Of a stretch of 64,000 bases of DNA, positions 1 through 64,000 are shown piece after piece. The first letter of the stretch is position 1, and the number at the start of each line of letters is the position of its first letter. This DNA comes from Salinimicrobium sp. TH3 (GTDB lineage Bacteria > Bacteroidota > Bacteroidia > Flavobacteriales > Flavobacteriaceae), in contig NZ_JAPONB010000002.1 of NCBI RefSeq assembly GCF_026676115.1, forward strand, positions 62,001 to 126,000, given 5' to 3'. Under the pieces are notes generated by a model, which saw nothing but the letters and a program-made list of their open reading frames with translations, did no database searches and was not told the DNA's origin. A program made the position numbers and the translations under genes.

Positions 1-3000
1 CATAAAGAATGTAACCTGCTTGATATCGTTCATGTTGTTCGACAACACGGCTGCCATATATTCTGCAGGATAATGCGCCTTTAAATATGCCGTTTGATAT
101 GCAATCCAGGCGTAACAGGTAGAATGCGACTTATTAAAGGCATAGGATGCAAAAGCCTCCCAGTCTTTCCAGACTTTCTCAAGAACGTTTCGGGGATGCC
201 CGTTTGCCTCTCCGCCATCAAGGAATTTTGGTTTCAGTTCTTCCAGCAGGGAGAATATTTTTTTCCCCATTGCCTTTCGCAGTACATCGGCTTCACCTTT
301 TGTGAAACTGGCCAGTTTTTGCGACAGTAGCATCACCTGCTCCTGGTAAACTGTAATTCCGTAGGTTTCTTTGAGATACTCTTCCATAGCTGGAAGGTCA
401 TAAATGATGTCCTCATCCCCATGTTTTCGGGCAATAAAGCTTGGAATGTACTCCATTGGACCCGGTCTGTAAAGCGCGTTCATGGCAATAAGATCATCAA
501 AGACCGTTGGCTTCAGGTCTTTCATGTGCTTTTGCATGCCGGGAGATTCATATTGAAAAATCCCTACTGTTTCTCCCCGCTGGAACAACTCATAGGTTTT
601 CTCATCATCGAGCGGAAAATTATCAGGGTCAAGATCGATGTCATGTCGGCCCTTTACAATCTTCACGGTATCCTTAATAAGGGTAAGGGTCTTGAGACCC
701 AAAAAGTCCATTTTAAGAAGGCCTGCACTTTCTACAACCGAATTATCAAATTGGGTCACATAAAGATCCGAATCCTTGGCAAGGGCCACCGGTACAAAAT
801 TCGTTATATCGCTTGGGGTAATGATTACTCCGCAGGCATGGATCCCGGTGTTTCTCACCGACCCTTCGAGAATTCGTGCCTGATTCACTGTTTGAGCTTC
901 CAGATCATCCCCTTCAGAGATGTTTAGTAGTTCATTGATCTTATCCAGGTCCTCACTTCGAAAGTTGCTTTTTAAAGCCTTTTCATCCATTCCAAAGATC
1001 TTGGAAAGTTTGGTATTGGGGATAAGCTTAGAGATTCTATCGGCTTCGTTTAGCGGTAGATCAAGAACCCGCGCTGTATCCCTAATGGATGATTTAGCTG
1101 CCATGGTACCATATGTGATGATCTGGGCCACCTGGTTTGCTCCATATTTATTGATCACGTAGTCCATAACCCGGCTACGGCCTTCATCATCAAAATCAAT
1201 ATCAATATCGGGCATACTTACACGATCGGGATTCAGGAATCTCTCAAAAAGCAGATCGTATTTAATAGGATCAATATTTGTAATTCCCAGACAGTAGGCC
1301 ACAGCACTACCTGCTGCAGATCCCCTTCCAGGCCCAACAGAAACATCCATATTCCTGGCCTCCCTAATAAAATCTTCAACGATCAAAAAGTATCCCGGGT
1401 AGCCGGTATTCTCAATGACAGAAAGTTCAAAATCAAGACGCTCCTTTATTGAAGGGGTCAATTCTCCATAACGTTTTTCGGCCCCAACAAAGGTTATATG
1501 CTTAAGATAGGCATTCTCACCTCTCTTTCCTCCATCTTTGGCATCTTCGGCCACGATGAATTCTTCCGGAATGGTAAAGGCTGGAAGCAAGACATCACGT
1601 GCCAGCTCATATGGTTCTATTTTGTCAACTACTTCCTGTACATTAGAAATAGCCTCGGGAAGATCCTTAAAGAGGGCTTTCATTTCGTCACCGCTCTTGA
1701 AATAATATTCATTGTTAGGCAGCCCGTAACGATATCCCCGGCCTCGGCCTATTGGGGTGGCCTGTTTTTCCCCGTCTTTTACACAAAGTAAAATATCATG
1801 AGCATTTGCATCCTTCTGCTCGCAATAATAGGTGTTATTTGAAGCCACGAGTTTTACGTCGTGTTTTTTCGCCAGTTCCACCAGGACAGGATTCACCCTG
1901 TCTTCATCCTCCTGGTTGTGACGCATTAGCTCCACATAAAGATCTTCGCCAAATTGTTCTTTCCACCACAAAAGAGCTTCCTCGGCCTGGTTCTCCCCTA
2001 CGTTAAGGATCTTACCGGGAACTTCCCCATAAAGGTTTCCGGTTAACACAATAATGTCTTCCTTGTATTTCATTACAACTTCCCTGTCAATCCTGGGAAC
2101 GTAATAAAAACCCTCGGTATAGGCCATGGAAGACATTTTGGCCAGGTTATGATATCCCTTTTTGTTCTTCGCAAGAAAAACTACCTGGTATCCATTGTCC
2201 TTTCGGCTCTTATCTTTTCGATTCTCGCAAACAAAAAATTCACATCCAACAATTGCCTTCAACTCCCTGGCTGTTGCAGGTTCATTATTTTCGGCCGCAG
2301 CAGCATTTTTGGTTTTTACACCTTTATTATAGGCGCCAACTTCCTTAACAAAATGAAAAGCACCCATCATATTTGCATGATCTGTTAGTGCAACAGCCGG
2401 CATACCTTTTTTTGCAGCGGCATCAACAAGATCTTTAATACTTATTGTAGATTGCAAAATGGAAAATTGGCTGTGGTTGTGCAGGTGCGAAAAAGCAACT
2501 TCATCAAGCTTTTCAAGGTTCTCCTTAATTTCTTCGGAAGAAATCCCCTTATCCTCTTTCTTCTGAAGCCTTTTTCTGATCTCTTCGGAAGCCTTCTTCA
2601 AATTGATATGCTTCAGCCCAATAAGCTGTATTGGCTGCGGATGTGCTTCTGAAAAATTTTCAAAATAATCTGGTTTTACATCCAGCTCTTCAGAAGTAAA
2701 TACCCTTTTCCTGATAAGTTCGAGGAAACAACGGGTAGTCGCCTCCACATCGGCCGTTGCGTTGTGCGCTTCAGCAAAAGGTTCATGAAACAAAAATTCG
2801 TGCAGCTCGGTTAAAGTGGGGAGCTTGAATTTCCCTCCTCTTCCACCGGGAATGCAGCAAAGCTGTGCACTAACTTCGGTACAGGTATCGAGAACCGGAA
2901 GCTCCAGTAATTTATTCTCCATTTGAAGTCGATGGAACTCGGCTCCCATTATATTGAGGTCAAACCCCACATTTTGACCCACCACGAATTTTGAGCGGGA

Positions 3001-3273
3001 AAGTGCAACATTAAATTTTTCCAGCATCTCCTTAAGGGAAATTCCTTCCTCAAGGGCGAGATCGGTAGAGATACCGTGTACCTTTTCGGCATCGTAGGGA
3101 ATATTGAAACCATCCGGTTTCACCAGGTAATCCTGATGCTCTACCACTTGCCCCATCTCGTCATGTAACTGCCAGGCTATTTGTATACAGCGGGGCCAGT
3201 TATCGCTATCTGTGAGGGGAGCATCCCAGCGTTTGGGGAGACCGGTGGTTTCAGTATCAAAAATAAGGTACAT
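1..3273 (-). CDS. dnaE: DNA polymerase III alpha subunit with N-terminal proofreading exonuclease (3' end cut by window)
   Basis: Replicative polymerase; the reading frame is open from ATG at 3273 to the left edge, giving 1091 residues of what is usually a protein of about 1450. Residues 1-180 form a DnaQ-like 3'-5' exonuclease beginning MYLIFDTETTGLPKRW (DxE motif), followed by a charged linker. A PHP domain begins near residue 262 (HLHNHS, then LTDHANM). The family C palm has GPGRGSAAGS near 645 and the catalytic PDIDIDFDDEGR at 688-699. Proofreading fused to the polymerase replaces the separate epsilon subunit of enterobacteria. The gene stands alone with a 212-bp upstream gap. The start is fixed by homologous N-termini as I remember them. 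The C-terminal OB-fold and tau-binding region lie outside the window. Confidence 0.96.
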   Translation of the reverse strand, partial: MYLIFDTETTGLPKRWDAPLTDSDNWPRCIQIAWQLHDEMGQVVEHQDYLVKPDGFNIPYDAEKVHGISTDLALEEGISLKEMLEKFNVALSRSKFVVGQNVGFDLNIMGAEFHRLQMENKLLELPVLDTCTEVSAQLCCIPGGRGGKFKLPTLTELHEFLFHEPFAEAHNATADVEATTRCFLELIRKRVFTSEELDVKPDYFENFSEAHPQPIQLIGLKHINLKKASEEIRKRLQKKEDKGISSEEIKENLEKLDEVAFSHLHNHSQFSILQSTISIKDLVDAAAKKGMPAVALTDHANMMGAFHFVKEVGAYNKGVKTKNAAAAENNEPATARELKAIVGCEFFVCENRKDKSRKDNGYQVVFLAKNKKGYHNLAKMSSMAYTEGFYYVPRIDREVVMKYKEDIIVLTGNLYGEVPGKILNVGENQAEEALLWWKEQFGEDLYVELMRHNQEDEDRVNPVLVELAKKHDVKLVASNNTYYCEQKDANAHDILLCVKDGEKQATPIGRGRGYRYGLPNNEYYFKSGDEMKALFKDLPEAISNVQEVVDKIEPYELARDVLLPAFTIPEEFIVAEDAKDGGKRGENAYLKHITFVGAEKRYGELTPSIKERLDFELSVIENTGYPGYFLIVEDFIREARNMDVSVGPGRGSAAGSAVAYCLGITNIDPIKYDLLFERFLNPDRVSMPDIDIDFDDEGRSRVMDYVINKYGANQVAQIITYGTMAAKSSIRDTARVLDLPLNEADRISKLIPNTKLSKIFGMDEKALKSNFRSEDLDKINELLNISEGDDLEAQTVNQARILEGSVRNTGIHACGVIITPSDITNFVPVALAKDSDLYVTQFDNSVVESAGLLKMDFLGLKTLTLIKDTVKIVKGRHDIDLDPDNFPLDDEKTYELFQRGETVGIFQYESPGMQKHMKDLKPTVFDDLIAMNALYRPGPMEYIPSFIARKHGDEDIIYDLPAMEEYLKETYGITVYQEQVMLLSQKLASFTKGEADVLRKAMGKKIFSLLEELKPKFLDGGEANGHPRNVLEKVWKDWEAFASYAFNKSHSTCYAWIAYQTAYLKAHYPAEYMAAVLSNNMNDIKQVTFFM

Positions 3274-3434
3274 AAAATAGTATTTTTTGAGGCTTCGTCG
3301 CTGATTATGAGCACAAAACAGTAATTTAGAAGCAATTTTAAAGAGGTAAAAATAAGTATAATTTAATGTACATGCCGGGAAAGTTTTCAGGAATTATTAA
3401 CGAAAGGAAACTTCAAAAATGACATTTTTTGAGC

Positions 3435-3463
3435 AAAAAAAACCCGGGCGATTTGCCCGGGTT
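3435..3463 (-). terminator. Rho-independent terminator of the DUF2383 gene
   Basis: Perfect 9-bp arms AACCCGGGC / GCCCGGGTT (3441-3449 and 3455-3463) with a 5-nt loop. Read on the minus strand they are followed by eight T residues. It lies 23 bp past the stop of the four-helix-bundle gene. Confidence 0.9.
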
Positions 3464-3485
3464 CTTGAATATATTAGGCTTTTTA

Positions 3486-3944
3486 CTAATCAAAAGCCTC
3501 CTCCAGGTCCTTTACCTGTTTGAAGGTGCGTTCTATCGCATTTCGCTGTTTGATAAGCAGGTTGGCAGTCGAGGGGGGAAATCCATCATCCTTAATAATT
3601 TTGTTGTAGTCTTCTACAGCTATTTTCTCTCCCCGAACAACTTCTTCCAAAACCTCTTCTTCCTTATCTGAACTTAAAGCCGATTTTAGATCCATCCACA
3701 TATGGTGTGCTTTACCCTTTACACTGGCTCCTTTGTCGGGAGATTCACCAAGGTTCCTGATTTCAGTTTTCAATTCATGCCCAAAATCATAACGCTCTTT
3801 GGCCTTAACCTCAAAAAATTGTTTCAGCTTCTCGTTCTTCACATCTTCGGCAGCTTTCTTAAAACCAATTTCAGAATCATAATTCTTCTCCAGCAACTCA
3901 TTGAGTTTTGCTGCCTGCTCTTTTGTCGTGTTCATACTTTTCAT
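3486..3944 (-). CDS. PA2169-family four-helix-bundle protein (DUF2383)
   Basis: A 152-residue soluble, very charged, nearly all-helical protein. The helices around residues 8-40, 40-68, 90-115 and 125-150 fit the ferritin-like DUF2383/PA2169 bundle, whose members are often stress-associated; the biochemical role is unknown. There is no signal peptide or membrane segment. ATG at 3944 is used; an in-frame ATG at 3935 (MNTTKEQ) is an equally possible start. The gene is monocistronic, with its own strong terminator just downstream. Family assignment is by remembered sequence pattern. Confidence 0.8.
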   Translation of the reverse strand: MKSMNTTKEQAAKLNELLEKNYDSEIGFKKAAEDVKNEKLKQFFEVKAKERYDFGHELKTEIRNLGESPDKGASVKGKAHHMWMDLKSALSSDKEEEVLEEVVRGEKIAVEDYNKIIKDDGFPPSTANLLIKQRNAIERTFKQVKDLEEAFD

Positions 3945-4112
3945 TTTAGGTTAGCTATTTTTTCTTCTTAAAGATATGACACATAATGGATCTAACCCAA
4001 TGTTTAACAGGCTTTAGCACTCCTTAACGAAGTGGAAAAAATTAAGGAATTTGACAGCCGGAGATTTCAAATTTTTTTTACTAACTGCTTAATTTACAAT
4101 AAAAAATAATAG

Positions 4113-4120
4113 TACCTTTG
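4113..4120 (+). promoter_or_regulatory. Bacteroidota -7 box (TACCTTTG) of rpsP
   Basis: TACCTTTG matches the TAnnTTTG -7 consensus of Bacteroidota sigma-A promoters and lies 46 bp before the rpsP start. I do not see a good TTTG -33 element at the expected distance. Confidence 0.6.
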
Positions 4121-4166
4121 CCCCCTCATTAATAATCGGGGTCGGGAACCCCACAAATTAATTTAT

Positions 4167-4736
4167 ATGCCTGTAAAGATTAGATTACAAAGACACGGTA
4201 AAAAAGGAAAGCCTTTTTTCTGGATCATTGCCGCAGACTCGCGGACAAGGAGAGATGGTAAGTTTCTTGAAAAATTAGGAATTTACAATCCAAACACAAA
4301 TCCTGCAACGATCGAGCTGGATGTTGACAGTTCTGTAAAATGGTTACAGAATGGAGCACAACCAACAGATACTGCAAGAGCTATCCTTTCTTACAAAGGA
4401 GTCTTACTTAAGAACCACCTTGCAGGTGGTGTTAGAAAAGGCGCTTTAACCGAGGAGCAAGCCGAGGAGAAATTCAACGCCTGGGTTGAGCAAAAAGAAG
4501 GTAAGGTAGAAGCTAAAAAAGAGAATTTGACAAAAGAGCAGGAAGCTGCTAAGGCGAAGGCTCTTGAAGCTGAAAAAGAAGTTAATGCAAAACGCGAAGC
4601 TGAAGCTGCTGCCGCTGCACAACCTGAAGTTGAGGAAACTACCGAAGACCAGGAAGCTGCTGCTGCAAATGAAGTGGATGACGCTACTGCAGAAGAAGCA
4701 AAAACTGAAGAAAAACAAGACCAGTCAGGTTCTTAA
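4167..4736 (+). CDS. rpsP: 30S ribosomal protein S16 with long acidic/alanine-rich tail
   Basis: Residues 1-80 are the conserved S16 fold ([20 protein letters not shown], then [18 protein letters not shown]), a small-subunit assembly protein. Residues of about 100-189 are a low-complexity extension of Lys, Glu and Ala, turning strongly acidic at the end. Escherichia coli S16 is only 82 residues; long tails are seen in Bacteroidota S16. The gene is followed after 19 bp by rimM, whose product matures 16S rRNA, so the pair is a ribosome-assembly operon. The start is clear from the N-terminal match. Confidence 0.97.
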
Positions 4737-4755
4737 ATTTTCATTCTAACGAACA

Positions 4756-5280
4756 ATGACAAAAGAAGAGTGTTTCTATCTTGGCAGGATCGTTAGTAAA
4801 TTCAGTTTTAAGGGAGAGGTATTGATCAAACTCGATACCGATGAACCCGAGAGTTATTTAGAAATGGAATCAGTTTTTGTCGAATATGACAATAATCTGG
4901 TTCCATTTTTTATTGAAAGAAGCTCACTTCAAAAGAGCAATTTGTTAAGGGTAAAATTTGAGGAAGTCGATACCGAAGAGGACGCCGAAGACCTCATGAA
5001 ATGCGACCTTTATTTACCCCTCAACCTCCTACCAGAATTAGGAGAAGATCAATTCTACTTCCACGAGATCATTGGCTATACGGTTGAAGATGAAAATTAC
5101 GGCACTGTTGGCACGCTCACAGGAGTCAACGACACTACCACTCAGGCCCTTTTTGAGATCGAAAAAGACGGAAAACAGGTTCTTATCCCCATGAATGACT
5201 ATTTTCTACAAAAAGTGGATAAGAAGAACAAAGTCATTCATGTAAAGACCCCGGAAGGACTTATAGATCTTTATCTTTAG
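4756..5280 (+). CDS. rimM: 16S rRNA processing protein RimM
   Basis: A 174-residue protein in two parts: an N-terminal RimM beta-barrel (CFYLGRIVSKFSFKGEVLIK, residues 5-24) and a PRC-barrel from about residue 95 (YFHEIIGYTVED, later VLIPMNDYFLQKVD). RimM binds S19 and the 30S head during late assembly. Its position directly after rpsP is the common bacterial arrangement. The length is normal for the family. Confidence 0.95.
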   Translation: MTKEECFYLGRIVSKFSFKGEVLIKLDTDEPESYLEMESVFVEYDNNLVPFFIERSSLQKSNLLRVKFEEVDTEEDAEDLMKCDLYLPLNLLPELGEDQFYFHEIIGYTVEDENYGTVGTLTGVNDTTTQALFEIEKDGKQVLIPMNDYFLQKVDKKNKVIHVKTPEGLIDLYL

Positions 5281-5328
5281 ATTCAAGGTTTAAAGTTTTA
5301 GGTCTCTTAACATTCTCTACTGCAATAG

Positions 5329-5379
5329 CAGATTTTTATATTTATCTGTCTCAATACTCACTACTAAATTCTCAATATT
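5329..5379. repeat. Short degenerate CTCAATA-type simple repeat
   Basis: The gap before trmN6 is T/C/A-rich with irregular repeats (CTCAATACTCA, CTCAATATTA), preceded at 5281 by TTCAAGGTTTAAAGTTTT, which resembles a decayed copy of the GTTCAAAGTTCAAGG-type repeat inside leuS. The call rests only on this local pattern. Confidence 0.35.
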
Positions 5380-6090
5380 ATTTTTAAGTTCAAACAATTC
5401 ACGATCCACCAAGACCGCACCGCAATGAAAGTCGGTACAGACGGAGTGCTACTTGGTGCCTGGACTTCTCTTGAACACGAACCATTCTCAATACTTGACA
5501 TTGGCACCGGCACCGGGGTGATTGCCTTGATGCTTGCTCAACGTAGTGACGCAGAGCTGATCGATGCACTTGAAATTGATGAAGATGCCTACGAGCAGGC
5601 GGTCGAGAATTTTGAGAATAGCGACTGGGGCGACAGGCTTTTTTGCTATCATGCAGCCTTTGACGAATTTGTAGAAGAGATGCAGGATGAGGAAAAATAT
5701 GATCTCATTGTTTCCAATCCGCCGTTTTATTCTGCCGATTATTCTTCGGGAGATGCGAAGAGGGATCAGGCGCGGTTTGCAGAAGCACTTCCGTTTGAGG
5801 AACTCCTGGAAGGTGTTTCCCTTCTCCTTTCAAAAAAGGGAAAATTCAGCGTCATTATTCCGTTTGCAGAAGAGGAAAAATTCCTCTACCTGGCCGGAGA
5901 CTTCAATCTCTTTCCACAAAGGATCACCCGAGTAAAGGGAACTCCCAATTCTGAGGTAAAAAGAAGTCTGCTGGAAGTATCATTTTTGGAAACACAGCCT
6001 ATTCAGGATGAACTGATTATTGAAACCTCCCGACACCAGTACACTCCGGAGTATGTCGAGCTCGTGAAGGATTTCTATTTGAAGATGTAA
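5380..6090 (+). CDS. trmN6: tRNA1(Val) (adenine-37-N6)-methyltransferase, probably with an ATT start
   Basis: A Rossmann-fold SAM-dependent methyltransferase with motif I DIGTGTGVIALMLAQ and catalytic NPPF (VSNPPFYS), the TrmN6/YfiC signature for N6-methylation of A37 in tRNA1(Val). The first ATG (5425) begins MKVGTDGVLLGAW, but in-frame upstream codons encode FKFKQFTIHQDRTA, the N-terminus normally conserved in this family. Between the upstream stop (5365) and 5425 there is no in-frame ATG, GTG or TTG. I therefore place the start at the ATT codon 5380, which is inference; ATT at 5377 is also possible. An ATG start at 5425 would give 221 residues lacking the conserved start. Confidence 0.85.
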   Translation: MFKFKQFTIHQDRTAMKVGTDGVLLGAWTSLEHEPFSILDIGTGTGVIALMLAQRSDAELIDALEIDEDAYEQAVENFENSDWGDRLFCYHAAFDEFVEEMQDEEKYDLIVSNPPFYSADYSSGDAKRDQARFAEALPFEELLEGVSLLLSKKGKFSVIIPFAEEEKFLYLAGDFNLFPQRITRVKGTPNSEVKRSLLEVSFLETQPIQDELIIETSRHQYTPEYVELVKDFYLKM

Positions 6091-6104
6091 TTTTGGTCAA
6101 AAGG

Positions 6105-6135
6105 ACCCTTTCAGGGTTTGGAACCCTGAAAGGGT
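6105..6135. repeat. Perfect 14-bp inverted repeat between convergent genes
   Basis: The arms ACCCTTTCAGGGTT and AACCCTGAAAGGGT enclose a 3-nt loop. The element sits between the 3' ends of trmN6 and the TPR lipoprotein gene. Neither side has a T-run, so it is a REP-like or factor-assisted terminator element rather than a classic intrinsic terminator. Confidence 0.75.
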
Positions 6136-6154
6136 TGAAACGTTTATTCCTTAA

Positions 6155-6988
6155 TCACCACCTCACCTGGTAAGGATATCTTTCATAGATCACATTGTCC
6201 TCGTTAATAGTATTTCCCGCTTTGCCATTAGCTTGAGCAGATTCCATTAATTCCATGGCTTCTTCGGGTTTTTCAAGTTTATAAAGGCAAATTGCTTTAT
6301 AATATTGCACTTCAGCAAAAGTGGGATAGATCTTTAGAGCCTTATTGAAAATCTCAATGGCTTCTTCACATTTTCCCAGCTCATACTTGGAAACCCCGTA
6401 GTAAAAAAGATCAAGATGATGCTCTCCATCCTCCCCCCACTGCTCTCTTTGTTCGCTGAGATCTTCAGCAAAAATAGCTTCTGCTTTTTCAAATTCATTG
6501 AGCTGTAAATAGGAAAGGCCGATATGGAATTTGTAGGTGTGATCCATAACATAGGCATTCCCATATTTCTCCAGCAGGTCTTTGAAATCAGCAATTCCAG
6601 CCCTGTAAGTCTTGGCAAAAATTACTTTTATAAAAGCCCGGTAAGGCTGCCAGCGTTCGGGATCGATCTCAACGGCTTTATCTATGTACTCCATACCTGT
6701 TTCATACTTGCCTTGCTTGAAAAGCGGCATGGCTTTTTGCTGCCATAGGTAAGCTATTGTAGGATCTTTTGCCAGCCCTGCATCAAGACATTCCTGTCTT
6801 TCCCTGGAGTATATAAATTTCTTGTTTGCGCAGTTGTACAAGTATTCATCAATTATTTCTTGCTGTTGTGCTTTTCTTTCTTCGGAAAGCTTTGGGACAG
6901 GGTCCACAACGGCCAGTCCATTTTCTTCCGGATTATTACATCCTGCAGCAAGGGCAATAAGCCACAATAAATATATTTTCTTCATCAA
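6155..6988 (-). CDS. TPR-repeat lipoprotein
   Basis: A 277-residue exported protein. A short hydrophobic signal ends in the lipobox ALAAGC, placing the lipidated Cys at residue 17. The rest is a series of about five tetratricopeptide-like helical pairs (for example around residues 85-115, 150-180, 200-232 and 235-262). This suggests an envelope-anchored protein-interaction scaffold. There is no catalytic domain and no functional clue from neighbours. The start may be the first or second Met (6988 or 6985). Confidence 0.85.
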   Translation of the reverse strand: MMKKIYLLWLIALAAGCNNPEENGLAVVDPVPKLSEERKAQQQEIIDEYLYNCANKKFIYSRERQECLDAGLAKDPTIAYLWQQKAMPLFKQGKYETGMEYIDKAVEIDPERWQPYRAFIKVIFAKTYRAGIADFKDLLEKYGNAYVMDHTYKFHIGLSYLQLNEFEKAEAIFAEDLSEQREQWGEDGEHHLDLFYYGVSKYELGKCEEAIEIFNKALKIYPTFAEVQYYKAICLYKLEKPEEAMELMESAQANGKAGNTINEDNVIYERYPYQVRW

Positions 6989-7126
6989 AATGGTGTGATA
7001 TAGTTGGACAATATAGAAAATTAACTTCGGAAGCTGCTGTTTTAGGAATTCTGCTGTAATTCTACCTTGCTCCTAATTTCTGTTTGCTTAAATTTACTCT
7101 TCCAGACAAATAATAAACAACTTACA

Positions 7127-8305
7127 ATGAAAGCAGATCAATTTCAGGCTCCCGATTACTATAATCTTGACGAATTACTTTCCGACGAACATAAAATGGT
7201 ACGCGATGCCGCCCGCGCATGGGTCAAGCGGGAAGTATCTCCAATCATAGAAGAAGCGGCTCAAAAAGCAGAATTTCCAAAACAACTTATCAATGGCCTT
7301 GCAGACATTGGTGCCTTTGGACCTTATATTCCTGAAGAGTACGGTGGTGCGGGTCTCGACCAGATCTCCTACGGACTCATTATGCAGGAGATCGAACGTG
7401 GAGATAGTGGGGTACGCTCTACTGCTTCTGTGCAGTCTTCGCTGGTCATGTATCCTATTTTTAAATACGGAACAGAAGAGCAAAAGAAAAAATATCTTCC
7501 GAAGCTTGCTTCAGGGGAAATGATTGGTTGTTTTGGCCTTACCGAACCGGATCATGGTTCGAATCCCGGCGGGATGACCACTAACTTTAAAGACAAAGGA
7601 GATCATTATCTTCTCAACGGGGCAAAAATGTGGATCTCCAATGCACCTTTTGCCGATATTGCCATTGTTTGGGCAAAGAATGAAGAAGGACGTATTCACG
7701 GACTCATTGTGGAACGCGGCATGGAAGGGTTCACAACTCCCGAAACTCATAACAAGTGGTCCCTTCGCGCAAGTGCTACGGGGGAACTTGTTTTTAATGA
7801 GGTAAAAGTTCCAAAGGAAAACCTGATGCCCGAAAAAAGCGGATTGGGAGCTCCTCTCGGTTGCCTTGACTCTGCCCGCTATGGAATAGCATGGGGTGCC
7901 ATTGGCGCTGCAATGGACTGCTATGACACCGCATTGCGTTATGCAAAAGAACGGGAACAGTTTGGAAAACCTATCGCGAGCTTCCAGTTACAGCAAAAGA
8001 AACTGGCCGAAATGATCACCGAGATCACTAAAGCTCAGTTGCTCGCCTGGAGACTCGGGGTGATGAGAAATGAAGGTACTGCCACCTCAGCACAAATTTC
8101 GATGGCTAAAAGGAATAATGTCGCCATGGCTATTAATATTGCCAGGGAAGCAAGACAAATTCTTGGCGGAATGGGAATCACAGGTGAATACAGCATTATG
8201 CGACACTCTATGAACCTTGAAAGTGTGATCACCTATGAAGGCACGCATGACATCCACCTCTTGATCACCGGTCTTGACATTACGGGAATACAGGCATTTC
8301 AATAA
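7127..8305 (+). CDS. Acyl-CoA dehydrogenase of the glutaryl-CoA dehydrogenase type
   Basis: An FAD-dependent acyl-CoA dehydrogenase of 392 residues using ATG 7127 (MKADQFQAPDYYNLDELL). The open frame reaches 20 codons further up, but that extension is not family-like. The N-terminal helical, middle beta (GLTEPDHGSNPGG) and C-terminal helical domains are all present. The catalytic base is Glu371 in TYEGTHDIHLL, a pattern typical of the glutaryl-CoA dehydrogenase branch. Likely role: oxidation, with possible decarboxylation, of a dicarboxyl-CoA in lysine/tryptophan breakdown. The exact substrate cannot be read from sequence. It is monocistronic. Confidence 0.9.
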   Translation: MKADQFQAPDYYNLDELLSDEHKMVRDAARAWVKREVSPIIEEAAQKAEFPKQLINGLADIGAFGPYIPEEYGGAGLDQISYGLIMQEIERGDSGVRSTASVQSSLVMYPIFKYGTEEQKKKYLPKLASGEMIGCFGLTEPDHGSNPGGMTTNFKDKGDHYLLNGAKMWISNAPFADIAIVWAKNEEGRIHGLIVERGMEGFTTPETHNKWSLRASATGELVFNEVKVPKENLMPEKSGLGAPLGCLDSARYGIAWGAIGAAMDCYDTALRYAKEREQFGKPIASFQLQQKKLAEMITEITKAQLLAWRLGVMRNEGTATSAQISMAKRNNVAMAINIAREARQILGGMGITGEYSIMRHSMNLESVITYEGTHDIHLLITGLDITGIQAFQ

Positions 8306-8308
8306 ACT

Positions 8309-8470
8309 TTAAAGCAAATCAAAACAAGGGCAACGTTTACAACGTTTGCCCTTTTTATATTTTTCGCAGCATTCTGCCTTCAGTTCCACGTGCTTTTTGG
8401 AGATCACTCCCTCAAGCTGAAGATAATCCTTCGATTTACTGGAATAAAAAACGATTACATTAATGATCAT
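8309..8470 (-). CDS. Small Cys-rich protein (53 residues) behind the ferredoxin genes
   Basis: ATG at 8470 opens a 53-codon frame ending at 8309. The product starts MIINVIVFYSSKSKDYLQ and ends ECCEKYKKGKRCKRCPCFDLL, with Cys at 34, 35, 44, 47 and 49. I recall similar short Bacteroidota proteins with a CC-x8-C-x2-C-x-C tail, which supports coding. The in-frame stop just upstream leaves no other good start. It lies 65 bp behind the [2Fe-2S] ferredoxin gene on the same strand with no terminator between, so it may belong to the Fe-S operon. The Cys cluster and basic residues suggest a metal or Fe-S ligand; the function is unknown. Confidence 0.7.
   Translation of the reverse strand: MIINVIVFYSSKSKDYLQLEGVISKKHVELKAECCEKYKKGKRCKRCPCFDLL
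8327..8356 (+). terminator. Hairpin plus T-run behind the acyl-CoA dehydrogenase, inside the Cys-rich ORF
   Basis: GGGCAACGTT pairs with AACGTTTGCCC (one bulge), followed by TTTTTAT on the plus strand. It suits termination of the dehydrogenase gene. The same bases encode the KRCKRCP tail of the minus-strand small protein, so the repeat may instead simply reflect coding. Confidence 0.55.
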
Positions 8471-8535
8471 GCTGCTTATATTTTTTCCTGCCTTTTAAAG
8501 AGGGCAAAAACCAGATCCTTTATTAAGTCAATAGC

Positions 8536-8874
8536 TTAATCGGCATTATACGGTGCTATTTTCACCTCCAGCCCTTCCAGCTCCTTTTCAATATGGATCT
8601 GGCAACTAAGCCTGCTGTTTTCCTGAACAAAAAATGCCTGGTCGAGCATATCTTCTTCTTCATAAGATTTCTCGGGAAGCAGGTGATCTTTGTTAAGCAT
8701 ATAGCACTGGCAGGAGGCGCACATGGCCATACCGCCGCAGATCCCAATTGTACCTTCGGGCGCAAGTTCGTGAGAGCGTATCACCTCCATTAAGTTCATA
8801 TTCATATCTGTAGGCGCATCTACTACATGAGCTTCCCCTTCGCGGTCAATTATGGTGATTTTAATATCTGACAT
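8536..8874 (-). CDS. [2Fe-2S] ferredoxin, adrenodoxin type
   Basis: A 112-residue electron carrier. Cluster ligands are Cys46, Cys52, Cys55 and Cys91 (CGGMAMCASC, then LSCQIH), the C-x5-C-x2-C...C spacing of adrenodoxin/ISC-type ferredoxins. It lies directly downstream of a ferredoxin-NADP reductase, its probable electron donor. The Mrp and NifU-domain genes upstream point to Fe-S assembly or redox supply. The length is normal. Confidence 0.93.
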   Translation of the reverse strand: MSDIKITIIDREGEAHVVDAPTDMNMNLMEVIRSHELAPEGTIGICGGMAMCASCQCYMLNKDHLLPEKSYEEEDMLDQAFFVQENSRLSCQIHIEKELEGLEVKIAPYNAD

Positions 8875-8926
8875 ATATATAAAAAGGCTCCATTGGGTTC
8901 AAAAACCTATGAAGCCTGTTGCTTTT

Positions 8927-10015
8927 TTAATTTATACTCTTAACAACCTCTCTTTTAGCCTCTTTTTTGCTACCATCAAAACCGTTAACCCCACTCACAG
9001 TGGTGTATTTCATAACATATTTCTTGTCGGGGAAAATTCTCTGGTAAGCACTTTGACACATAATAGCCGCTTCGTGGAAACCGCAAAGAATAAGCTTCAG
9101 CTTACCTGGGTAGGTGTTAACATCCCCAATGGCATATATCCCAGGTATGTTGGTTTGATAATCATAACTGTTGTCTACTTTGATCGCATTTTTTTCGATC
9201 TCGAGGCCCCAGTTCGCAATTGGTCCCAATTTTGGTGAAAGCCCGAACAAAGGAATAAAATAATCTGTCTCTTTTATTTCTTCTCCGGAAGCATCTCCCT
9301 TATGCCTAATCACAACAGATTCCAGAGCTTCCGAACCCTTAAGCCCAACCACTTCAGCTTCAGTAATAAGGTTGATTTTTCCGATTTTTGAAAGTTCAGA
9401 AACCTTTTCTACGGAATCCAAAGCGCCGCGGAACTCATTTCTCCTGTGGACCAGAGAAACTTCCGATGCAACTTCAGAAAGATAAATAGCCCAGTCAAGA
9501 GCCGAATCACCCCCGCCCGCAATTACTACCCGCTTGTCCCGGTAATCTTCAGGTTCTTTGATCATGTAAGCAACGCCATTGTTCTCGTACTTGGCAATAT
9601 TTGGAATAGGTGGCTTACGAGGCTCAAAACTACCCAGTCCACCGGCTATTACCACCACAGGCGCCTGATGTTTTGTGCCTTCGCTCGTAGTAACTATGAA
9701 AGAACCGTCATCCAGCTTCTCAATGGTCTCTGCCCTTTCCCCCAGCGTAAAACCGGGTTCAAAAGGTCTTATTTGCTCCATTAAATTATCTACCAGGTCA
9801 CCTGCAAGAATTTCGGGAAAGGCCGGAATATCGTAAATAGGCTTCTTTGGATAGATCTCTGAACACTGTCCTCCTGCTTGTGGCAAAGCATCAATGAGGT
9901 GACATTTCAGTTTTAATAATCCTGCTTCAAATACGGCAAAAAGGCCCGTAGGCCCTGCGCCGATGATCAACATATCTGTTTTAATCATTACGTCTTCTTT
10001 TGTGAAGTGCCCCAT
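8927..10015 (-). CDS. Ferredoxin--NADP+ reductase, thioredoxin-reductase-like type
   Basis: A flavoprotein of 362 residues with an N-terminal FAD-binding GAGPTG motif (near 18-23) and a central NAD(P)H-binding GGGDSA. It has no CxxC redox pair, which separates TrxR-like ferredoxin reductases from true thioredoxin reductases. It should transfer electrons between NADPH and the ferredoxin encoded next door. The start used is ATG 10015, 2 bp after the NifU-domain stop; MIKTDMLIIGAG at 9988 is a reasonable alternative start. Confidence 0.88.
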   Translation of the reverse strand: MGHFTKEDVMIKTDMLIIGAGPTGLFAVFEAGLLKLKCHLIDALPQAGGQCSEIYPKKPIYDIPAFPEILAGDLVDNLMEQIRPFEPGFTLGERAETIEKLDDGSFIVTTSEGTKHQAPVVVIAGGLGSFEPRKPPIPNIAKYENNGVAYMIKEPEDYRDKRVVIAGGGDSALDWAIYLSEVASEVSLVHRRNEFRGALDSVEKVSELSKIGKINLITEAEVVGLKGSEALESVVIRHKGDASGEEIKETDYFIPLFGLSPKLGPIANWGLEIEKNAIKVDNSYDYQTNIPGIYAIGDVNTYPGKLKLILCGFHEAAIMCQSAYQRIFPDKKYVMKYTTVSGVNGFDGSKKEAKREVVKSIN

Positions 10016-10017
10016 CT

Positions 10018-10263
10018 CTATTTTTCGATATTCAGCACTTTTTCGATTTGAGGTACATATCGTTTTATAGTCATCTCAACTCCCGACTTCAATGTCATCG
10101 TATTTACGCTACAACCCACACAGGCGCCCTGCAGCTGTACCTTTACCAGCCGGTCATCATCTTCAATGCTAATGAGAGAAATATCTCCCCCGTCGTTTCT
10201 AAGAAATGGCCTTATTTCTTCAAGAGCCCTTTCAACATTCAACCTAACTTCTTCGCTTGTCAT
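10018..10263 (-). CDS. NifU C-terminal-domain Fe-S scaffold/carrier
   Basis: An 81-residue stand-alone Nfu domain. The conserved GACVGC-x5-TLKSGVE places the bridging Cys at 48 and 51, which assemble or carry a cluster at a dimer interface. The gene sits 2 bp behind mrp and 2 bp ahead of the ferredoxin reductase gene, so co-transcription is nearly certain. Confidence 0.93.
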   Translation of the reverse strand: MTSEEVRLNVERALEEIRPFLRNDGGDISLISIEDDDRLVKVQLQGACVGCSVNTMTLKSGVEMTIKRYVPQIEKVLNIEK

Positions 10264-10265
10264 GA

Positions 10266-11393
10266 CTATTTATTAACTGCACTACAGCCAGCCATAGTGG
10301 TGATTTTAATTGCTTCGGTAGGCGGTAAACTTTTATTACGTTTTACCGTCTCCTGAACTACATTTTGAGTAATGACCTCAAAAGCTTTTGAAAATGGGGT
10401 GTTCTCCTGTAAAGCTGCAGGATGACCAATGTCTCCGGCTTCTCTTATGCTTTGCACAAGCGGGATCTGCCCCAGGAATGGCACATTAAGATCTTCAGCA
10501 AGCATTTTAGCTCCTTCTTTTCCAAAAATGTAATATTTGTTATCTGGCAATTCCTCAGGAGTAAAATAAGCCATATTCTCAATGATACCTAACACAGGAA
10601 CATCAATTGATTCCTGTTGAAACATTGCCACACCTTTACGTGCATCTGCAAGAGCTACATTTTGAGGAGTACTCACAACCACAGCCCCGGTTAAAGGAAG
10701 TGACTGCATGATAGACAGGTGGATATCCCCTGTTCCCGGGGGCAGGTCCACTAAAAGAAAATCCAATTCTCCCCATGCTGCATCAAAGATCATCTGGTTC
10801 AACGCTTTTGCCGCCATTGGCCCTCTCCATATCACCGCTTGATTTGGCTGTGTAAAGAATCCAATGGAAAGCAGTTTAACACCGTGATTCTCTATGGGTT
10901 TCATTTTTGATTTCCCATCTATGTTGACCGATAGTGGCTTTTCTGTCTGCACATCAAACATCATAGGCATGGATGGCCCATAAATATCTGAATCTAAAAG
11001 ACCCACTTTAAATCCCATTTTTGCAAGGCTAACAGCAAGATTGGCAGTTACGGTAGATTTCCCTACTCCACCTTTTCCTGAGGCAACAGCGATAATGTTT
11101 TTGATCCCGGGAATTGCTTTCCCTTTAATTTCGGTCTTCTCGGGCGCCTGAACTTTTATATTTACTTTTACATTGGCTTTTTGGTAAACATGTTCGTGGA
11201 TTGCTTTCATTACATCAACCTCTGCCCGTTTTTTGATGTGCAGGGCAGGCGTAGTAAGCAAGAGATCAACAACTACCTCATCTCCAAAGGTCATGATGTT
11301 TTGAACGGCACCACTTTCAACCATATTTTTTCCTTCCCCTGAAACCGAAATGGTTTCAAGAGCTTCCAGTATATCTTTTCTATTAAGTTTCAT
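10266..11393 (-). CDS. mrp: Mrp/ApbC (NBP35-like) P-loop ATPase for Fe-S cluster transfer
   Basis: A 375-residue protein with an N-terminal MIP18/DUF59-like domain (about 1-80) and a ParA/MinD-type ATPase with the deviant Walker A SGKGGVGKST at 105-114. Mrp proteins bind and hand on Fe-S clusters. The CxxC pair often seen in the ATPase domain of NBP35 relatives is absent here; the corresponding stretch reads AYFTPEELP. The only obvious C-terminal Cys is in MAGCSAVNK. It is the first gene of the Fe-S group with the Nfu domain, reductase and ferredoxin. Confidence 0.93.
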   Translation of the reverse strand: MKLNRKDILEALETISVSGEGKNMVESGAVQNIMTFGDEVVVDLLLTTPALHIKKRAEVDVMKAIHEHVYQKANVKVNIKVQAPEKTEIKGKAIPGIKNIIAVASGKGGVGKSTVTANLAVSLAKMGFKVGLLDSDIYGPSMPMMFDVQTEKPLSVNIDGKSKMKPIENHGVKLLSIGFFTQPNQAVIWRGPMAAKALNQMIFDAAWGELDFLLVDLPPGTGDIHLSIMQSLPLTGAVVVSTPQNVALADARKGVAMFQQESIDVPVLGIIENMAYFTPEELPDNKYYIFGKEGAKMLAEDLNVPFLGQIPLVQSIREAGDIGHPAALQENTPFSKAFEVITQNVVQETVKRNKSLPPTEAIKITTMAGCSAVNK

Positions 11394-11517
11394 GCTGTAT
11401 TATTGATGGTTCTAAACCTTATATAGATTCATTCTAAACGCAAATATAAGCCGAAAAGCTAAGATAACGAAGTTATTACCCAATTTTGATGATCGAATAA
11501 AGTGATGTGAATATAGG

Positions 11518-11844
11518 CTAAAGTTCTTTTGCCGGATCCCAGAAATGCAGCTGAAAATCAATGACCTTATCATCCCTTACCTCAACACCCTCGGCCTCGA
11601 GCATTTGTTCCATTACCCGTGAGCCGGGAAAGTGGTGTTTTCCTGTAAGCAGTCCATTTCTGTTTACCACCCTGTGCGCAGGAATATCTTCCATTTTGGA
11701 AGCGTTGTTCATAGCCCATCCTACCATTCTTGAACTGCCGGTGGCCCCTAAATAAATTGCAATAGCCCCATAACTGGTCACCTTTCCCATAGGGATTTGT
11801 CTTACCACTTCATACACTCTATCAAAAAATGAAATCTTGTTCAT
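11518..11844 (-). CDS. Alkyltransferase-like protein (MGMT-fold, no catalytic Cys)
   Basis: A 108-residue protein of the O6-alkylguanine-DNA alkyltransferase C-terminal fold (GKVTSYGAIAIYLG; VGWAMNN). The methyl-acceptor motif PCHRV is PAHRV at 55-59, so the acceptor Cys is replaced by Ala56. Such ATL proteins bind O6-alkylguanine, flip it out and hand the lesion to nucleotide excision repair. The start overlaps the end of the LysE-type gene by 4 bp, so the two are co-transcribed. Confidence 0.9.
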   Translation of the reverse strand: MNKISFFDRVYEVVRQIPMGKVTSYGAIAIYLGATGSSRMVGWAMNNASKMEDIPAHRVVNRNGLLTGKHHFPGSRVMEQMLEAEGVEVRDDKVIDFQLHFWDPAKEL

Positions 11845-12467
11845 TCCTGTGCATATATTCTTATTATCGTAATCACCAGCAGGACCAGCATTAGGGCCGC
11901 CATGAAATAATTGGAGTATTTTACAAAAAAAGTTCCCTCTGCCTCTATTTTAGCAAAAAAACTAGCATAAAGATAAAGGGTGGTGAAAGTGCCCAGGGAA
12001 GCCGCCAGCACGAATGCCGTATTGTTAAGCAGGTGGTATTCAATATTACCATTGACATTAAGTGCAGCAGCAAGAGCTACAAAAAAGGGAATGGGGAAAA
12101 TATTAAGAGCTCCTATTATGATGCCTTTAAACACACTTTTTTTCCCCGAAGTGGGCGTCACTTCCACCTCTCTCCTCTTTCGCTGGGCCATTACAAGAAA
12201 ATAAAACATCATAATCAAGAAGATCACAAATCCGGCGCGTAAAAGAATGCTATTGATATACGTGTTATCGAAAATATAACGCGCCAGCATTATTGCAATA
12301 GCAGCTTGGAGCAAAACTACTAAAGATGCTCCCAGTGCCATATAAATGCCATTGGTTTTCCCCCTTTTAAGACAGGTTTTGGCAACGCTCATATTCACCA
12401 ATCCCGGCGGTACAACCCCAAGCAAAGCTGCAAAATAGGTAATAAGGAAAATTCGGGTTTCCTCCAA
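11841..12467 (-). CDS. LysE-family amino-acid exporter
   Basis: A 208-residue inner-membrane protein with about six hydrophobic segments (near 5-27, 40-62, 70-92, 110-130, 140-165 and 183-204). The N-terminal PPGLVNMSVAKTCLKRGKTNG resembles the LysE/RhtB signature. Substrates cannot be predicted. It lies 6 bp behind trmB and overlaps the alkyltransferase-like gene. Confidence 0.8.
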   Translation of the reverse strand: MEETRIFLITYFAALLGVVPPGLVNMSVAKTCLKRGKTNGIYMALGASLVVLLQAAIAIMLARYIFDNTYINSILLRAGFVIFLIMMFYFLVMAQRKRREVEVTPTSGKKSVFKGIIIGALNIFPIPFFVALAAALNVNGNIEYHLLNNTAFVLAASLGTFTTLYLYASFFAKIEAEGTFFVKYSNYFMAALMLVLLVITIIRIYAQE

Positions 12468-12473
12468 GAGTGT

Positions 12474-13148
12474 CTATTTTATCCTAAACTGTATGTAAGT
12501 TATAGGTTTTCCCTGCTCAAGATACTGTTTTTCATAAAAAGTCTGTATCCCCGTAACTTCTTTTGGAGAGTATTCATTTTTATAGACGTTATGATTGGCC
12601 TGTACAACTTCATGCCCTTCTCCATGAAGGAGTCCAAGGGTATAACCATGCATAAATTCACTATCTGTTTTCAGGTTTACAAAACCATTCGGCTTTAGTA
12701 TCTTTTTGTACTTCTGAAGGAATTCCGAATTGGTCATACGGTGTTTGGTGCGTTTATATTTGATCTGTGGATCGGGGAAGGTGATCCAGATTTCATCAAC
12801 TTCATTTTCGCCAAACAATAGGTCTACCAGCTCTATTTGGGTCCTCAAAAATGCCACATTTTGGAGTCCTTCTTCCAATGCTGTTTTAGCCCCTCTCCAG
12901 AATCTGGCACCTTTAATATCTATCCCAATAAAATTTTTTTCGGGATATGCCTGGGCCAGCGCAACACTATATTCTCCTTTACCACAACCCAATTCAAGAA
13001 CAATGGGTTTGTCATTTCCAAAAAGCTTACTGCCCCATTTGTTCCTGTAACCAAAATTTCCATCTAAAACTTCCTCTCGTGTAGGTTGAACCACATTGGA
13101 AAAAGTTTCATTTTCTCTAAACCTCTTTAATTTATTCTTACTTCCCAC
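12474..13148 (-). CDS. trmB: tRNA (guanine-46-N7)-methyltransferase
   Basis: A class I SAM-dependent methyltransferase with motif I ELGCGKGEY and the TrmB hallmark TFPDPQIKYKRTKHR. The frame is open up to 13325, but the upstream part is not family-like and crosses the divergent gene. GTG at 13148 gives a 224-residue protein starting VGSKNKLKRFRENETF, matching the usual N-terminus and length. The gene leads the trmB-lysE-atl operon and is divergent from the glycosyltransferase gene. Confidence 0.93.
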   Translation of the reverse strand: MGSKNKLKRFRENETFSNVVQPTREEVLDGNFGYRNKWGSKLFGNDKPIVLELGCGKGEYSVALAQAYPEKNFIGIDIKGARFWRGAKTALEEGLQNVAFLRTQIELVDLLFGENEVDEIWITFPDPQIKYKRTKHRMTNSEFLQKYKKILKPNGFVNLKTDSEFMHGYTLGLLHGEGHEVVQANHNVYKNEYSPKEVTGIQTFYEKQYLEQGKPITYIQFRIK

Positions 13149-13215
13149 TAGAAAATTTAATATTTTGGTAAAAATAAATAAAATCCCCCACAGGCCTTTC
13201 ATATATATTTGTTTT

Positions 13216-14274
13216 ATGCGAAGTAGAAGGATTTTAGTAGCGCCAATTAACTGGGGTTTGGGGCATGCCACCCGGTGTATCCCGCTTATACAAAAGCTGG
13301 AGGAAAAGGATTTTACTCCTATCATTGCTTCAGATGGAGCAGCACTTGAACTGCTGAAAAAAGAATTTCCGCATTTAAAAGCCTTTGAATTACCTTCCTA
13401 CAATATCACCTATACGAGCAGAGGAAGTCTTTTAAAATGGAAGTTGCTACTGGATAGTCCACATATTCTGAAAAATATTAAAAAGGAAAAACGGGCTACA
13501 CAAATCCTGGTAGAGAAACTTAATCTCCATGGAATCATATCGGACAGCCGATTTGGAGTGCGATACAAACACCTGCCCAATGTTTTTATCACACATCAAC
13601 TTAATGTACTTTCGGGAAATACTACCTTTTTAAGCAGTAGGCTTCACCAGCGGTATATAAGAAAATATGATGAATGCTGGGTGCCCGATGCCCCAGGCAA
13701 GCCAAACTTAAGCGGATTTCTGGGACATCCTAGAGCACAACAGGAAGCTGTAAAATACATGGGTATTATTAGCAGGTTCGAAAAGAAGGATTTGCCACAG
13801 GTCTATGAATATATGGTCTTGCTTTCGGGACCGGAGCCACAGCGAAGCCTTTTGGAGGAAATACTATTTAAAAAATTAAAGCAAACCGATAAAAAGATCC
13901 TTTTCGTAAGGGGGGTGGTAAATAAAGATCAACCGCCTATGGCAGCACCAAATATTGTAATAAAAAATTACCTGTTTGGACAAGAACTGGAACATGCGCT
14001 AAACAGTAGTAATGTAGTGATTTCAAGATCGGGGTATACAACTTTAATGGACCTGGCAAAACTTGAAAAGCGGGCGTTTTTTATTCCGACTCCGGGACAA
14101 TTCGAGCAGAAGTACCTGGCCGATAGAATGAAAAAATTGGGATTCGCTCCTTCGTGCGAGCAGGAAGATTTTGATCTTGAGAAACTAAAAAAAGTAAAAA
14201 ATTATTCCGGATTAAGTGATCCCGGGTTTATCTGCGATTACTCTGGCCTTTTTAGCCTTTTTCAGAGTAAATGA
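13216..14274 (+). CDS. MurG-like family 28 glycosyltransferase
   Basis: A 352-residue GT-B type transferase. The N-terminus APINWGLGHATRCIPL and the C-terminal nucleotide-sugar site SRSGYTTLMDLAKL are typical of this Bacteroidota group, often annotated as UDP-GlcNAc:LPS transferase. Donor and acceptor are unknown. ATG 13216 is chosen over the 40-codon upstream extension that would overlap the trmB start region. The last 63 bp overlap the 3' end of the convergent histidine kinase gene. Confidence 0.82.
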   Translation: MRSRRILVAPINWGLGHATRCIPLIQKLEEKDFTPIIASDGAALELLKKEFPHLKAFELPSYNITYTSRGSLLKWKLLLDSPHILKNIKKEKRATQILVEKLNLHGIISDSRFGVRYKHLPNVFITHQLNVLSGNTTFLSSRLHQRYIRKYDECWVPDAPGKPNLSGFLGHPRAQQEAVKYMGIISRFEKKDLPQVYEYMVLLSGPEPQRSLLEEILFKKLKQTDKKILFVRGVVNKDQPPMAAPNIVIKNYLFGQELEHALNSSNVVISRSGYTTLMDLAKLEKRAFFIPTPGQFEQKYLADRMKKLGFAPSCEQEDFDLEKLKKVKNYSGLSDPGFICDYSGLFSLFQSK

Positions 14275-15288
14275 GAATTCACTTCCCATGCCGTAAGTGC
14301 TTTCCACAGAGATCCTTTCTTTATGCGCCTCCAACAAGTGCTTAACAATTGCGAGGCCCAGACCAGAACCGCCTTCTTTTCGGGAACCGCTCTTATCTAC
14401 CCTGTAGAACCTCTCAAAAAGCCTTGGAATATGCTCTTTTTGGATCCCCTCTCCATTATCACTAACCCTTACTATGATCTTCTTTTTTGAATGCTCTTCA
14501 ATGGCAACTTCGGTTGTGCCATCATGCTTTCCATATTTGATGGAATTCACTAAAAGATTTGTTACCACCTGCTGTATTCTTTCTTTATCGGCTTTTACCC
14601 ATACCGGCGCATAAGGAGTTTCAAATAATAAAGTGATGTTCTTTTTTGCTGCCTTCATTTCCAGGAGATCAAAAACGTTTTGGATCACCTCCACAATATC
14701 AAAAACCTCCAGATTTAACCTCAGCTCCCCTGTTTCCAGTTTAGTGATCATATCCAGATCCTGAACAATATAAACCAGCCGCTCTACTCCCTTGGCTGCC
14801 CTTGCCAAATATTGTTTACGCACTGTTTTATCTTTCATTGCACCGTCAAGGAGGGTCTCGATATAACCTTGAACCGTAAATAAAGGAGTCTTAAGTTCGT
14901 GGGAAATATTACCCATAAAATCCTTTCGGTAAGAATCCCGCACTTTAAGCGCTTCGATCTCGAGCTTCTTACCTTCAGCAAATTTTTGGACTTCTTGTGA
15001 GAGCGAGGTCATATCGGTAGTGACCTGTTCGGGATTAAGGGGAGTAGCACTCAGCATACTCACATTCTCATAGATCTTCTTGATTTTTTTGTAGATGAAG
15101 AATTCTACCCGGTATTGAATAATTAAAAATGCAAAAATGAAACAGGTAATGGCATAAATTAGAAGTGCCCATTCTGAATAAGCGTCATGAAGGACGAGAA
15201 AAACAGCTGAAATCCCGGTGAGAAAGAGAGTAACGTAAATCGAGGTCTTTACTGCAAACGTATATGATCGCTTAAAACCTTTAGCCAT
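14212..15288 (-). CDS. phoR: PhoR-like sensor histidine kinase
   Basis: A 358-residue membrane kinase. Two segments near 12-33 and 40-60 flank a very short extracytoplasmic loop, so there is no real periplasmic sensor domain. The HisKA H-box NISHELKTPLF has phospho-acceptor His130. The HATPase domain carries N-box TNLLVNSIKYG, G1 VSDNGEGI and G2 GSGLGLAIVK. It overlaps the response regulator stop (TAATG) and phoU lies 0.6 kb away, which suggests phosphate signalling. The 63-bp antisense overlap with the neighbouring glycosyltransferase is unusual. Confidence 0.78.
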   Translation of the reverse strand: MAKGFKRSYTFAVKTSIYVTLFLTGISAVFLVLHDAYSEWALLIYAITCFIFAFLIIQYRVEFFIYKKIKKIYENVSMLSATPLNPEQVTTDMTSLSQEVQKFAEGKKLEIEALKVRDSYRKDFMGNISHELKTPLFTVQGYIETLLDGAMKDKTVRKQYLARAAKGVERLVYIVQDLDMITKLETGELRLNLEVFDIVEVIQNVFDLLEMKAAKKNITLLFETPYAPVWVKADKERIQQVVTNLLVNSIKYGKHDGTTEVAIEEHSKKKIIVRVSDNGEGIQKEHIPRLFERFYRVDKSGSRKEGGSGLGLAIVKHLLEAHKERISVESTYGMGSEFSFTLKKAKKARVIADKPGIT

Positions 15289-15974
15289 TATTCCACAAAT
15301 TTGTAACCCACTCCTTTAATAGTCTTAATACTATCATCTCCTATTTTCTCCCGAAGTTTCCTAATATGTACATCAATGGTGCGTCCACCAACAACAACTT
15401 CGTTACCCCAAACCCGTTCCAGGATCTCGTCCCGTTGAAAGACCCTTCCGGGTTGGGAGGCCAAAAGATACAACAATTCAAATTCCTTGCGCGGGAGCAT
15501 AATAATTTCATCTCCCCGCGTAACCTTATACTCTTCCCTGTTAATTTCCAGGTCTCCTGCGGTAATAATTTCAGATTTTGAAGTGGAGTCTTCATTATAC
15601 CGCCTCAAAAGAGCTTTAACTTTACTTAAAAGAACTTTGGGCTTAATAGGCTTCGTAATATAATCATCTGCCCCTGCATCAAAGCCGGCCATTTGTGAAT
15701 AATCCTCACCTCTGGCTGTAAGAAAAGTGATTATAGTATTAGCCAGCTCGGGATCTTTTCTCATTTGGATACAGGTCTCCATTCCATCCATCTCGGGCAT
15801 CATGACGTCAAGAATAACTAAATGAGGTTTGTGCTTTTTGGCAGCCTTAAGAGCTTCAATTCCATTTTTGGCTGTAGTTACCTTATATCCCTCGGCAGTT
15901 AAATTATACCTTATGATCTCAATGATATCTGGTTCATCATCCACGAGTAGTATACAGATGTCTTTTTTTTTCAT
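15288..15974 (-). CDS. phoB: PhoB-like OmpR-family response regulator
   Basis: A 228-residue regulator. Receiver domain 1-125 has acidic pocket Asp12/Asp13, phospho-acceptor Asp56 (VILDVMMPEMDG) and Lys in TKPIKP. The winged-helix Trans_reg_C domain occupies about 135-228 (VWGNEVVVGGRTIDVHIRKLREKIGDD). It is coupled to the kinase by a TAATG overlap. Assignment to phosphate control is inferred from phoU and the 11-bp direct repeats nearby. Confidence 0.8.
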   Translation of the reverse strand: MKKKDICILLVDDEPDIIEIIRYNLTAEGYKVTTAKNGIEALKAAKKHKPHLVILDVMMPEMDGMETCIQMRKDPELANTIITFLTARGEDYSQMAGFDAGADDYITKPIKPKVLLSKVKALLRRYNEDSTSKSEIITAGDLEINREEYKVTRGDEIIMLPRKEFELLYLLASQPGRVFQRDEILERVWGNEVVVGGRTIDVHIRKLREKIGDDSIKTIKGVGYKFVE

Positions 15975-16051
15975 GCTTAGATAGCTGTTTAAGTAAATTT
16001 ACTGTAAAAATATAGATAATTGTGAAGTTCTAAATCCCTGCCCGGTTTTAG

Positions 16052-16091
16052 TAACACTAAGCTAACATTCCCTTTACATAGCTGTAATCTT
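16052..16091 (+). promoter_or_regulatory. Candidate Pho-box array upstream of the PhoB-like gene
   Basis: Four heptamers on an exact 11-bp grid: TAACACT (16052), TAACATT (16063), TTACATA (16074) and TAATCTT (16085). The 11-bp period with 4-bp spacers is that of PhoB-type operators. The repeats read on the plus strand whereas the gene 78 bp away is on the minus strand, so the orientation is opposite to that at the receptor promoter. Confidence 0.5.
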
Positions 16092-16183
16092 TTGGCATAA
16101 TAGAAAAATATTTAAGCAGCAGGAATTAGCTCTACTCTTTGCCTTAAAAAGGACATAAAATACCATAGTGGACTTCTTTTAAC

Positions 16184-16216
16184 ATAAAAAAAGGTTGCCT
16201 GGCCAGGGCAACCTTT
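16184..16216 (-). terminator. Rho-independent terminator about 320 bp behind phoU
   Basis: Arms AAAGGTTGCC (16190-16199) and GGCAACCTTT (16207-16216) with a 7-nt loop; on the minus strand they are followed by a run of seven T. Confidence 0.85.
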
Positions 16217-16538
16217 CATACATCTAAATCGACAAAAACTAAGATAATATGAATTTTCTTAGTGCACATTAAGAAGTTCAAATATGAAATTTTAAAATGC
16301 ATTTAGCGTAAAGCGAAGTTTACCAAATATTTAAATTTAAAATGAAAATGTAGGAGAGGGGATATCGTGAAGGAGAGGAATTAAATCAAATTCCCTTTAG
16401 GAAAGGAATGGTAAATTTTGTGTGGTGCAATTAAAGTATAATTAAGCTTTATTCTTTGGGAAATCCTTTAAGTCTATCTTAAAAATTCTAAAGAGAAACC
16501 TTAGGAAGTAAATTAGAAGTAAATTATAAGAGAGGAGT

Positions 16539-17210
16539 TTATACCCAGGATTTCTCCTTTTGATGCTTTAGCACTTCTGCATCCCGGTAAAAAATTATCT
16601 CCTGAGCAATATTGGTTGCCAAATCTCCCACTTTTTCAAGTTTCTTAATGACTGTAAACAATAAAAGAAATTGATCTATTAGTTCCACCTTTTTTCTCAC
16701 CATTTTGCAAATAAGAGAAATGGAGTTGTTATTGATTTCATTAAGAACCTGCTCTTTTTTGAAGACCTTATGAGCTTGTTGACTATCTTCATCTGTGTAT
16801 GCCTCCTTTATATCTTCCAACATTGAAAGTGTATAGGAAAACATTTCATCCAGGCGAAGACTTTTTATTAAATCCTTTTCGGGTAGCATGTTTAACTCTA
16901 ATGTGTATTTGGATATGCCAGAAGCACAATCTCCAATGCGTTCAAGGTCAAAATTGATCTTTCGAAGAGCAAGCACAAACCTCAGATCACTCGCTACCGG
17001 TTTGTGCAAGGCAAGAAATTGTTCACAGTCCCGATCAATTTTTAGATCAAATGCGTTTACCCTGTATTCCATATGAACAACCTTTTCTGCCAAATCCTTG
17101 TCCAGCGTATGAAAAGCTTCAATCGAATTTTCAAGCTGTGTAGCACATAAATTAAACATTTCTGCACCTAACTGGTTCAGCATCTCCTTGTGTTGATCAA
17201 TATTTACCAT
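16539..17210 (-). CDS. phoU: Phosphate signalling regulator PhoU
   Basis: A 223-residue all-helical protein made of two PhoU three-helix bundles (about 8-100 and 115-205). The acidic metal-binding pattern is visible as IDRDCEQFLALHKPVASDLR near 54-73 and EKVGDLATNIAQEIIFY near 191-207. PhoU restrains the PhoR kinase when phosphate is plentiful and normally works with the PstSCAB transporter, which is not in the window. A possible half-array of Pho-box type lies 47-65 bp upstream. Confidence 0.92.
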   Translation of the reverse strand: MVNIDQHKEMLNQLGAEMFNLCATQLENSIEAFHTLDKDLAEKVVHMEYRVNAFDLKIDRDCEQFLALHKPVASDLRFVLALRKINFDLERIGDCASGISKYTLELNMLPEKDLIKSLRLDEMFSYTLSMLEDIKEAYTDEDSQQAHKVFKKEQVLNEINNNSISLICKMVRKKVELIDQFLLLFTVIKKLEKVGDLATNIAQEIIFYRDAEVLKHQKEKSWV

Positions 17211-17256
17211 CGTCTTGCTCCCAATAAGTTGAAAAATAAATAACTACTCAGCATAC

Positions 17257-17275
17257 AATGTTGTGTTCAAGTTTA
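17257..17275 (-). promoter_or_regulatory. Candidate two-repeat Pho box upstream of phoU
   Basis: On the minus strand the sequence reads TAAACTTGAACACAACATT. The AAC cores are 11 bp apart and resemble TAACxTTnnnnTAACATT at the receptor promoter. It lies 47-65 bp ahead of phoU in the gene's own orientation. With only two imperfect repeats the call is weak on its own. Confidence 0.35.
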
Positions 17276-17502
17276 ACCTCCTTCACAACAAATTCTTCCT
17301 TTGATCCCGTGAAAAAGAAAAAACAACAGAATCTTTTAATGCTCAAGCATCCAAAAATAGAGGTAATCAGGTCTCCTTATGTTTAATTAAGATTATCAAA
17401 TAATTAATGATATGTCACCAGTTTTGGTAATCACACTTCAATTCATAAATAACAGATTCATCTTCCTTAAGTCTTTATTCAAAGCTTATAGCCATTTTTA
17501 AA

Positions 17503-17540
17503 ACAAAAAAAAGTCGCTGAATCTCTTCAGCGACTTTTTT
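17503..17540 (-). terminator. Strong hairpin terminator behind the YwqK-like gene
   Basis: AAAAAGTCGCTGAA pairs with CTTCAGCGACTTTTT around a very short loop, flanked by A- and T-runs on both sides, so it can act in either direction. Confidence 0.9.
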
Positions 17541-17566
17541 TTGTTTTATATACTGTTTCTAGTGAA

Positions 17567-17929
17567 CTATTTACTTACCACGCCTTCATCACCTTTCCAT
17601 TTATGAACTGATGCAATTCTATTATTCTCAAAATCCACCTCAGATAGCTCTTCTTCATTCCAAAAAAACCATTTCCCGGTTTTTAATCCTTCAGAATATT
17701 TACCAATAGCTTTTTTATTGCCATTTTGATCGTAGGCGACCCATTCTCCATGAAGCTCTTTATCCTTATAAAAGCCTTTTTGGGCTACCTGTCCATTTTC
17801 ATGGTAAAAGGTGGCCTCGATCAAATCTCCCTTTTGCTTGAATACTTTTTCAATGTCATTTTCCTGTGCCATTATAGCACTCCCAGATAGCATTAGGGAA
17901 CTCAACAGCAATATCTTCAACCTTTTCAT
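17567..17929 (-). CDS. Secreted YwqK-like (MORN-type repeat) protein
   Basis: A 120-residue protein with an N-terminal signal peptide (about 1-21, ending SAIMAQ). Three 22-residue MORN-like repeats of the form G-x-Y-x(n)-G-x-W follow (ATFYHENGQVAQKGFY; GEWVAYDQNGNKKAIGKY; GKWFFWNEEEL). Members are often labelled YwqK antitoxin, which does not fit an exported protein. The function is unknown. The upstream region carries two TAAC repeats 11 bp apart, so it may belong to the same regulon as phoU. Confidence 0.75.
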   Translation of the reverse strand: MKRLKILLLSSLMLSGSAIMAQENDIEKVFKQKGDLIEATFYHENGQVAQKGFYKDKELHGEWVAYDQNGNKKAIGKYSEGLKTGKWFFWNEEELSEVDFENNRIASVHKWKGDEGVVSK

Positions 17930-17992
17930 CTCATTATCTTTAAAGTCCTTTTTTAAAGATAAATAAAAATTTACATTTTAGAAACATACACG

Positions 17993-18010
17993 TAACCTTA
18001 ATTTAACATT
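17993..18010 (+). promoter_or_regulatory. Candidate Pho-box pair upstream of the YwqK-like gene
   Basis: TAACCTT (17993) and TAACATT (18004) are 11 bp apart, nearly identical to the first two repeats of the receptor array. The pair lies 64-81 bp upstream of the minus-strand gene but reads on the plus strand. Confidence 0.4.
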
Positions 18011-18111
18011 GGAAGTAACTAGAAAACAGGCTCTTAACCTTTAATCCCCAAAAGGCAAGCAATATAGAGAAGAAAAAAGGAAAAGGAAAGACCGGATAAA
18101 AGCTACTGGAA

Positions 18112-18738
18112 TTAAGCCAGCTTCAGGATACTAATAACTGAAGAGCTAATGTATTCGACCCCAATAGCAATCACTATAAAGCCAATGATCCTGGATATTG
18201 CATTTATTCCAGATGCCCCAAGAAATCTTACGATATAATGGGAACAACGAAGCATGAGGAAGGTTGCAATACACACCGCAACTATGGCCGATACTACAAC
18301 GATCTTTTGAGAAAACAAATCATACTCTTCATAAAGCCCTATTAATAAGGAGATGGAGCCGGGTCCTGCCAGCATAGGAATTGCCAGAGGAGTTAATGAG
18401 ACGGCTTCCCGTTGGAAAGCATCATCTTTCACCCGCTGTTTTTCCATTCCCTTATGTTTTGAAAATGAACCAGTGAGTAAAGCAAAACCCGAAGTTGCTA
18501 TAATTAAACCTCCTGCAATCCTAAGGGATTCTATACTTATTCCAAAAAAATGAAGGATATACCTGCCAATAAAGAATGATATAACCAAAATGACCAGGAC
18601 ATTAATTGATGTGAAAAGAGATATCCTGGATCGCTCGGTTTGAGAATTCTCCTGAGTTAACCCAACAAAAATCGGCAGCGTACCCAAAGGATTGATAACA
18701 GAAAATAATGCAGCAAAGACTATGATAAACAGTTCCAT
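18112..18738 (-). CDS. MarC-family integral membrane protein
   Basis: A 208-residue inner-membrane protein with six hydrophobic segments and the family signatures VINPLGTLPIFVGLT (near 14-28) and PLAIPMLAGPGSISLLIGL (near 116-134). MarC relatives are possible small-molecule transporters, but no substrate is established. The neighbourhood gives no functional link. Confidence 0.88.
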   Translation of the reverse strand: MELFIIVFAALFSVINPLGTLPIFVGLTQENSQTERSRISLFTSINVLVILVISFFIGRYILHFFGISIESLRIAGGLIIATSGFALLTGSFSKHKGMEKQRVKDDAFQREAVSLTPLAIPMLAGPGSISLLIGLYEEYDLFSQKIVVVSAIVAVCIATFLMLRCSHYIVRFLGASGINAISRIIGFIVIAIGVEYISSSVISILKLA

Positions 18739-19095
18739 CTTTTTGCTGCAAAAATGAGCCTGCTTTGTTAATCATGGTCATTACTCCTATTATTTTAATA
18801 TTAAGAAATCCAGCGCTTGCCCAAAAGCAAACACTCTGAAAGGTTACCTACTAATTCCGGGCAACAAAGACTAACTATGAACACGCCTTTACGGATTTTG
18901 CCTGCACATCTTACCACTCTTTTATTTCGGCATCATTACGCTAGAAATACAAATATTTTTTCAGGAAACGGACAAATCATTGCCTAAAGAGGGGCCATAA
19001 CCTTAAGCTAACATTTATATCACACAGCATTAATTCCTACTTAACCCCAACTTTACAATAGGCTCTTTTATTTGCACCAGACAATTACAGATAAC
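18739..19095. other. 357-bp promoter region of the receptor operon
   Basis: 18739-18990 shows nothing recognisable. 18998-19059 is the six-repeat operator-like array, followed by a -7-like TTTATTTG at 19067-19074. No small ORF or hairpin stands out. Confidence 0.6.
18998..19059 (+). promoter_or_regulatory. Six-unit 11-bp direct-repeat array (Pho-box-like) at the receptor promoter
   Basis: Heptamers start exactly every 11 bp: TAACCTT (18998), TAACATT (19009), TCACACA (19020), TAATTCC (19031), TAACCCC (19042) and TTACAAT (19053). The last ends 7 bp before a -7-like TTTATTTG, where an activator would replace the -33 element. Periodicity and placement resemble PhoB-type tandem operators, and phoBR-like genes are 3-4 kb away. 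Units 3 and 4 are weak matches. Confidence 0.6.
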
Positions 19096-21891
19096 ATGAA
19101 GCGATTTTTTATCCTATTAATCGCGGTACTAATGACAAATAATGTACTGCACGCGCAAAGCGAAACAACTGGCTCTATTATGGGCCGCCTCTCAGATGCT
19201 GAAATGAATGGCGAACCATTACCATTTGCCAATGTTTTGATCAAAGGCTCCACTAAGGGAGCTACCACAGATATGGAAGGACTTTATTCCATACCAAATC
19301 TCGAACCGGGAACCTATACCCTCGCATTCAGTTTTGTAGGTTACGAAACATTAGAAATTCCTAATGTTCAGGTTTTTGCCGGCAAAATTACTGAAATTAA
19401 TACTGAATTAGGAAGCAGTGCCGCTTCCCTTGATGAAGTAGTAATATCAACTGTTTCAAGGAAAGACTCTGAAGTAGCTCTACTACTGGAGCAAAAAAGA
19501 GCTATTGATATTAAAGAAAGTATTGGAGCCCGTGAATTAGCCAAATTGGGCGTCTCTGATGCTGCCAAAGCCACTGCCCGTATTTCGGGCGTGACCAGCA
19601 GTGAAGCATCGGGTGACATTTTTGTTAGGGGATTGGGAGACCGTTATTTATATACCACTCTTAATGGACTACCTATCCCTTCAGATGATGTTGAAAGAAA
19701 GAACATAGACCTGGAACTTTTCCCTACAGGGATTATCCAAAGTGTAGCCATAAGCAAAACATATTCTCCCAACACTTCTGCCGATCAGGCTTCGGGGAAT
19801 ATTGATATCTCCACCAGGGAACTGGTAGGAACAAGTGAACTTAGCTTTGGCGCCGGTGCAGGAATTAATACAAATGTTTTGCAGGAAGGTATATTCGACA
19901 ACTTCAAGGTTTCTCCAAACCTGAAAAATGCCGATTTTGGTTTTTACACTGGAGGAAAGGCTTCAGAATACAAGCTTATCTACCAGGACTGGACTCCCGG
20001 CACTGCAGACTTACCCATGAATTACAAGTACAACCTTACTGCGGGGAAGAGATTTGGAGATAAGCTTGAGGTTTTAATCACAGGCTCTCAGGATATTGAC
20101 TATGAATATACCAAAGGAATATTTCGGGAATACCGCGCTAACTTTGTTACAGATACCATTACAGATGCTACTGTTTACTCAAAAACGATAAATACTACCG
20201 GGCTGGCAACTGTAGCTTATGAGTTTAATGCCAATAACAGCCTTAGGGCAAACAGCCTCTTTATTAATAAGCTTTCAGATAATGTTTATGAAGGAGGAAG
20301 AAACCAGGAGGGTTTTATTTTTGAAGAAACAGATCCCAATGAAGGCCTATCACAGTTTGTAAGAGACCAAAACACAAAACAGACACGTCTTTGGGTTAAC
20401 CAACTGCTCGGGGAGCACAGGCTGGGAGAGAAAAATAATCTTGACTGGGCTGCCGGTTTGAATTTGGTTAACGCCGATGAGCCTAACCGGATTAGAAATG
20501 AGGTCAACTTTAATGATGATGTAGTTTATCTTGGGGATACGGGTGGTTACCAACAGAGAAAGAGCTATCAGGAAATTGACGACTATGAATTCAATGGCAG
20601 GATCCAGGATCGTCTTGAAATACTTACTTCAGAAGAAAAGCAACTTGAATTAAGCCTTGGTGGAACCTACAGGTTCAAGGAAAGAGACTTTATATCCCGG
20701 TTTCTGGGACTCGAGGAAAGATCTAACAGGATTTTAACTCCTTCTTCCATAGACAACCTGGATGAAGTTTTCTCTCCCGAAAATTATAACAATGGAAATC
20801 TGGAGATCAATGACGACCTGCAGGCAGACAGGTACAGGGCTAACCTGGAATCTACCGCTGGGTTTGCCAGCATTACTTTTAGCCTGGAAAAGCTGAACAT
20901 TAATGCTGGAGTCCGCTACCAAAAAGATGAACTTGAGGTAGTTTACAACGTGGGAAACATTCCCGGAAGAACAGGAACATCAAACCTTGCTTACGATAAT
21001 TTTTATCCTGCTGTCAATCTGCGTTATGCTTTAACCGAAAGATCAAACTTTCGCCTTGCTGCCAGCAAAACCCTCACCTTGCCCGAATTTAAAGAAGTAG
21101 CTCCTTTTGAGTACGTTTCTCAAACCGGACAGGTGACCAGAGGAAATCCCGATCTACAGGCATCCACCAACTACAACCTTGACCTTAAGTATGAATTCTT
21201 CCCTTCTGCAGGGGAGCTATTATCCCTTACAGGATTCTATAAAAGAATTGAAGATCCAATCAACAAAGTACAGGACAGGGGCTCTGCAGGCGTCTTCTCA
21301 TATTTCAACGCTGGAGAAAAGGCAGAGATCTATGGTTTGGAACTGGAAACCCGCCTGGAGCTAATAAGAATGGAAGACGGTGCGGCCTATGACTTTAATC
21401 TTGGTTTTAATGCCTCCAGAATGTGGCACTCCCAGGACCTTAAGGAGTTAAGAAATGAGAACGGACAGTTGTTGCGCACTTTTAGATATAAAGGTTTAAC
21501 TGGAACAGGTTTACAAGGTGCATCGGACTGGATCTTTAACGGTTCTCTTAATCTGGTTGTTGGCAATGAAAACCCTTTTATGGGGAGTTTAGTTGCAAAT
21601 TATGCATCAGACAAGATCTATGCACTTGGCGCCCCTGAAAGACAAACTGAAAGTGAAACTTTTTACAACGATGCCATTATTGAAAAAGGTTTCATAAGCC
21701 TTGATGCCGTTCTAAGTCAGGATCTTGGGGATTACTGGGGCATAAAATTTACCGGAAAGAATCTTCTAAACCCTACTGTAGAAAGAGTGCAGGATGTTAA
21801 GCCTTCTACCACAGGAATAGAAACTACCGAAACCGTAAGATCCTATACCCGCGGGGCAGTATTGTCACTGGGAATCAACTACAACTTCTAA
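19096..21891 (+). CDS. TonB-dependent receptor with carboxypeptidase-regulatory-like N-domain
   Basis: A 931-residue outer-membrane receptor starting at ATG 19096 (MKRFFILLIAVLMTNNVLHAQ, a signal peptide). A CarboxypepD_reg-like domain follows at about 24-105 (PLPFANVLIKGSTKGATTDMEG). Then come a TonB-box-like segment DEVVIST, the plug (GDIFVRGLGDRYLYTTLNG) and a 22-strand barrel ending in the aromatic NYNF. There is no SusD partner; instead a beta-helix lipoprotein gene follows after 42 bp. The ligand is unknown. The 11-bp repeat array in the promoter and nearby phoBR/phoU suggest phosphate-limited expression. Confidence 0.92.
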   Translation: MKRFFILLIAVLMTNNVLHAQSETTGSIMGRLSDAEMNGEPLPFANVLIKGSTKGATTDMEGLYSIPNLEPGTYTLAFSFVGYETLEIPNVQVFAGKITEINTELGSSAASLDEVVISTVSRKDSEVALLLEQKRAIDIKESIGARELAKLGVSDAAKATARISGVTSSEASGDIFVRGLGDRYLYTTLNGLPIPSDDVERKNIDLELFPTGIIQSVAISKTYSPNTSADQASGNIDISTRELVGTSELSFGAGAGINTNVLQEGIFDNFKVSPNLKNADFGFYTGGKASEYKLIYQDWTPGTADLPMNYKYNLTAGKRFGDKLEVLITGSQDIDYEYTKGIFREYRANFVTDTITDATVYSKTINTTGLATVAYEFNANNSLRANSLFINKLSDNVYEGGRNQEGFIFEETDPNEGLSQFVRDQNTKQTRLWVNQLLGEHRLGEKNNLDWAAGLNLVNADEPNRIRNEVNFNDDVVYLGDTGGYQQRKSYQEIDDYEFNGRIQDRLEILTSEEKQLELSLGGTYRFKERDFISRFLGLEERSNRILTPSSIDNLDEVFSPENYNNGNLEINDDLQADRYRANLESTAGFASITFSLEKLNINAGVRYQKDELEVVYNVGNIPGRTGTSNLAYDNFYPAVNLRYALTERSNFRLAASKTLTLPEFKEVAPFEYVSQTGQVTRGNPDLQASTNYNLDLKYEFFPSAGELLSLTGFYKRIEDPINKVQDRGSAGVFSYFNAGEKAEIYGLELETRLELIRMEDGAAYDFNLGFNASRMWHSQDLKELRNENGQLLRTFRYKGLTGTGLQGASDWIFNGSLNLVVGNENPFMGSLVANYASDKIYALGAPERQTESETFYNDAIIEKGFISLDAVLSQDLGDYWGIKFTGKNLLNPTVERVQDVKPSTTGIETTETVRSYTRGAVLSLGINYNF

Positions 21892-21933
21892 TCTTTTACA
21901 ACAAACATTAAAACTTTAATTAAAACAAACACA

Positions 21934-23871
21934 ATGAAAAAAATGACCAAAAACTTAGCTGTACTTTTCTTACTATTAAGCGGCTTTATATTCACAGGCT
22001 GTAGTGAGGATGAAGATCCAATCATCGATAAACCACAAGTAGAAAACGATGAACTCAATGGAGAACTAAATGAAGACTTAACTCTTGATCCATCTATAGA
22101 ATATAAATTAACAGGATCTTTTGAAGTCCTGGCAGGTAGCACTTTAACTATACCGGCAGGAACTAAAATTGTTGCCGAAAAAGGCACAGAAAATTATATT
22201 GCCATCCATCAAGGTGCCGACATAGTAATTACCGGAACCCAAAGCAATCCTGTGATCATGACTTCTGTCAATGGCGCTCCCGGAGACTGGGGAGGTTTAG
22301 TGATTCTTGGAAACGGGGTTACTACCGAAGGTGTTGATGTAACTGCCGAAGTAGGCGGATTCAAATATGGAGGTACAGACAACACCGATAATTCCGGAAC
22401 CATTGAATATCTTGTAATTGAAGGAGCAGGTGCTCAGATCAATGCCGATTCTCAATACAATGGCTTAAGCCTGTATGCAGTTGGTAGCGGAACTACAATT
22501 AGAAATATTGCAATCCTTAACGGAGCAGATGACGGAGTGGAATTCTTTGGAGGTGCTGTATCTGCAACCGAATTGTATCTTGAGAACAACGAAGATGACT
22601 CTGTTGACTGGACCGAAGGTTGGAATGGTACAATAACAAACGTGTATGTGCTTCACACCATAGAAGGTTTCTCTACAGCCATTGAAGCCGATGGGGTAAA
22701 TAACAATCCAAAAATCATCAATTTCACCGCTGTTTCTACAATTGGAGGAACTGCTCTGCAGTTTAAGAAAGAATCGGGTGCCACTTTTGAAGGTCTTTCT
22801 TTAAGCGGTTACGATACTTCTGTAGAAATGAGAGACAACGGTCCTGTAGCAAATGTTGTAATTGAAAATAATGTAGCGAATCCTGAAGCGAACTATACGG
22901 TTCCAGCAACCGTTAATGCAAATGCTTTCACCTGGATCAATAACAGAGGTAGCGTAGCTTCCAATATTCTTCAGGGTACCGTAGAAGGAACAGTGACTCT
23001 TGATCCTACAACCACCTACAACCTTAACTCTTCTTATATTGTTCAGGATGGAGGTAAACTCATTATTCCGGCAGGAACAAAGATCATTGCCAGAGACGGT
23101 GGCACAGATGTTTATATCGCTGTACTTAAAGGCGGAATGATCGATATACAGGGAACTGAAACCAACCCTGTGGTGATCTCTTCTGCAGAAGGTAATCCCG
23201 GAGATTGGGGCGGACTAACAATTGTGGGTGATGCGACTACTACCGAAGGTGTTGATGCGGTAGCCGAAGTTGGCGGATTTGTTTACGGAGGTAACAATGA
23301 TGAAGATAACTCCGGAAGCATTAAATACCTTGTGATCTCCGGAACGGGAGCTCAAATCAATTCTGAATCTCAGTACAATGGAATTTCATTCTATGCTGTT
23401 GGATCTGGAACTACTGTAGAAAATGTTGCTGTACTTAGTGGAGCTGATGATGGAGTAGAATTCTTTGGAGGAACTGTATCTGCATCCAATCTTTACCTTG
23501 AAAACCTGGAAGATGATGCTGTAGACTGGACAGAAGGCTGGAATGGAACTGTGACCAATGTTTACGTGAACCACACTATAGATAATTTCTCCACTGCAGT
23601 TGAGGCCGACGGTGCTAACGCAAATCCGAAGTTGATCAACTTCACCGCAGTTTCTACAACCGGCGGTACCGCACTACAGTTCAAGAAAGAATCTGGTGCA
23701 ACCATTTCAAATCTTTACCTTGAAGGTTATGAAACCAACGTTGACATGAGAGATGGCGGCGCACTTACTAATGTGCAAATCGATGGCGCAGGTGCAGCTG
23801 TAGATGCTGCTTATGACCTGGGAACAAAGGTCGATGTTTCAACCTGGAGCTGGATAGAAGCAGAACTGTAG
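21934..23871 (+). CDS. Beta-helix surface lipoprotein with internal duplication
   Basis: A 645-residue lipoprotein; lipobox FTGC places the lipidated Cys at residue 23, followed by an acidic linker. Two roughly 300-residue copies (about 43-342 and 347-645) share many identical stretches, for example PAGTKI, ADDGVEFFGG, VDWTEGWNGT and ALQFKKESGAT. Each copy looks like a right-handed parallel beta-helix of short hydrophobic strands and Gly/Asn turns. No catalytic site is recognised. The gene is co-transcribed with the TonB receptor and ends at a terminator, so it may be its cell-surface substrate-binding partner. Confidence 0.85.
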   Translation: MKKMTKNLAVLFLLLSGFIFTGCSEDEDPIIDKPQVENDELNGELNEDLTLDPSIEYKLTGSFEVLAGSTLTIPAGTKIVAEKGTENYIAIHQGADIVITGTQSNPVIMTSVNGAPGDWGGLVILGNGVTTEGVDVTAEVGGFKYGGTDNTDNSGTIEYLVIEGAGAQINADSQYNGLSLYAVGSGTTIRNIAILNGADDGVEFFGGAVSATELYLENNEDDSVDWTEGWNGTITNVYVLHTIEGFSTAIEADGVNNNPKIINFTAVSTIGGTALQFKKESGATFEGLSLSGYDTSVEMRDNGPVANVVIENNVANPEANYTVPATVNANAFTWINNRGSVASNILQGTVEGTVTLDPTTTYNLNSSYIVQDGGKLIIPAGTKIIARDGGTDVYIAVLKGGMIDIQGTETNPVVISSAEGNPGDWGGLTIVGDATTTEGVDAVAEVGGFVYGGNNDEDNSGSIKYLVISGTGAQINSESQYNGISFYAVGSGTTVENVAVLSGADDGVEFFGGTVSASNLYLENLEDDAVDWTEGWNGTVTNVYVNHTIDNFSTAVEADGANANPKLINFTAVSTTGGTALQFKKESGATISNLYLEGYETNVDMRDGGALTNVQIDGAGAAVDAAYDLGTKVDVSTWSWIEAEL

Positions 23872-23899
23872 TTCCCTCAGTTTTTTAAGTTTATAAATA

Positions 23900-23930
23900 A
23901 AAAGGCTGCCGTAACGGTAGCCTTTTTTTA
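23900..23930 (+). terminator. Rho-independent terminator of the receptor/lipoprotein operon
   Basis: AAAGGCTGCCG pairs with CGGTAGCCTTT (one G-T pair) and is followed by seven T. Confidence 0.9.
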
Positions 23931-24000
23931 TTATTGTAGACAAATCTATTTTTAACGTTTCCACAACTAAAATTTGGTCCGGTTTTTGAATTTTTTATTG

Positions 24001-24008
24001 TAAATTTG
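24001..24008 (+). promoter_or_regulatory. -7 box TAAATTTG of the T9SS-tail gene
   Basis: It matches TAnnTTTG, 19 bp before the ATG and beyond the operon terminator. No optimally spaced TTTG is present upstream; the nearest copies leave spacers of 12 and 24 bp. Confidence 0.5.
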
Positions 24009-24027
24009 AAATGATACCGTATTAAAT

Positions 24028-24366
24028 ATGAAACAAATCTACTTGTACCCTCTTATGATCATTGGTCTTTTGCTCTTCTCGAGCCCGGCCAATGCACAGG
24101 TATCACAACCCGAAGCTCCTGGAAAGGAAGTTCCCATTGAAGGGCTTTCCATATTTCCAAATCCTGCATCCGGTCAAAAAGTATACATTAACACCAAAGC
24201 AGGCAAGGCTAAAACAATTCAGGTTTATAATGTACTGGGGAACAACGTTCTATCTGCCCAGCTAACTGGAAATGAACTGAATATTTCCGATCTGGATCCA
24301 GGTATTTATATCATGAAAATCCAGGAAGGTAAAAGCACTGCTACCCGAAAACTTGTGGTTAGATAA
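24028..24366 (+). CDS. Minimal type IX secretion (type A tail) protein
   Basis: A 112-residue protein with a signal peptide (1-24, ending SPANAQ) and a Por-secretion type A C-terminal domain from about residue 42 (IFPNPASGQKVYI, IQVYNVLGN, LDPGIYIMKI, ending RKLVVR). Only about 18 residues lie between signal and tail, so there is practically no cargo. It follows the receptor/lipoprotein operon behind a terminator and has its own -7 box. It may be a small secreted partner of that system or a relic of a larger T9SS protein. Confidence 0.85.
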   Translation: MKQIYLYPLMIIGLLLFSSPANAQVSQPEAPGKEVPIEGLSIFPNPASGQKVYINTKAGKAKTIQVYNVLGNNVLSAQLTGNELNISDLDPGIYIMKIQEGKSTATRKLVVR

Positions 24367-24395
24367 GCATACTCATTACCATTTATTTTATTCCC

Positions 24396-24403
24396 TACCT
24401 TTG
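24396..24403 (+). promoter_or_regulatory. -7 box TACCTTTG of the LuxE-like gene
   Basis: An exact TAnnTTTG match 16 bp upstream of ATG 24419; no clear -33 element. Confidence 0.5.
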
Positions 24404-24418
24404 TGCCTTTTCATTTCT

Positions 24419-25399
24419 ATGCATAAGGTAAAGGACATATTTTCTATTAACACCCCTCAGGATCTCACAAAAAAAGCTCTGCAGGTTTTCAACTACCAGT
24501 ATTTAAACAATCTGGTCTACAGGAAGTTCTGTGATCTTCTCCTTCGGGATCCCGCCGAAGTAGTTAGTCTTGAAAAAATTCCATTTCTACCCATAGAGTT
24601 CTTTAAAACCCATAAGGTTATTTCTTCTAAAGTTTCAGAAGAAATAACCTTTACCAGTAGCGGCACTACGGGTTCTCAAACCAGTAAACATTTTGTAACA
24701 GATCTAGGCATTTATGAGGAAAGTTTCCGCAGCGGGTTCACACATTTCTACGGAAGTGTGGAAAATTATGCGGTGCTCGCTTTACTTCCCTCCTATCTTG
24801 AAAGAGAAGGTTCTTCTTTGATCTATATGGCGCAGGATCTTATTGAAAAAAGTAATAATCCTGCGAGTGGATTTTACCTGCACGACCTGGATTCTCTCGT
24901 AGCAAACCTGAAAAAACTTGAAGAAAGGGGGCAAAAAACACTGTTAATAGGAGTGTCATTTGCGCTCCTCGATCTCGCCGAAAACTATTCCCTAAACCTG
25001 AAAAATACCATTGTGATGGAAACCGGCGGTATGAAAGGACGCCGAAAAGAAATGATTCGCACCGAACTTCATGAGTTGCTTAAAAAAGGTTTGGGTGTTG
25101 AAAACATTCACAGTGAATACGGGATGACCGAGTTACTGTCGCAGGCATACTCCCTCAAAAATGGCATTTTTGAATGTCCTCCCTGGATGAAAATTCTCAT
25201 TCGGGATCCCGAAGATGCCTTGAGCCTGCTACCCGAAGGAAAATCTGGCGGAATAAATATCATAGATCTGGCCAATATCAACTCCTGTTCATTTATAGCC
25301 ACACAAGATCTGGGAAAGAATTTAGACGGGCAAAGAACAGAGATTCTGGGCCGTTTCGACAACAGCGACATTCGAGGCTGTAATCTTATGGTTTTTTAA
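24419..25399 (+). CDS. LuxE/PaaK-like acyl-protein synthetase
   Basis: A 326-residue member of the adenylate-forming superfamily. The phosphate-binding loop TFTSSGTTGSQTSKHF and the later EYGMTELLSQAY motif match LuxE/acyl-protein synthetase and PaaK. It would activate a carboxylic acid as acyl-AMP and pass it to a thiol; the substrate is unknown. ATG 24419 (MHKVKDIFSINTPQ) is chosen because the upstream frame overlaps the previous stop. A perfect 19-bp palindrome TCAAAAATGGCATTTTTGA lies in the coding region. Confidence 0.82.
   Translation: MHKVKDIFSINTPQDLTKKALQVFNYQYLNNLVYRKFCDLLLRDPAEVVSLEKIPFLPIEFFKTHKVISSKVSEEITFTSSGTTGSQTSKHFVTDLGIYEESFRSGFTHFYGSVENYAVLALLPSYLEREGSSLIYMAQDLIEKSNNPASGFYLHDLDSLVANLKKLEERGQKTLLIGVSFALLDLAENYSLNLKNTIVMETGGMKGRRKEMIRTELHELLKKGLGVENIHSEYGMTELLSQAYSLKNGIFECPPWMKILIRDPEDALSLLPEGKSGGINIIDLANINSCSFIATQDLGKNLDGQRTEILGRFDNSDIRGCNLMVF
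25155..25173. repeat. Palindrome TCAAAAATG-G-CATTTTTGA inside the LuxE-like gene
   Basis: A perfect inverted repeat with 9-bp arms and one central base. Related, less perfect copies occur near 3413, 12845, 37834, 38954, 41363, 44534, 48856, 49932, 59937, 61169 and 63374. Confidence 0.6.
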
Positions 25400-25493
25400 C
25401 AAAAAAAGTTTTTTGCTGCTGTAAGGAATTGATTTTCTGCCGACTTAACAAACGGTTAGATTATGTTTTCATAATTGGTTGGTTAGTTAGATG

Positions 25494-25527
25494 CCCCCTT
25501 CGCCCCTCAAAAGGAAAGGGGGTTTCT
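25494..25527 (+). terminator. Probable terminator between the LuxE-like gene and tyrS
   Basis: CCCCCTT (25494-25500) pairs with AAGGGGG (25516-25522), then TTTCTTTATT on the plus strand. Confidence 0.7.
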
Positions 25528-25530
25528 TTA

Positions 25531-26826
25531 TTATTCCACCCTTATTATATAGGTATTCCTTTTCCCTTTATTTATAATTACATATTTATTGTTCAATAAA
25601 TCCTCTGTGGTGATTATGTAATCTTCTTTAACCTTTTCCTTGTTTACCGAAATTGAATTCTCTTTTAAGGCTCTTCTGGCCTCTCCATTAGAATTTAGAA
25701 ATTCTGTTTTTGCTGAAAGTGCAGCGATCATATCGAGACCAGCTTCCACATCTTCGCGTGAGACGCGGGCTTGTGGCACACCTTCAAAAACATCAAGAAA
25801 AGTAGCTTCATTCAGCTTTTTAAGATCATCTGCAGTACTCTTTCCAAAAAGAACCTCCGAGGCCTTTACAGCATTCTCGTACTCCTCATGGGAATGTACC
25901 ATTACTGTGATCTCTTCGGCCAGTTTTCGCTGCAGTTCTCTTTGATGAGGTGCCTCTTTATGTTTAACAACAAGTTCTTCTATTACTTCTTTTGAAAGGA
26001 AGGTAAATATTTTAATAAACCTCTCGGCGTCTTCATCGCTGGTGTTTAGCCAATACTGGTAGAACCTGTAAGGCGAAGTACGTGCAGGATCAAGCCAAAT
26101 GTTCCCGGCTTCAGTTTTCCCGAACTTGGTACCGTCTGCCTTGGTAATTAGCGGGCAGGTAAGAGCATATCCTTTTCCGTCCCCTATTCTTCGAATAAGT
26201 TCGGTTCCTGTAGTTATATTTCCCCACTGGTCACTACCACCCATTTGAAGCGTGCAATCAAGCTCCCTGTACAAATGCAGGAAATCATAACCCTGCACCA
26301 GTTGGTAGGTGAATTCGGTAAATGACATTCCTTCCGAAGAATCTGAAGACAAACGTTTCTTCACGCTGTCCTTAGACATCATGTAATTTACGGTGATATG
26401 TTTACCTACATCCCGAATAAAATCTAAAAAACTGAAATCTTTCATCCAGTCATAATTATTGACCATCACTGCCGCATTATCTGCATCACTTTCAAAGTCT
26501 AAAAATTTTGATAACTGATTTTTAAGGGCATTCTGGTTTTGAAGCAAAGTGGCTTCTGTAAGCAGGTTACGTTCATTGGATTTTCCCGAAGGATCACCTA
26601 TCATTCCTGTTGCACCACCTACTAAAGCTACAGGACGATGTCCCGCCTGTTGAAAATGTTTTAGCATCATAACCCCCACCAGGTGGCCTATATGTAAAGA
26701 ATCGGCGGTAGGATCAATTCCCACGTAAGCAGACCTAAGACCTTCTAAAAGATGCTCTTCGGTTCCCGGCATCACGTCGTGGATCATTCCTCTCCAGCTC
26801 AATTCGTCTACAAAATTCTTATTCAT
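25531..26826 (-). CDS. tyrS: Tyrosyl-tRNA synthetase
   Basis: A class I synthetase of 431 residues from ATG 26826 ([17 protein letters not shown]). It has the HIGH motif at 45-48 (HIGHLVG) and KFGKT as the KMSKS equivalent (about 233-237), with a C-terminal S4-like RNA-binding domain (about 365-431). The 17-codon upstream extension is hydrophobic and not family-like. It stands alone, divergent from the SDR gene. Confidence 0.96.
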
Positions 26827-26909
26827 AATCTTTCTTTTGAAGTAAAAAACAGCCGTAAAGATACCATAAAGCTTCATTTTTCCTAAGTGGTTTTAGCTAT
26901 ATTTACCTC

Positions 26910-27929
26910 ATGATTTTAGTTACCGGAGGCACAGGCTTAGTAGGCTCTCATTTGCTGCTGGATCTTGTAAAAGCAGGAAAACCAGTTCGCGCGATCTATC
27001 GTACAGAAGAAAGCTTAAAGGCTGTCAAAAATGTATTTTCCTACACCAATTCTCAAGATGAGACCAACCTGCTCTTTTCCCAAATCGAGTGGCAAATAGC
27101 AGATATTACAGATGTACCTTCCTTAAAAATGGCATTTAAGGATATTGATCTTGTATATCACTGCGCTGCGCTGGTAAGTTTTGACACCTCTAAAGATGCC
27201 GAATTAAGAAAGGTCAATATTGAGGGAACTGCCAATATCGTCAACTTCTGTATCAAAAATGAAGTGGAAAAATTATGCTTTGTAAGCTCTATTGCCACAT
27301 TGGATAAAAAACCGGAACAAAATGAACTCACGGAATTATCCTTTTGGAACAAGGAGCTCAACCATAGCATGTACGCTATTACAAAATATGGGGCAGAGAT
27401 GGAAGTATGGCGTGCAAGCCAGGAAGGAGTGCCGGTAGTGATCGTCAACCCCGGAGTGATCATTGGGCCCGGTTTCTGGAACTGTGGCAGCGGTAAAATC
27501 TTTAAAAAGATAAACCAGGGTATGGACTACTATTTCCCTAAAACCACAGGATTCGTTGGGGTTTGGGATGTTATAAAGGTTATGCGGGAGCTTACAACCT
27601 CACCTGTAAAAAATGAGGAATTTATAGTAGTTTCTGAAAATATGTCTTTTAAGGACGTCTTCTCTATGACAGCAAAAAGTCTTGGTAAACCGGCGCCTTC
27701 AAAGCAGCTGAAAAAATGGATGATTTTTACAGGATGGCTTTGGCAGGAAATTTCAGGTTTATTCACTAACAAAGAGAAGCAGCTGGAAATGAGGTCTCGA
27801 AAAACCCTTTTTGAGCATTCCTTCTACTCTTCTGCAAAACTAAAGCAACAATTGGCTTTTGAATTTGAACCCATATCACAAGTAATAGAAAAAACTGTTA
27901 CTTCCTTCCGGAAGGATCTTCAGAATTAA
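26910..27929 (+). CDS. NAD-dependent epimerase/dehydratase (extended SDR)
   Basis: A 339-residue Rossmann-fold protein. The nucleotide site is VTGGTGLVGSH near residues 4-14 and the catalytic pair is YAITKYGAE (Tyr-x3-Lys) preceded by VSSIATL. A substrate such as a nucleotide sugar or a dihydroflavonol-like ketone cannot be inferred. It converges on the DUF4296 gene with only 6 bp between stops. Confidence 0.85.
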   Translation: MILVTGGTGLVGSHLLLDLVKAGKPVRAIYRTEESLKAVKNVFSYTNSQDETNLLFSQIEWQIADITDVPSLKMAFKDIDLVYHCAALVSFDTSKDAELRKVNIEGTANIVNFCIKNEVEKLCFVSSIATLDKKPEQNELTELSFWNKELNHSMYAITKYGAEMEVWRASQEGVPVVIVNPGVIIGPGFWNCGSGKIFKKINQGMDYYFPKTTGFVGVWDVIKVMRELTTSPVKNEEFIVVSENMSFKDVFSMTAKSLGKPAPSKQLKKWMIFTGWLWQEISGLFTNKEKQLEMRSRKTLFEHSFYSSAKLKQQLAFEFEPISQVIEKTVTSFRKDLQN

Positions 27930-27935
27930 TGATTA

Positions 27936-28421
27936 CTACTGTCGCTGGTTTCGAGAAACAGGAACAGCAAGATCCCGATTTATGCGACGGGGTACAAGTG
28001 TATCATTAATAAATTTGCGGGGGACAATTGAATCATTCCCAGGAGCTTTTCTTAGAGAATCCCGTTTCTGCTCCTCAATTTCTCTTATAGAATCATATTG
28101 TTTCATCAATATCTCCAGCCTTTCCTTCACTCTGTCATAGATCATTTGGTACTCTTTGTAGTTCTCAGCATAATAGTTATTGCTTTGAACCAGTTGCACG
28201 CTATCAATTCCATATTTATTGGTGAGATAAGGGTAGGCATTAATTCCCTTTTCCTCCATGAGGCTCTTGTTATAGCTCCTCGCCCCATGAAGAATTGAGA
28301 GCTCGGTAAGCACCTCTACCATTTTCTCCTCGGGAATAAGGTTATCGGGTTTTGGAGTGCGGTCAATGTCCTGGCAGGATGCCAGTAAAACTAAAGACAA
28401 AACTCCCAACAACTTCTTCAT
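27936..28421 (-). CDS. DUF4296 lipoprotein
   Basis: A 161-residue lipoprotein starting at ATG 28421 (MKKLLGVLSLVLLASC), with lipobox Cys at residue 16. The body matches the Bacteroidota DUF4296 pattern (LIPEEKMVEVLTELSILHGAR, then NKYGIDSVQLVQSNNYY). The charged C-terminal tail is disordered-looking. The function is unknown. The start lies 1 bp past the pyrC stop, so it is translated from the pyrC message. Confidence 0.85.
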   Translation of the reverse strand: MKKLLGVLSLVLLASCQDIDRTPKPDNLIPEEKMVEVLTELSILHGARSYNKSLMEEKGINAYPYLTNKYGIDSVQLVQSNNYYAENYKEYQMIYDRVKERLEILMKQYDSIREIEEQKRDSLRKAPGNDSIVPRKFINDTLVPRRINRDLAVPVSRNQRQ

Positions 28422-28422
28422 G

Positions 28423-29763
28423 TTAACGATCAAATTTTAATCTTTCGGCCTTTACAAAAGGAGTAAAATTAAAGTTTTTGTAAACGAGATTTCCATTGAC
28501 AAAAGTATGGGTAACCCTGGATTTAAAGGTGGTTCCTTCAAATGGAGACCAGCCACATTTATAGAGCGTATTCCCCGGCTGCACTGCCCATGGAGCATTA
28601 AGGTCCACCAGCACAAGATCTGCCTTGTATCCTTCTCTGATAAATCCGCGTTTCTCGATGTCAAAAAGAATAGCCGGATTGTGGCACATTTTCTCAACAA
28701 TTTTTTCCAGGGAAATTTTTCCCTGGTGATGCATTTGTAACATAGCCGGCAATGCATGTTGTACCAAAGGACCTCCGCTGGGAGCCTTGGTATATACATT
28801 CTTCTTTTCCTCCCGGGTGTGCGGCGCATGATCTGTTGCGATCACATCTATTTTATCTTCAATAAGTGCTTTTAAAAGTGCCTCCTGGTCCTTCTCGGTC
28901 TTAACAGCTGGATTCCACTTAATAAAAGTGCCTTTTGTTTTATAATCTGAATCATTGAACCAAAGGTGATGCACGCAAACCTCGGCGGTGATCATTTTCT
29001 CCTTTAGCGGTTTTTTACTATCAAATAATTTAAGCTCTTTTGCCGTAGAAAGATGAAAAACATGTAACCGGGCCCCAGTTTTTTTTGCCAAAGCAACAGC
29101 TCTCGATGAGGATAGGAAACATGCTTCTTCACTTCGAATTTTGGGGTGCATCTCAATGGGAATATCATCCCCGTATTGTTCTTTATACTCCTGTAAATTG
29201 TTTTGGATTGTTTTCTCATCCTCACAATGAGCGGCGATCAATACCGGAGATTCCTTAAAGATCATCTCCAACACTTTTTCATCATCTACCAGCATATTTC
29301 CCGTAGAGGATCCCAAAAATAACTTAAGAGCAGGAACTGTTTTTGGATCTATTTTCTTGATCTCTTCAAGATTATCATTAGTTCCTCCAAACATAAAAGC
29401 ATAGTTGGCATATGATACATGCTCTGCCAGTTTATACTTTTCTTCTAATAAGTCTATTGTTGTAGTTTGGGGATTGGTATTTGGCATTTCTATAAAAGAA
29501 GTAATACCACCCGCTACAGCCGCTTTAGAACCGGTCTCAATTGTTTCTTTGTGGGTAAGGCCGGGTTCCCTAAAGTGTACCTGATCATCTATTACTCCGG
29601 GCAGCAGGTAATTTCCTTCGGCATCTACAATATTTAAATTGGGAGATTTGGCACTTATACTAGATGCAATCTCAGTGATAATTCCATCTTCGATAAACAC
29701 ATCCCCTTCAAAGATAGAACCTTCATTGACAATCTTTGCATTCTTAATTAATACCTTCTTCAT
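28423..29763 (-). CDS. pyrC: Dihydroorotase (class I)
   Basis: A 446-residue amidohydrolase of pyrimidine synthesis (carbamoyl-aspartate to dihydroorotate). The first metal-binding motif is DQVHFREPG near 59-67, followed by MPNTNPQT, the HCED segment, and DHAPHTREEK late in the barrel, all typical of class I dihydroorotases. It is coupled to the upstream glycosyltransferase (overlap at 29763) and the downstream DUF4296 gene. Confidence 0.93.
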   Translation of the reverse strand: MKKVLIKNAKIVNEGSIFEGDVFIEDGIITEIASSISAKSPNLNIVDAEGNYLLPGVIDDQVHFREPGLTHKETIETGSKAAVAGGITSFIEMPNTNPQTTTIDLLEEKYKLAEHVSYANYAFMFGGTNDNLEEIKKIDPKTVPALKLFLGSSTGNMLVDDEKVLEMIFKESPVLIAAHCEDEKTIQNNLQEYKEQYGDDIPIEMHPKIRSEEACFLSSSRAVALAKKTGARLHVFHLSTAKELKLFDSKKPLKEKMITAEVCVHHLWFNDSDYKTKGTFIKWNPAVKTEKDQEALLKALIEDKIDVIATDHAPHTREEKKNVYTKAPSGGPLVQHALPAMLQMHHQGKISLEKIVEKMCHNPAILFDIEKRGFIREGYKADLVLVDLNAPWAVQPGNTLYKCGWSPFEGTTFKSRVTHTFVNGNLVYKNFNFTPFVKAERLKFDR

Positions 29764-30503
29764 TATATTGTCATCTTATTAAACAGACTATTTACTTTCA
29801 TTTTTACAACTCCAAACACAGCCTCCCAAATAATTGAACCACTCATTTTGGAGGTTCCCCGGGTTCTGTCGGTGAAAATAACCGGTACTTCCACAATTCG
29901 GAATTTAGCCAGGTAAGCCTTAAATTTCATTTCTATTTGAAAAGCATATCCCACAAATTTTATTTTATCCAGGTGTATCCTCTCCAGCACTTCTCTTTTA
30001 TAGCATACAAATCCTGCGGTGGTGTCTTCCACAGGCATAGCCGTAATTAATCGAACGTATTTAGATGCCAGCCATGACAGCAACACCCTGCTCATTGGCC
30101 AGTTAACAACATTTACGCCGGTTTTATATCTTGAACCAACTGCAACATGAGCTCCTCCCCTCCTGCAGGCGTTAAACAACCGTATAAGATCATTGGGGTT
30201 GTGGGAAAAATCAGCATCCATTTGGAAGATGTATGTGTATTCCCTTTCAAGAACCCATTTAAAACCTTTAATGTAAGCAGTACCCAGGCCAGACTTCCCC
30301 TCTCTTTCAATTAGAAATAACCGATCCTTAAATGAGGGCTCAAGAGATCTTACAATCCCGGCAGTCCCATCGGGAGAATTATCGTCCACCACCAATATGT
30401 GAAAACTCCGTTGAAGAGAAAAGACATTTTTAATGATCTTTTCAATATTTTCTTTTTCGTTGTAGGTGGGTATTATAACAATCCCATCTGGCATAGAATT
30501 CAT
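29763..30503 (-). CDS. Polyprenol-phosphate mannosyltransferase-like GT2 enzyme
   Basis: A 246-residue GT-A glycosyltransferase related to dolichol-phosphate mannose synthase: IPTYNEKENIEKI near 11-23, VVDDNSPDGTAG, and the metal site QMDADFSHNPNDL. Only weak C-terminal hydrophobicity is present, so it is the soluble or peripheral type. It probably charges a polyprenyl phosphate with a hexose for envelope glycans or protein O-glycosylation. The second Met (30494, MPDGIVIIPTY) is an alternative start. Confidence 0.87.
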   Translation of the reverse strand: MNSMPDGIVIIPTYNEKENIEKIIKNVFSLQRSFHILVVDDNSPDGTAGIVRSLEPSFKDRLFLIEREGKSGLGTAYIKGFKWVLEREYTYIFQMDADFSHNPNDLIRLFNACRRGGAHVAVGSRYKTGVNVVNWPMSRVLLSWLASKYVRLITAMPVEDTTAGFVCYKREVLERIHLDKIKFVGYAFQIEMKFKAYLAKFRIVEVPVIFTDRTRGTSKMSGSIIWEAVFGVVKMKVNSLFNKMTI

Positions 30504-30570
30504 TTGGGCAAATGTAACTATTTTTAAAGTTTAGGATGAAGTTTCAAACCTCTTTTAATCGTATAAATCC

Positions 30571-30578
30571 TACCTTTG
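30571..30578 (+). promoter_or_regulatory. -7 box TACCTTTG of the DUF4271-hemD pair
   Basis: An exact TAnnTTTG match 16 bp before the TTG start of the DUF4271 gene. Confidence 0.55.
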
Positions 30579-30594
30579 TAGAAAAGAATTTTTA

Positions 30595-31263
30595 TTGGAA
30601 GCTATAGAAAGACATGCGGTTTCATTAGACTGGATTACCCTGTTGCTGGTTCTGGTTTTAGGCCTGCTGGTTATTGCCAAATATGCTTTTAATCAGCGCT
30701 TTGCACATTTTATCATGCTTTTCGCCACAGATAAGTACCTTCTTCTTAAAGGAAAGGACCCCAACCTCTTTCATCCCTTTAATGTGCTCCTGTTTGCAGT
30801 CAATGTGGTTTCTGTGGGGCTTTTTATTTTTATATTCTACATAACTTTTACAGAAGGGTACCCAGATAGACCGCTGGTAGTATTTCTAAGAATAATCACC
30901 GCATATACCACTTTTGTTCTGCTTAAATTTTCTCTTGAAAAAATTCTGGCAGATGTTATTTCGGTCAATAACAAAATGAACTATTATCTTTTTTATAAAT
31001 TAAGTTACCGAAACTTTACAGCCCTGGTACTGCTCCCGCTAAGCATTTTCTTTTTATACAGTTGGGAACCAACCAAGCTGGTGCTTTACATAACGCTGGG
31101 CCTCATTTTAACTTTGAATTTGATCACTCTGCTGAGTGTTTTCACCAAAAACCGACAGTATATTTCAAGCAATTGGTTTTATTTTATTTTGTATCTTTGC
31201 GCTCTCGAAATTGGTCCTTATTATATTTTATATAAGCTGGTTACCAAGTTCCAGGGTCAATAA
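30595..31263 (+). CDS. DUF4271 integral membrane protein (TTG start)
   Basis: A 222-residue inner-membrane protein with about six hydrophobic helices (near 13-33, 62-85, 96-118, 136-158, 162-184 and 193-215). The frame starts with TTG, as no in-frame ATG precedes the first helix. The conserved FNQRFAHFIMLF segment fits DUF4271, a Bacteroidota family usually found immediately ahead of hemD, as here (5 bp apart). The function is unknown. Confidence 0.83.
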   Translation: MEAIERHAVSLDWITLLLVLVLGLLVIAKYAFNQRFAHFIMLFATDKYLLLKGKDPNLFHPFNVLLFAVNVVSVGLFIFIFYITFTEGYPDRPLVVFLRIITAYTTFVLLKFSLEKILADVISVNNKMNYYLFYKLSYRNFTALVLLPLSIFFLYSWEPTKLVLYITLGLILTLNLITLLSVFTKNRQYISSNWFYFILYLCALEIGPYYILYKLVTKFQGQ

Positions 31264-31268
31264 AAAAA

Positions 31269-32027
31269 ATGTATATGAAAGTGAAAACAATTTTGGTTTC
31301 TCAACCAGAACCGAAGGTTGAAAATTCTCCTTATTTTGATCTTGAAGAAAAGCAGAAAGTAAAAATAGATTTTATTCCGTTTATCCATGTTGAAGGGGTT
31401 TCTTCAAAGGATGTAAGACAACAAAAGGTTGACCTTTCTAATTACACCGCTATTATTCTCACCAGCCGTAACTCTGTGGATCATTTCTTTAGAATAGCTG
31501 AAGAAATGAGATTTAAGGTACCCGATACCCTTAAATACTTTTGCCAAAGTGAGGCAGTAGCCTATTACCTACAGAAGTATGTGGTTTACCGCAAGCGGAA
31601 AATTTACGTGGGGAAAAGAACTTTTGCTGAACTATCCCCGCTTATTAAAAAGTATAAGAACGAAAAGTTCCTTTTACCATCTTCAGATATGCTGAAGCCT
31701 GATGTGCCAAAGACCCTAAACAAACTTGGTGTAGATTGGAAAAAAGCCGTTTTCTATAAAACCGTAGTTAGTGATCTCTCGCATTTAAGAGAGGTTTTTT
31801 ACGACATCCTGGTTTTCTTTAGTCCTAGCGGAATTAAATCTCTCTTCGAGAACTTCCCGGATTTTAAACAAAACAATACGAAAATTGCTGTTTTTGGAAA
31901 TACAACTGTTAAGGCAGCTAAAGATCACGGGCTGGTAGTAAACATACAGGCTCCCACCCCCGAAACACCTTCAATGACTATGGCTCTTGAGAAATATATC
32001 AAGGAACAAAATAAGAAGGCTCATTAG
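31269..32027 (+). CDS. hemD: Uroporphyrinogen-III synthase-like protein
   Basis: A 252-residue two-lobed HemD fold that cyclises hydroxymethylbilane in haem synthesis. Typical elements are IILTSRNSVDHFF near residues 57-70, and VFFSPSGIKSLFE with IAVFGNTTVKAA in the second half. HemD sequences are poorly conserved, so the fold and context support the call more than exact residues. ATG 31275 (MKVKTILVSQP) is an alternative start. It ends just before a long bidirectional terminator. Confidence 0.85.
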   Translation: MYMKVKTILVSQPEPKVENSPYFDLEEKQKVKIDFIPFIHVEGVSSKDVRQQKVDLSNYTAIILTSRNSVDHFFRIAEEMRFKVPDTLKYFCQSEAVAYYLQKYVVYRKRKIYVGKRTFAELSPLIKKYKNEKFLLPSSDMLKPDVPKTLNKLGVDWKKAVFYKTVVSDLSHLREVFYDILVFFSPSGIKSLFENFPDFKQNNTKIAVFGNTTVKAAKDHGLVVNIQAPTPETPSMTMALEKYIKEQNKKAH

Positions 32028-32040
32028 AACCTTTAGATTA

Positions 32041-32089
32041 TATAAGAAATAAAAAAACCGGCAAATTGCCGGTTTTTTTATTTCTTATA
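32041..32089. terminator. 49-bp perfect palindrome acting as bidirectional terminator
   Basis: The 24-bp arms are exact reverse complements with a single central base (32065). The core is CCGGCAA-A-TTGCCGG, flanked by seven A and seven T, then ATAAGAAAT / ATTTCTTAT. It separates the convergent hemD and pckA genes. Confidence 0.93.
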
Positions 32090-32098
32090 AGTTCCTTT

Positions 32099-33697
32099 TT
32101 AAACTTTGGGAGCACCTGAAAGTATCTCTTCATTAGCCTGTTTTTCGAATTTTTCGAAATTCTGCTGAAAAGAAATGGCAAGCTGATTTGCTTTTTTATC
32201 ATAGGCTTCTTTGTCTTTCCACGTGTTACGGGGATTTAATACCTCAGAAGGTACATTTTGACATTCCACCGGCATTTGTAGTCCAAAAACAGGATGCTCT
32301 ACAAATTCTACATTTTCCAGTTTACCTTCAAGCGCAGAGGAGATCATTTCCCTGGTATAGCGTAATTTCATCCTGGAACCTACCCCAAAAGGCCCGCCTG
32401 TCCAGCCTGTATTAACAAGCCAAACGTTTACGTTATTTTCCTTCATTTTTGCACTTAACATCTCGGCATATTTGGTAGGGTGCAATGGCATGAAAGGAGC
32501 TCCAAAACAGGCAGAAAAACTTGGAATAGGCTCATCAACCCCCGCCTCTGTTCCGGCTACTTTAGCAGTATATCCACTTATAAAATGATATGCGGCCTGT
32601 CCAGGGGTCAACTTACTTATAGGAGGCAATACCCCAAAAGCATCTGCTGTAAGGAAGAAAATATTCTTTGGATTTTCTCCAATAGACGGCTCCTGAATAT
32701 TGTCAATGTGGTGTATTGGATAACTTACTCTGGTATTTTGAGTCACATCTGTATTTTCAAAATCTACGTCTCCATTCTCATCCAGCACTACGTTTTCCAG
32801 GATTGCACCCGGCTTAATAGCTCTAAAAATATCGGGTTCATTTTCTTCAGTAAGGTTAATGACTTTTGCATAACATCCCCCTTCAAAATTGAACACGCGG
32901 TTTTCTTTAGTCCAGCCGTGCTCATCATCTCCTATCAGTTTTCTCTCTGGATCTGCAGAAAGTGTAGTTTTCCCTGTTCCAGAAAGACCAAAGAAAATAG
33001 CAGTATCTCCTTCCTCACCTACATTGGCTGAACAATGCATTGGTAAAGTATTCTTATCTACAGGAAGAATAAAGTTAAGGGCAGAGAAAATTCCTTTTTT
33101 TATCTCACCCGTATATCCTGTCCCTCCAATAAGGGCAATTTTTTTTGTAAAGTTTAAAATCGCAAAGTTATGTTGCCTCGTGCCATCAACCTCGGGATCG
33201 GCCATAAATCCGGGAGCGTTGATTACAAGCCAGTCTTCCTTGAAATTTTCAAGCTCACTTTCCTCTGGCCTAAGAAACATGTTGTATGCGAAGAGATTGG
33301 ACCATGGATATTCATTAACAACCCGAATATTAAGCCTGTAGTCATCATCTGAACAGGCATAGGAATCTCTGGTGAACACTTCCTTTCCTGAAAGATATTT
33401 GGTCACTTTATCATAAAGTGCATCAAATTTTTCAGGATCAAAAGGGATATTAATATTTCCCCACCAAACTTTATCTTTGGTGATATCATCTTCCACAATA
33501 AAACGGTCTTTAGGAGACCTCCCGGTAAATTCGCCGGTATTCACAGCCAGAGCTCCCGAAGAAGCTTCTACTCCCTGTCCTTTTTCAATTGTGATCTCAT
33601 GTAGCTCCTTTGGAGAGAGTTGGTAATGAACTTCAGCATTGCTAATACCATATTGCTCCAGCGCAATCGTTTTCGTAATTCGTTTTTTAGCCAACAT
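32099..33697 (-). CDS. pckA: Phosphoenolpyruvate carboxykinase (ATP)
   Basis: A 532-residue gluconeogenic enzyme converting oxaloacetate and ATP to PEP, CO2 and ADP. The kinase-1a P-loop is GLSGTGKTT at 237-245, followed by IGDDEHGW. The oxaloacetate-binding N-terminal region has FTGRSPKDRF near 57-66. The length is normal for the ATP type. It is monocistronic, with a TACTTTTG -7 box on the minus strand at 33731-33738. Confidence 0.97.
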   Translation of the reverse strand: MLAKKRITKTIALEQYGISNAEVHYQLSPKELHEITIEKGQGVEASSGALAVNTGEFTGRSPKDRFIVEDDITKDKVWWGNINIPFDPEKFDALYDKVTKYLSGKEVFTRDSYACSDDDYRLNIRVVNEYPWSNLFAYNMFLRPEESELENFKEDWLVINAPGFMADPEVDGTRQHNFAILNFTKKIALIGGTGYTGEIKKGIFSALNFILPVDKNTLPMHCSANVGEEGDTAIFFGLSGTGKTTLSADPERKLIGDDEHGWTKENRVFNFEGGCYAKVINLTEENEPDIFRAIKPGAILENVVLDENGDVDFENTDVTQNTRVSYPIHHIDNIQEPSIGENPKNIFFLTADAFGVLPPISKLTPGQAAYHFISGYTAKVAGTEAGVDEPIPSFSACFGAPFMPLHPTKYAEMLSAKMKENNVNVWLVNTGWTGGPFGVGSRMKLRYTREMISSALEGKLENVEFVEHPVFGLQMPVECQNVPSEVLNPRNTWKDKEAYDKKANQLAISFQQNFEKFEKQANEEILSGAPKV

Positions 33698-33730
33698 AAA
33701 AAGTTTAGTTGAGTGTTTTGTTTAGGTCAA

Positions 33731-33738
33731 CAAAAGTA
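33731..33738 (-). promoter_or_regulatory. -7 box TACTTTTG of pckA
   Basis: A TAnnTTTG match on the minus strand, 34 bp before the pckA start. The nearest TTTG upstream leaves a short 14-bp spacer. Confidence 0.45.
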
Positions 33739-33775
33739 GAAAAACTTGGAAACAAACAGCAGGAGCTATTTTCTT

Positions 33776-34165
33776 TTATTTCTTTTTTAACTTAAAAAAG
33801 CTAATTAGTAACACTATCCATGCGAATATCATCAATAATCCTCCTAAGGGTGTTATGAGGGCAATCACCGAAAAGTTAAATGAAGTTAGGCTATTAGTGG
33901 CCAGAAGGTAGATTGAACCCGAAAAAAAGAAAACGCCAAAAAGTGTTAAATAGAAGCAAATTCTTTTAACTTTTTCAGAAGCAACAGGCAAACCTCCTAA
34001 AAAAAGCAGGAAGAGAGCATGATACATTTGATATCTCACACCCGTTTCAAAGGTTTGCATTTTTTCAATCGACAGGATAGGCTTTAGACCATGAGCCGCA
34101 AAAGCCCCAAGTATTATTGCTATTATACCAAAAATTGCACCCCAGATCAACAAACTCTTATTCAT
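33776..34165 (-). CDS. DUF423 small membrane protein
   Basis: A 129-residue protein with four hydrophobic helices. The N-terminal LGAFAAHGLKP followed by ETGVRYQMYHALFLL is the DUF423/YwdK signature. Its role is unknown. It is divergent from the saccharopine dehydrogenase-family gene. Confidence 0.88.
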   Translation of the reverse strand: MNKSLLIWGAIFGIIAIILGAFAAHGLKPILSIEKMQTFETGVRYQMYHALFLLFLGGLPVASEKVKRICFYLTLFGVFFFSGSIYLLATNSLTSFNFSVIALITPLGGLLMIFAWIVLLISFFKLKKK

Positions 34166-34243
34166 ACTGTATTTTTAAAGACGCCCCCAATTAATTACAT
34201 TCGTAGTCCAAACAAACAACTAACAAAGCCAAAGTTAAGCCTT

Positions 34244-35617
34244 ATGCGCAAAATTCTTATTATTGGTGCAGGTAAATCTACCTCTGTACTTATTGAATAC
34301 CTACTAAAAAAATCGGAAACCGAAAATCTCGAAATAACTATTGGAGACCTTGCTGTGGAAAATGCCCGAAAGCTGGCAGGAAATCATCCCAGAGCAAAGG
34401 CCACAGAACTTGATATTTTCAAGAAAGAGGAAAGAGAAAAGGCAGTAAAGAATGCTGATATCGTCATTTCCATGCTCCCTGCAAGATTCCATATCGAGGT
34501 GGCAAAGGATTGCCTGAGTTTTGGAAAGAACATGGTCACTGCCTCATATATAAGCGAGGAGATGGAGCAGCTGGACAATGCTGTTAAAGAGAAGGGACTG
34601 GTTTTTATGAACGAAATAGGAGTGGATCCCGGTATTGACCATATGAGTGCAATGCAGGTAATTGACAGGATTAGAGAACAGGGAGGAAAAATGCTGCTCT
34701 TTGAATCCTTTACCGGAGGACTGGTAGCTCCCGAAAGCGATACAAACCTTTGGAACTATAAATTTACGTGGAATCCTCGAAATGTCGTAGTGGCAGGCCA
34801 GGGAGGAGTGGCGAAATTTCTACAGGAAGGAAAATTCAAATACATCCCATACAACCGGCTATTTAGAAGAACCGAGTTCATCCAGGTACAGGACTATGGA
34901 AGATTCGAAGTTTACGCTAATCGCAACTCCTTAAAATATAAAGATATCTATGGACTTGAAGATATTTTAACGCTCTATCGTGGTACAATTAGAAGGGTAG
35001 GCTTCAGCCGGGCCTGGAATATGTTTGTACAGCTGGGAATGACAGATGACGGTTATACCATGGAAAATTCAGCAGACATGAGCTACAGGGATTTTGTGAA
35101 TTCCTTTCTCCCCTATTCTCCAACAGATTCTGTAGAATTAAAATTCCGCCATAACCTTAAGATCGACCAGGATGATATCATGTGGGACAAACTTCTAGAG
35201 CTGGACATTTTTAATCCAGATAAGAAAGTGGGTCTTAAAAATGCTACCCCGGCAGAGATCCTTCAGAAGATATTGATGGAAAAATGGTCCCTTTCTCCAG
35301 AGGACAAAGATATGATCGTCATGTACCACAAGTTTGGTTATGAGATCAATGGCGAAAAGAAGCAGATAGATTCAACTATGGTAAACATTGGGCAGGACCA
35401 AACTCTTACAGCCATGGCCCGCACGGTAGGATTACCTGTTGCCATAGCAGCATTAAAGATCCTTAATGGCACGATTTCCACTCCCGGAGTACAACTCCCT
35501 ATCACCAAGGAAGTGTATGATCCTATTTTGAAGGAGCTTGCACAAAACGGAATTGTTTTTAAGGAAGAAGAAAAAGAATATCTAGGCTATAACCCTTTTG
35601 GAGAGGTAGGGAATTGA
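34244..35617 (+). CDS. Saccharopine dehydrogenase-family oxidoreductase
   Basis: A 457-residue protein from ATG 34244 (MRKILIIGAGKSTSVLIEYLL). It has an N-terminal Rossmann site GAGKST near 8-13 and a large C-terminal saccharopine-reductase-like domain (NEIGVDPGIDHMSAMQVID near 122-140). In this family it may act on saccharopine or a related lysine metabolite. The acyl-CoA dehydrogenase of glutaryl type elsewhere in the window is compatible with lysine breakdown, but the two are not linked. The upstream 51-codon extension overlaps the divergent gene and is rejected. Confidence 0.85.
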   Translation: MRKILIIGAGKSTSVLIEYLLKKSETENLEITIGDLAVENARKLAGNHPRAKATELDIFKKEEREKAVKNADIVISMLPARFHIEVAKDCLSFGKNMVTASYISEEMEQLDNAVKEKGLVFMNEIGVDPGIDHMSAMQVIDRIREQGGKMLLFESFTGGLVAPESDTNLWNYKFTWNPRNVVVAGQGGVAKFLQEGKFKYIPYNRLFRRTEFIQVQDYGRFEVYANRNSLKYKDIYGLEDILTLYRGTIRRVGFSRAWNMFVQLGMTDDGYTMENSADMSYRDFVNSFLPYSPTDSVELKFRHNLKIDQDDIMWDKLLELDIFNPDKKVGLKNATPAEILQKILMEKWSLSPEDKDMIVMYHKFGYEINGEKKQIDSTMVNIGQDQTLTAMARTVGLPVAIAALKILNGTISTPGVQLPITKEVYDPILKELAQNGIVFKEEEKEYLGYNPFGEVGN

Positions 35618-35676
35618 TACTTAGCAGTTTTTGAGATGATCTTGATCAGCTTTCACCCGTTTTTAGGTTATTTTTA

Positions 35677-35708
35677 TTTGGAACAAATATAGATAAGGTG
35701 TAGTTTTG
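35677..35708 (+). promoter_or_regulatory. Full Bacteroidota promoter TTTG-N20-TAGTTTTG
   Basis: The -33 TTTG (35677-35680) and -7 TAGTTTTG (35701-35708) are 20 bp apart, an ideal arrangement. The predicted start of transcription is only a few bases before the ATG at 35717, so the message is almost leaderless. Confidence 0.75.
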
Positions 35709-35716
35709 TCTTTAGA

Positions 35717-36028
35717 ATGAACCTGCTGTACAAATCATATTATTTCGCCTCCTATCAATGTGACCAAAGCCGCAGCTTTTGCATTGACTTTGGTCACAAA
35801 CAGGTAAAGCTGAGTTTTTGCCAGTTGCTTGCCATAAGGCAAAAAGTACTGGCCATTGATGTTTCATCTCACTTCGATAAGGACCTAAACTATAGCGGGA
35901 TCGAGATCCTCACCCTTTGCAACCGGGAGCATCTTTTCGTTTTTGACACTCTCCAGATCATTGATCTTCAACGACTTTTACGTGCTACCTTTGGAGTCCT
36001 GGAAATCAATTCTCTCGTAACCTACTAG
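35717..36028 (+). CDS. Conserved small protein of unknown function upstream of ferritin
   Basis: A 103-residue soluble protein with an unusual number of Cys (14, 22, 34, 68) and no signal peptide. Its pattern (FGHKQVKLSFCQLLAIRQKV; GIEILTLCNREHLFVFDT) resembles short flavobacterial proteins I recall beside ferritin genes. A very good promoter lies immediately upstream. I do not recognise a domain. The Cys content and the ferritin neighbour suggest a link to iron or redox, which is inference. Confidence 0.7.
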   Translation: MNLLYKSYYFASYQCDQSRSFCIDFGHKQVKLSFCQLLAIRQKVLAIDVSSHFDKDLNYSGIEILTLCNREHLFVFDTLQIIDLQRLLRATFGVLEINSLVTY

Positions 36029-36065
36029 TTATATCTATTTAAATTAAATATAAATTTTCTCCCTG

Positions 36066-36098
36066 TTTGAGAGGTGTTCTTTCTTTTACGTATTTTTA
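36066..36098 (+). promoter_or_regulatory. Candidate ferritin promoter TTTG-N21-TATTTTTA
   Basis: TTTG at 36066-36069 and TATTTTTA at 36091-36098, 17 bp ahead of the ferritin ATG. The last base of the -7 box differs from consensus. Confidence 0.55.
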
Positions 36099-36114
36099 GA
36101 AAAAGAATATATTT

Positions 36115-36627
36115 ATGAAAGACATAGTAAGACAAAAAATAGGAATAAATGTAGACGTAATGGACCTGCTCAATGAGCAGATCGCTAAAGAGGCACATTC
36201 CTCTTCGGTCTACCTGGCCATGGCTTCCTGGTGTGATCACAACGGTTTGATGTACAGCGCTGAGTTCTTGTATAAACAAGCAGCAGAAGAGCGGGAGCAT
36301 ATGCTTAAGATCTTCAAGTTCATTAATGAAAACGGCGGAACTGCTTACTCTCCCGAAGTAAACAATATTACCCATGAATATAATTCACTTCAGGATATTT
36401 TTGAAACTGCATTAGACCAGGAGATCGAGGTTACAAAATCCATCCACAAGATCGTTACCAGATGCCGGAAAGTACAGGATTATGGATCCGAAAATTTCCT
36501 CCAATGGTTTATTACCGAACAAATGGAAGAAGAGAACAAATTCCGCAGGATCCTTGAAATGTTCGATTTAATGGGTACAGACGGGATAGCCCTTAAGCTC
36601 ATTGACGAACGCATCAAAAACGAATAG
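36115..36627 (+). CDS. Ferritin
   Basis: A 170-residue non-haem ferritin forming an iron-storage shell. The ferroxidase ligands are visible in the conserved patterns NEQIAKEAHSSSVYLAMASW and YKQAAEEREHMLKIFKF, plus a later QMEEENKFRRILE. The length is standard. It is a single gene closed by a bidirectional terminator. Confidence 0.95.
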   Translation: MKDIVRQKIGINVDVMDLLNEQIAKEAHSSSVYLAMASWCDHNGLMYSAEFLYKQAAEEREHMLKIFKFINENGGTAYSPEVNNITHEYNSLQDIFETALDQEIEVTKSIHKIVTRCRKVQDYGSENFLQWFITEQMEEENKFRRILEMFDLMGTDGIALKLIDERIKNE

Positions 36628-36648
36628 CTCATACAGGGTTTTTATACT

Positions 36649-36677
36649 AAAAAAGGACGCCAGTGGCGTCCTTTTTT
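36649..36677. terminator. Bidirectional terminator between ferritin and the zinc peptidase gene
   Basis: AAAAGGACGCC and GGCGTCCTTTT form an 11-bp stem around AGT, with A and T runs on both sides. Confidence 0.92.
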
Positions 36678-36696
36678 GTTGTTTTATGTTTTGTAT

Positions 36697-37389
36697 TTAA
36701 TCTCTTCCCAAATAGATACTCACAAAGTATAACAAGGTTGCAAGGGAACCAATAGCAGCAACCACGTAAGTACGGGCAGCCCACTTAAGAGAATCCTCAG
36801 CCGCTTTGTGCTCCTGAGAATTCAACATATTGCCTGTCTCAAGCCACACCAAAGCCCTTTTACTAGCGTCATATTCTACCGGAAGGGTTATAAAACTGAA
36901 TAGAGTACCCATTGCATACATAATTATACCAACCAGAAGTACTGTTTGGCCTATCCCCACAGATACCATTGTCATTAAAATCAAACCACCAAAGATCGCC
37001 CACTGCGAAAATTTAGAAGCTACGCTTACCACCGGCACAAGTTGACTTCTCATCTGTAACCAGCTATAGGCATTGGCGTGCTGTATTGCATGCCCACACT
37101 CATGTGCTGCAACCGCTGCCGCAGCAGCATTGCGCTGAGTATAAACTGCTTCACTCAAGTTCACTGTCTTTTTTGAGGGATTATAATGATCTGTCAACTG
37201 TCCTGGAGTAGAGATCACTTTCACATCATTAATTCCATTATCCCGAAGCATTTTTTCAGCGATCTCCCGGCCACTCATGCCATTTTGAAGATGCACTTTT
37301 GAGTAATGCTTAAATTTACTCTTCAATTTATTGCTAACATAAAGACTCACTAAAAAGATAAGTCCTGCAATGATATAATATCCCATCAT
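36697..37389 (-). CDS. Membrane zinc metallopeptidase, YugP family
   Basis: A 230-residue protein with an N-terminal membrane helix (3-20) and two or three helices in the C-terminal half. The zinc motif HECGH is at 96-100 in AAVAAHECGHAIQHA, typical of YugP neutral peptidases. Substrates are unknown. There is a long gap to leuS, so it is probably monocistronic. Confidence 0.87.
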   Translation of the reverse strand: MMGYYIIAGLIFLVSLYVSNKLKSKFKHYSKVHLQNGMSGREIAEKMLRDNGINDVKVISTPGQLTDHYNPSKKTVNLSEAVYTQRNAAAAAVAAHECGHAIQHANAYSWLQMRSQLVPVVSVASKFSQWAIFGGLILMTMVSVGIGQTVLLVGIIMYAMGTLFSFITLPVEYDASKRALVWLETGNMLNSQEHKAAEDSLKWAARTYVVAAIGSLATLLYFVSIYLGRD

Positions 37390-37505
37390 AGTTTTAAAGG
37401 TTGTTTTATTGAAAGTCTAATAACAAAAATTCGGCCAAATTACATTTTTTCTCAGAGCTGCAGTTTTGTCCTATTCCGCTGCTGCTGCGGCTTTAGTAAA
37501 AATCT

Positions 37506-40322
37506 TTAGCCAACAATATTTACGATCTTGCCCGGCACCACAATTACCTTTTTAGGTTCCCTGCCATTCAATTGCTGCTGAGTCTTTTCGTGGGCCAAAA
37601 CCGTCTTCTCGATCTCCTCCTTACTCAAATCCAAAGGTAGTTCAAGAGTAAAACGCATTTTCCCGTTAAAGGAAACAGGATATTCTTTTGAGCTTTCGAC
37701 CAGGTACTTCTCTTCATATTCGGGATAGCTGGCAGTTGTAACCGAGGTGTCATGTCCAAGTTTCTGCCATAGCTCTTCGGCAATATGTGGCGCATAAGGC
37801 GCAATAAGTACCGCAAGCGGTTCAAGAACCTCTCTAAAATGGCATTTTTGAGCCGCCAATTCATTAACACAGATCATAAATGTACTTACGGAAGTATTAA
37901 AGCTGAAGTTTTCAATATCTTCTGTCACCTTTTTGATCGTCTTATGAAGTGTTTTAAGAGAATCGGCTGATGCTTTCTCATCACTTAGCCTGAAGTTGTT
38001 GTCCTCGTCATGGTAAAGCTTCCATAGTTTTTTCAGGAAATTGTGCACTCCGGTGATTCCGGCAGTGTTCCATGGCTTGGCCTGTTCAAGTGGCCCAAGG
38101 AACATCTCGTACATCCTTAAAGTATCTGCCCCGTAATCTTCACAAATGTCATCTGGATTAACAACATTGTATTTGGATTTGGACATCTTTTCAACCTCGC
38201 GGCCCACTAAATATTTTCCATCTTCGGTAATGAATTCAGCTTCGGCAAATTCTGGTCGCCATTTTTTAAATGCCTCGATATCCAGTTCATCTGAAGAATT
38301 AACCATAGAAACATCGGCATGTATTGGCTGTACATTATGGGCTTCAGAAAGGCTTTTTGAGACAAACTTGTTTTCCCCTTCCAGTCTGTAAACAAATGCA
38401 CTTGTTCCCAGGATCATTCCTTGGTTGATCAATTTCTTAAAAGGTTCTTCCACAGTAAGGAAACCACGATCCTTCAAAAATTTGGTCCAGAATCTTGAAT
38501 ACAATAGGTGTCCTGTTGCGTGTTCGCTACCGCCTATGTACAAATCCACATTTTCCCAATATTGCTGCGCTTCTTGAGAAACAAACCGCTCCTCATTGTG
38601 AGGATCCATGTACCGGAATAAATACCAGGAGCTTCCTGCCCAACCCGGCATCGTATTAAGTTCAAGGGGGAATATTGTCTTGTGATCGATCCTGGCATTC
38701 TCAACTACTTCATTTTTTTCTGTATCCCATGCCCAGGTTGTTGCATTTCCTAATGGTGGTTCCCCGGTTTCTGTAGGTAGATATTTTTCTACCTCGGGAA
38801 GACGAAGCGGTAAATGCTCTTTTTCGATCATCTGGGGAAGACCGTCCACGTAATACACCGGGAATGGCTCCCCCCAATATCTTTGTCTGCTAAAAACAGC
38901 ATCTCTTAATCTATAATTGGTCCTGCCTTTCCCCTGCCCAATCTTCTCCAGCTCTAAAATGGCTTTTTGAAGGGCGGCTTTATATTCCAGCCCGTCAAGG
39001 AATTCTGAATTCGCAATTACAGTTCCTTCCTTGCCAGAATAGGCTTCCTGGGATATATCTACATTTTCAAATATATTTCTGATTGGCAGATCAAAGTGTT
39101 TTGCAAACTCATAATCCCTCTGGTCTCCACAAGGTACTGCCATTACGGCGCCAGTACCATATCCCGCCAAAACATAATCTCCTATCCATATTGGCACCGG
39201 TTCTTTGGTAAAAGGATGTTCGGCATAAGCTCCGGTAAAAACACCACTTATGGTTTTTACATCGGCCATTCTTTCGCGCTCACTGCGCCTGGTTGTTGCT
39301 TCAATGTAAGCCTCGACCTGTTCTTTATGTTCAGAAGTTGTGATCTTCTGCACCAACTCATGCTCGGGTGCAAGAGTCATAAAGGTAACTCCGTAGATCG
39401 TATCAGGTCTTGTGGTGAACACGGGAACCTTGAACTTTGAACCTTGAACTTTGAACTCAACGAGTGCTCCCACAGATTTTCCAATCCAGTTACGCTGACT
39501 CTCCTTCAAACTTTCTGTCCAGTCGATATCCTTTAATCCCTGTAGAAGTCTTTCGGAATAAGCCGAAATCCTCATGCTCCACTGGGTCATTTTTTTCCTT
39601 AATACGGGGTATCCACCTCTTTCAGAAACACCATTTACAATTTCATCATTGGCCAGTACTGTTCCCAGTTGCGGGCACCAGTTTACTTCAGTTTCGGCCA
39701 GGTAAGTGAGGCGGTATTTGAGCAGAATCCTTTGTTTTTCTTCAGAAGAAAAGCTTTTCCATTGTGATACAGAGAACTGCTCCACACCGTCATCACAGGC
39801 TGCATTTACGCCGCTGTTCCCTTCCGAAGCAAAGATCTCCTCCAATTGTGAAATTGGTCTTGCTTTTTCGGTATCATGATCATACCAGGAATCGAAAAGC
39901 TGAATAAAGATCCATTGCGTCCACCTGTAATAATCGGGTTCACTGGTTCGCACTTCCCGGCTCCAGTCAAAAGAAAATCCTATCTGGTCGAGTTGTTCAC
40001 GATAGCGGTTGATATTAGCCTCGGTTGTCACCGCAGGATGTTGCCCTGTCTGGATTGCATACTGCTCGGCCGGAAGACCAAAACTGTCGTATCCCTGCGG
40101 GTGCAGCACATTAAATCCTTTATGCCTCTTATAGCGTGCGTAGATATCACTGGCAATATAACCCAGCGGGTGCCCAACGTGCAGCCCTGCTCCCGATGGA
40201 TATGGGAACATATCGAGCACGTAATATTTTGGTTTACCGGAATTGTTCTTAGCTTTAAAAGTTTGGTTTTTCGCCCAATACTTCTGCCATTTCTTTTCTA
40301 TTTGATTGAAGTTGTACCTCAT
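37506..40322 (-). CDS. leuS: Leucyl-tRNA synthetase
   Basis: A 938-residue class Ia synthetase with HVGH at 48-51, an editing (CP1) domain with [26 protein letters not shown] and a C-terminal anticodon-binding region. At the entry to the editing domain the protein reads [12 protein letters not shown], encoded by two perfect 14-bp tandem copies (39428-39455), a sign of a short repeat tolerated in frame. Two copies of the AAAATGnCATTTTTGA-like palindrome also lie in the gene (37834, 38954). Confidence 0.96.
39428..39455. repeat. Tandem 14-bp repeat inside leuS
   Basis: Two exact copies of CCTTGAACTTTGAA. On the coding strand they give GTTCAAAGTTCAAGG-type sequence and the peptide KVQGSKFKV. 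Confidence 0.85.
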
Positions 40323-40473
40323 TATAATGATTCAGCGTCACGTTATTACAGCTCCCCGAAACCTTCAGGGAAGCGCAAAAATACGGTTAATGTACGAAAG
40401 TGAAAAGTTTGGACGTTTTAAAGAAAGGGATCGATTTACTTTCTTATTTTTACACAAATTTACGCAGCCGCCC

Positions 40474-41352
40474 ATGAGCTCATCTTTTGAAAAGTATCAA
40501 AAAAGACGTCTTATTTCCTCTTATTTTTCAGTTGTGATCAGTATTGCACTGGTCCTCTTTTTACTTGGCTTACTGGGACTTTTGGTGCTCAACACCAAAA
40601 AAATAGCTGATCATTTTAAAGAGCAGATCGCCCTGACCATTTATCTCAAGGATACAGCCAAGGAAGTAGAGATCACACAGCTCAACAAAAGTTTGGCTTT
40701 AGCCGAATATACCAAATCCACTACCTATGTGACCAAAGAAGAAGCTGCCGAGGCCCACAGCAAGGAAATTGGAGAGGATTTCATGGAATTCCTGGGTTAC
40801 AATCCCCTGCAAAATTCCATTGATGTATATTTTAAGGCAGATTATATAAGCTCGGGTGAGATTGATACTATAGCACAGGAATTGACTGCGAAAAATTTTG
40901 TAGATGAAGTTGTCTATGATAAACCGCTCATTTCCCTGCTTAATGAGAATGTTACTAAAATAAGTTTTTGGATACTGGCCATAAGCGCGATATTTACATT
41001 TATAGCAGTGCTGTTGATCAATAGCTCAATAAGGCTTTCGGTATATTCCAAAAGATTTATAATTAAGACCATGCAAATGGTAGGGGCTACAAAAAGGTTC
41101 ATTAGGAAACCTTTTATCCTTAAAAGTGTAAAACTTGGAATGATAGGAGCTTTTATTGCTTTAATTGGAATGGCTATCGTACTTTATTATATGAACAAAA
41201 GCTTCCCCGAGCTGGAACTTTTAAATGATGTCTCCCTTTTGGCTGCTCTTTTCATTGGAGTTTTTCTCATGGGGATAATAATTACATGGTTAAGCACCTT
41301 TTTTGCCACGCAACGTTTCCTCAACCTAAAGACGGACGAATTGTATTATTAA
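40474..41352 (+). CDS. ftsX: Cell-division ABC-transporter permease FtsX
   Basis: A 292-residue protein from ATG 40474 (MSSSFEKYQKRRLISSYF). It has a first transmembrane helix (about 20-45), a large extracytoplasmic domain, and three C-terminal helices (about 165-187, 217-240 and 255-278). With FtsE it couples division to peptidoglycan hydrolase activation; ftsE is not adjacent. The upstream frame crosses the leuS promoter and is rejected. It is followed by the DUF3098 gene. Confidence 0.9.
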   Translation: MSSSFEKYQKRRLISSYFSVVISIALVLFLLGLLGLLVLNTKKIADHFKEQIALTIYLKDTAKEVEITQLNKSLALAEYTKSTTYVTKEEAAEAHSKEIGEDFMEFLGYNPLQNSIDVYFKADYISSGEIDTIAQELTAKNFVDEVVYDKPLISLLNENVTKISFWILAISAIFTFIAVLLINSSIRLSVYSKRFIIKTMQMVGATKRFIRKPFILKSVKLGMIGAFIALIGMAIVLYYMNKSFPELELLNDVSLLAALFIGVFLMGIIITWLSTFFATQRFLNLKTDELYY

Positions 41353-41362
41353 TTAGGTAAAT

Positions 41363-41380
41363 TAAAAATGTTATTTTTGA
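41363..41380. repeat. Intergenic copy of the AAAAATG/ATTTTTGA palindrome
   Basis: TAAAAATG-TT-ATTTTTGA lies between ftsX and the DUF3098 gene and belongs to the same motif class as 25155-25173. Confidence 0.4.
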
Positions 41381-41440
41381 CTCCTGTTAAAAAACATCCT
41401 AAGTCCATGGCTGGAAAAGTGGCTAAAAATTAAAGAACCA

Positions 41441-41695
41441 ATGAAGAAGAGTAATAAGCCTTTACACAAGCAGGATCTCAATTTTGTTTTTGAAAAGAAG
41501 AACTACATTGTAATGGGTATTGGTTTAGCTGTTATTGCCCTTGGATTTATTCTTATGGCCGGCGGTGGAAGCGATGACCCCAATGTGTTTAATCCCGAGA
41601 TCTACAATTTTAGAAGAATACGTCTTGCACCTGCATTAGTACTTATTGGTTTTGCCATTGAAGTTTACGCCATACTTCTCAACCCCCGAAAATAA
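41441..41695 (+). CDS. DUF3098 small membrane protein
   Basis: An 84-residue protein with two membrane helices (about 20-42 and 62-80) joined by a loop containing NPEIYNFRRI. It matches the Bacteroidota DUF3098 pattern and occupies the usual place between ftsX and uppP, 2 bp before the latter. The function is unknown; context suggests an envelope or division role. Confidence 0.88.
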   Translation: MKKSNKPLHKQDLNFVFEKKNYIVMGIGLAVIALGFILMAGGGSDDPNVFNPEIYNFRRIRLAPALVLIGFAIEVYAILLNPRK

Positions 41696-41697
41696 GA

Positions 41698-42498
41698 ATG
41701 GAAATTATCGATGCCGTGTTCCTTGGAATTATCCAGGGACTTACTGAATTTTTACCTGTTTCTTCCAGCGGTCACCTGGAAATTGGAAAAGCCCTTCTTG
41801 GTGACAACAGTATCCCAGAGGAATCTCTTATGATTACCGTGGTATTGCACTTTGCAACAGCTTTAAGTACCATTGTGGTTTTTAGAAAAGATGTCGCAGA
41901 AATCTTTCGCGGCCTGTTTTCTTTCCAATGGAATGATGAAACCAAATTTTCGGTAAAGATCATTTTTTCCATGATCCCTGCAGTCATTATAGGCTTAATG
42001 TTTGAAGAAGAACTCGAATCCCTTTTTGGGGGTGATCTAACTTTTGTGGGCTTTATGCTTTTAATCACATCCCTGTTGTTATGGCTGGCCGATCGCGCAA
42101 AAAACACCGGTAAACCTGTAAGTTATATGGATAGTGTGGTAATTGGAGTGGCGCAGGCCATAGCAATTTTGCCTGGTATTTCCAGAAGTGGAGCTACCAT
42201 TTCAACATCTGTTTTACTTGGAAACGACAAGGGAAAAGCAGCCCGTTTTTCATTCCTAATGGTAGTGCCACTAATTTTAGGAAAAATCGCCAAGGATCTT
42301 TTAAGTGGAGACCTCACCGATACCACTATTGATCCCATGCCTCTCCTGGCAGGATTTATTGCCGCTTTCATCGCGGGCTATGCGGCCTGTAAATGGATGA
42401 TTGCCCTCGTACGCAAGAGCAAATTATCTTATTTTGCCGTTTACTGCTTTATCGTAGGAGCAATAGCGATCACTTATGAATATTATTTTGCAGCATAA
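41698..42498 (+). CDS. uppP: Undecaprenyl-diphosphatase
   Basis: A 266-residue polytopic membrane enzyme (BacA/UppP) that recycles undecaprenyl diphosphate for cell-wall synthesis and gives bacitracin tolerance. Both active-site motifs are present: GLTEFLPVSSSGH near 15-27 and LPGISRSGATI near 158-168. It lies between the DUF3098 gene (2 bp) and truB (4 bp). Confidence 0.95.
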   Translation: MEIIDAVFLGIIQGLTEFLPVSSSGHLEIGKALLGDNSIPEESLMITVVLHFATALSTIVVFRKDVAEIFRGLFSFQWNDETKFSVKIIFSMIPAVIIGLMFEEELESLFGGDLTFVGFMLLITSLLLWLADRAKNTGKPVSYMDSVVIGVAQAIAILPGISRSGATISTSVLLGNDKGKAARFSFLMVVPLILGKIAKDLLSGDLTDTTIDPMPLLAGFIAAFIAGYAACKWMIALVRKSKLSYFAVYCFIVGAIAITYEYYFAA

Positions 42499-42502
42499 AT
42501 AA

Positions 42503-43207
42503 ATGACTGAAGAAGAATTTAAAGCCGGACAGATCCTTTTATTCGACAAGCCACTGGAATGGACATCTTTCCAACTGGTGAACAAGGTGAGATGGCTTAT
42601 AAAGAGGAACTTCAGGATAAAAAAGATAAAAGTTGGCCACGCGGGAACTTTAGATCCCCTAGCTTCAGGACTGCTTATTCTTTGTACCGGAAAATCTACC
42701 AAATTAATTGAAAGCCTCCAGGGGCAGGAAAAAGAATACACCGGCACCTTTACCCTTGGCGCCACCACCCCTTCCTATGACATGGAAACCGAAGTTGATG
42801 AAACTTTCTTTACAGAACACCTTACTTCCGAAGGAATTCATGAAGCAACAAAGGCATTTTTGGGAGATATCCAGCAACGACCACCGGTTTTTTCAGCTTT
42901 AAAGAAAGACGGAAAAAGGCTGTATGAGTATGCCCGAAACGGGGAAGAAATTGAGATCCCTACCCGTACTGTGAATATTTCGGAATTTGAGATCACAAAA
43001 ATTGAACTTCCAAAAGTGCATTTTAGAGTAGTATGCAGCAAAGGGACCTACATTCGTAGTCTGGCCTTCGATTTTGGATCACAACTAAACACCGGCGCCT
43101 ATCTTTCCTCCCTGCGTCGCACCCGCATTGGGGAATACAAAGTTGAAAATGCCTTAACAGTCGATTCGTTTGTAAATGAGTATCTTTCCCCCAAGGAAGA
43201 AACTTAA
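42503..43207 (+). CDS. truB: tRNA pseudouridine-55 synthase
   Basis: A 234-residue enzyme of the TruB family. Catalytic Asp51 is in KVGHAGTLDPLASGLL. Further conserved parts are RPPVFSALKKDGKRLYEYAR and SKGTYIRSLAFDFG. The C-terminal PUA domain of long TruB forms is missing, which is normal in this phylum. It is in an operon with uppP. Confidence 0.95.
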   Translation: MTEEEFKAGQILLFDKPLEWTSFQLVNKVRWLIKRNFRIKKIKVGHAGTLDPLASGLLILCTGKSTKLIESLQGQEKEYTGTFTLGATTPSYDMETEVDETFFTEHLTSEGIHEATKAFLGDIQQRPPVFSALKKDGKRLYEYARNGEEIEIPTRTVNISEFEITKIELPKVHFRVVCSKGTYIRSLAFDFGSQLNTGAYLSSLRRTRIGEYKVENALTVDSFVNEYLSPKEET

Positions 43208-43210
43208 AAA

Positions 43211-43939
43211 ATGGATTTTTTCGACCGACATAAGGCACTGATCATTACCACCCTTATCTTTTCGATCTTGATCTTGTCCATGTACAACATCAATATCTCA
43301 AACGAATCGAAAAAGATTCGGGAGACGCTTATTGAGCTTAATGAATTGCGTCCACTACCTGCTCCCCAAGAAGAGCAGCCCCAGCCTGAGGAACCCGAAC
43401 CGGCCGAACCTCAACGTCCCGGTCCAACGGTAAAAACCCACCAGGCCTTTAATCAAAATCAGGAAGAGAGTCAAAGAAACCTGGAATCAAGACTGGATGA
43501 AATTTTCGAAAAAAATTCAGCACAACAGGAAGCTTCCCAAGAAGAATCTGCAGAAGATTCAAAAGGCGAGATTGCTTTGAACAACAGCAGGAAACAGGAG
43601 AGGAAAAAAGCTTCCGAAGGAGATAATACCAGTAAAGAAACCTCTGTGAAGCAAGGAACCATGAGAAGCAGCTCCATTTCCTTTTCTCTTCGCGGGCGGT
43701 CGGCGATAGATATTCCCAACCCGATTTACACCTGCGATACTCCGGGAAGGGTCGTGGTAAACATCACTGTTAACGCTACAGGAGACGTGGTGAAAACGTC
43801 AATCAATAAAAATGCATCTTCCACCAGTAATGAATGTCTTACCAACATGGCAATGGAATATGCAGCTAATGCCAAATTTTCACAACTTCCCGGGAGAAAT
43901 TCTCAGCCGGGAACTATAACTTATAATTTTCAGAATTAA
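43211..43939 (+). CDS. TonB-like energy transducer
   Basis: A 242-residue protein with a single N-terminal membrane helix (about 10-30) and a Pro/Glu-rich linker (48-72) able to span the periplasm. A Gln/Glu/Ser-rich coiled segment follows. The C-terminal domain (about 155-242) has PNPIYTCDTPGRVVVNITVN, which fits TonB C-terminal-like proteins of this phylum. It probably energises a TonB receptor. No exbB/exbD is adjacent. The stop overlaps the tag start by 1 bp. Confidence 0.75.
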   Translation: MDFFDRHKALIITTLIFSILILSMYNINISNESKKIRETLIELNELRPLPAPQEEQPQPEEPEPAEPQRPGPTVKTHQAFNQNQEESQRNLESRLDEIFEKNSAQQEASQEESAEDSKGEIALNNSRKQERKKASEGDNTSKETSVKQGTMRSSSISFSLRGRSAIDIPNPIYTCDTPGRVVVNITVNATGDVVKTSINKNASSTSNECLTNMAMEYAANAKFSQLPGRNSQPGTITYNFQN

Positions 43940-44526
43940 TGGAAGAAAAGATCCGCTGCGGCTGGTGCGTGGGTGATCCACTCTACGAAGCCTATCACGA
44001 CCGGGAATGGGGTGTGCCATTAAAAGATGACGCTGCAATTTTCGAATTTTTGATCCTCGAGACATTCCAGGCGGGATTGAGCTGGATCACTATACTTCGG
44101 AAAAGGGAAAATTTTAGGCAAGCTTTTGACAATTTTGACTATAAAAAGATGGCAAATTATCCCGATGCTAAAATAGAAGAACTCATGCAGGACAGTGGCA
44201 TTATAAGAAATGGTTCGAAAATTCGTGCAGCCGTAACCAATGCCCGGGCTTTTATAATGGTGCAGGAGGAATTCGGTAGTTTTTCTAAATACATCTGGAG
44301 CTTTGTCGATGGCAGCCCTGTACAGAATGACTGGGATCACTTAAAAGAAGTGCCGGCCACCACTCCTGTTAGTAAAGCTTTGAGCAAGGACCTTAAAAAA
44401 AGAGGATTTAAATTTGTAGGTCCCACAGTGGTTTACGCACATATGCAGGCCACCGGAATGGTCAATGACCATATAAAAAACTGTTTTAGAAATCCTGAAA
44501 TTAAAGAGCTGGACCAACGAAAATAA
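43939..44526 (+). CDS. tag: DNA-3-methyladenine glycosylase I
   Basis: A 195-residue base-excision repair enzyme. The N-terminal RCGWCVGDPLYEAYHDREWG contributes Zn ligands Cys7 and His20, matched by the C-terminal HIKNCF pair. The active-site region FQAGLSWITILRKRENFRQAF is intact. It is the last gene of the ftsX-DUF3098-uppP-truB-tonB-like-tag run. Confidence 0.94.
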   Translation: MEEKIRCGWCVGDPLYEAYHDREWGVPLKDDAAIFEFLILETFQAGLSWITILRKRENFRQAFDNFDYKKMANYPDAKIEELMQDSGIIRNGSKIRAAVTNARAFIMVQEEFGSFSKYIWSFVDGSPVQNDWDHLKEVPATTPVSKALSKDLKKRGFKFVGPTVVYAHMQATGMVNDHIKNCFRNPEIKELDQRK

Positions 44527-44697
44527 TCAGGTTCCAAAAAAGGCATTTTTGGATCTTCCTTTTTTCATCCCGCTCTTGTGACCCAAAATCTCTCTTCTAA
44601 AATTTTAATTTAAAAATTGTAGTACAACTGAAACGGTAAGAAAACACCCAGGGTCTTTTTTGACAATAGACTTCCTTAGCAGAGCCTTTCTCCAGCT

Positions 44698-45336
44698 TTA
44701 ATCCAAATATTTAAGGAAAACGCTTCTGGGAATTTCCCCGGCACCCAGGCTGGCAAGATGTGGAGTATACATTTGGCAGTCTATTAACCTTACCCCTCCC
44801 TTTTCAAGTTCCTTTACAAGATGTATAAAACCGTATTTTGAAGCATTGCTAACTTTAGCAAACATACTTTCCCCGCAAAAGATTCTCTTTTCCTTTAAAT
44901 AGATCCCGTAAAGTCCCCCCACCAGTTCATTTTCCTGCCAGACTTCCACCGAGGTTGCAAAACCTCTTTGATGAAGAGAGAGGTAGGCCTGCTTCATTTC
45001 GGGTGTTATCCAGGTGCCTTGCTGTCCCGTTCTTGAAATCTTTGCACAGTGGTCAACTACTTCTGAAAAAGCTGAATTATAAGTGATTTGGAAGGCGTTC
45101 TTTTTTATGAGCTGTTTCATGCTTTTAGAGACCTTCAGGTTCTCCGGAAATAACACCATCCTGGGATCTGGACTCCACCAAAGAATTGGCTGATCCTCTT
45201 CATACCAGGGAAAGATTCCGCGCGAATAAGCTTCCAGAAGTCGATTGGGAGAAAGGTCGCCGCCATAAGCCAGCAAACCTTCTGCTGTGGCTTCTTTAAC
45301 TGAAGGAAATTCGTCTTGTGGTTTTAAGAATTTCAA
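44698..45336 (-). CDS. aat: Leucyl/phenylalanyl-tRNA--protein transferase
   Basis: A 212-residue N-end-rule enzyme adding Leu or Phe to N-terminal Arg or Lys for ClpAP degradation. The hallmarks FPWYEEDQPILWWSPDPRMVL near 42-62 and GGLYGIYLKEKRIFCGESMF near 130-149 are clear. The length is slightly short but normal for Bacteroidota. Confidence 0.95.
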   Translation of the reverse strand: MKFLKPQDEFPSVKEATAEGLLAYGGDLSPNRLLEAYSRGIFPWYEEDQPILWWSPDPRMVLFPENLKVSKSMKQLIKKNAFQITYNSAFSEVVDHCAKISRTGQQGTWITPEMKQAYLSLHQRGFATSVEVWQENELVGGLYGIYLKEKRIFCGESMFAKVSNASKYGFIHLVKELEKGGVRLIDCQMYTPHLASLGAGEIPRSVFLKYLD

Positions 45337-45409
45337 GATTCCAAGTCTTTTTCAGGAGTAAAAATAAAAAATTTAATGGCTCACATTAATTCCCGCTTTT
45401 CAGAAAAGG

Positions 45410-45441
45410 AAAAACCCCAATTCTTCAGAAAAGGGGTTTTT
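45410..45441. terminator. Bidirectional terminator between DUF3127 and aat genes
   Basis: AAAAACCCC (45410-45418) pairs with GGGGTTTTT (45433-45441). It serves the minus-strand DUF3127 gene ending at 45462. Confidence 0.85.
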
Positions 45442-45461
45442 GCTGTTTATTGTGTTTTTAC

Positions 45462-45839
45462 CTAGAATGGCAAATCGTCGTAATCTTCGTCATTAAGATT
45501 ATTGGCAGGCTCAAATTGATCTGCCGGTGGTACAGGAGCTCCGCCCTGTCCCGGACTTTGAGCTGCAAGATTTTCTATTCTCCACCCCTGAATCGAATTG
45601 AAATATTTTGTTTCTCCCTGTGGATTAACCCACTCACGCCCACGAAGGTTCACCCCTATCTTCACAGGCTGCCCTACAGCGTAGTTATTTAAAAGATCAC
45701 ATTTGTCCTGTACAAACTCGACAAGAATGTGTTGTGGATACTGCTCCTCTGTTGTTACCACCACTTCTCTCTTCCTAAACCCATTACTTCCGAAGGTTTG
45801 GGTTTGTCCAATCATTTTAATTTTTCCTTGTACTTCCAT
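45462..45839 (-). CDS. DUF3127 protein (possible OB-fold)
   Basis: A 125-residue protein. The N-terminal 85 residues (GKIKMIGQTQTFGSNGFRKR, then VNLRGREWVNPQGETKYFNS) match DUF3127. A Pro/Gln-rich linker leads to an acidic tip DYDDLPF, strikingly like the C-terminal tip of single-stranded DNA-binding protein. This suggests a nucleic-acid-linked protein with an SSB-like interaction tail, which is inference. Confidence 0.83.
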   Translation of the reverse strand: MEVQGKIKMIGQTQTFGSNGFRKREVVVTTEEQYPQHILVEFVQDKCDLLNNYAVGQPVKIGVNLRGREWVNPQGETKYFNSIQGWRIENLAAQSPGQGGAPVPPADQFEPANNLNDEDYDDLPF

Positions 45840-45840
45840 A

Positions 45841-46719
45841 TCACACGTTTTTTGCTAATAATATTTTCCAGGCTGTCGCCGGATCGTCTTTTTCTAAATA
45901 TTCTTTTGCTGTGGAATGCACTTTTTGCTCATTCCCTTCTTTTACCAATTCCGAAAGTTGAGAGTTTCCATTCATGAATTCCTCAACTTCCCGGGCAGTT
46001 GGCAACCGCTCTACATTTCCTAATTTTCCAAGATCGTTCCCTGTTAAATATTTGCTGTTGCGCACCTCATCGGTAATGGCATCAATACCAATCCCAAGAG
46101 TTTGTAACGGCTTAGGAACCTCGAACATTCCGGGAGTGGCACGGGTGTACCAGTTGCCTCCCATCCTGGCTACCAGGTCAATTTTATGCTGGTCAATATA
46201 GCCATTTTCATCTAAAATATCTTCCCGAATATGCATTTTTAGCACCTCGCAAATTACAAGGTTTCCGGCGCCACCTTCACTTCCCGTCTCCACGATTTCA
46301 TTTATCTTGCATTCGAATTGCACCGGGGATTCTTTTACCCTAAAAGGTTTTACAACTTCAGATTCAAGCATGGTAAGACCGGCTTTGACAAACTCATTGA
46401 CACCCTCGTCATATTCTGTACTTGAAAGGGAAACCTGCTGAACAAGATCATAATTCACCACGTTGATCACTACCTCCCCCGTAGCTTTAGAATTGTTGTA
46501 AGTGTGCTTCACAGTGTTGTCTCTTCCCCTACGGGCGGGAGAAAAGATAAGAATTGGCGGATTCGCTCCAAATACATTAAAAAAACTGAATGGCGATAAA
46601 TTTGGCCTTCCCTGTGCATCTATGGTACTTGCAAAAGCTATAGGCCGGGGTCCTACAGCACCAAGCAAATATTGGTGCAACTTTGGAACCGGTATTTCTT
46701 TAGGATCTATGGTAAGCAT
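45841..46719 (-). CDS. Flavin reductase-like FMN-binding protein
   Basis: A 292-residue protein from ATG 46719 (MLTIDPKEIPVPKLHQYL). The N-terminal 190 residues form the split-barrel flavin reductase domain (GPRPIAFASTIDAQGRPNLSPFS). The remaining 100 helical residues are an extension beyond the usual domain. The oxidised partner is unknown. It lies 1 bp ahead of the DUF3127 gene, so the two are co-transcribed. Confidence 0.85.
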   Translation of the reverse strand: MLTIDPKEIPVPKLHQYLLGAVGPRPIAFASTIDAQGRPNLSPFSFFNVFGANPPILIFSPARRGRDNTVKHTYNNSKATGEVVINVVNYDLVQQVSLSSTEYDEGVNEFVKAGLTMLESEVVKPFRVKESPVQFECKINEIVETGSEGGAGNLVICEVLKMHIREDILDENGYIDQHKIDLVARMGGNWYTRATPGMFEVPKPLQTLGIGIDAITDEVRNSKYLTGNDLGKLGNVERLPTAREVEEFMNGNSQLSELVKEGNEQKVHSTAKEYLEKDDPATAWKILLAKNV

Positions 46720-46830
46720 AATCTGGATTTTGGCAAAGGTAACGAAACACGTCAAGAGATGAAAAAGGGACTGCACAATAATAATCTACCTAAAACGCTT
46801 ATATTTAAACGCAATTAAAGCCCTGCCTTC

Positions 46831-47991
46831 ATGAGGTTTTCAGACAAACGAAACTTTCGCCGCTGGTTCATCATCGTTTCTTCCCTTATTATTGTAAGTC
46901 TTATAGTTTGGAATACTGTTGCCTTTTTTCAACGCATCAAGGAAGAAGAGCGGGTGAAGATGGATATTTGGGCCTCTGCACAGGTTTATCTCGACCAGGT
47001 AGATACAGATACCGGCCTGGACCTCCACCTCAAGATCCTCAACAGCAATTCCAGCATTCCAACCATTTTGGTCGATGAGAATGGCAAGATCAAAGATGCC
47101 ATGAATATTCCCGAGGGGATCATGGCGAACGAAGAAAGACTTCAGGAATATTTGCAATCTCTTAAAGGCACAAACAAACCCATAGAAATGGACCTGGGAG
47201 AAGGCCGGGTGAACCAGGTGTACTACGGAGACTCCCCCATGCTTACAAAACTAAAATATTATCCCCTTGCTCTTATTCTTATCATCATACTTTTCATTGC
47301 GGTGATCTACTTCTTCTACAGGACCACCAAAAGCAGTGAGCAAAACAAACTTTGGGCGGGGATGGCAAAAGAGACTGCACATCAAATTGGGACACCTCTC
47401 TCGTCTCTTATAGGGTGGACAGAAATTTTAAAAGTAGAAAAGGTAAATCCGGCTTACATCACAGAAATTGAAAAAGATGTGGATCGCCTGCAAACCATTA
47501 CCGAAAGGTTCTCCAAAATAGGTTCTGCTCCTACGCTTGAACCTGAAGACATAGTAGAAAAAACCCGTAATTCATTTGATTACCTCAAAGCAAGAAGTTC
47601 AAAGCTCATAAATTTCAAGCTGAATCTTCCTGAAGAAAAGATCCCTGTGAATATGAACGCCCAGCTCTACAGCTGGACTATAGAAAATCTGGTGAAAAAC
47701 GCCATTGATGCCATGAAAGGAAAGGGGGATTTGGAGATCAAATTGAAGCAGGATTCAAAAAATGTCTATATCCTTGTTAGTGACACAGGAAAAGGTATTC
47801 CAAGGAGTAAATTCAAACAGATCTTCGAACCCGGTTTCACCACCAAAAAGAGAGGTTGGGGGTTAGGTTTATCCCTATCCAAAAGGATCATTGAGAAATA
47901 CCACCAGGGAAGAATCCGGGTCTTGAAAAGTGAGATCAATAAAGGATCGACTATCGAGATCTTGCTGCAAAAGGCTAAAACTGCTGCATAA
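46831..47991 (+). CDS. Sensor histidine kinase with short periplasmic domain
   Basis: A 386-residue kinase. TM1 is about 14-33, followed by a 110-residue extracytoplasmic domain and TM2 at about 144-163. The H-box is ETAHQIGTPLSSLIGW with His184, a variant common in this phylum, and the ATPase boxes NLVKNAIDAM, VSDTGKGI and GWGLGLSLSK follow. No response regulator gene is adjacent. The last 17 bp overlap the convergent thioesterase gene. Confidence 0.88.
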   Translation: MRFSDKRNFRRWFIIVSSLIIVSLIVWNTVAFFQRIKEEERVKMDIWASAQVYLDQVDTDTGLDLHLKILNSNSSIPTILVDENGKIKDAMNIPEGIMANEERLQEYLQSLKGTNKPIEMDLGEGRVNQVYYGDSPMLTKLKYYPLALILIIILFIAVIYFFYRTTKSSEQNKLWAGMAKETAHQIGTPLSSLIGWTEILKVEKVNPAYITEIEKDVDRLQTITERFSKIGSAPTLEPEDIVEKTRNSFDYLKARSSKLINFKLNLPEEKIPVNMNAQLYSWTIENLVKNAIDAMKGKGDLEIKLKQDSKNVYILVSDTGKGIPRSKFKQIFEPGFTTKKRGWGLGLSLSKRIIEKYHQGRIRVLKSEINKGSTIEILLQKAKTAA

Positions 47992-48385
47992 CTTTTTTTA
48001 ATTCCGGCGGAATAGGCAGCGCTTTATCTTCAGAAAAATCGAAGAAAACTGCAATATCCCTCCCCTCGGCACAAACTTCCCCTTTTTCATTCAGGATCAA
48101 CTGGTCCAGCCCGAAGCTGCTGTTCTTAATATAAGCCAGTTTTGTCTTCACTGTCGCAGTACCGGGATAAAAGAGAGATTTCTTGAAATCGCAATGTGTA
48201 GAAACCAGGATGGCTCCTTTGTTGGATTCTGAAAATATTTGTCCCAGTCCTGTGGCTTCCCAGAAGTTAACCCGACCCGATTGCAAAAACCTGATAAATG
48301 TAAGGTTGTTCACGTGCCGGTACATGTCGAGATCACTAAAGTCTATGCGCAGGTCCAATGAAAGTTTGTAATCTGAAAATTCCAC
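47975..48385 (-). CDS. Acyl-CoA thioesterase (4HBT hot-dog family)
   Basis: A 136-residue single hot-dog domain. The 4HBT active-site pattern IDFSDLDMYRHVNNLTFIRF (near 14-33) has the usual Asp and the conserved HVNN. It hydrolyses an unidentified acyl-CoA. Its start overlaps the HIT gene stop by 1 bp, so it is co-transcribed. Confidence 0.87.
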   Translation of the reverse strand: MEFSDYKLSLDLRIDFSDLDMYRHVNNLTFIRFLQSGRVNFWEATGLGQIFSESNKGAILVSTHCDFKKSLFYPGTATVKTKLAYIKNSSFGLDQLILNEKGEVCAEGRDIAVFFDFSEDKALPIPPELKKVMQQF

Positions 48386-48774
48386 TAGATACTGGCTTTT
48401 ATATCTTTAGCAGTCTTCTTGAATTCTTCATCACTCATGGAAACACTATTGGCAAAATTCATGTCGCCCATGCTGTTAAGCGGAATAAGATGCACGTGCA
48501 CATGAGGTACTTCCAGTCCTACTACAGCCATACCTACACGTTTGCAGGGAACAGCCTTCTCAATTCCTTTTGCCACCTTTCGGGAAAAAGCCATGAGCTC
48601 CATGTATGTTTCCTCATCCAGGTCAAATATCTTATTTACCTCCTCCTTTGGAATACAAAGAGTGTGGCCCTTTGTATTTGGTCTAACATCAAGAAAGGCC
48701 AGGAATTTATCTGTTTCCGCAACTTTATAGGCGGGTAATTCCCCGTTAATGATCTTTGTAAATATGGTTGGCAT
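48385..48774 (-). CDS. HIT-family nucleotide hydrolase
   Basis: A 129-residue histidine-triad protein with the catalytic HVHVHLIPL near 93-101 and the N-terminal FTKIINGELPAYKV. It is related to Hint-type purine nucleoside phosphoramidases. It stands between greA and the thioesterase gene, with a terminator separating it from greA. Confidence 0.92.
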   Translation of the reverse strand: MPTIFTKIINGELPAYKVAETDKFLAFLDVRPNTKGHTLCIPKEEVNKIFDLDEETYMELMAFSRKVAKGIEKAVPCKRVGMAVVGLEVPHVHVHLIPLNSMGDMNFANSVSMSDEEFKKTAKDIKASI

Positions 48775-48826
48775 AATTTTATTTTTTGAGTTAACAAGTT
48801 AAGATTTTCGGCATTAAATGAAAGCA

Positions 48827-48857
48827 TAAAAAAATCCTTTCCGAAAGAAAGGATCTT
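48827..48857 (-). terminator. Terminator of greA
   Basis: ATCCTTTC (48834-48841) pairs with GAAAGGAT (48847-48854); on the minus strand a run of seven T follows. Confidence 0.85.
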
Positions 48858-48880
48858 TAAAATGTCATTTTTGGAAGATC

Positions 48881-49357
48881 TTAATCGCGGGTGATCTCAA
48901 GGATCTCAAATTTCATGGTTCCTGAAGGTACCTCGACTTCGGCAATATCTCCCACTTTTTTTCCAAGCAACCCTTTCCCTATCGGGCTGTCTACAGAGAT
49001 CTTTCCCGACTTAAGGTCTGCTTCACTTTGTGCTACGAGCTTGTATTTTACTTCAGCACCGTTAGTCATATTTTTAATTTTCACCGTAGAATGCACCAGA
49101 ACTTTTGAAGTGTCAAGTTGTGACTCATCAATTAATCTTGCATTCGCATAGATCTCCTCCATCTTCGAAATTTTCATCTCAAGCAGACCCTGGGCCTCCT
49201 TTGCTGCATCATACTCGGCGTTTTCACTAAGATCCCCTTTGTCCCTGGCCTCGCCAATTGCCTGTGAAGCTTTTGGCCGCTCAACATCTTTTAGGTGGTT
49301 GAGTTCATCTCTAAGTTTTTTAAGGCCTTCTGCAGTATAATATGATACTTTACTCAT
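48881..49357 (-). CDS. greA: Transcription elongation factor GreA
   Basis: A 158-residue factor from ATG 49357 (MSKVSYYTAEGLKKLRDELN). The N-terminal coiled coil carries the acidic tip GDLSENAEYDAAKE that stimulates RNA polymerase cleavage of backtracked RNA. The C-terminal FKBP-like domain ends EILEITRD. The open frame continues 38 codons upstream but is not family-like. Its leader holds a terminator-like hairpin. Confidence 0.96.
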   Translation of the reverse strand: MSKVSYYTAEGLKKLRDELNHLKDVERPKASQAIGEARDKGDLSENAEYDAAKEAQGLLEMKISKMEEIYANARLIDESQLDTSKVLVHSTVKIKNMTNGAEVKYKLVAQSEADLKSGKISVDSPIGKGLLGKKVGDIAEVEVPSGTMKFEILEITRD

Positions 49358-49382
49358 AACTTCGTCGTTTATATAAATAGAA

Positions 49383-49408
49383 AAAATCCCATTCGCCGAC
49401 GGGATTTT
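49383..49408 (-). promoter_or_regulatory. Terminator-like hairpin in the greA leader
   Basis: On the minus strand AAAATCCC pairs with GGGATTTT around a 10-nt loop and is followed by further T residues. It lies between the predicted promoter and the greA start, where no other gene would need termination. Confidence 0.55.
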
Positions 49409-49411
49409 AAA

Positions 49412-49442
49412 CAAATATACTAAATTAAAATATCCAGTACAA
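49412..49442 (-). promoter_or_regulatory. greA promoter TTG-N20-TATATTTG
   Basis: On the minus strand the -33 TTG (49440-49442) is 20 bp from the -7 TATATTTG (49412-49419), a strong match to the Bacteroidota consensus. Predicted transcription begins near 49407, at the foot of the leader hairpin. Confidence 0.65.
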
Positions 49443-49473
49443 TTATAATCCTGTAGCTTTAAAAAAATCACTT

Positions 49474-49902
49474 ATGAAGCGTATTTTGCTGCTTTTACCC
49501 CTCTTTTTCACCATTTTAGGATGTTCATCTGATGATGATATAAACCGAAATCCTTACCTGCCCCACCTCAATTTTTCGGTGCAATTTGACCTTAGCCTCC
49601 CCGAATATAATCAGCTCAATTTTCCGGGAAATAAATTCATAACAGGTAATTATGGCATCAACGGGATCGTCATTTACAACCTCAACAATGATCAATATCT
49701 TGCATATGAGCTTACCGATCCTAACCATGTTCCACAGCCATGTTCGGCCCTTGTAGTAAATGGTACAGAAGCAACCTGTTCCTGTGGTGACGGCAATAAG
49801 TACACGATCATTACTGGCGAACAAATTGCCGGCACGGGCCAATATACCTTAAAACCATACCGGGTTGTTAGATCGGGAAATGTTTTGGAGATCTCTAATT
49901 AA
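49474..49902 (+). CDS. Rieske-like flavobacterial lipoprotein lacking cluster ligands
   Basis: A 142-residue lipoprotein with lipobox TILGC, Cys17. The rest is beta-rich; the part from about residue 62 (GIVIYNLNNDQYLAYELTDPNH, then PCSALVVNG, CSCGDGNKYTIITGE) resembles the Rieske fold layout. The paired C-x-H motifs needed for a [2Fe-2S] cluster are incomplete. I regard it as a degenerate Rieske relative; the function is unknown. It is divergent from greA and closed by its own terminator. Confidence 0.6.
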   Translation: MKRILLLLPLFFTILGCSSDDDINRNPYLPHLNFSVQFDLSLPEYNQLNFPGNKFITGNYGINGIVIYNLNNDQYLAYELTDPNHVPQPCSALVVNGTEATCSCGDGNKYTIITGEQIAGTGQYTLKPYRVVRSGNVLEISN

Positions 49903-49908
49903 CACAAT

Positions 49909-49947
49909 AAAAAAGGCATTCCTGAGAGCTCTAAAAATGCCTTTTTT
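49909..49947. terminator. Bidirectional terminator between the lipoprotein and thiamin receptor genes
   Basis: AAAAAAGGCATT (49909-49920) pairs exactly with AATGCCTTTTTT (49936-49947). Confidence 0.9.
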
Positions 49948-49963
49948 GAAAGGTCTTCCTTGT

Positions 49964-52321
49964 TTAGAATCTTAAGGTCATTCCCACAAGGAAGTTGCGG
50001 GTTGCCTGCGGATAGTAGCCTGCACCGTCATAAGTCACTCCATCCCAGTCATAAGTGTAATAGTACCCGTTGGAGACGTATTCTTCGCTAAAGATATTGT
50101 TGATCAATCCAGTAAATACCACCTCTTTAAAAAGGGGCGCGTTCCTCCAGGTGTACTGCAGGTTAAAGTCATTTACAAAATAGCTTTCGAGTAAAGATGC
50201 TTCGTTCTCCAGGTTGCTCATATATTGCTCTCCTACGTACTTTGAAAGGAATTTGATCTCCAGACCCTCAACCGGGCGGTATTCCAGGATGTTTCCCGCA
50301 ACGATCCCGGGAGAAAAAGAGATATCTGTACTCCCGAAGCTGCGCAGCTCTCCATCCCAGGTCGCAAACCAGTCATCATTCTTATTTCGGCTTATAGCGA
50401 TATTCGGTCTCCAGCTGAATTTTGGATGCAACCTCACAACTGCATCCAGTTCCAAACCTAGCCTGTAACTATTCCCGCTATTCCTTCTTATTGGCGCACC
50501 TACATCATTCAATTCACCAGTTAACACCAGTTGATTCCGGTAATCCATATAGTAAAGGTTAGAATTCAATTCAAGTTTCCCGGTCGTAAATCTCCATCCC
50601 AGTTCAAAATCGTTCAATTCTTCGGGTTCTGGGTCTCCTGCCTCATAATCTGTGCGATTTGGCTCCCTGTGGGCCCTGGCAAAAGAAAAGTAAAGACGGC
50701 TGGCTTCAGAAAACTCATAAGTTAATCCGGCTTTAGGATTAAAGAAGGTATGATTGTCATAGACAATGAAAGGCACATTTTCTTCTTCAAAACCATTCAC
50801 TTCATAATTGATCCTTCTTAGCTGCAGGTCTCCATAAAGAGCAAGATCATCGGTAACAGCATAAGTGGTTTTTCCGAAGATATTAAAATCACTCTTTTGA
50901 GCCTGGTTCTCGTAGTACCTGTGCAATGGCATACTTGGTGCAAAACGTGTAAATATAACCTCCCCAAAATGGTCTCCTTCATAGTTATTCCAGGCTCCCC
51001 CGGCAATTACTTCCAGCCTCTCATTTTCATATTGCAGGTTGAAAGTTGTACCGTAGAAATCGTTAACAAGCCATTTTTGAGTAACTAGATCACTTTCGGT
51101 GATCTCTTCTCCGTTTGCAGTAAAGGGCTGTAGATTGTACTCTTCAAGATTTTCTTCTGCCCTGTATGACTCGTAAAATCCCCTTCCGTAAGTGTAGTGA
51201 AGAGCAACATTTGAAGACCAGCCATTGCCGTAGCGCTCATTCCATAGAAGCTGGAAATGATCCTGCTTATAATCATCAACATGATTATCGTAAAATTGAA
51301 GATTACCTTCGTCATCTTCATAAGCCCCAGCAGGATTAAAACGTCGATCTTCCTTTAATTGATCGGCATCTATTCCATCCCAGGCCTGGTAGGTTACTTC
51401 GCTACCTCCAAAGGTGAGGGCCTTAATAAGGGTGGTTTCACCTACATAAGACCCCTGGAAAAAGTAAGATTTAAGATCTGTTGAAGCACGGTCAATATAA
51501 CCGTCACTTTTTATCACAGAAGCTCTCCCGTTAAACTCCCAGTGATCATCAAATAATCCTGTGCTAAACTTTACCGTATGCTTCCGGGTGTTATAAGAGC
51601 CAAAACTGTTGGCAATTTCTGCCGAAGGTTCATAGTTGTACCTGTCGGTGAGGATATTAAGACTTGCACCAAAAGCTCCGGCCCCGTTGGTAGAAGTTCC
51701 AACTCCCCGCTGCAGTTGCAGGTCTTCTACAGAGGATGCAAAATCCCCCAGGTTGACCCAGAAGGTTCCCTGGCTCTCTGCGTCATTATAGGGAATCCCG
51801 TTAATAGTCACGTTTATCCCACGGGCTTCGGTCCCTCTAACCCGTATGCTGCTGTAACCAATTCCGGCTCCGGCATCGCTTGTCGTCACCACTCCCGGCA
51901 TGAACTGCATAAGACTGGGAATATCCTGCCCCAGGTTGCGGTCCTCGATTTCCTCATTTGACAAATTGCTATAGGTAATGGGAGAACTGGCGCTAACTCT
52001 CACTGCGGAAAGGAACACCTCCCCCAGCACCTCCTCTGCATCGCTCATATCAACATTAAGCTCCATATCTTCTGAAAGCTCAATTTGAATACGTTTTTTA
52101 TTTCCGAAGGAAAAGATGAGATGGTGAGTGCCCTCATCGAGAGTTAAAGAATACTTTCCTGAAGCCGAAGTTTGAGTGTAAAGAGAGGAGCCTTGAACTT
52201 TTACAAGCACGTCTTTTAATGGCATCTTGCCATCTGTGACCGTTCCTGATACCTGAAATTCCTGTGAAAAACCACTTGCTGTGGCAAGAAAAAGACTGAA
52301 AATTAAGAAAACATGTTTCAT
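49964..52321 (-). CDS. TonB-dependent receptor, probably for thiamin or a precursor
   Basis: A 785-residue outer-membrane receptor with a signal peptide 1-19 and a CarboxypepD_reg-like domain (about 22-90). The plug (SPITYSNLSNEEIEDRNLG; SIRVRGTEARGINVTINGIPYNDAE) and barrel end in a C-terminal Phe. The leader carries a TPP riboswitch and an attenuator, which makes thiamin or a thiamin precursor the likely cargo, as known for Omr1-type receptors in Bacteroidota. No partner gene is adjacent. Confidence 0.9.
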   Translation of the reverse strand: MKHVFLIFSLFLATASGFSQEFQVSGTVTDGKMPLKDVLVKVQGSSLYTQTSASGKYSLTLDEGTHHLIFSFGNKKRIQIELSEDMELNVDMSDAEEVLGEVFLSAVRVSASSPITYSNLSNEEIEDRNLGQDIPSLMQFMPGVVTTSDAGAGIGYSSIRVRGTEARGINVTINGIPYNDAESQGTFWVNLGDFASSVEDLQLQRGVGTSTNGAGAFGASLNILTDRYNYEPSAEIANSFGSYNTRKHTVKFSTGLFDDHWEFNGRASVIKSDGYIDRASTDLKSYFFQGSYVGETTLIKALTFGGSEVTYQAWDGIDADQLKEDRRFNPAGAYEDDEGNLQFYDNHVDDYKQDHFQLLWNERYGNGWSSNVALHYTYGRGFYESYRAEENLEEYNLQPFTANGEEITESDLVTQKWLVNDFYGTTFNLQYENERLEVIAGGAWNNYEGDHFGEVIFTRFAPSMPLHRYYENQAQKSDFNIFGKTTYAVTDDLALYGDLQLRRINYEVNGFEEENVPFIVYDNHTFFNPKAGLTYEFSEASRLYFSFARAHREPNRTDYEAGDPEPEELNDFELGWRFTTGKLELNSNLYYMDYRNQLVLTGELNDVGAPIRRNSGNSYRLGLELDAVVRLHPKFSWRPNIAISRNKNDDWFATWDGELRSFGSTDISFSPGIVAGNILEYRPVEGLEIKFLSKYVGEQYMSNLENEASLLESYFVNDFNLQYTWRNAPLFKEVVFTGLINNIFSEEYVSNGYYYTYDWDGVTYDGAGYYPQATRNFLVGMTLRF

Positions 52322-52370
52322 TCGTAAAAATAGTTACGAATAAAAGGGGCTGTTATTCCTGATGGTTATA

Positions 52371-52408
52371 AAATAAAAAATCCTGAAAACCACAATTGGT
52401 TCACAGGA
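52371..52408 (-). terminator. Attenuator terminator of the TPP riboswitch
   Basis: On the minus strand TCCTGTGAACCA pairs with TGGTTTTCAGGA and is followed by TTTTTTATTT. It lies between the aptamer and the receptor start, so ligand binding would favour termination. Confidence 0.8.
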
Positions 52409-52424
52409 GTACTATACTTGCGCG

Positions 52425-52527
52425 GCGCAATTTGCACCTATCCCTTGGCAGCATTACCTGCCCAGGTTCCTTGGGTATGATCTCAGCTTCCTCCTGCTTT
52501 CACAGGACTTAGCACCCCTTTGAGATG
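52425..52527 (-). ncRNA. TPP riboswitch (THI element)
   Basis: Read on the minus strand, the aptamer has the conserved parts in order: AAAGGGGTGCTAAGT, a variable P3 stem (TCCTGTGAAAGCAGGAGG), GCTGAGATCATACCC, GGAACCTGGGCAGGTAATGC and CAAGGGA. These are the pyrimidine- and pyrophosphate-sensor helices of the TPP aptamer. It precedes the TonB receptor gene by about 100 bp. Confidence 0.95.
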
Positions 52528-52614
52528 GCGCAAAGGTAATTGCTTTTTTTTGATTTAACCTAATTTTTGAAAGTTTAGGAAAGAAAGCCTTTAATTTTAT
52601 ACTTTGTAGAAATC

Positions 52615-55029
52615 ATGGCTAAAAAAAAGGCGTCTATAACATTCACGGTATTTGCCGGTTACATCATACTGGCTACTCTAATGGGGTTGGCAGTATGGTT
52701 CATATATCACCAGGTAGAGGGTTACACCAGTTTGACCGAAAGGAGTAATGCCGGAAACCAAAAGCTTCTGCTTGTGGGTGAAGCTGCCACAAAACTTTAT
52801 GAAGCTGAAAGCCTAAGCAGGAAACTCATTCAAACCGGAAACCTGGAAGGACTGGACACTTATAACGCCAAGATCGACTCAATAAAATTTAGCCTTGCCT
52901 CGCTTCAAAACTTTAGGACCGACAGTTCCCTGGACCGGGAAATAGATAGTATAAACAAACTTCTTAGTCAAAAGACCCAAAACCTGGAAGAACTGCTGGA
53001 GTTGAGGGCACGCGGAGAAACAGATAGTTATTATGCCCGGGTACTTTCAGAATTACAACGGGTGGATGAAAATTTTGAAAGCCGAAATTATGATCAGCGG
53101 TTTAAAGACCTTCAGCCTCACCAGCGACAACTGCTTATCAAATTGTTGGAGTATACGAATGAGCAGAATCCCAATCCCCCCGGGATCACCATAGACTCTT
53201 TGGTCAATTCTGTAAAAAGTGTTTTAGGGCAGCTTGAGACCCAGGAGAGGCAGTACCGTATGGAATTGAAAAGACAGGAAGACCAGTTACTGGCCAATGA
53301 AATTCAGCTTAATAACAGGTTAAGAACCTTACTAAGTACTCTGGAAGCCGAAGAAAGAATGGCATCAATGAACCAGGTAGAGGCCTGGCAGGATACTATA
53401 GAAGACACCTCAACGACAATTCTCTTCCTGGGAATAGCAAGTCTCCTGGTCATTTTAACCTTTGTTTTTCTTGTGGTCAAGGACGTTTCCAGGAGCCAGC
53501 AGTACCGGCAGGAACTGGAGGCGGCAAAAACTTATGCCGAATCCCTGCTTTCCAGCCGCGAACAATTTATGAATACGGTTACCCATGACCTCAGGTCTCC
53601 CCTAAACACAGTTATTGGCTACACCGGGCTGCTTGAAAAGAGTGACCTCAACAAATCCCAGAACAGATACCTGCGGCAGCTCAAGCAATCTTCCAATTAT
53701 CTATTGCGCCTGGTGAACGATTTGCTGGACCTCTCCAGGCTGGAAGCAGGAAAAATGTCTATTGAAGAACTGGCATTTAACCCAAAGAATCTCATTGAAG
53801 AAACCGTTGAAAATGCAGTTCCTCCCGAAAAACCCAGGGATGTCGAGGTGATAATAGACATAGCGCCCGACTTGGATCGACCAGTGATCACAGATCCTTT
53901 TCGTCTAAAACAGATACTTATTAATCTTGTAAACAACGCCTGTAAATTTACTCCGCAGGGAAGCGTAGAAGTAAAGGCCTGGCTGCGACAGGGAAGAAAA
54001 AACCCTGTGCTGTGTATTCAGGTAAAAGATACAGGGATTGGGATCTCAACGGAACAAAAGGAGAAGGTTTTTGAAGAATTTTCTCAAGAAGACAGCAGCA
54101 TAGAAAAACGTTATGGTGGCACCGGGCTGGGCCTTGCCATTAGTAAGAAACTCACAGATCTTTTGGAAGGTAAAATAAATTTAGAGAGCGAACCGGGAAA
54201 AGGCAGTACTTTCCTTGTCGAAATCCCGGTAGAATATGCCGCATCCAGTGAGCCCGCTCTACCGGCAAAAGCCCTGGCTGTAAAAGATCCTGAAAAAATT
54301 TCGGTTCTTATAGTAGATGATGAACCGGCCCAATTAGGATTGCTTAAAGAATTGATCCGTAATGCCGGGATGTCCTACCGCACGGCCCAGAATGGGAAAG
54401 AAGCATTAAAAATAATAAAGGCTACCTCCCCACACCTTGTGCTTACCGATATTCAAATGCCAAAAATGGACGGTTTTGAATTGCTTCGAAAAATAAGAAA
54501 AGACCCTTCCCGGGAAGATCTGCCTGTTATCGCCCTCTCCGGGCAACCCGATGTTAGTGCGGCAGATTATCTAAAAAAGGGATTTAGTGGCAGTCTTTTG
54601 AAACCTTATTCCTCGCAGGAATTGCTCAAGATCATAAGCGATCTTCTGGATCTTAAGTTGAAGACTGGGGCACCACCCACTCCTTCTCCCCAAAAACTGC
54701 AAAAAGGTTATACTTTATCTGAAATAAGGAATTTTGCAGGAGAAGATTCCGATGCCATGGATGCTATATTGACTGCTTTTATAGAAAGTACAAGATCAAA
54801 TCTCCTCGCTCTGGAACTGGCGTATCAAAAAGGACAAAAAAAGAAGGTTTCTGCCGTAGCTCATAAAATGCTTCCCATGTTCCGGCAGTTACAGGTGCCA
54901 AAAATCGTAGAGAAACTGGCTATCCTCGAAAATGTGAACGGTGAAGAATACAAGAACGTCAATGTAGCTTCTCTTGCAAAAGAGATAAATGAACTTCTGG
55001 AAAACCTTCAGGAAGAGATTACAGGTTGA
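52615..55029 (+). CDS. Hybrid sensor histidine kinase with receiver and Hpt domains
   Basis: An 804-residue membrane kinase. TM1 (8-30) is followed by a helical periplasmic domain with coiled-coil stretches, and TM2 is about 266-288. The HisKA domain has phospho-acceptor His324 (TVTHDLRSPLN). The HATPase domain ends with GGTGLGLAISKKL. The receiver domain (about 560-680) has Asp612 in LTDIQMPKMDG. The C-terminal Hpt domain has His750 in AHKMLP, so a complete phosphorelay sits in one chain. The 3' end overlaps the NtrC-type gene by 11 bp, which makes that regulator the likely output. Confidence 0.9.
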   Translation: MAKKKASITFTVFAGYIILATLMGLAVWFIYHQVEGYTSLTERSNAGNQKLLLVGEAATKLYEAESLSRKLIQTGNLEGLDTYNAKIDSIKFSLASLQNFRTDSSLDREIDSINKLLSQKTQNLEELLELRARGETDSYYARVLSELQRVDENFESRNYDQRFKDLQPHQRQLLIKLLEYTNEQNPNPPGITIDSLVNSVKSVLGQLETQERQYRMELKRQEDQLLANEIQLNNRLRTLLSTLEAEERMASMNQVEAWQDTIEDTSTTILFLGIASLLVILTFVFLVVKDVSRSQQYRQELEAAKTYAESLLSSREQFMNTVTHDLRSPLNTVIGYTGLLEKSDLNKSQNRYLRQLKQSSNYLLRLVNDLLDLSRLEAGKMSIEELAFNPKNLIEETVENAVPPEKPRDVEVIIDIAPDLDRPVITDPFRLKQILINLVNNACKFTPQGSVEVKAWLRQGRKNPVLCIQVKDTGIGISTEQKEKVFEEFSQEDSSIEKRYGGTGLGLAISKKLTDLLEGKINLESEPGKGSTFLVEIPVEYAASSEPALPAKALAVKDPEKISVLIVDDEPAQLGLLKELIRNAGMSYRTAQNGKEALKIIKATSPHLVLTDIQMPKMDGFELLRKIRKDPSREDLPVIALSGQPDVSAADYLKKGFSGSLLKPYSSQELLKIISDLLDLKLKTGAPPTPSPQKLQKGYTLSEIRNFAGEDSDAMDAILTAFIESTRSNLLALELAYQKGQKKKVSAVAHKMLPMFRQLQVPKIVEKLAILENVNGEEYKNVNVASLAKEINELLENLQEEITG

Positions 55030-56356
55030 TACCGTACTGCTTCAGCTTGTTGTACAGGGTTTTCCTGTCAATAGAAAGAAGTTTCGCCGCCTTACTTTTA
55101 TTTCCGTGGGTTTTTTCAAGCGCATCGAGGATCATTTCCTGTTCATTCTTGTTCTTGAAAAGACTGTAATCATGTTCTTCGGGTTTTTCTTTGGCTGCAA
55201 CTACTTCCGAAGGTAAACAGGAAGAAGAAATATAGTCCCCTTCTGAAAGTAAAACCGCACGCTTTACCACATTTTTCAACTCCCGGAGATTCCCCGGCCA
55301 GTTATAATTTCTAAAGGCAGCAATTGTCTTTTCTGAAAAACCGGAAATGTCTTTTTCCAGTTCCTCATTCGCACTGTCAAGGAAATAATTAGCAAAGACC
55401 ATTAAATCTTCCTTGCGATCTTTTAGAGGCGGCACCTTAATCGAAAACTCATTAAGCCGGTGATAAAGATCTTCTCTAAAATCACCTTTTTTAACGGCTT
55501 CAAAAAGATCTTCATTAGTGGCAGCGATAACCCGAATATTTACGTGAATCTCCTCGTTACTGCCCACAGGCTTAACCTTTCGCTCCTGCAATGCCCGCAG
55601 CAACTGTACCTGGAGCTCGTAGTTAAGGTTTCCTATTTCATCAAGGAAAAGGGTGCCGCCATTTGCTGCCTCAAAATGCCCTGTTTTATTGGTTACCGCA
55701 CCGGTAAAAGAACCTTTTACGTGTCCAAAAAATTCGCTGGAAGCCAATTCCCGGGGAATAGCCCCACAATCTACGGCCACAAAAGGTGCAGCACTGCGCT
55801 TACTTTTTTCGTGAATGCTTTTAGCGATCTGTTCCTTCCCGGTTCCACTTTCACCCATGATAAGCACAGACATATTTGTTGGGGCAACCAGGTCGATATA
55901 ATTATTTAGTTTGGCCGAAGCCTCACTCCCTCCTTTAATATAATCGTCCTTTTTTACAGAAGTCTCTTTTTTCTTCGTCACAGGTTTCACGCTACCGGGA
56001 CCTTCCAAAGCATCATTGATCGCTTTCATGATCACCTCGGGATGAAAAGGTTTGGCTATATAATCCAGTGCGCCCTCTTTAATGGCATTTACCGCCATAC
56101 TAATTTCGGCATAGCTGGTCATCATTATCACTCCCGTTTTATCTCCTTTCTGGTTGACAGCCTGCAGGATCTCGAGACCTTCTTTATCGGGAAGACGAAC
56201 GTCAGAAATTACTACGTCATACCTGTTTTTGGCCACCAGGTTAAGGGCTTCGGTCGCAGTATATACGGCATCTACCTCACAATCCTTTTTTACCAGGAAT
56301 GTCTTGAGCATAGTGCAAAATGCTACGTCATCTTCAACTAAAAGAATTTTAGCCAT
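55019..56356 (-). CDS. NtrC-family sigma-54-dependent response regulator
   Basis: A 445-residue regulator. The receiver domain has Asp52 (VISDVRLPDKEG). The AAA+ domain has Walker A GESGTGKE at 168-175, Walker B GGTLFLDE at 233-240 and the sigma-54-contacting loop as GSFTGA (215-220; consensus GAFTGA). A Fis-type helix-turn-helix occupies about 405-445 (HGNKSKAAKLLSIDRKTLYNKLKQYG). It should activate sigma-54 promoters on signal from the convergent hybrid kinase. Confidence 0.93.
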   Translation of the reverse strand: MAKILLVEDDVAFCTMLKTFLVKKDCEVDAVYTATEALNLVAKNRYDVVISDVRLPDKEGLEILQAVNQKGDKTGVIMMTSYAEISMAVNAIKEGALDYIAKPFHPEVIMKAINDALEGPGSVKPVTKKKETSVKKDDYIKGGSEASAKLNNYIDLVAPTNMSVLIMGESGTGKEQIAKSIHEKSKRSAAPFVAVDCGAIPRELASSEFFGHVKGSFTGAVTNKTGHFEAANGGTLFLDEIGNLNYELQVQLLRALQERKVKPVGSNEEIHVNIRVIAATNEDLFEAVKKGDFREDLYHRLNEFSIKVPPLKDRKEDLMVFANYFLDSANEELEKDISGFSEKTIAAFRNYNWPGNLRELKNVVKRAVLLSEGDYISSSCLPSEVVAAKEKPEEHDYSLFKNKNEQEMILDALEKTHGNKSKAAKLLSIDRKTLYNKLKQYGINL

Positions 56357-56416
56357 GGGTATTTTTAAATATTGACAAAATTAGAATTTTTAAACCCCTC
56401 AGCATCAAAAATAAGC

Positions 56417-56449
56417 ATAAAAAAGGGAGCTAATTTATTAGCTCCCTTT
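56417..56449 (-). terminator. Terminator-like hairpin behind the PepSY-like gene
   Basis: AAAGGGAGCTAA and TTAGCTCCCTTT enclose TTTA, with an A-run on the plus-strand left side (T-run on the minus strand). It lies about 145 bp past the stop at 56595. A smaller CCGG hairpin lies between. Confidence 0.7.
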
Positions 56450-56594
56450 CCTAAACTCCATTTTTCAGATTTCCCTCAACCTGGTTCCGGTAAAAAAACC
56501 GGAAAATTAATTAACCTATTAACACATGTTCCCCGGGATATCTGCCACCAGGAGTCGGCTTCTCCTTTAAATGATGGGTTTGGTTAGATATTTC

Positions 56595-56957
56595 TTATTT
56601 CTTCCAGTCGTCTTCAGACTTTTCTTTTTTCTCTTTTTCAATCCAGTTTCCTTCAGCATCGGCATAAAGTTCTTTATCCTCACCCTCAGCTGTACTCACT
56701 TTTAGTTTGAATTTTTGTGTTCCTTCATGATCTTTCACATAAGCTTCAGCAATTGTAGCTCCGGCAAAATCACGCTCTACAGCTTGTTGAACTTCTGCAG
56801 GTAATTCCTGGACTTCAATCTTAGTGAATTCTTCCTGTGCTCTTTGAACTACAGTTTCTTCTACTTCTTTTGTGGGATCTACTTCCTGGGCGGTAAGGTT
56901 CTGAGCCGAAAATAACATTGCAGATGCGGCCAGTACGGTAAAACATAATTTTTTCAT
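56595..56957 (-). CDS. Secreted PepSY-like protein
   Basis: A 120-residue protein with signal peptide 1-23 (ending QNLTAQ) and one PepSY-like domain at about 45-105 (VQELPAEVQQAVERDF; KFKLKVSTAEGEDKELYADAEGNW). The tail is very Lys/Glu-rich. Such small periplasmic proteins are common in Bacteroidota; the function is unknown, with inhibitor or ligand-binding roles proposed for the family. Confidence 0.8.
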   Translation of the reverse strand: MKKLCFTVLAASAMLFSAQNLTAQEVDPTKEVEETVVQRAQEEFTKIEVQELPAEVQQAVERDFAGATIAEAYVKDHEGTQKFKLKVSTAEGEDKELYADAEGNWIEKEKKEKSEDDWKK

Positions 56958-57037
56958 AGCTTAAATTTTAGGGTTTAATGTTTTAGTTTGTTGTTAAGTC
57001 TATTGACAAAATCGCGCCAGTTTGTAGCATCAATAAG

Positions 57038-57062
57038 AAAGCCCCTGTAAAACAAGGGCTTT
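57038..57062 (-). terminator. Probable terminator of the arfB operon
   Basis: AAAGCCCCTGT pairs with ACAAGGGCTTT (one mismatch or wobble), followed on the minus strand by a short T-rich tract TTTCTTATT. It is 78 bp past the arfB stop. Confidence 0.6.
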
Positions 57063-57139
57063 GGCAATATTTTAAGAATAAGAAAACAGATAAAAGGTTG
57101 AGGTTTTTCCCCAATTCTGTGTGGAATTTCTCCCCAGGA

Positions 57140-57544
57140 TTACTCTTTTAGAGGGTCTTTTCTAGTTGCTTTTTTTTCTGAAAGCTTCTTTTTCTCCCTA
57201 AGCCGCTTAAGTTTTGCAGCCCTTGGGGTTTTGGTTTTCTTCCGAACCTTAGGTTTTATCAAAGATTCCTTAACCAGAGTCAAAAATCTCCTGGTGACCA
57301 GTTCCTTGTTCTTGTGCTGACTTCTGGATTCATCACACTGCAGGATCAATTCACCTGAATTAGTGAGCCTGGAAGCCAACTTTTTTAAAGCTAGTTGTTT
57401 TTCTTCATTGGATAATGCCTGCGTCTCCTCCAACTTAAAATGGAGCTCAACCTTTGAAGACACCTTATTCACGTTCTGTCCTCCCGCACCCGAGCTTCTT
57501 ACCGCTTTGTATTCGGTTTCCTGTATGAGCAGCTGTTCATCCAC
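57140..57544 (-). CDS. arfB: Peptidyl-tRNA hydrolase / ribosome-rescue factor ArfB
   Basis: A 134-residue class I release-factor-like hydrolase. The catalytic GGQ is at 21-23 in SSGAGGQNVNK, and the Lys/Arg-rich C-terminal tail that enters the empty mRNA channel is present. It rescues stalled ribosomes. The start is GTG at 57544, immediately after the DUF4301 stop; the nearby ATG is out of frame. It is the last gene of a seven-gene operon. Confidence 0.93.
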   Translation of the reverse strand: MDEQLLIQETEYKAVRSSGAGGQNVNKVSSKVELHFKLEETQALSNEEKQLALKKLASRLTNSGELILQCDESRSQHKNKELVTRRFLTLVKESLIKPKVRKKTKTPRAAKLKRLREKKKLSEKKATRKDPLKE

Positions 57545-59095
57545 CTAACTCACCTGGTGTGAAGGTTTGAGAAGATCGGCCACAGTTTTCACGGGGTTGA
57601 AAGTCTCCACCGGTACCTCAACAAAAATGGTATTCCATTGCGCCATTCCCCCATTCCACAGCCCGGGCAGTTCCAGGGCCTTAAGTTCTTTCCCGTCCTT
57701 AGTTTTATTGGCAATAAAACTTGTGTCTTCATCTACATATTTCTCAAGATCGAACTTTCCTCCACGATAGTCACGGGTGGAGCAAACCACATCTACGGGA
57801 TTAAAGTGAGTTGCCTCCAGTGCAATTTTACTTTGCTGATAATTATCGTGGTCAATTTGTGAGCTCTCCACGATCTGCAAGGAAATTTCTCCATTCTTTT
57901 GCGTTACCCAAAAAGGCCCACCCCCTGGTTCTCCTTCATTTTTCACCATGCCACAAACCCGTATTGGCCTGTTGAGCAATTCTTTTATGACCGAGGGTTT
58001 CTCCTCCTCATTGAGATCTTTAAAATTGATCCCGAGGCCTGCATTAAGTTCCTTCTGCAGAAAAGACTCCATTTCCTCAAAATGTTCTTCCCCTGCACCT
58101 TTTTCCAGCTTCCCCAGAAACTTAAAAGCTTTCTCCTGAAGCTGAAGCAACTTTCCTCCCAGCATCTTTTTATAGGAAGCAAGCAACGCTCTATTTTTAG
58201 GAGTAACCACGTTGTCGATATTTTTTATAAAAATAACATCGGCATCCTGGTCATTCAGGTTTTTAATAAGGGCACCATGACCACCGGGTCTAAAGAAAAT
58301 ATCTCCATTTTCATCTCTAAAGGGCTCATTGTCTTTGGTTACTGCAACAGTATCAGTTTTGGGATCCTGGTAAGAATAAGTAACTTCAAAATTGTAACCG
58401 GTTTCCTGTTCCAGCCTTGGCACAACTTCCCTGGCTTCTGCTTCAAATTTTTCCCTGTGTTCCTCGGCAACCGTAAAATGTATCCTAACCTTCTCTCCTG
58501 CCGCCGCATAATCTATGGCTTCCACTAAATGTTCCTCGAAAGCTGTGGCAAGATGATCCTCATACTTGTGGAATGGCACCAATCCTTTGGGTTGATCTCC
58601 CAGGTTGAGCCCATCTTCCTGCAGCATGTACTTAACAAAAAGGTATTTTTGGCTATCCTCCGGCATTTCTTCAAAACCGGGTTCAGCTTCTATAGCTTTC
58701 TTTCTCACCTTGTCATAAAATGGAAGATCTTTTATTCGGCTAAAGAAGATCTCCAGGCTCTGTTCATTCTTTTTATCAATATAATCCTCAAGGTCATCAT
58801 TCTCGGGATCAAACTCCTTCAACAGGTTATAAAATGCTTTAAACATCCTGGTAGCTGCACCAGATGCCGGTATGAACTTTAAGATGTCAAGATTATCTTT
58901 TTTGGATTCGTAAAAGTCGGTGAGTTCTTTTTGCTCTTCTTCGGCAACGGCCAGGATTCCATTCTTTACTGTAGCTGCCTCCCGAATATTTACAACAATA
59001 TTTCCTCTTTTGAATATCTCGATTTGCTGTTCTACTTTTTCGGGGCTTATTCCTTTTTCCCTAAAATGGGAAATGTCCTTTTCGCTAAAGTTCAA
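57545..59095 (-). CDS. DUF4301 protein (TTG start)
   Basis: A 516-residue soluble protein of a Bacteroidota family without known activity. Conserved parts include IPASGAATRMFKAFYNLL near 95, RPGGHGALIKNLND near 270 and the C-terminal GLWNGGMAQWNTIFVEVP. The Gly-rich GAATRM segment resembles sugar-nucleotidyltransferase loops, which is only a suggestion. It starts with TTG overlapping the NadR-like stop (TTGA), indicating translational coupling. Confidence 0.85.
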   Translation of the reverse strand: MNFSEKDISHFREKGISPEKVEQQIEIFKRGNIVVNIREAATVKNGILAVAEEEQKELTDFYESKKDNLDILKFIPASGAATRMFKAFYNLLKEFDPENDDLEDYIDKKNEQSLEIFFSRIKDLPFYDKVRKKAIEAEPGFEEMPEDSQKYLFVKYMLQEDGLNLGDQPKGLVPFHKYEDHLATAFEEHLVEAIDYAAAGEKVRIHFTVAEEHREKFEAEAREVVPRLEQETGYNFEVTYSYQDPKTDTVAVTKDNEPFRDENGDIFFRPGGHGALIKNLNDQDADVIFIKNIDNVVTPKNRALLASYKKMLGGKLLQLQEKAFKFLGKLEKGAGEEHFEEMESFLQKELNAGLGINFKDLNEEEKPSVIKELLNRPIRVCGMVKNEGEPGGGPFWVTQKNGEISLQIVESSQIDHDNYQQSKIALEATHFNPVDVVCSTRDYRGGKFDLEKYVDEDTSFIANKTKDGKELKALELPGLWNGGMAQWNTIFVEVPVETFNPVKTVADLLKPSHQVS

Positions 59096-59664
59096 TTTTC
59101 TGGTTTTTTAAGTTGATCAATAATTTTAACTGCCGTTTCAAAACGCTGCTGGATATTTCCTTCCAGAATGCGGTACGGCAAATCGTGCTCATCAAGGGCT
59201 TTTTTGAACCTGGCGAACATTTGATCCCTGCCTTTAGGGCGGTCGCGCAGATCATCTTCAACCCATGGAACATCAATATACGTTAAAAAATATAGATCGT
59301 ACTGCGCTTTTAACGCATGTTTAAGAAGGGCCGGTTCTACAGTTTCGTCATAATAGGCACGGGAATAAACGACCAGTTCCAAAAGGTTGGTGTCGCAAAA
59401 AAGAAGCTCTTTGTGAGTCGATGCTGCTTCATTTTCAAGGGCCATTTGACCTCTCGCGATAGGCAGGAGATCATGGGGTTCACAAGCCTTTTGCTCTTCA
59501 TCCCATTTTAACTGTAAGTATTCGCGCATATATTCCGGCACCCAGCCGGTATTATAATGGTCTGCCAGCAATTGGGCCAGGGTAGTTTTCCCGGTAGATT
59601 CGGGCCCAAAAAGGACAATCTTTACGAGACCACGTGTCCGCCGCTGCTCAAGCTTTTCTTCCAT
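59092..59664 (-). CDS. NadR-like P-loop kinase
   Basis: A 190-residue ATPase. The P-loop GPESTGKT is at 20-27, followed by VPEYMREYL and a later RPKGRDQMF, as in the ribosylnicotinamide-kinase domain of NadR. The adenylyltransferase and DNA-binding domains of full NadR are absent. It overlaps pnuC by 43 bp. Likely role: phosphorylation, and hence trapping, of the vitamin that PnuC imports: nicotinamide riboside, or thiamin given the thiamine-binding protein upstream. Confidence 0.85.
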   Translation of the reverse strand: MEEKLEQRRTRGLVKIVLFGPESTGKTTLAQLLADHYNTGWVPEYMREYLQLKWDEEQKACEPHDLLPIARGQMALENEAASTHKELLFCDTNLLELVVYSRAYYDETVEPALLKHALKAQYDLYFLTYIDVPWVEDDLRDRPKGRDQMFARFKKALDEHDLPYRILEGNIQQRFETAVKIIDQLKKPEN

Positions 59665-60257
59665 GTCTTATATCCGTAAAAGGCAATGATCGTAAATAAC
59701 AAATATTGAAAACTGGTAAAGGTAAGGCCTTTGTAAAAGTACAGAGGCACAGAGATCACATCGCCTATGATCCAGTAGATCCAGTTTTCCAGTTTTTTTC
59801 GCGCCATTAACCACATCCCCACAAAGAAAATCCCTGTTGTTACAGTATCTACATAAGCTTTCCAGTTATTCCATTTATCAAAGTATTCATAAATACCAAA
59901 GGTGAATAAAAGTGTTGCTGCAAAAATAAGCAGGCTCCAAAAATGCTCTTTTTGAGTAGTCTTAGTAATCGGGATAAAATGCACTGCGTCAATCTTCCTC
60001 GTCCATACATACCAGCCGTAGATACTCATGGTAGAATAATAGACATTGATCATCATATCACCCAGCAATTCCCACTGCCAAAGGAGATATACAAAAATTA
60101 CAGTGCTTATAATTCCCGTAGGATACACCAGAATATTTTCTTCTTTGGAGAACCAGACTGAAAGGAAACCGAAGATCACCGCAATGATCTCCAGTACAAT
60201 GTAAAGCGTGGGATAATCTGAATACTGCTGAAAGAAAAAATCAAAAATCGGCTGCAT
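59622..60257 (-). CDS. pnuC: PnuC-type vitamin transporter
   Basis: A 211-residue facilitator with six or seven hydrophobic segments and the PnuC signature WLMARKKLENWIYWIIGDV near 150-168. PnuC proteins import nicotinamide riboside, and close relatives (PnuT) import thiamin; sequence alone does not separate them. It overlaps the kinase gene (43 bp) and the thiamine-binding gene (17 bp). Confidence 0.9.
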   Translation of the reverse strand: MQPIFDFFFQQYSDYPTLYIVLEIIAVIFGFLSVWFSKEENILVYPTGIISTVIFVYLLWQWELLGDMMINVYYSTMSIYGWYVWTRKIDAVHFIPITKTTQKEHFWSLLIFAATLLFTFGIYEYFDKWNNWKAYVDTVTTGIFFVGMWLMARKKLENWIYWIIGDVISVPLYFYKGLTFTSFQYLLFTIIAFYGYKTWKKSLSSGGHVVS

Positions 60258-60501
60258 AGTCGCTTCTGTTTCCCTTCACAATTTTTATTGTTAGCAGCAC
60301 ATGATCTGAAGCCTGAAAAGTTTCCCGGACTTCTTCGGTAAGGAATTCCATCACCTTGTCATACTCCCCATAAATTTGGGTGCTTAAAGGATTTTCCATT
60401 ATGGTCAAACCTGAACTTCTTAATTTTTTGATGAAAGCTTTAATTGGAGCTTCAAAATCATCCTGCAGGGGAGTAAGAGCAAGTTCTACTGAAATTTGCA
60501 T
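60241..60501 (-). CDS. Thiamine-binding protein (MTH1187/YkoF-like)
   Basis: An 86-residue ferredoxin-like-fold protein from ATG 60501 (MQISVELALTPLQDDFEAPI). The typical pattern of the thiamine-binding family is visible: SGLTIMENPLSTQIYGEYDKV. Relatives bind thiamin or hydroxymethylpyrimidine. It is the first gene of the thiamine-BP / pnuC / NadR-like kinase block and overlaps pnuC by 17 bp. Confidence 0.85.
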   Translation of the reverse strand: MQISVELALTPLQDDFEAPIKAFIKKLRSSGLTIMENPLSTQIYGEYDKVMEFLTEEVRETFQASDHVLLTIKIVKGNRSDYAADF

Positions 60502-60589
60502 ATTTATTAATTTTTGTCTTCTCAAAATTAGGAAGATTAAGGCGTAAAACCGGCCTTTTTCAAAACTTTCGAAATGGCTGAAGGAGAAT

Positions 60590-61297
60590 TTACAGGAAAA
60601 AATCCCCTTTTTCGAAGGCAGTACCTATCACCACCATATTTGCTCCCGCTTCATAAGCGGCTTCAAACTGACAGCGATTCCTTATTCCACCTCCCACAAT
60701 GACCGGGATCTGCACTGCTTCTTTTACTGCAGAAATTATCTCGGAGCCCACGGGAATTTCCGCGCCGCTTCCGGCTTCGAGGTAAATAAGTTGCTTTCCC
60801 GAATATTCCCCCGCCAGGGCAGTATCTACTATTAACTGAACGTCTTCCTGCGAGAGTGGAGTTGTTCTACTCGCCCGTTGAACCGCACATTCTTTTCCGC
60901 CATCAACAAGCAGATAGGCCGTGGGAATAATTTCAAGGCCGCTCTCACGTAAAAGAGGCACAGATCTCACCTGCTGTTCAATTAGATAATCGGGATTCCT
61001 TCCCGAGAGCAGGCTAAGGAAAAGCAATGCATCGGCTTTGGCTGAAATTTGTTGGTGATCACCGGGAAACAAAACTACAGGTAAACTGGTTACCGCCTTA
61101 ATAGCTTTAGTACAATTCTCCAGCTCTTCAGGGGTAGCCGTACTCCCGCCAATGAAAATATGGGTAGTCAAAAATGGTATTTTCCGAAAGAAATTTTGAG
61201 CGTTGGAAGAATCAAATTTTTCAGGATCGATAAGCACTGCCAGTAATCTCTTATTAGATTTTTCAGCAAAAATGATTTCCTCGAGCACTTTGGGCAT
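60590..61297 (-). CDS. pcrB: Geranylgeranylglyceryl/heptaprenylglyceryl phosphate synthase
   Basis: A 235-residue TIM-barrel prenyltransferase (GGGPS/PcrB family) that joins a polyprenyl diphosphate to glycerol-1-phosphate, the first archaeal-type ether-lipid step. Key elements are LLAVLIDPEKFD near 18-29, IFIGGSTAT, FPGDHQQIS, YLEAGSGAE and VGGGIRN. Bacteroidota carry this enzyme although their membranes are ester-linked. It overlaps the PPTase stop by 1 bp. Confidence 0.93.
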   Translation of the reverse strand: MPKVLEEIIFAEKSNKRLLAVLIDPEKFDSSNAQNFFRKIPFLTTHIFIGGSTATPEELENCTKAIKAVTSLPVVLFPGDHQQISAKADALLFLSLLSGRNPDYLIEQQVRSVPLLRESGLEIIPTAYLLVDGGKECAVQRASRTTPLSQEDVQLIVDTALAGEYSGKQLIYLEAGSGAEIPVGSEIISAVKEAVQIPVIVGGGIRNRCQFEAAYEAGANMVVIGTAFEKGDFFL

Positions 61298-61932
61298 TAG
61301 GAGATCTGTCTAAGGGTATAGACACAGGTGAAGCCTTCAAATTCGAGAAATTCAAATTCAAACCAGTTCGTCTCCCCATTAAAAGTGATTTTTCCGGTTG
61401 TTTTTTGATCTTCGAAATCAAAGTCGGTAATATTAATATGTTGCAAAAAGCTTACTTTTGGCTGGGCATACAGCTTGTAAACCGCTTCTTTGGCGCCCCA
61501 CACTATGGTGAGCTTCCTCACTAAGGCATCGTTATTGGCGAGGGTCCTGTATTCCTCTATAGGAGTAAATTTATGGGCGATCAAAAGTATCTTTTCCCGC
61601 TGCTTTTCAATATCGATCCCCACCTCCCGGTCACTAAGAATAATTCCTGAAAAACTAAAGGAGTGAGTAATCGAGATAAACCGGCCGTCCTTTAGGTGTG
61701 GCTTACCTGCCTCATCATAGTAGAGATCGCTGTCCTGGTAGCCTTCCTGGGCAAGGAGATGCCGCACGCTCATAAAACCACGGCGATGAATATCGCTTTT
61801 CATGCCGTCCACTCGCTCCCTGCACAATGGAGTGAGTTCCATACCTTTACTTAACTCTTCAAAAGGCTCTTCGATCTTCCAAATGAGCACTTTAGTAGCA
61901 TGATTTATTGTTATTCTTTTGTAAAGGGGCAT
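61297..61932 (-). CDS. 4'-phosphopantetheinyl transferase
   Basis: A 211-residue Sfp-type enzyme that attaches the phosphopantetheine arm of CoA to carrier proteins. The Mg2+/CoA motifs are VGIDIEKQ near 103-110 and WGAKEAVYK near 149-157, with ISITHSFSFS before them. It leads the minus-strand operon and is divergent from ahcY. The target carrier protein is not in the window. Confidence 0.9.
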   Translation of the reverse strand: MPLYKRITINHATKVLIWKIEEPFEELSKGMELTPLCRERVDGMKSDIHRRGFMSVRHLLAQEGYQDSDLYYDEAGKPHLKDGRFISITHSFSFSGIILSDREVGIDIEKQREKILLIAHKFTPIEEYRTLANNDALVRKLTIVWGAKEAVYKLYAQPKVSFLQHINITDFDFEDQKTTGKITFNGETNWFEFEFLEFEGFTCVYTLRQIS

Positions 61933-61953
61933 ATATAACTCTTAGATATTCTG

Positions 61954-61961
61954 TATTTTTG
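61954..61961 (+). promoter_or_regulatory. -7 box TATTTTTG of ahcY
   Basis: A TAnnTTTG match 33 bp before the ATG. A small hairpin GCATTT-ctga-AAATGC follows at 61961-61976. No ideal -33 element is seen. Confidence 0.5.
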
Positions 61962-61994
61962 CATTTCTGAAAATGCTAAATCAAATATAATAAT

Positions 61995-63311
61995 ATGTCA
62001 ACGAAAACAGTGCCTTACACTAAATATAAAGTGAAAGATATTTCCCTGGCAGAATGGGGAAGAAAAGAGATCGAACTGGCCGAAGCCGAAATGCCGGGAC
62101 TTATGTCCCTGCGCGAGGAGTATGGAAAAGAGCAGCCATTAAAGGGTGCGCGTATTGCCGGTTGTCTTCACATGACCATCCAGACTGCTGTTCTAATTGA
62201 AACCCTTGTAGTCCTGGGTGCAGAAGTAACCTGGAGCTCTTGTAATATATTTTCTACCCAGGATCAAGCCGCCGCTGCGATTGCCGCTGCAGGTATTCCG
62301 GTGTATGCCTGGAAAGGAATGAATGCTGAAGAATTTGACTGGTGCATAGAGCAAACCTTATTCTTTGGAGAAGAACGCAAGCCGCTAAACATGATCCTTG
62401 ATGACGGAGGAGATCTTACTAATATGGTTTTGGACAAGTACCCGGAACTAGCTGAAGGGATCCAAGGACTTTCTGAAGAAACCACTACCGGAGTTCACAG
62501 GCTTTATGAGCGCATGAAAAATGGAACGCTTCCTATGCCTGCGATCAATGTAAACGACTCTGTTACTAAATCGAAATTCGACAACAAATATGGATGTAGA
62601 GAAAGTGCGGTAGATGCTATTCGTCGTGCTACAGATGTTATGCTAGCCGGAAAAAGAGTTGTGGTTTGTGGATACGGGGATGTAGGTAAAGGTACGGCTG
62701 CTTCTTTTAGAGGTGCAGGTTCAATCGTGACCGTGACCGAGATCGATCCAATTTGTGCATTACAAGCTGCAATGGACGGATTTGAAGTTAAGAAACTGGA
62801 GACAGTGCTTCCAAAAGCCGATATCGTAATTACTACAACCGGAAACAAGGACATTGTTCGTGCCGAGCATTTTAAGGCGATGAAAGATAAAACCATTGTT
62901 GCCAACATTGGACACTTTGATAATGAGATCCAGGTTGCATGGCTGAATGACAACTACGGAAACACAAAATCTGAGATTAAGCCACAGGTAGACAAATATA
63001 CCATCGATGGAAAAGATATAATTCTTCTTGCTGAAGGTCGTCTTGTGAACCTTGGTTGTGCCACAGGACACCCCAGCTTTGTAATGAGTAACTCCTTCAC
63101 CAACCAGACTCTGGCGCAAATGGAGCTTTGGAACAACAACGGGGAATACGAAAACAAGGTTTACATGCTTCCGAAGCACTTGGATGAAAAAGTAGCTGCA
63201 TTACACCTTGAAAAGATTGGAGTGGAATTAACCAGTCTTTCTCAAGAGCAGGCCGAATACATCGGAGTGACGGTAGAAGGACCGTTTAAACCTGAGTACT
63301 ATAGATATTAG
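61995..63311 (+). CDS. ahcY: S-adenosyl-L-homocysteine hydrolase
   Basis: A 438-residue NAD-dependent enzyme of the methyl cycle splitting S-adenosylhomocysteine into adenosine and homocysteine. It has the family signatures [16 protein letters not shown] (near 77-92), the NAD site GYGDVGKG (near 226-233), GHFDNEI and the C-terminal PFKPEYYRY. It is monocistronic and followed by a strong terminator. Confidence 0.97.
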
Positions 63312-63338
63312 ATTTGAGATTTGAGATTTGAGATATTG
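63310..63338. repeat. AGATTTG x3 tandem repeat behind ahcY
   Basis: Three exact 7-bp units (AGATTTG) start at the ahcY stop, with a decayed fourth unit (AGATATT). This is a short simple repeat at a gene end, similar in style to the one before trmN6. Confidence 0.75.
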
Positions 63339-63360
63339 AATCTCAGATTTCATTAATTCA

Positions 63361-63401
63361 AAAAAGAACCCTTCAAAATGCTATTTTTGAAGGGTTCTTT
63401 T
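63361..63401. terminator. Bidirectional terminator of ahcY
   Basis: A 17-bp stem: AAAAGAACCCTTCAAAA pairs with TTTTGAAGGGTTCTTTT around a 6-nt loop. The apex contains a variant of the AAAATGnTATTTTTGA motif. Confidence 0.93.
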
Positions 63402-63441
63402 ATTTTCATAGCAGCGGGATTGTAACAAAGTATAAGTGAAT

Positions 63442-63470
63442 TAAAAAAGCCTCCGAAATTCCCGAAGGCT
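63442..63470 (-). terminator. Terminator of the DUF3332 gene
   Basis: On the minus strand AGCCTTCG pairs with CGGAGGCT (one U-G pair), followed by six T. It is 23 bp past the stop at 63493. Confidence 0.8.
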
Positions 63471-63492
63471 CTAAAAATCTAATTTATTTAAT

Positions 63493-64000
63493 TTACTTTG
63501 TACTGGCCAGCATGCATTCTTCATAAAGAGCGATCTTTCCGTTTAAAACAGCCAGACCTTCTTCTTTTGACACATCATTCTTGATCCTTACTTCTTCGCC
63601 GTCGGGCAAGTAAACAATGTAAAATCCTTCTTCATAAGAAGAAAGTTTGATTTTCTCCCCATCCTTAACGGCATTCCATGACTTATCTGCAGGATCGAAA
63701 ACCATTTTAAGTTCTTTCCCTTCTCTTTCTCCCGATAGCACTTTGATCCTGATCTCATTTTTAGTGGCGATCATTTCATAATTCACTCCATTTCTTTCGA
63801 TAAGCTGTTTTTGCACTTCCCCCTCATTCATGGCTATAGGATTTTCGCCGGTCCAGAATTCGACCAGATTAAAAATAAACACATCTCCTGCATAAAAGAG
63901 TGGATAAATAGGGATGATATTTAATCCCCAAAATATAGCGTTATTGACAAATTTGTTGTCGGCCGCATCTTCATTCCAATCCCTAAGGTTATTCCAGGCA
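63493..64000 (-). CDS. DUF3332 protein (5' end cut by window)
   Basis: The frame is open from the right edge to 63493, giving 168 residues without a start in the window. The visible part begins AWNNLRDWNEDAADNKFVNN, followed by a hydrophobic stretch and FNLVEFWTGENPIAM, the DUF3332 pattern. The C-terminal half is a charged beta-rich domain. Relatives are short lipoprotein-like envelope proteins with the lipid signal at the missing N-terminus. GTG 63882 is an internal codon and not the true start. Confidence 0.8.
   Translation of the reverse strand, partial: AWNNLRDWNEDAADNKFVNNAIFWGLNIIPIYPLFYAGDVFIFNLVEFWTGENPIAMNEGEVQKQLIERNGVNYEMIATKNEIRIKVLSGEREGKELKMVFDPADKSWNAVKDGEKIKLSSYEEGFYIVYLPDGEEVRIKNDVSKEEGLAVLNGKIALYEECMLASTK

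Follow-up and report, generated by a model that had tools for sequence, protein, structure and literature searches.

The window, that is, the whole 64,000-nucleotide stretch of Salinimicrobium sp. TH3 DNA analysed here, contains in order the genes of a GT28 glycosyltransferase, PhoR, PhoB, PhoU, a MORN-repeat protein, MarC, a TonB receptor and a 645-aa predicted lipoprotein. The glycosyltransferase gene (PF04101, by Pfam) occupies positions 13096-14274 on the + strand, and the - strand carries a PhoR-type histidine kinase (14212-15288), a PhoB-type response regulator (15288-15974), which is the inferred binder of the array described below, and PhoU (16539-17210), the three being recognised with Pfam and NCBIfam, as well as the MORN-repeat protein (17567-17929, Pfam), a probable further target. 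The TonB-dependent receptor (19096-21891, +; Pfam and NCBIfam) has a CarboxypepD_reg-like N-terminal domain, and its orthologs have the array upstream. The lipoprotein gene (21934-23871, +), the product of which matched no Pfam family above cut-off, has a relative in 77 of the 80 receptor loci of the named set (kept out of 589 in the species collection), and is the positional counterpart of the phosphate-induced F. johnsoniae lipoprotein FII. Pfam placed the PhoB-, PhoR- and PhoU-type genes where the earlier note, made from the letters of this DNA, had read them. With NCBIfam, the equivalog cut-off was reached for PhoU (157 vs 130 bits), and scores were below cut-off for PhoB (218 of 270 bits, 215 of 296 bits) and for the kinase (PhoR 244 of 334 bits, PnpS 258 of 400 bits); that a PhoB/PhoR pair is encoded in the genome is read from Pfam domains, best-hit names and linkage. 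PhoU, which the earlier note had named among the genes within 5 kb, is together with MarC a local neighbour, since the two were next door in none of the 80 related stretches, and it stands outside the conserved combination of array and receptor. Elsewhere in the window, an S16-Flavobacteria ribosomal protein leader (Rfam RF03138) was observed at 4128-4162 (+).

The promoter of the receptor contains six direct repeats on an 11-bp grid (18998-19063, +), beginning where the earlier note had set them: TAACCTT at 18998, TAACATT at 19009, TCACACA at 19020, TAATTCC at 19031, TAACCCC at 19042 and TTACAAT at 19053. Scored against TAACnTT, in which six positions count, units 1 to 6 reach 6, 6, 3, 3, 4 and 4 of 6. 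They are followed by the -7-like element TTTATTTG (19067-19074, +), TAnnTTTG being the -7 consensus, and its TTTG (19071-19074) stands 18 bp past the start of unit 6. The ATG of the receptor follows at 19096, and the TTG at 19072 falls within the promoter. No six-unit score of 26 arose when the window was simulated 60 times, on one strand, with a first-order Markov model, nor did any of 5000 simulated 216-bp upstream regions reach it, 0.04% of which held a perfect pair; chance is thus an unlikely source of the array. In the real window this score was reached at three starts, all on the + strand, namely 18998, 17949 and 17960, the last two belonging to one array upstream of the MORN gene. Moreover, an exact search of the 3.69-Mb genome for TAACnTTnnnnTAACATT gave three matches, in the receptor array, at window position 17993 and in the OprP-pst promoter, and none for the reverse of this pattern. 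When up to two mismatches were allowed, the genome gave 616 matches as against 943 for the reversed control, so that predicting a regulon by mismatch pattern was dropped in favour of profiles. The two-unit consensus with which the earlier note proposed to scan the genome is too loose once mismatches are allowed.

The conservation of the array was followed in a family set of 60 genomes, 31 with a receptor match and 30 with loci, and in the named set, the only anchor of the rows being the TTTG that lies close to the start of the receptor. In 26 of the 30 family loci, all but L040, L060, L061 and L062, a pair with a score of 8 of 12 or more stood at exactly -73/-62 from TTTG. Among the named loci TTTG was in range in 75 of 80, and the pair was at -73 in 58 of these 75; of the orthologs without it there, 4 in the family set and 17 in the named set, some have a shifted or variant array, e.g. 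Aquimarina. The repeats, whose conservation the earlier note had made decisive, are thus kept in exact register upstream of orthologous receptors. Over the 26 family rows, which were picked by units 1-2, the means of units 4, 5 and 6 were 4.4, 4.6 and 3.8 of 6, unit 3 being the weakest at 3.2, and the period-11 power of the same selection was reached by none of 20000 column shuffles. The most informative column of units 1, 2, 5 and 6 is a C (1.4-2.0 bits). Two further upstream units were seen by eye in many named loci, giving up to eight. A PWM from 41 named rows gave, at 16 bits or more, 93 matches in the 80 named loci and at least one in 73 of them, training rows included in both counts, while the reversed PWM and three column-shuffled ones gave none in the 80 loci; it also matched 25 of the 30 family loci, a set which shares some species with the named one. 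Row set A2 comprised 41 of 45 non-redundant rows (the window, L106, L108 and L169 omitted), and row set A3 20 of 21 (own copy omitted).

Two side observations were made at these loci. The Aquimarina loci (L126 2093, L182 2237 and similar ones) have apparent tandem receptor copies, the first with the standard array and the second with a divergent but conserved promoter (CACAATCCCTTAAACTAA...). There are also short predicted secreted proteins which resemble only the N-terminal domain of the receptor, each with a match to the array profile upstream (L071 4161-4517; promoters L146 11197, L166 11070, L139 11924 and L115 13054).

The same box is found before the pst genes, in the own genome and in relatives. 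In the own OprP-pstSCAB promoter, TAACATTaaatTAACATT, TTTG is located 18 bp past the start of the second unit; among the 30 family OprP loci a pair of at least 9 of 12 lies at -29/-18 in 22 and at -40/-29 in 5 more, L088, L091 and L093 having it in neither position. The two units of the pst promoter and the six of the receptor therefore share one common register to TTTG.

Upstream of phoB, 78 bp from its start, there is an array at 16052-16091 (+) that points away from the gene, with units TAACACT (16052), TAACATT (16063), TTACATA (16074) and TAATCTT (16085). The idea that it is a rightward promoter was dropped, since its TTTG is one off register and it lies where, in relatives, the array shared by phoB and the receptor has the edge nearer to phoB. 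A phoB match was present in 29 named loci, 24 of them with the -73 array, and from unit 1 to the phoB match (the start of the tblastn match) there were 74-128 bp (median 82) in 23 of the 24, with L158 not adjacent. Likewise, a pair of at least 10 of 12 was located 69-87 bp upstream of phoB in 10 of 11 same-genus loci, and was kept in 4 of the 5 that have no receptor within 1.5 kb. In both groups the orientation of the boxes is away from phoB. Their spacing to the -7 element varies at phoB, and no register is claimed there.

The array upstream of the MORN gene (17971-18010, +; units at 17971, 17982, 17993 and 18004) is reverse-oriented relative to that gene. All 38 MORN relatives with enough sequence (of 40) had upstream a pair that points away from the gene and scores 10 of 12 or more; in 37 of them its distance from the inferred start was 56-85 bp. 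The direction towards MORN also reached 10 of 12 in 25 of the 38; as the away-pointing score was higher in 36 and equal in 2, with both directions often scoring high, the orientation rests on a modest difference. In these 38 upstream regions TTTG in the forward register was absent save in L167, and TAnnTTTG occurred on the MORN coding strand in 18. For the reversed unit on that strand, the five best of 72 offsets were -42, -53, -20, -9 and -31, which form one exact 11-bp grid from TTTG, the -9 unit being favoured by its overlap with the TAnnTTTG anchor. The box may, as judged from these positions, work in two orientations.

Profile searches extended these results to whole genomes. When the complete own genome was searched with R1, a sequence-only profile built from 41 promoters of other species with the window omitted, the window array came out on top (52.4 bits, E 2.1e-13), with the OprP-pst promoter second (28.8 bits, E 4.6e-6); the phoB-upstream array came third (17.3 bits, E 0.018) and the MORN array fifth (14.5 bits, E 0.14), each of these two being weak by itself. 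The earlier note had asked whether matches precede pst or phoU genes. One does precede OprP-pstSCAB, and the gap before phoU had neither an R1 match (E <= 10) nor a pattern match with up to one mismatch. The fourth place in the R1 ranking (C17:234215-234256, -; locus L187; 15.1 bits) lies before a gene for a 378-aa membrane protein, which was considered as a PiT transporter and left uncounted, PF01384 being found only at E 0.34, far under cut-off. R2, a profile from the OprP-pst promoters of relatives, scored the own pst promoter highest (32.8 bits), with the MORN box in third place (16.4 bits, E 0.036) and the receptor in fourth (13.9 bits, E 0.21).

At class level, R1 gave matches at E <= 0.001 in 28 of 149 genomes, the own genome counted, with 30 places outside it, of which 28 were inspected and 2 were left without inspection. 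At 25 of the 28 the match precedes a gene of interest: 14 before TonB receptors with tblastn similarity to that of the window, 6 before relatives of the 645-aa lipoprotein linked to it, 3 before OprP-type porins, and 1 each before a PiT and a Na/Pi cotransporter gene. The other three had no such gene (L248 overlaps a reading frame, and no Pfam family was found at L251 and L258). A divergent phoB lay within 1.5 kb at 7 of the 28 places. Since TonB receptors are a large family, numerous in these bacteria, the class-level enrichment may in part be weaker than it appears, and the number of receptors carries no more of the argument than do the transporter, porin and phoB cases. The receptor promoter was the best R1 match in each of three Flavobacterium genomes (E 8e-12, 1.6e-10 and 1.1e-4). 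Lower matches (E 0.005 to 1) included the linked lipoprotein (L199) and OprP (L200); many of those inspected lay inside a gene or upstream of one without relation to phosphate uptake, and the further R1 matches in the three genomes showed no recognisable known phosphatase gene.

A response to phosphate has been published for the corresponding genes of F. johnsoniae. Upon Pi depletion, the transcriptome fold changes were 8.0 for the receptor Fjoh_0545, which is listed in a 'PhoBR operon', 9.9 for the lipoprotein Fjoh_0546, 5.4 for the glycosyltransferase Fjoh_0541 and 3.1 for PhoB, while OprP (Fjoh_0542) was uninduced (-1.3, not significant) (PMC8115612). The domain of the window glycosyltransferase, PF04101, is also that given for the induced Fjoh_0541 (PMC8115612). 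In F. pectinovorum (L180), the glycosyltransferase, PhoR, PhoB, receptor and lipoprotein follow one another in that order together with the array, and an R1 match (16.9 bits, E 0.03) was found before an OprP gene between the glycosyltransferase and phoR, the positional counterpart of which in F. johnsoniae is the uninduced Fjoh_0542. Phosphate control of the receptor is thus supported, by analogy, by the published expression in a relative. Furthermore, the PhoB of B. fragilis binds the pstC promoter in vitro (PMC3547664). A partial survey of the literature (PMC8115612, PMC8812569, PMC4415409, PMC3547664) yielded no Bacteroidota PHO-box sequence.

Taken as a regulatory site, the array is very probably a docking site of PhoB at an outer-membrane uptake gene, and its placement and conservation support its description as a Bacteroidota type of PHO operator that is long and fixed in position. 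We hold it to be highly probable that the six repeats are a PHO operator through which PhoB would switch on the TonB receptor and the lipoprotein. The features of a PHO box found here are the 11-bp period, with seven conserved and four loose bases, and the fixed placement to the core promoter (+18 to TTTG). The E. coli heptamer CTGTCAT is not matched, TAACATT standing in its place, which is not treated as defining, since the PHO-box consensus is said to vary with the species (PMC4415409). As to the number of units, the earlier view that such arrays usually have two to four is corrected by the multi-unit complex operators reported for Streptomyces (PMC4415409). The lack of induction of the OprP counterpart Fjoh_0542 slightly lowers our confidence.

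Under phosphate starvation, PhoR would phosphorylate PhoB (15288-15974), which would then bind head-to-tail with one protomer per 11-bp unit, giving about three dimers over 66 bp on one helix face. The perfect distal pair (units 1-2) would nucleate binding, an order that we infer, and the weaker units 3-6 would be filled cooperatively afterwards. The last protomer, at its fixed distance from the TTTG of the -7 element, would recruit RNA polymerase, and this would switch on the receptor and the lipoprotein. The oprP-pst promoter would be the minimal form, with one strong pair in the last two positions. As the receptor has a long array with a distal strong pair in place of that minimal pair, such arrays probably set a threshold different from that of the pst promoter.

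Two other explanations of the array have to be weighed against this. The repeats could be bound by another OmpR-family regulator that reads 11-bp repeats, the proximity of phoBR being incidental; such regulators generally bind tandem repeats, and the genome does encode two other proteins matching PhoB at E <= 1e-30 (37% and 34% identical). This is nevertheless improbable, because, of the 24 named loci having both, 23 have the array next to phoB, 10 of the 11 same-genus phoB genes have a pair 69-87 bp upstream, the box precedes OprP-pst and, in other families, PiT and Na/Pi transporter genes, and the syntenic receptor and lipoprotein of F. johnsoniae are induced by Pi depletion (PMC8115612). 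Hardly credible is the view that the array is no operator but intrinsically A/T-rich DNA of the promoter, the 11-bp phasing serving only to bend the helix: the motif is indeed A/T-rich and helically phased, yet the most informative column is a C (1.4-2.0 bits) and not an A-tract, and reversed and column-shuffled profiles find nothing. A PHO operator read by PhoB remains the preferred reading of the six repeats.

A further element, a candidate small RNA of about 90-110 nt, is located between phoU and phoB (16186-16278, -), where the core CTTAGTTTTTGTCGA is followed by an intrinsic terminator. Its inferred promoter (16279-16322, -) has weak units at 16322, 16311 and 16300, which are, counted by hand, in the 18+11n register to the TTTG at 16282-16279. 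A copy of this stretch with 84% identity stands immediately before the own OprP-pst promoter; the two copies of the candidate, in the window and at L063 5470-5566 (-), have a core complementary to the oprP-pst leader. At the family OprP loci GTTTTTGTC, mostly within TTAGTTTTTGTCGACTA, is in the same place in 25 of 30, in the order GTTTTTGTC, intrinsic terminator, pst box. It is absent from L080, L088, L091, L100 and L103, of which L088 is found by R3, a small-RNA model built without own-genome sequence. Row set A4 comprised 22 of 25 rows (the own copy, L075 and L076 omitted). In the terminator stem, 6 of 8 pairs have rows changed on both sides.

In the own genome, R3 gave two matches at E <= 0.01, the window copy (44.6 bits) and the pst copy (36.4 bits), and it matched all 20 named loci in which the porin was found (E 1.2e-21 to 1.3e-4), at least one of which, L166, is a training genome. 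In 198 class genomes there were six weak matches besides the two own copies (34.7-38.9 bits, E 0.0007-0.005), regarded as chance since none is near relatives of the tested genes, and there was no match in the five other same-family genomes of the class sample. The own pst copy scores no better than these six, and it is accepted on account of its location and of being 84% identical to the window copy. A 5' hairpin from the palindrome TGTCTTAAGACA, seen by eye in many rows, is not claimed, as RNAalifold did not give it and the window copy folds otherwise. In the window and the own pst region, no family of Rfam 15 scored up to its gathering threshold on the candidate, FopS having 17.8 of 56 bits and tsr26 24.6 of 141. 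As a side observation, L268, the only one of eleven same-genus genomes to lack a box at phoB, has the small-RNA element upstream of phoU and phoB (3030-3127, -).

Between the core and the leader of the OprP mRNA, GCGACAAAAACTAATA, there is complementarity: in 45 rows the mean pairing was 14.6 of 16, compared with 12.5 for shuffled and 12.8 for reversed cores, and the Watson-Crick mean was 13.96 with own partners, a value reached by none of 5000 partner swaps, vs 13.25 with swapped ones; these statistics ignore relatedness and count one genome at least twice. Compensatory changes were found in L076, L092/L160 and L095, and poor pairing in L114 and L163. At the small-RNA promoters of 23 of 25 loci (two without TTTG omitted), the units score best at -40 and -29, the ranking of offsets being 40; 29 = 34; 51; 57; 45; 23; 50; 18. 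Offsets 40, 29, 51 and 18 are on the receptor register, and 34, 45, 57 and 23 make up a second comb, attributed without proof to the TTAATAATTACTTAATATT run.

From its sequence, the candidate looks able to pair with the phosphate-uptake mRNA; that it is transcribed, pairs and represses is what we infer. Otherwise, the complementary segments could be two oppositely oriented DNA sites recognised by a single protein. In favour of this, the two are strongly conserved and each follows promoter-like sequence, and their covariation could track a drift in the specificity of that protein; in addition, the consensus core can fold into a small hairpin, and in the fold of the window copy some of the core is paired with sequence upstream of it. 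Against this, the upstream copy stands just before an intrinsic terminator with a covarying stem, and several rows stay paired only with the help of G-U (paired 15-16, Watson-Crick 13-14). Two such DNA sites are therefore judged rather unlikely, though far from negligible, and a pairing RNA is preferred.

These elements suggest, tentatively and with slightly less than even confidence, an 11-bp code in both directions together with a PhoB-driven small RNA that would restrain oprP-pst. Forward arrays of two to eight units would drive OprP-pst, the TonB receptor and the small RNA, a reverse-oriented 11-bp grid (-53, -42, -31, -20 and -9 from TTTG, on the coding strand) would drive the MORN gene, and the box facing away would also serve phoB. 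The small RNA, made under PhoB, would pair with the leader, rich in A, at the 5' end of the oprP-pst message. PhoB would in this way both turn on phosphate uptake and make the RNA restraining it, an incoherent feed-forward loop. This reading is weakened by the two-way scores at MORN and by the unproven 5' hairpin. The small RNA and the reverse-oriented arrays, both hypotheses backed by comparison among relatives, would be its more novel parts.

If the analysis is correct, the phosphate response of Bacteroidota gains an operator signature and its register, where the partly surveyed literature gave expression data or a bound fragment, and with this signature phosphate-controlled genes, orphan TonB systems included, could be predicted from sequence. 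It raises the question of why one promoter should have six to eight mostly weak units and pst two. It also offers a candidate phosphate small RNA with a named target, outside the families of Rfam 15 at gathering score.

Among known systems, the Bacteroidetes FopS and other Rfam small RNAs are short RNAs like the candidate, which differs from them in scoring below every gathering score. The phoBR-linked, TonB/SusCD-like PUS of F. johnsoniae (Fjoh_0545/0546) has the same set of neighbours, i.e. glycosyltransferase, PhoR, PhoB, TonB receptor and lipoprotein, and its description concerns expression, the terms 'pho box', 'motif' and 'promoter' occurring 0 times in the main text (PMC8115612). With PhoB-pstC of B. 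fragilis the shared feature is a Bacteroidota PhoB at a pst promoter, shown there with a 512-bp fragment in a paper whose main text does not contain the word 'consensus' (PMC3547664). The complex PhoP operators of Streptomyces coelicolor resemble the array in that the number and conservation of units vary within an operator, but their units are GTTCACC, and no fixed family-wide six-unit template is described in the part of that source consulted (PMC4415409). Finally, the array is like the E. coli PHO box in its 11-bp repeats of seven conserved and four loose bases, its occurrence before pst and its position beside the core promoter, and unlike it in the heptamer, TAACATT as against CTGTCAT (PMC4415409), in having six units (by eye up to eight in relatives), and in its register fixed to TTTG, with reverse-oriented versions at MORN and phoB.
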